Shown here: one piece after another, positions 1 through 12,262 of the stretch
Position numbering within the stretch: position 1 is the stretch's first letter
Layout: each line of letters opens with the position of its first letter
From: Propionibacteriales bacterium
Lineage (GTDB): Bacteria > Actinomycetota > Actinomycetes > Propionibacteriales > Propionibacteriaceae
Reading direction: 5' to 3'
Assembly: GCA_030453285.1 (NCBI GenBank)
Contig: JAKDKP010000013.1
Location: forward strand, 1 to 12,262
Length of the DNA stretch: 12,262 nucleotides
Notes under the pieces: generated by a model
What the model was told of the DNA's origin: nothing
Databases searched by the model: none
Seen by the model: only the letters and a program-made list of their open reading frames with translations
Translations under genes and position numbers: made by a program

Positions 1-48
1 CGAAGGGAGCCGGCGTCTGACTTGCTCTGTTGGAGGCCCCGCTGCCGA

Positions 49-621
49 TCAGGCGGCGCGGTTGGCCGACGTCCGTGCCGGCGTCACGACTTCGCGATAG
101 GCCGTCAGCACGTCACGCATCGACACCACTCGGGTCTTGCGGATGGGGCTGACATTCCCCTCGTGCCGGTTCTTGCGCAGGTGCCGCTTCACCGTCGACA
201 GGGAGCATCCCAACCGCTGAGCCAGGGTCTCCAGGCTCTCGTGCGGGTTGGCATTGCGCAGTCGGACGACCTCTTGGTGGTCGACCTGGCGGTGTGGTGC
301 GGTGACGCCGGCCAGGGTGTCGAAGTCCTCCGGTTCAACCCTCACGCCGAGCCGGGCGCGAATCTCGGTGCGCTGCTTGCGGGTCGTGCCCGCGGCAAAC
401 CCGTCGACGTCGAACTTGGTGATCGCGTCATAGAGGCAGGACTGCATCAGGGGGCACGCGGCGCACAGGTTCTGCGCCTTGCGGACCATCATCATGTAGT
501 GACGCCGCTCGTCTGCCGGGGCGTTCGACGTGGGCGGGTCCTCCATCAACCGGTGCTGGAAGAGTTCTTTCGACTCGAGGCAACCGGTGGCCGACTGGGT
601 GGTCGTGGCCTGTGCGCGCAT
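49..621 (-). CDS. WhiB-like [4Fe-4S] regulator with C-terminal helix-turn-helix
   Basis: This 190-aa protein has the four-cysteine WhiB (Wbl) pattern: Cys14, then the CxxC-x5-C cluster Cys53, Cys56, Cys62. In this actinobacterial family these residues bind a [4Fe-4S] cluster that responds to redox or nitric oxide. The usual G[VI]WGG turn after the cluster is replaced by GFAAGTT (about residues 74-80), and a basic stretch follows (RKQRTEIRAR). Residues about 114-152 add a helix-turn-helix (ETLAQRLGCSLSTVKRHL) not found in minimal Wbl proteins, so it probably binds DNA itself. I chose ATG 621 because a GGAG lies about 8 bases upstream and the conserved region begins just after it. The frame stays open back to 849, but that extension does not look like protein. 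It lies downstream of bpa on the same strand, 301 bp away, so it probably has its own promoter. Target genes are unknown. Confidence 0.88.
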   Translation of the reverse strand: MRAQATTTQSATGCLESKELFQHRLMEDPPTSNAPADERRHYMMMVRKAQNLCAACPLMQSCLYDAITKFDVDGFAAGTTRKQRTEIRARLGVRVEPEDFDTLAGVTAPHRQVDHQEVVRLRNANPHESLETLAQRLGCSLSTVKRHLRKNRHEGNVSPIRKTRVVSMRDVLTAYREVVTPARTSANRAA

Positions 622-670
622 GGTTCCAACTCCGCTTCTCGTGGTGTCCAACTTCCCGCCTGTGACGGGA

Positions 671-689
671 GGAACCATCCACTGGTTCC
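671..689. promoter_or_regulatory. Inverted repeat GGAACCA-N5-TGGTTCC upstream of whiB
   Basis: The two 7-base arms are perfectly complementary with a 5-base spacer, centred about 59 bp upstream of the whiB start codon. A third TGGTTCC copy covers 621-627 beside the start codon. The spacing and symmetry fit a dimeric repressor site, although an RNA hairpin in the leader is also possible. Confidence 0.4.
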
Positions 690-772
690 GTCGGCCTTGG
701 GCGTACCACAAGCCTCGCATTGGGGCTCCACCTCGGCAATGCGAATGGGTGGGCAGGCCTACCAGTCTTTGA

Positions 773-813
773 CTGAGTAGAGTTCCTGGGTAGCTCTGAG
801 TATTGCTACTCAG
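773..813. promoter_or_regulatory. CTGAGTA(G) repeat cluster, likely operator
   Basis: CTGAGTAG occurs at 773-780. CTGAGTA at 796-802 forms a perfect 7-bp inverted repeat with TACTCAG at 807-813 across a 4-base centre, and the right arm read as CTACTCAG is the exact complement of the first copy. A near copy, CTACTCAC, lies at 907-914. Several copies in both orientations within 45 bp of an AT-richer stretch look like a binding site for a regulator of the minus-strand whiB gene. The regulator is unknown. Confidence 0.45.
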
Positions 814-898
814 ACCATTTGAGTTCCGACGTGCCTGCCGGTCAGGCAAGAGGTCGCACGGGCCGCGCTCGCGTCCTTGTGGCGTACGGAATCGTGTC

Positions 899-910
899 GT
901 AGGTACCTAC
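899..910. repeat. Perfect 12-bp palindrome GTAGGTACCTAC
   Basis: The sequence equals its own reverse complement and sits 13 bp beyond the bpa stop codon. No T-tract follows on the minus strand, so it is a poor intrinsic terminator. It could instead be a protein-binding site. It overlaps the CTACTCAC near-copy of the upstream repeat family. Confidence 0.35.
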
Positions 911-922
911 TCACTGCACCAC

Positions 923-1522
923 TCACAGGTACATGCCACCGCGATGGCTGGTGTCTGGATCATTCTTGGTCGGCGCTTCGCTTGCGCCGGCAGGCAGTGC
1001 GCGACGCATCTGCTCCAGCTGCGCTCGAGTGGCCATCTGCTGGGCGAACAGTGCGGTCTGGATGCCCTGGAAGAGTCCTTCCAGCCAGCCGACGAGTTGC
1101 GCCTGGGCAATGCGCAGTTCGGCGTCACTGGGTGTCTCCTGGGTGAACGGAAGGGAAAATGTCTCCAATTCCTCGACCAGTTCTGGGGATAATCCGTCCT
1201 TCAATTCCTTCAACGAGGCCAGATGAATGTCACGCAGCCGACCACGACTCGCCTCGTCGAGTGGAGCCGCCTTCACCTCCTCGAGAAGTTGACGAACCAT
1301 CGTGCCGATCCGCATCACCTTGTCGGGCTGCTCGACCATCTCGGTGACCGACCGGCCGGCATCATCGGGGGCGGTACGACCGTCGGAGCTGGTTTCTTCC
1401 TCCACCGGCCCCTCGACCGCCATCGCGTTGCCCGAGACGACGACCACCCGGCCATCCTCGGTGCGCGCGGCAACCGCCGGCTGCCGGTTTCCTTCGGTGT
1501 TCGCTTCGTCGCTGGAGGCCAT
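923..1522 (-). CDS. bpa: Bacterial proteasome activator Bpa (PafE, Rv3780 family)
   Basis: The 199-aa protein matches the Bpa/PafE family (DUF2587): TEMVEQPDKVMRIGTM, LLEEVKAAPLDEASRGRLRDI and SDAELRIAQAQLVGWLEGLF are hallmark segments. In mycobacteria Bpa forms a dodecameric ring that docks on the 20S proteasome without using ATP and feeds unfolded, non-pupylated proteins such as HspR for degradation. The core spans residues about 58-175. Residues 1-55 are a variable acidic leader. The C-terminus ends GMYL, compared with GQYL in M. tuberculosis, and keeps the Tyr-Leu tail that inserts into proteasome pockets. Its presence implies that the organism has a 20S proteasome. The length is somewhat above the roughly 174 aa of Rv3780 because of the longer N-terminus. 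The start codon directly follows a leaderless promoter. The gene is divergent from the kinase gene, 102 bp away. Confidence 0.95.
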   Translation of the reverse strand: MASSDEANTEGNRQPAVAARTEDGRVVVVSGNAMAVEGPVEEETSSDGRTAPDDAGRSVTEMVEQPDKVMRIGTMVRQLLEEVKAAPLDEASRGRLRDIHLASLKELKDGLSPELVEELETFSLPFTQETPSDAELRIAQAQLVGWLEGLFQGIQTALFAQQMATRAQLEQMRRALPAGASEAPTKNDPDTSHRGGMYL

Positions 1523-1528
1523 GCCGAC

Positions 1529-1534
1529 AGCCTA
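1529..1534 (-). promoter_or_regulatory. Leaderless -10 box (TAGGCT) for bpa
   Basis: On the minus strand TAGGCT is followed by six bases (GTCGGC) and then the bpa ATG. This places the predicted transcription start on the A of the start codon. TANNNT at this distance is the standard actinobacterial leaderless arrangement. No clear -35 hexamer or Shine-Dalgarno is visible. The same hexamer and spacing occur before 8490. Confidence 0.6.
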
Positions 1535-1611
1535 GTTGCCCGGTCCGGACGAACGGCGCCGCAGGGCCTTCCGTACCAGGAGGTGTTGACTGTGAGGTGC
1601 CGAGGAATGGG

Positions 1612-1617
1612 TACCGT
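1612..1617 (+). promoter_or_regulatory. Probable leaderless -10 box (TACCGT) for the kinase operon
   Basis: TACCGT fits TANNNT and ends seven bases before the kinase ATG at 1625, which again predicts a start at or next to the start codon. A TTGACT lies at 1586-1591, but the 20-base spacing is longer than usual, so the -35 assignment is weak. There is no Shine-Dalgarno sequence at the ATG. Confidence 0.45.
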
Positions 1618-1624
1618 CTGGTGA

Positions 1625-2869
1625 ATGAGACGACCGGGACGACCCGACAGGGCGGGGGGCGCCACATCGGAGGCGTCCGCCGACGGTCCGGCACGGTCAT
1701 GGTGGCGGCGGTTCGGGCGCTGGTCCGACGTGCTGGTGATCGTGCTGCTCCTCCCGTACGCCCTGGTCACCTTGCCGCTGTACCCCTTCCTCGATGATCC
1801 CTGGCGGGCAGGGTGGCTGTTCGTCATCGCCGTCGCGCTGGTCGGAACCTTTCTGCTGCGTCGGCTGCACCGCCCGGCAACGCTTGCGGTGATGCTGCTG
1901 CTGGCGAGCGGACAAATGCTGATCGGGCCGGAAGCGGCGTTCACCTTTGCCGACCTGGTCCTGTTGTTCGCGGTGCACGGCATCGCCAGTCGCCACCGGT
2001 GGCAGCACTCGATGTGGGCCGCTGTCGCGGTGCTGCTGTGGCTGGTGGTGGCCGCGGCACAACTGATGCAGCTCGGGTGGATCAACATCGGTCAGGCCGT
2101 TGCGTACTGCGCCCTCGTCGGATGGATGTGGACCTGGGGCACCCTGGTACGGATTCGTCGAGAGCACCTGGCGAGTGTGAGCGACCGGGCCGATCAGCTC
2201 GAAAGAGAGCGAGAGGCATTGGCCGAGGTGGCGGTCGCTCGCGAGCGGGCCAGGATCGCCCGTGAGATCCACGACATCGTCTCGCACGGGCTCGGCGTGG
2301 TGGTCGTGCTCTCCGAGGGCGCGGCCGCGCCGGTAGACACCGCCCCGGCGCGTGCGCGGCAGGCGATGCTGACCGTACGGGACACCGGCCGGACCGCGCT
2401 GGCCGAGATGCGGCACATGCTGGGGGTGCTCCGCGAGGACGAGCCCGGTTCGCAGGCGCCTCAGCCGGGGATCGCGCAACTCGACCGCCTGGTGGCCGAA
2501 TCCGCCTCGGCGGGCGTTCCGGTGACCTTGTCCGTACGGGGTGATCTGGCCGACGTGTCGACGGGGCAGCACCTGGCCGCGTACCGCATCGTCCAGGAGG
2601 CGCTGACCAACGTGCGTCGGCATGCCGAGTCCGTTGAGCGAGTCGAGGTGCGGGTGGATCATCGGGCAGGTCAGCTCGAAGTCCAGGTCACCAACGACGG
2701 ACGGGCCGGCGGCGGGTCGCGAGATGGTGTTGATCATGATCGAGGCGGTCATGGCCTGGTCGGGATGCGGGAACGGGTGAGTGCCTATGACGGCACACTC
2801 CGGGTGGGGCCGCGACCCGGTGGTGGGTACGAGGTGTCCGCGGTGTTGCCGACGTCAGGAGAACGATGA
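1625..2869 (+). CDS. Membrane sensor histidine kinase, NarL/DesK type
   Basis: This is a 414-aa two-component sensor kinase. Residues about 35-175 hold five or six membrane helices with almost no extracytoplasmic loop, suggesting that it senses within the membrane. A short coiled linker (about 180-205) leads into a HisKA_3 domain, RARIAREIHDIVSHGLGV, with phospho-acceptor His216. The HATPase domain shows the N-box QEALTNVRRHA (324-334) and the G-box GHGLVGMRERV (375-385). The protein autophosphorylates and transfers phosphate to the regulator encoded immediately downstream, whose ATG overlaps this stop codon (ATGA). That overlap and an AGGAG at 2857-2861 indicate translational coupling. The signal is unknown. 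Kinases of this architecture frequently respond to envelope stress or antibiotics and control ABC-2 efflux genes like those at 5548-7953, but no direct link is visible. Confidence 0.93.
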   Translation: MRRPGRPDRAGGATSEASADGPARSWWRRFGRWSDVLVIVLLLPYALVTLPLYPFLDDPWRAGWLFVIAVALVGTFLLRRLHRPATLAVMLLLASGQMLIGPEAAFTFADLVLLFAVHGIASRHRWQHSMWAAVAVLLWLVVAAAQLMQLGWINIGQAVAYCALVGWMWTWGTLVRIRREHLASVSDRADQLEREREALAEVAVARERARIAREIHDIVSHGLGVVVVLSEGAAAPVDTAPARARQAMLTVRDTGRTALAEMRHMLGVLREDEPGSQAPQPGIAQLDRLVAESASAGVPVTLSVRGDLADVSTGQHLAAYRIVQEALTNVRRHAESVERVEVRVDHRAGQLEVQVTNDGRAGGGSRDGVDHDRGGHGLVGMRERVSAYDGTLRVGPRPGGGYEVSAVLPTSGER

Positions 2870-3532
2870 CCATTCGGGTGGTGCTGGTCGATGACCAGGA
2901 GTTGGTACGGGCCGGGCTGTCGATGGTGCTCGCGACCCGGTCCGGCATCGAGGTGGTGGGGGAGGCCGACGACGGCGACACGGCCCTGGAGCTGCTGGCG
3001 AGGGTCGAGGCCGATGTCGTCCTGATGGACGTACGGATGCCGCGGATGAGTGGGGTGGAGGCGACGTGCCGACCGCCAGCCGGACGCGGTCGACACCAAG
3101 GTGTTGATCTTGACCACCTTCGATCTCGACGAATATGCCTACGAGGCGTTGCAGGCCGGGGCGAGTGGATTCCTGCTCAAGGACACCCCGATCGATGAAG
3201 TGGTTGCCGCCATCGGCCACGTGCATAGGGGAGACGCCGTCGTCGCACCAAGCACCACCCGCCGGCTGGTGGACCACTTCTCGTCGGGTCAACTGCGCTC
3301 TCTCGACAAGCCCGACGACGGGCATCTCGCCTCCCTGACGACTCGTGAGCGAGAGGTGCTGCAGTTGATGGCCCGCGGCTTGTCGAATGCCGAGATTGCC
3401 GCGGAGTTCGTCCTGGCCGAGGGGACGGTGAAGGTGCACGTGGGGCGCATCCTGGCCAAACTCAGTCTTCGCGATCGCGTACAAGCCGTTGTCCTGGCGC
3501 ACGAGGCCGGCCTGATCGACGGCAGGAGTTGA
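2866..3532 (+). pseudogene. NarL/FixJ-family response regulator, +1 frameshift in receiver domain
   Basis: Two adjoining reading frames encode one response regulator. The first runs from ATG 2866 and gives receiver residues 1-67, with the acidic pair Asp9/Asp10 and phospho-acceptor Asp55 (VVLMDVRMPRMSGVEAT). The frame then shifts between about 3067 and 3076. The second frame continues with KVLILTTFDLDEYAYEAL, FLLKD and a LuxR-type helix-turn-helix (LTTREREVLQLMARGLSNAEIA, then GTVKVHVGRILAKL). Ignoring one base gives 221 aa, the normal length, with the usual ten residues between GVEAT and KVLIL. No decay is visible elsewhere. Either this is a recent inactivating insertion or a sequencing or assembly error. 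If intact, the protein is the DNA-binding partner of the overlapping kinase. If real, the first frame ends at 3198 after a truncated receiver and the pair is disabled. Confidence 0.88.
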
Positions 3533-3588
3533 GAGACCGCAACCGCCCAGCGTCGCCGGCCCCGTCCACCCCCGACCGGGTGTCTCAA
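3529..3588 (+). terminator. Possible long-loop stem after the response regulator
   Basis: TTGAGAGACC at 3529-3538, overlapping the stop codon, can pair with GGTGTCTCAA at 3579-3588 with one mismatch, across a 40-base G/C-rich loop. There is no T-run after it. It may help end the two-component transcript or be coincidental. Confidence 0.2.
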
Positions 3589-3855
3589 TGGATGGTCAGC
3601 GCTCGCTCTCGATCCAGATTCTGTGGGAAGGTGCGGTCCACGAAACTGACTCCGCTGCTGGTGCTTGCCGACGTCTCGACGGACACATCACCTTCAGCGG
3701 ACCGGTCTCGGGCCTGCCCACGTTCGTCACAACCCTCGCGAACAACTGTGGAACAGGACTGGATCTGCAGATGGCGTACGTCGTCCCCACCACGGGCGGC
3801 CGCCGGTGCTCCGGACCGTTGAACTGTGGTTCCCCCCAATGTCGAGAGGATTCCT
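3533..3855. other. 323-bp gap before the TRAP permease, no convincing gene
   Basis: No frame here has the strong G/C third-position bias of the neighbouring genes. One open frame (3588-3932) lacks a recognisable domain and runs on inside the permease gene. No TRAP solute-binding protein gene is present. AACTGTGG occurs twice (3744-3751 and 3822-3829). The gap probably holds the end of the two-component operon and the promoter or leader of the permease operon, but I could not assign a promoter. Confidence 0.5.
3844..3850 (+). promoter_or_regulatory. Shine-Dalgarno GAGAGGA that sets the permease start
   Basis: GAGAGGA lies five bases before GTG 3856. The frame is also open to a GTG at 3826, but that codon has no ribosome binding site, and the extra ten residues (MVPPNVERIP) precede the first membrane helix without resembling the family. 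I therefore prefer 3856. Confidence 0.65.
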
Positions 3856-5199
3856 GTGGGAATAGTCGCCCTGCTTGTGTTCATCGCGGTCACCGTGGTG
3901 ATGAATGTGCCGTTGAAGAGATCAATCTCTGAGTCCCTGCTGGTTGCGTTGGCAGCCACCACACTTGTCGGCGGGACCAATGCCTTGAACCTCCTGTGGA
4001 CCGGCGTATCGGGGGCACTGGACAACGACGTGACCTTCGCCGGCATGGCGTTCGTGTTCATGGGGGTCATCGTCCAGGCCACCGGCTTGATCGAACGCAT
4101 GATCGACATCTTCAACTCGATCTTCGGCCGCCTCCGGGGCGGCGCCGCCTACGTCTCCACGGCCGGCTCGGCCGCGATCGGGCTCGTCGCCGGATCAACG
4201 GCCGGCAACGCCGCCACCGTCGGATCGGTCACCATCCCGTGGATGAAGGAGAACGGCTGGTCCAGCACCCGTGCTGCCACCCTGGTCGCAGGCAACTCCG
4301 GGCTGGGGGTGTCCCTGCCGCCGAACTCGACCATGTTCATCATCCTGGCCACTCCGGCGGCTGTTGGCGTCACCAGCGGACAGATCTACGTGTCGCTACT
4401 GGTCGCCGGCGCCTATTGCGTCCTCTATCGCATGGCGGTGGTCTTCTTCTGGACCCGACGAGACGGCATCCAGAAGTCTCCGACCTCGGAGATCGAGGGT
4501 CTGGGGACCGCCCTGCGTACCGGCGGCAGTTCTCTGCTGCTCTTCGTCGGCATCCTGATCCCGGTGCTGTTGACCTTCGGCCCGGTCAAGGACTGGTTGG
4601 CGGCCCCGAACCGGATCGGGGAGGAAGCCATCGGAGACATCTCGATCATCGTCTGGGTGCCGATCCTGATTTCAGTGATCGCCCTGGTCGAGGGACGCAA
4701 ACGTCTCAAGAACCGCTGGGGCACGGTCGTGAAGGCGGTCCGGGCGGAGGTGCCGCAGTTCGCCACCGTGGGCATCTCGCTGTTCGCCGCACTGGCGGCC
4801 TCGGAGATCATGACCGAGCTCGGGGTCGGACCGCAGCTCAGCGGGGTGCTGGATCAGCTCAACCTGCCCAAGCCGTTGCTGATCGCGGTGGTCTGCATCG
4901 TGTGTGTGCTGGTGGCCACCCCCTTGTCGTCCACGGCCACCGCCGCAGCCATCGGGGCCCCGGCCGTGATCGCGCTGTCCAGTGTCGGTGTGCCCACCAG
5001 CGTCGCCATCTGTGCCGTGCTCGTCTGCACCTCCACCGAGGGGGCATCACCTCCGGTGGGGGCGCCGATCTATCTGGCCTCCGGCATGGCGGAGGTCAAT
5101 CCGGCCAAGACGTTCGCCCCCTTGGTGATCTACTTCGTCATTCCCATCATTGCGATCGGTTGGTTGATCGCCATGGGACTCCTACCCCTGTTCTCATGA
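3856..5199 (+). CDS. TRAP transporter large permease (DctM-like)
   Basis: The 447-aa protein is hydrophobic throughout, with roughly 11-12 membrane helices, and fits the DctM family, the ion-coupled channel subunit of TRAP secondary transporters for organic acids and similar solutes. Family-like segments are GRLRGG (about 91-96), the small-residue loop STAGNAATVGSVTIPW (about 114-129), SLPPNST (about 153-159) and, near the C-terminus, TEGASPPVGAPIYLASG (about 394-410), which corresponds to the TPPxG loop of DctM. A Na+ or H+ gradient normally drives uptake together with a periplasmic or lipid-anchored binding protein (DctP/TAXI) and a small DctQ subunit. No binding protein is present here. 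The 81-aa gene 16 bp downstream could replace DctQ. The substrate cannot be told from the sequence. An alternative is a related ion-transporter superfamily member that works without a binding protein. Confidence 0.8.
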   Translation: MGIVALLVFIAVTVVMNVPLKRSISESLLVALAATTLVGGTNALNLLWTGVSGALDNDVTFAGMAFVFMGVIVQATGLIERMIDIFNSIFGRLRGGAAYVSTAGSAAIGLVAGSTAGNAATVGSVTIPWMKENGWSSTRAATLVAGNSGLGVSLPPNSTMFIILATPAAVGVTSGQIYVSLLVAGAYCVLYRMAVVFFWTRRDGIQKSPTSEIEGLGTALRTGGSSLLLFVGILIPVLLTFGPVKDWLAAPNRIGEEAIGDISIIVWVPILISVIALVEGRKRLKNRWGTVVKAVRAEVPQFATVGISLFAALAASEIMTELGVGPQLSGVLDQLNLPKPLLIAVVCIVCVLVATPLSSTATAAAIGAPAVIALSSVGVPTSVAICAVLVCTSTEGASPPVGAPIYLASGMAEVNPAKTFAPLVIYFVIPIIAIGWLIAMGLLPLFS

Positions 5200-5215
5200 T
5201 TGGTGAGGTGAGATT

Positions 5216-5461
5216 GTGAAGAAGATTCTCGAGGTGTGTTTCTGGATCGCCCTGGCGGTGTTCATGCTCCTGGGAGCGGCTGTGGTGTTCTGGCAGCTCG
5301 TGGGCGTGATCTTCGTTCAGCCGACCTGGGTGACGGTCCCTTCCAAGACCCTGTCCACCGTGGCATTCTCGGCCTCCACCGCCTGTGCCCTGTTCGCCTT
5401 CGTTCTGCAGTACTTCATGTCGTCACTCAAGGATGACGGCGTGGTCGAGGACGAGATCTGA
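5216..5461 (+). CDS. Small two-helix membrane protein, possible mini-DctQ partner
   Basis: This 81-aa protein starts at GTG 5216 behind a GGTGAGGTGAG purine-rich site and lies 16 bp after the TRAP permease stop, so the two are almost certainly co-transcribed. It has two strong hydrophobic segments, residues about 8-34 and 46-70, joined by a short loop containing QPTWVTVPSKT, and an acidic tail (KDDGVVEDEI). The first segment resembles the start of DctQ small subunits, which normally have four helices in about 160 aa. The present protein would be half of that. I do not recognise a specific family. A stabilising or accessory role for the permease is inferred only from position and topology. Confidence 0.75.
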   Translation: MKKILEVCFWIALAVFMLLGAAVVFWQLVGVIFVQPTWVTVPSKTLSTVAFSASTACALFAFVLQYFMSSLKDDGVVEDEI

Positions 5462-5472
5462 ACCAGGGTCGG

Positions 5473-5490
5473 GTATGCCGTGAGGCATAC
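5473..5490. promoter_or_regulatory. Inverted repeat GTATGCC-N4-GGCATAC
   Basis: A perfect 7-bp stem with a GTGA centre begins 12 bp after the small membrane protein stop codon and lies about 58 bp before the ABC ATPase start. The lack of a following T-tract argues against a simple terminator. An operator for the downstream efflux genes is as likely. It sits 8 bp from a second palindrome. Confidence 0.45.
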
Positions 5491-5498
5491 GGCACATG

Positions 5499-5512
5499 CT
5501 GCCCATGGGCAG
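5499..5512. promoter_or_regulatory. Perfect 14-bp palindrome CTGCCCATGGGCAG
   Basis: The sequence is fully self-complementary without a spacer and ends 35 bp upstream of the ABC ATPase ATG, within the expected promoter region. Such a spacerless palindrome would make a poor RNA hairpin but a good site for a dimeric DNA-binding protein. No -10 hexamer could be assigned nearby with confidence. Confidence 0.45.
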
Positions 5513-5547
5513 ACGATTGTTCGCGGCGGTCACGACACGCTTGAAGC

Positions 5548-6453
5548 ATGTCGTACATCGTCACCACCGAAAACCTGACCAAGCGGTATCGCGACCGTAC
5601 CGTCGTCGACGGGGTGGACCTGCGCGTCCCCACCGGATGCGTGTACGGGTTCCTCGGCCCCAACGGTGCGGGCAAGTCGACGACCCTGAAGATGGTGTTG
5701 TCGCTGATCCGGCCCACCAGCGGCGCGGTGCAGGTGCTGGGCCAGCCGATGACCCGACAGACTCGGCGCGACCTGCTGGGGCGGATCGGGTCGCTGATCG
5801 AGGCGCCTCCGGGATACGCCCACCTGACGGGTGCGGAGAACATGCGGCTGGTTCAACGGCTGCTCGGACTTGAGGACGCCCAGGTCGAACACGCGGTCCG
5901 TACGGTGCGGATGAACGACCAGATGGACAAGAAGGTCGGCCACTACTCCCTGGGCATGAAACAGCGTCTGGGCATCGCGATGGCGCTGGCCCGGCGCCCC
6001 GAACTGCTGGTCCTCGACGAACCCAGCAACGGCCTCGACCCGGCCGGCATCGAGGAGATGCGCGAGCTGTTGCGCGGCCTGGCCGAGGACGGGGTCACGG
6101 TGATGGTGTCCAGTCACCTGCTCGGCGAGATCGACAAGACCGCCACTGTGCTCGGCATCCTGTCCGGTGGACGGATGATCTTCCAGGGCACGCGGGACGA
6201 GCTCTTTGCCGCCTCCACCCCTGACGTGCTGCTCGACTGCTCCGCACCCGAACGGGCACAGGCGGTGTTGTCGCGCATAGGGCCGGCCACCCTCGAAGGG
6301 TCGGCCGTTCGCCTCGCTGGTCCGGGCAATCGCGCCGTGGCTGGGGCCGTTGCCGCGCTCGTGGGTGACGGCATCGGCGTCCATGGCGTACGACGAGACG
6401 AGCAGACCCTTGAGGACGTCTTCGCCGAACTCACCAGTGGCGGTGGCCTGTGA
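5548..6453 (+). CDS. ABC transporter ATP-binding protein, BcrA/LanF-like
   Basis: The 301-aa ATPase has an intact catalytic set: Walker A GPNGAGKST (37-45), signature YSLGMKQRLGIAMAL (133-147), Walker B LLVLDEPSNGLDP (153-165) and switch His190 in SSHLL. The C-terminal 90 residues form the variable accessory domain of this subfamily. EAPPGYAHLTGAEN (85-98) is typical of ATPases of bacitracin-efflux (BcrA) and lantibiotic-immunity (LanF/MutF) systems. It energises the two ABC-2 permeases that follow, overlapping the first by GTGA. No strong ribosome binding site precedes ATG 5548. The start was chosen because MSYIVTTENLTKRY begins the conserved fold. The likely role is removal of membrane-active peptides or other amphipathic compounds, or resistance to them; the substrate is unknown. 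Confidence 0.92.
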   Translation: MSYIVTTENLTKRYRDRTVVDGVDLRVPTGCVYGFLGPNGAGKSTTLKMVLSLIRPTSGAVQVLGQPMTRQTRRDLLGRIGSLIEAPPGYAHLTGAENMRLVQRLLGLEDAQVEHAVRTVRMNDQMDKKVGHYSLGMKQRLGIAMALARRPELLVLDEPSNGLDPAGIEEMRELLRGLAEDGVTVMVSSHLLGEIDKTATVLGILSGGRMIFQGTRDELFAASTPDVLLDCSAPERAQAVLSRIGPATLEGSAVRLAGPGNRAVAGAVAALVGDGIGVHGVRRDEQTLEDVFAELTSGGGL

Positions 6454-7205
6454 CCTCCGCGACCGTGAAGGGATTCACCAACGAGTTCGCCAAGATGCGC
6501 CAGCTGGGCGTCGTGCCGGTGGGGTCGGCGCTGCTGCTGGGTGTACTGGGCCTGACCATGATCGCCGCCCTCGGCGATCCAAGCTTCGCCGAACCGAGGA
6601 CCCGGTCATGGCTGCCGATGCTCGGGGGCATGTCGATGGGGGTTGCGCTGATGTCGCCCTTGATGCTGGCTGTGCTGGCCAGCCGACAGGTCGACATCGA
6701 GCACCAGGGGCAGGGCTGGCTGCTCTCGGCCACCTCCGGGCTCACCCCCGGTCAGGTGTGCCGGGCCAAGTTGGTCGCGCTGGGCGCCGTGGTGGCCATG
6801 ATCACCATCGCGACCAATGTGATCATCCTGGGCGTCGGACTGGCGCTCGGCGTGCCGGCCCCTCCACCGGTCGGTCACTGGCTGGCGGCTGTCAGCGGTG
6901 CCCTGCTGGTGAGCCTGGTCCTGCTCGCTCTGCACGTGGTGCTGGCGGCGAAGGTCGAGAACCAGTTGGTCGGGCTGGGAATCGGAGTGCTCGGCACCCT
7001 GTTCGCCGCTTTTGCCTCTGGCTTGCCGACCTGGCTGGCGCATCTGGCGCCCTGGGGTTACTACGCCCTGACCCGAGCCGCGGAGTACCAGGGTGAATCG
7101 GTCGTGCTGCTGCTCCCCTCCTGGCCGAGCCTGCTCGGCCTCGCCGTCGTCGGTGGTGTCGTGTTCGCACTTGTCACCGGTCGCCTCGATCGTCAGGAGG
7201 TCTGA
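6450..7205 (+). CDS. ABC-2 type permease, MutE/EpiE-like
   Basis: This 251-aa membrane protein starts at GTG 6450 inside the stop codon of the ATPase gene, so translation is coupled. About six membrane helices can be seen, after a short cytoplasmic start FTNEFAKMRQLG that matches the coupling-helix region of lantibiotic-immunity permeases (usually E-x2-K-x-R). SRQVDIEHQGQGWLLSATSG (about 76-95) corresponds to the conserved cytoplasmic loop 'E...G.W..l...p' of this ABC-2 group. It pairs with the next permease to form a heterodimeric membrane domain. The absence of a lanthipeptide precursor or synthetase in view means a true immunity role is unproven; general peptide or antibiotic resistance fits as well. 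Confidence 0.85.
   Translation: MTSATVKGFTNEFAKMRQLGVVPVGSALLLGVLGLTMIAALGDPSFAEPRTRSWLPMLGGMSMGVALMSPLMLAVLASRQVDIEHQGQGWLLSATSGLTPGQVCRAKLVALGAVVAMITIATNVIILGVGLALGVPAPPPVGHWLAAVSGALLVSLVLLALHVVLAAKVENQLVGLGIGVLGTLFAAFASGLPTWLAHLAPWGYYALTRAAEYQGESVVLLLPSWPSLLGLAVVGGVVFALVTGRLDRQEV
7195..7200 (+). promoter_or_regulatory. Shine-Dalgarno AGGAGG that sets the second permease start
   Basis: A perfect AGGAGG lies inside the last codons of the preceding gene, six bases before ATG 7207. The frame is open upstream to 7093, but that part is the preceding gene read out of frame. The ribosome binding site and the conserved start LLAELIKLKRS place the real start at 7207. Confidence 0.85.
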
Positions 7206-7206
7206 G

Positions 7207-7953
7207 ATGAATGCCCTGTTGGCCGAGCTGATCAAGCTCAAGCGCTCGCTGAGTTGGCCCGTCGTTGTCCTGCTCCCCTTGGCCTTGGTCGTCTCCGCGG
7301 TGGTGAACACCCTCGTGTCGGGCCAGCCCCTGGAAGACGGCTGGGCAACGCTGTGGCTGCGCTCCCTGGTGTTCGGTGGACTCTTCCCGCTGGCCCTCGG
7401 CGTCGGCACGCTCGCTTCCCTGGTCTGGCGGGTTGAACACCGCGGCAACAACTGGAACGTCTTGATGAGTGGGCCGACGCCGACCTGGCGGATCGTCGTG
7501 GCCAAGGGCATCGTCGTGGCCGGGTTGTCGGCGGCCATGCAGGTGCTGTTGCACCTTGCCGTCCTGGTGATGGGGGAGGTGCTGGGACTCCCGGGAGGCA
7601 TGCCGGTGGCCTACCTCGGCATCAGCGCGTTGATCATGATCGCGTGCGTCCCGCTCGCCGTCCTGCAGTCCGGGTTGTCGATGGTGCTCCGCTCCTTCGC
7701 CGCCCCGATTGCGGTGGCACTCGTCGGGTCGGGGATCTCGATCATGCTGTTGATGGCCGGTCTCGACGCGGCGCTGGTGTCCCCGTACGGGCTGTTCTCC
7801 CGCACCACTCAACTCGGCACCGGCACCTTCCTCGACGACGGCTCGACCTCCGCCATCGACGTGGTCATGATCCTGTCGCTGTCGGTCGGCCTGACCGCCG
7901 GGCTGCTCGCGGCCACCACCTGGTTCATCAACCGGCGCGACACCCATGCCTGA
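7207..7953 (+). CDS. ABC-2 type permease, MutG/EpiG-like
   Basis: This 248-aa protein opens with LLAELIKLKRSLSWPVVVLLPLA, the typical beginning of lantibiotic-immunity type ABC-2 permeases, and has about six membrane helices. VWRVEHRGNNWNVLMSGPTP (about 74-93) is the conserved cytoplasmic loop, parallel to that of the preceding subunit. A single base separates the two genes, and a strong ribosome binding site ensures expression. It probably forms the membrane channel with the 6450-7205 product and is driven by the 5548-6453 ATPase. The protein ends in a basic cytoplasmic tail (FINRRDTHA). The substrate is unknown. Confidence 0.87.
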   Translation: MNALLAELIKLKRSLSWPVVVLLPLALVVSAVVNTLVSGQPLEDGWATLWLRSLVFGGLFPLALGVGTLASLVWRVEHRGNNWNVLMSGPTPTWRIVVAKGIVVAGLSAAMQVLLHLAVLVMGEVLGLPGGMPVAYLGISALIMIACVPLAVLQSGLSMVLRSFAAPIAVALVGSGISIMLLMAGLDAALVSPYGLFSRTTQLGTGTFLDDGSTSAIDVVMILSLSVGLTAGLLAATTWFINRRDTHA

Positions 7954-7963
7954 ACTGCCTGTG

Positions 7964-8002
7964 CCCGTCTCATCACGAAGGACCCGTCTCACTCATGAAG
8001 GA
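7964..8002 (+). repeat. Abutting imperfect tandem repeat carrying two GAAGGA motifs
   Basis: CCCGTCTCATCACGAAGGA (7964-7982) is followed directly by CCCGTCTCACTCATGAAGGA (7983-8002), a 19/20-base near duplication. Each copy ends in a purine-rich GAAGGA. The duplication fills the spacer before the small membrane protein gene and could arise from slippage. It may supply standby ribosome binding. Confidence 0.55.
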
Positions 8003-8013
8003 AAGGAATGATC

Positions 8014-8403
8014 ATGAACGCCAACGCCGGATCGGTGTCCAATCGCAACGAGGTCGAGACCGCCGTCGATGGAAGGTCGGCAAACGCCCACGGGGGCGTG
8101 TCGCTCGGCCTGTCCGCGGTCGGTCTTGTCAGCGCCCCCTTCCTGCTGTGGATACCGGTTGTCGGCTTCCTGCCGGGCCTGCTGGCCGGGCGTGGTGGTG
8201 TGGTCGCCTGGCGTGGTCTCGCCGGCGATCAGCGACGCAGCCCGATCCTGGTGGCCGGGCTGATCGCCGCGCTGGGCCTGTTCGCCCTGCTGGGCGCTCT
8301 CGCGTCGGTCTGGTACGTCATGGTGGCCGGGCCAGCGATGGCGGACTATCCCGAACTCCGCGAGGCGCTGATCGAGGCCCGTCGCCGGATCCTGGGGTTC
8401 TGA
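8014..8403 (+). CDS. Small membrane protein, DUF4190-like
   Basis: This 129-aa protein has two hydrophobic segments (about 31-58 and 77-105), joined by a short basic cytoplasmic stretch WRGLAGDQRRSP, and a helical charged tail YPELREALIEARRRI. The pattern resembles DUF4190-type small membrane proteins, which have no assigned function. Two in-frame ATGs exist, 8008 and 8014. The GAAAGGA at 8001-8007 abuts the first but is about seven bases from the second, so 8014 is preferred. The N-terminal 28 residues are polar and look disordered. It follows the ABC-2 operon by 60 bp and may be co-transcribed, so an accessory role for that transporter is possible but only inferred. Confidence 0.75.
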   Translation: MNANAGSVSNRNEVETAVDGRSANAHGGVSLGLSAVGLVSAPFLLWIPVVGFLPGLLAGRGGVVAWRGLAGDQRRSPILVAGLIAALGLFALLGALASVWYVMVAGPAMADYPELREALIEARRRILGF

Positions 8404-8477
8404 TCCGGGCGGACCTGAGCCGTGGCCTTCTGCGTATTCGCGGGGCAAACCCGTTGGCCGTTGTCGTACGAGAGTCC

Positions 8478-8483
8478 TAGGCT
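8478..8483 (+). promoter_or_regulatory. Leaderless promoter (TTGGCC-18-TAGGCT) for the exporter operon
   Basis: TAGGCT lies six bases before GTG 8490, placing the transcription start on the first base of the start codon. A partial -35, TTGGCC, is at 8454-8459 with an 18-base spacer. No Shine-Dalgarno precedes the GTG, which agrees with leaderless initiation. The arrangement is nearly identical to that of bpa (minus strand, 1529-1534). Confidence 0.6.
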
Positions 8484-8489
8484 CGGCGG

Positions 8490-10376
8490 GTGCGCGACTT
8501 TCCACCCGTGGTGACGGCCTACACCACCGACACCTCGACCGACACGGTCGCCGACGTCGAGCGTCCCGACACCCGCACCCCGACTCGGTTCCTGCTGTGG
8601 ATGTTGAAGCAGCAGTACGACGTGATCGCGGTGTCGGTCGTCCTCGGTCTGCTGTGGATCGTGCCGTCGATGATCGGGCCGTGGGTGACGGGCAAGGTGG
8701 TCGACGAGGGCATCCTGGCCGGTGACAGCGCGGCGGTGTGGAAGTGGTCGGCCGTCCTGCTCGCGGTTGCCGTGATTGGCGCTTCCTGTGGCGTCCTGCT
8801 GCACACCTTTGCCGTACGAGGTTGGCTGCTGTCGTTGTATCGCACCTCGATGATGGTCACCCGCAAGACCACCCAGATGGGTCACGTACTGCCCCGCCGG
8901 AGCCCAACCGGTGAGGTGCTGAGCGTCTCGTCGAGCGACTCCGACCAGTTCGGCGCGCTGAGTGAGGTCGCCGGGCGAGCGATCGGCGCCCTGGTCGGGT
9001 TCATCGTGGTGGCCGCCATCATCCTGTCCACCTCGCCGATGCTCGGTCTGGTCGTGCTGATCGGGGCGCCGGTGATGCTGGTCGCCGCCCTGCCGCTACT
9101 CCGTCCCCTGCACCGCACCCAAGGGGTCGAACGGACCCGGACCTCCGAACTCACCTCCCGCGCCACCGACATCGTTGCCGGGCTGCGCATCCTGCGCGGG
9201 ATCGGTGGAGAGCGGACCTTCGGTCGCAACTATGCCGAGCAGTCGCAGCGCGCCAAGAAGGCCGGCGTGAACGTCGGGGTGTGGAACGCCGCCACCGAGT
9301 CGGCCAGCGTCATCTTCTCCGGGCTGTTCCTGGTGCTGCTCACCTGGCTCGGCGCCGGTGAAGTGGTCGCCGGTCGCCTCACCGTCGGCCAGTTGATCAG
9401 CTTCTTCGGCTATGCGTTGTTCATGACCACCCCGCTGCGCACCTTCTTCTACTTTGCCCAGCAATGGACCCGGGCCCTGGTGGCGGCCGGCAAGGCGATC
9501 GCGGTGTTCGAGCAGACACCGCCGTGGAACCGCCCGGAGCGGGCCGTCGACCCCGATCCGACCGGTGAGTTGGTCGACGAGGCCTCCGGCACGGTGATTC
9601 GCCCCGGTGAGTTGACCGTGGTGGTCAGCGCCCTGCCCGACGACTCCGCCGCCCTGGCCGACCGGTTGGGTCGCTACCTGCCCGCCTCCGACACCCCAGT
9701 CAGCGAGGAGCTGGCCGAAGGCACCAAGGGACGGCAGGCTCGGGCCGAGCGGGCCGAGCGGCGCCGCCGCCGCGCCGAATTGGCCGAGCGCGACGCCGTA
9801 CGAGCAGGGCAGGCGTGGGGTGTGACATTGGCCGGCACCGACCTCTCGGCGTTCGAGCTTGACAGGCTGCGGGAGGTGATCATGGTCAATGAGAGCAACG
9901 CGGCGGTGTTCTCCGGCACGCTGCAGGAGGCGATCGATCCGCACAGCCGGCTGGATCGCCAGCAGGCCGAGGCTGCGATCACCGTTGCCTCCGCCGAGGA
10001 TGTGTACGAAGCGCTCCCCGGAGGTTGGCAGGGCCGGATCGATGAGCGTGGACGTGGTCTGTCGGGTGGACAGCGGCAGCGGCTGGTGTTGGCCCGTGCG
10101 TTGGCCATCGACCCGGACATCCTGATCATGGTCGAGCCCACCTCGGCGGTGGATGCGCACACCGAGGCACGGATCGCCGAGCGGCTCAGTGCCCATCGAC
10201 GTGGTCGTACGACGGTGGTCACCTCGGTCTCCCCGTTGTTGCTGCACCATGCCGATCGGGTGGTGCTGCTGGTCGACGGCCAGGCCGTGGCTGCCGGCAC
10301 CCACGACGAACTTGTGGCCGGGGTGCCCGCCTATGCCGCGGTCGTTTCGCGGGACCTGGATGAGGTGTCGAGCTGA
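8490..10376 (+). CDS. ABC exporter half-transporter with degenerate nucleotide-binding domain
   Basis: The 628-aa subunit has a six-helix exporter membrane domain (about 40-340) followed by an unusual ATPase domain. The strand that normally carries the A-loop tyrosine is missing, and the P-loop is replaced: IRPGELTVVVSALPDDSAAL (370-389) has no GxxGxGKST and no lysine. An Arg/Ala-rich insertion (about 412-438) precedes the Q-loop region, where Glu468 stands near the usual Gln. The signature LSGGQRQRLVLARAL (524-538) is perfect. Walker B reads ILIMVEP (544-550), with Val548 for Asp but the catalytic-type Glu549 kept, and the switch histidine is absent (TSVSP). The subunit cannot bind ATP in its own P-loop but can supply its signature to the partner encoded next, with which it overlaps (TGATG). 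The open frame is intact, so it is not a decaying gene. The substrate is unknown. Confidence 0.9.
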   Translation: MRDFPPVVTAYTTDTSTDTVADVERPDTRTPTRFLLWMLKQQYDVIAVSVVLGLLWIVPSMIGPWVTGKVVDEGILAGDSAAVWKWSAVLLAVAVIGASCGVLLHTFAVRGWLLSLYRTSMMVTRKTTQMGHVLPRRSPTGEVLSVSSSDSDQFGALSEVAGRAIGALVGFIVVAAIILSTSPMLGLVVLIGAPVMLVAALPLLRPLHRTQGVERTRTSELTSRATDIVAGLRILRGIGGERTFGRNYAEQSQRAKKAGVNVGVWNAATESASVIFSGLFLVLLTWLGAGEVVAGRLTVGQLISFFGYALFMTTPLRTFFYFAQQWTRALVAAGKAIAVFEQTPPWNRPERAVDPDPTGELVDEASGTVIRPGELTVVVSALPDDSAALADRLGRYLPASDTPVSEELAEGTKGRQARAERAERRRRRAELAERDAVRAGQAWGVTLAGTDLSAFELDRLREVIMVNESNAAVFSGTLQEAIDPHSRLDRQQAEAAITVASAEDVYEALPGGWQGRIDERGRGLSGGQRQRLVLARALAIDPDILIMVEPTSAVDAHTEARIAERLSAHRRGRTTVVTSVSPLLLHHADRVVLLVDGQAVAAGTHDELVAGVPAYAAVVSRDLDEVSS

Positions 10377-12262
10377 TGAGCGCCTGGACCACTGATTCGG
10401 CCGCGACCTGGCAGACCGAGGACACCCGGGAACCGTCCGTGCCCGACGTATTGCGGGTGCCCACCACCCACAACATCGGGGAACGACTGGGGGCCTGGCG
10501 GCGTCGGCACCTGTTCCGCGCCGGTCGCGCGCAACGCAACTTCGAAGCCTCCCGGCATCCCGAGCGGGCCCTGCCGGTGTCGGGCCGTGACGAGGTGGTG
10601 GAGTTCGTCCGTCGGCTGTTCGGCCACCGCCGGTTGTTCATCGTGGCGATGATCGTCGCCAACGCACTGACCGCCCTGGTCGCCGTGCTCGTTCCGCAGG
10701 CCCTCGGCGACATCGTCGACCAGGCGTCGGGCAGCGGATCGCCGATGGACCGGATCAACCAGCTCTCGCTGGGGGTCGCCGGACTGGTGGTACTACAGGC
10801 CTTCTTCACCTTCTGGGCCCGCTTCACCGCCGCGGTGTTCGGTCAGGACGTGCTGGCCGAGGCGCGCGAGCACGTCGTCGACACCGTGCTGGCTCTGCCA
10901 TTGGGACGCGTCGAACAGGCCAGCACCGGGGACCTGGTCACTCGGATCACCCGCGACGTCGGGGCGATGAGCGAGGCCGTACGACAGGGCCTGCCGCAGT
11001 TCTTCATCTCCGGCGCGACAGTGCTGTTCACCGTTGTCGCGATGGTGATCAACTCCCCGCTGCTGTCGGTGCCGATGCTGGTGCTGGTGGCGCTGTCGTT
11101 GATCCAGGTGCGGCGCTACCTGCAACGATCGCCGGCCGGCTACGTGATGGAAGGGGCCACCTACTCCGACATCGGCACCACTCTCACCGAGACCGTCGAA
11201 GGCGCCCGTACGGTCGAGGCACTGGGTCTGCAGAAGGCGCGCATCGAACGAGGCGACGATGACATCGCCCGATCGTCGCAGGCCGAGCGTTACACGATGT
11301 CGCTGCGCAACATGATGTTCATCGTGATGGACATCTGCTGCTCGGCGCCGCGCGCGTTCACCATCGCCCTGGGCGCGGTCGCCTACGTCAACGGGTGGGC
11401 GACGCTGGGTCAGATCACCGCTGCCATGCTCTACATCGAAACGCTGATCACCCCGATCGACTGGATGATCCAGACCCTTGACCGGCTGCAGGTCGGCGTG
11501 GCGTCGATCTCCCGACTGCTCGGCATTGCTGGCGTTCCGGCCGATCGTGAGCCCGGCACGGACCGGCCTCGAGGGTCGCATCTGACCGGGCGTGATCTGC
11601 GGTTCGCCTATCGCGAAGGGCATGACGTCCTGCACGGTGTTGATCTTGACCTGCGACCGGGGGAGCGACTTGCTGTTGTCGGCCCCAGCGGATCGGGCAA
11701 GTCGACGCTGGGCAGGCTGCTGTCGGGGATCAATGGGCCACGCACCGGATCGGTCACCGTCGGCGAGGTCGCTCTGGTGAAGCTGCCGTTGGATGTCCTA
11801 CGCACCCAGGTGGCCCTGGTCACCCAGGAACATCACGTCTTCGTTGGTTCGGTGCGCGACAACATCGTGTTGGCCCGGGAGGACTCCGACGACGAGACCG
11901 TACGGCAAGCGCTCGCAGCGGTGGATGCGCTCGGGTGGGTTGACCGGCTGCCGCAGGGACTGGACACCCTGCTCGGCACCGGACACCACGGCCTCACGCC
12001 GGCCCAGGCGCAGCAGATCGCGTTGGCTCGGCTAGTGGTTGCCGATCCGCACACCCTCGTCCTCGATGAGGCGACGTCCCTGATCGACCCGCACACCGCG
12101 CGACACATGGAGGGGTCGATGTCGGCGCTGCTGACCGGCCGTACGGTCGTGGCCATCGCGCACCGGTTGCACACCGCCCACGATGCGGATCGGATCGCCG
12201 TCGTGATCGACGGCCGGATCGTCGAACTCGGCAGCCACGACGAGCTCGTCGCTCGCGGCGGT
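10376..12262 (+). CDS. ABC exporter half-transporter, partner subunit (cut by window edge)
   Basis: 629 codons are visible with no stop; the gene runs off the window, probably within a few tens of residues of its end. An Arg-rich cytoplasmic leader (about 1-75) precedes a six-helix exporter domain (about 80-370). The ATPase domain has Walker A GPSGSGKST (436-444), Q-loop VTQEHHVF, Walker B LVLDEATSLIDP (561-572, Asp564 and Glu565) and the switch AHRL with His596. The signature motif is LTPAQAQQ (540-547) instead of LSGGQ. This defect is complementary to that of the upstream subunit, so only one composite ATP site should work: this protein's Walker motifs against the other's LSGGQ. ATG 10376 overlaps the preceding stop codon, indicating coupled translation and a heterodimer. 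The substrate is unknown. Confidence 0.92.
   Translation, partial: MSAWTTDSAATWQTEDTREPSVPDVLRVPTTHNIGERLGAWRRRHLFRAGRAQRNFEASRHPERALPVSGRDEVVEFVRRLFGHRRLFIVAMIVANALTALVAVLVPQALGDIVDQASGSGSPMDRINQLSLGVAGLVVLQAFFTFWARFTAAVFGQDVLAEAREHVVDTVLALPLGRVEQASTGDLVTRITRDVGAMSEAVRQGLPQFFISGATVLFTVVAMVINSPLLSVPMLVLVALSLIQVRRYLQRSPAGYVMEGATYSDIGTTLTETVEGARTVEALGLQKARIERGDDDIARSSQAERYTMSLRNMMFIVMDICCSAPRAFTIALGAVAYVNGWATLGQITAAMLYIETLITPIDWMIQTLDRLQVGVASISRLLGIAGVPADREPGTDRPRGSHLTGRDLRFAYREGHDVLHGVDLDLRPGERLAVVGPSGSGKSTLGRLLSGINGPRTGSVTVGEVALVKLPLDVLRTQVALVTQEHHVFVGSVRDNIVLAREDSDDETVRQALAAVDALGWVDRLPQGLDTLLGTGHHGLTPAQAQQIALARLVVADPHTLVLDEATSLIDPHTARHMEGSMSALLTGRTVVAIAHRLHTAHDADRIAVVIDGRIVELGSHDELVARGG

Follow-up and report, generated by a model that had tools for sequence, protein, structure and literature searches.

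The window, the whole stretch of 12,262 nucleotides of Propionibacteriales DNA that was analysed, ends in two ABC half-transporter genes that adjoin on the plus strand and overlap by an ATGA, as seen from the open reading frames and a coordinate check. Both products score above the Pfam cut-offs for ABC_membrane and ABC_tran and are half-size proteins in which a transmembrane domain (TMD, type PF00664) is fused to, and precedes, a nucleotide-binding domain (NBD). In subunit 1 the ABC_tran match begins only at position 42 of the 137 positions of the profile. Subunit 2 lacks its 3' end, because the contig (C379) stops at 12262. The features discussed below are the following.

8490..10376, plus strand: subunit 1, half-size ABC exporter (TMD and NBD) without a P-loop, 628 amino acids (open reading frame, Pfam, AlphaFold2)
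9627..9653, plus strand: SALPDDSAA, subunit 1 residues 380-388, where subunit 2 has the P-loop GPSGSGKST
9729..9809, plus strand: Arg/Glu-rich helical insert, subunit 1 residues 414-440 (alignment; helix in the model)
9885..9899, plus strand: VNESN, subunit 1, Glu for the Q-loop Gln
10059..10082, plus strand: LSGGQRQR, subunit 1 residues 524-531, intact signature serving the live site
10131..10154, plus strand: VEPTSAVD, subunit 1, Walker B Asp gone, catalytic Glu and D-loop Asp kept
10221..10235, plus strand: TSVSP, subunit 1, standing where subunit 2 has its switch His motif IAHRL
10376..12262, plus strand: subunit 2, half-size ABC exporter with intact Walker A and B, Q-loop and His and a degenerate signature
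11591..11614, plus strand: RDLRFAYR, subunit 2, A-loop with Tyr
11681..11707, plus strand: GPSGSGKST, subunit 2, intact Walker A
11819..11833, plus strand: VTQEH, subunit 2, intact Q-loop
11993..12016, plus strand: LTPAQAQQ, subunit 2, degenerate signature facing the dead site
12062..12088, plus strand: LDEATSLID, subunit 2, intact Walker B, catalytic Glu and D-loop
12155..12169, plus strand: IAHRL, subunit 2, intact switch His

Motifs and fold of the two subunits

Reading of the open reading frames bears out the original prediction that subunit 1 is devoid of Walker A, the Walker B Asp and the switch His while carrying an exact LSGGQ, and that subunit 2 has Walker A, Walker B and His intact with LTPAQ in place of LSGGQ. 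The stretch LTVVVSALPDDSAALADRLGRYL of subunit 1 occupies the place of LAVVGPSGSGKSTLGRLLSGI in subunit 2, and MVEPTSAVD stands opposite LDEATSLID. Glu549 and the D-loop are retained in subunit 1. To the losses first listed the Q-loop Gln has to be added. The claim that the A-loop strand is lost holds in part: the segment with the A-loop Tyr is missing from subunit 1 in the alignment, but the AlphaFold2 model still shows the first beta strands in shortened form (361-363 and 368-370). This monomer model (pLDDT 88.9, pTM 0.82) has the full half-transporter fold, and its best-ranked structures include TM287 (6quz_A) and MsRv1273c (9iqg_A). A proline and the acidic residues after it take the place of the P-loop and open a helix (383-393) that begins at P383 in the model. 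An AlphaFold2 model of subunit 2 built from 26 rows was poor (pLDDT 61.5) and was not used. Residues A390, D391, R392, L393, G394, S581 and P582 of subunit 1 are each conserved in at least 78 of 85 alignment rows, which were chosen by hand and from which L135 was left out for a stop inside the matched range; the Arg/Glu-rich insert occurs in the window's own subfamily.

Motif partition, charge and evolution of the family

The motifs were extracted from stop-to-stop open reading frames in 121 complete pairs, made up of the window, TetAB and 119 fetched loci. The 127 loci entered included four without a partner (L062, L067, L081, L168), two duplicates (L120, L164) and two whose partner is cut by a contig end (L043, L161), both excluded from the 121; L190, L194 and L195 were added afterwards and stand outside this set. 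None of the 121 first subunits has GxGK[ST] and all carry xSGG[QE], and all 121 partners have Walker A and B, Gln and His, with SGG in none; Walker A is thus present in subunit 2 and absent from subunit 1 of every pair. The two sets of losses therefore co-occur: throughout, one composite site has all the intact recognition motifs and the other the losses, and neither a first subunit with a P-loop nor a partner with SGG was found in the 121 pairs. Among the matches listed, the window included, G.GK[ST] is found anywhere in 0/120 homologues of subunit 1 and LSGGQ in 120/120, while G.GK[ST] is found in 120/120 homologues of subunit 2 and SGG[QE].Q after residue 300 in 0/120. The motif pattern of the two subunits is not chance, since it is uniform across the 120 listed homologues of each and across the complete pairs; the later pairs L190 and L195 show the same partition. 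For 80 loci the selection patterns included [VI][LM]V[ED]PTSAV and so favoured the Walker B Val in part; a draw of actinobacterial genomes and an order-wide genome survey were free of that pattern, with only four and six candidates scored per genome, respectively.

The partner adjoins the first subunit in 123 of the 127 loci, and two of the four misses are contig ends (L067, L081). In three cases, which count against the explanation preferred below, the contig continues without an adjoining partner: the gene of L062 is broken over two frames, that of L168 is truncated, and L194 is an open frame of 571 amino acids with no partner within 3.1 kb downstream. The Q-loop position of the first subunits holds D or E in 111/121 and Gln in none. 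First subunits retain the catalytic Glu beside Walker B in 113/121 cases, the window among them, a residue often replaced in the degenerate site of other exporters; its retention is not predicted by simple decay of a site and counts against the explanation preferred below.

Formal charge was summed over nine P-loop positions, the Q position and eight signature positions of the partner. It averages -2.9 at the dead site and +2.9 at the live site and is lower at the dead site in 121/121 pairs; in 116/121 first subunits at least one of two core P-loop positions is acidic. For comparison, 20 regions were fetched from the same phylum, yielding 13 complete ordinary pairs whose lower-charge site ranges from 0 to +2. 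G.GK[ST] is present in 25/26 of these control halves, the exception (L184) reading GPTASGKTS with GK still in place, so that the normal P-loop of their degenerate site has no counterpart in the 121 pairs. DD occurs in one half of 12/13 control pairs. An acid at the Q position is not special to the P-loop-less family, because it is also found in 3/13 control pairs and in further ordinary degenerate halves.

In a tree of 68 sequences, 26 of them first subunits and 26 partners, the first subunits form one clade and the partners another, with support of 1.0 each in both the full and the TMD-only alignment. As the origin is single, the joint loss counts as one event rather than as a statistical correlation; the mirror-tree r of 0.963 (25 pairs) includes shared species history. 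Of 196 genomes surveyed in the order, 110 have a match to subunit 1, and the clade is present in at least ten actinobacterial families of the draw. Judged from these sequences, the design is old and fixed across a large clade. In 14 comparisons covering 23 loci, some of which are reused so that the comparisons are not independent, dN/dS is 0.10-0.32 for the dead NBD and 0.06-0.32 for the dead-site segments. Purifying selection acts on the dead NBD in 14/14, yet in 14/14 it is weaker there than on the partner NBD, a difference that also counts against the preferred explanation. The neighbourhood gave no clue to the substrate, every cluster of open reading frames being confined to at most 15 of 81 loci, the ABC genes and overlying frames aside (a crude gene caller left subunit 1 uncalled in 11/81); by Pfam, one family occurs in at most 4/30 and 2/25 flanking frames, which were hand-picked and some of which may be spurious.

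Relation to described exporters

TetA and TetB of the Corynebacterium striatum plasmid pTP10 fall inside the two clades. Like subunit 1, TetA has no G....GK[ST] and has LSGGQRQR, and like subunit 2, TetB has GTSGAGKS, DEAT and AHRL together with a non-canonical signature, IPPEVEQQ. They differ in forming a far branch with L068 (support 0.72 for TetA and 0.88 for TetB), and in TetA the P-loop region is deleted in the alignment, the C-terminus is short and Walker B reads LDDP. In the plasmid table, tetA appears as a predicted resistance gene and not as a CDS. The expectation of a conserved but little studied family is thus borne out for conservation and only half right for the remainder, TetAB being described in a review as an efflux pump for tetracycline and beta-lactams (PMC8304765). 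Drug efflux is a plausible function for the clade because it contains TetAB. RamA/RamB and StrV/StrW were considered from the literature (PMC6804068) as candidate further named members. OmrDE of Ornithinimicrobium cerasi was considered because this genus has the P-loop-less family (L076, L079, L083, L087), and was rejected: the published account makes it an asymmetric exporter of the ordinary kind, with Walker A conserved and the Glu changed to Asp (PMC11109279). No description of P-loop-less exporters was recognised among open-licence PMC papers by title or start of abstract.

Pdr5-type PDR transporters are full-size ABCG proteins in which the NBD precedes the TMD, an architecture not found here, and the rest of the P-loop of Pdr5, outside the changes given next, is present. 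Pdr5 is likewise altered in nearly every motif of its degenerate site: the Walker A Lys is Cys, the Walker B Glu is Asn, the His is Tyr and the signature reads LNVEQ (PMC7756269). It differs as a full-size ABCG protein whose degenerate site still holds ATP; its subfamily has been called the most extreme case (PMC8421411). Similar in layout are TM287/288, MsRv1273c/72c, BmrCD and TmrAB, which likewise consist of two half-transporters of the same fold with one complete and one degenerate site, and the adjacent genes of the window, with deviations confined to one composite site, agree with this type. Ordinary asymmetric exporters are described as keeping the P-loop and often having Asp for the catalytic Glu (PMC7756269), whereas here the P-loop is lost and the Glu mostly kept. 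The original prediction that ordinary degenerate sites still bind ATP agrees with the papers, which report it for MsRv1273c/72c (PMC12038006) and even for Pdr5 (PMC8421411). It is usual in asymmetric exporters for the defects to be gathered in one site (PMC7756269); what is new is that the P-loop is gone completely and the charge is inverted.

A probable single live site and its alternatives

It is probable that a single ATP site powers this pump, because one half has lost the ATP-binding loop altogether. The proteins are likely to form a heterodimer of the TM287/288 type with one complete composite site, the second having become a contact that excludes nucleotide. The live site would be formed by the A-loop, Walker A and B, Q-loop and His of subunit 2 with the LSGGQ and D-loop of subunit 1. 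The dead site would bind no ATP, because a helix start of proline and acidic residues replaces the P-loop and the partner signature has lost SGG and its arginines, and the halves would be held together there by protein contacts. One ATP bound and hydrolysed at the live site would close and reopen the NBDs and move the substrate outwards, giving a stoichiometry of one ATP per cycle. By analogy, one live site may in principle sustain transport, because P-glycoprotein mutants in a single Walker A are reported to keep about 15% of transport (PMC4846820). Against this, both halves of TetAB(60) have Walker A and deletion of that stretch from either abolished resistance (PMC5138185), so that an exporter losing one P-loop would pay a cost unless something compensates. 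A bolder version, towards which we are tentative and lean slightly to the negative, is that the clade has replaced the second ATP by protein, with the NBDs docked nucleotide-free at the charge-inverted site and exactly one ATP used per cycle.

Should the dead site instead be an ordinary degenerate one, ATP would still sit there through the remaining contacts and act as glue, as in MRP1, Pdr5 and MsRv1273c/72c. The asymmetric exporters in the papers do hold ATP at this site (PMC7756269, PMC8421411, PMC12038006) and Glu549 and the D-loop are retained, but with no G.GK[ST], no Gln at the Q position and no partner SGG in any of the 121 pairs, and with acids at the core P-loop positions, a negative mean charge and a helix starting at P383, this is quite improbable. 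It is unlikely, though less strikingly so, that the dead site has taken on a new role and binds another ligand or a regulatory protein through the Arg/Glu-rich helix and the ADRLG helix; the insert of the window's subfamily and the conservation of A390 to G394, S581 and P582 would fit, but this conservation is equally explained by an NBD-NBD interface, and no neighbouring gene in the loci surveyed is shared widely enough to be a partner. That subunit 1 is decaying or dispensable and subunit 2 works as a homodimer is very hard to credit. Most Walker-side motifs of subunit 1 are gone and its NBD is the less constrained, but it evolves under purifying selection throughout, its gene adjoins that of the partner in nearly all loci and it is matched in over half of the genomes of the order, and its signature is intact in 121/121 pairs while that of the partner is degenerate in 121/121, so that a homodimer of subunit 2 would have two degenerate signatures.

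The functional advantages of the degenerate site in asymmetric ABC exporters are described as unclear (PMC7756269). As the P-loop has been removed in nature and the clade has persisted in its many families, it is a ready-made experiment on the second site and allows stoichiometry, NBD opening and coupling to be compared with TM287/288 or MsRv1273c/72c. If the bolder version is true, binding and hydrolysis at the second site would be dispensable for active export once an interface had evolved as a substitute. The clade may also show that TetA-like halves can look broken to a motif search without being so.

The exporter pair and its surroundings

The two genes of the exporter pair overlap and close the 3' end of the 12262-base contig C379, which carries the following features:

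52-849, minus strand: protein in which a helix-turn-helix follows a partial WhiB domain
926-1522, minus strand: bacterial proteasome activator BPA
1625-2869: histidine kinase
2866-3532, plus strand: LuxR-type response regulator beside the histidine kinase, split over two frames (the receiver part and the rest)
5548-7953, plus strand: ABC ATPase and two ABC-2 permeases, just upstream of the exporter pair
8490-10376, plus strand: half-size ABC exporter gene, subunit 1 (open reading frame with ABC_membrane and ABC_tran matches)
10376-12262, plus strand: half-size ABC exporter gene, subunit 2 (open reading frame with ABC_membrane and ABC_tran matches)

The split regulator reflects either a frameshift or an assembly error in a fragmented genome. 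The genes at 5548-7953 resemble lantibiotic-protection transporters, with matches to the galliderm_ABC and MutE/MutG models that lie below the cut-offs.

The ABC_tran match of the subunit 1 nucleotide-binding domain (NBD) starts only at profile position 42 of 137, past the P-loop, and VVSALPDDSAA in subunit 1 aligns with VVGPSGSGKST in subunit 2. In subunit 1 Glu takes the place of the Q-loop Gln and Val that of both the Walker B Asp and the switch His, with LSGGQRQR left intact; subunit 2 carries all Walker-side elements and the signature LTPAQAQQ. The original prediction, that subunit 1 lacks Walker A, the Walker B Asp and the switch His but keeps an exact LSGGQ, can be read in the alignment, and the motif reading bears out its description of subunit 2, with Walker A, Walker B and His intact and LTPAQ in place of LSGGQ. 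The Walker side of subunit 1 and the partner signature make up the dead site, the Walker side of subunit 2 and LSGGQ of subunit 1 the live site.

Conservation of the motif split

Protein searches (E <=0.001, about 8000 candidates per subunit) found relatives of both subunits, 2306 for subunit 1 and 7453 for subunit 2, and the best 120 of each were examined. Among the best 120 of the 2306, all have LSGGQ, 111 have VEPTSAVD, nine have VDPTSAVD and none has G.GK[ST]; among the best 120 of the 7453, the GKST P-loop, LDEATSLID and AHRL are present in all, as in the window, and SGG[QE].Q in none. Across a draw of the phylum subunit 1 is matched at E <=1e-30 in 41 of 296 genomes, and at least 21 of the 296, its own genome counted, hold a first subunit that is P-loop-less by motif; in the remaining 20 of the 41 the inspected matches retain the P-loop GK[ST], in one case altered (GPTASGKTS at locus L184). 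Within the window's order a match at E <=1e-60 is found in 110 of 196 genomes. At 80 named GTDB loci, from a scan which selects in part for VEPTSAV, all 80 first subunits are P-loop-less and all 79 partners are of the expected kind, the contig of one locus stopping too early for a partner.

Merging the fetched loci, the window and the tetA/tetB pair of plasmid pTP10 (TetAB) gives 123 pairs, 121 of them complete. The original prediction had proposed an alignment of homologues to see whether both sets of losses co-occur, and they do: G.GK[ST] is found in 0/121 first subunits and SGG in 0/121 partner signatures. All 121 first subunits have xSGG[QE], and every partner has GxGK[ST], DE, His and Gln, with QQ ending the signature in 119. 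The Q-loop Gln and switch His are missing from their positions in all 121 first subunits, the Walker B Asp is retained in 10, and the catalytic Glu is retained in 113, the other eight having Asp there; loss of the P-loop, Gln and His is thus universal in the sample and that of the Walker B Asp is not. The expectation that the family is probably conserved in actinobacteria holds, the same split being present in 121/121 complete pairs.

The partner is missing at four of 127 loci: at L067 and L081 the contig ends where it would be, at L062 the first subunit is broken, and L168 has a truncated first subunit (3970-5028, minus strand, a 353 aa frame) without NBD motifs. L168 belongs to one genome of the same family. 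Three loci were fetched later than the main set. L190 and L195 are pairs of the usual type with partner signatures LTPTQVQQ and LDPARAQQ, respectively. L194 has a P-loop-less first subunit (3104-4816, minus strand, an open frame of 571 aa) with HN at Walker B, within LVLHNPTTAVD, and no recognisable partner was found in the 3.1 kb downstream. The partner D-loop reads AEAG instead of SxxD in five of 121 pairs, a deep group (L053, L065, L066, L068 and TetB), and also in L190 and L195; this may be the D-loop which faces the dead site, its role having been lost. One further clade member, L127, lies on a contig labelled as a Spirochaetaceae MAG, perhaps a mis-binned actinobacterial contig.

Origin, selection and site charge

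A tree of 68 half-transporters places all 26 P-loop-less subunits in a single clade and all 26 partners in another, each with support 1.0. Restricting the alignment to 331 transmembrane columns recovers both clades as well, so that shared motif loss cannot account for the grouping, and the branching of one subtree is mirrored in the other (r 0.963 over 25 pairs, a value that includes shared species history). The joint loss is therefore best read as a single ancient event, kept since, rather than as many independent losses. The window's genome has two more members, on contigs C182 and C295, respectively:

L067, 2938-4311: P-loop-less half-transporter cut by the contig end
L068, 8142-11698: P-loop-less half-transporter with its partner (D-loop AEAG)

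The dead NBD is not decaying. Over 14 comparisons of 23 loci, the dead NBD had a dN/dS of 0.10-0.32 (0.06-0.32 in its dead-site segments), against 0.03-0.16 in the partner NBD. It was less constrained than the partner NBD in 14/14 comparisons and than its own transmembrane domain in 8/14. It is thus under purifying selection, which is weaker than that on the partner NBD. In hand-chosen rows of 85 aligned first subunits, P383 is present in 79, an acid in 73 at position 384 and in 68 at 385, R392 in 84, G394 in 83, and S581 and P582 in all 85.

Summed over 18 site positions, the formal charge has a mean of -2.9 at the dead site, where it ranges from -5 to 0, and of +2.9 at the live site, where it is 2 or 3. 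It is lower at the dead site in 121/121 pairs, whereas the lower-charged site of 13 ordinary pairs of the same phylum carries 0 to +2. These ordinary pairs have G.GK[ST] in 25 of 26 halves (the exception is L184, with GPTASGKTS) and Walker B DD in one half in 12/13, the other pair having DE in both halves. An acid at the Q position also occurs in 3/13, so that change by itself is not special to the clade. Judged from these motifs, the clade is close to the reverse of an ordinary degenerate site, with the binding loop gone and the catalytic Glu mostly retained.

Known relatives and proposed transport cycle

TetA of the Corynebacterium striatum plasmid pTP10 resembles subunit 1 in having no P-loop pattern and LSGGQRQR, and TetB resembles subunit 2 (GTSGAGKS, LILDEATAEAG, VAHRL and the signature IPPEVEQQ). 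They sit in the two clades beside the L068 pair, with support 0.72 for TetA and 0.88 for TetB, within deep groups of support 0.98. In the pTP10 gene table tetA appears only as a predicted resistance gene and tetB also as a CDS. The pair is reportedly functional in C. glutamicum. A review (PMC8304765) counts TetAB among ABC pumps and gives tetracyclines and beta-lactams as what it transports. Unlike the clade, TetAB(60) has Walker A in both halves, and deletion of the Walker A stretch from either half abolished resistance (PMC5138185); P-glycoprotein with one mutated Walker A keeps about 15% of transport (PMC4846820).

Neighbour genes were compared across loci as a clue to the substrate, and none is widely shared. 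The exporter fold suggests that transport would be outward. ATP would be absent from the dead site, the dead half-site would serve as a nucleotide-free protein contact, and one ATP may drive the transport cycle. The motif split itself is real and conserved, and anatomy, conservation, co-inheritance, selection and charge inversion are established for the clade. Among the asymmetric exporters described in the literature searched, the PDR subfamily has been called the most extreme (PMC8421411), and the clade goes further than these, that subfamily included.
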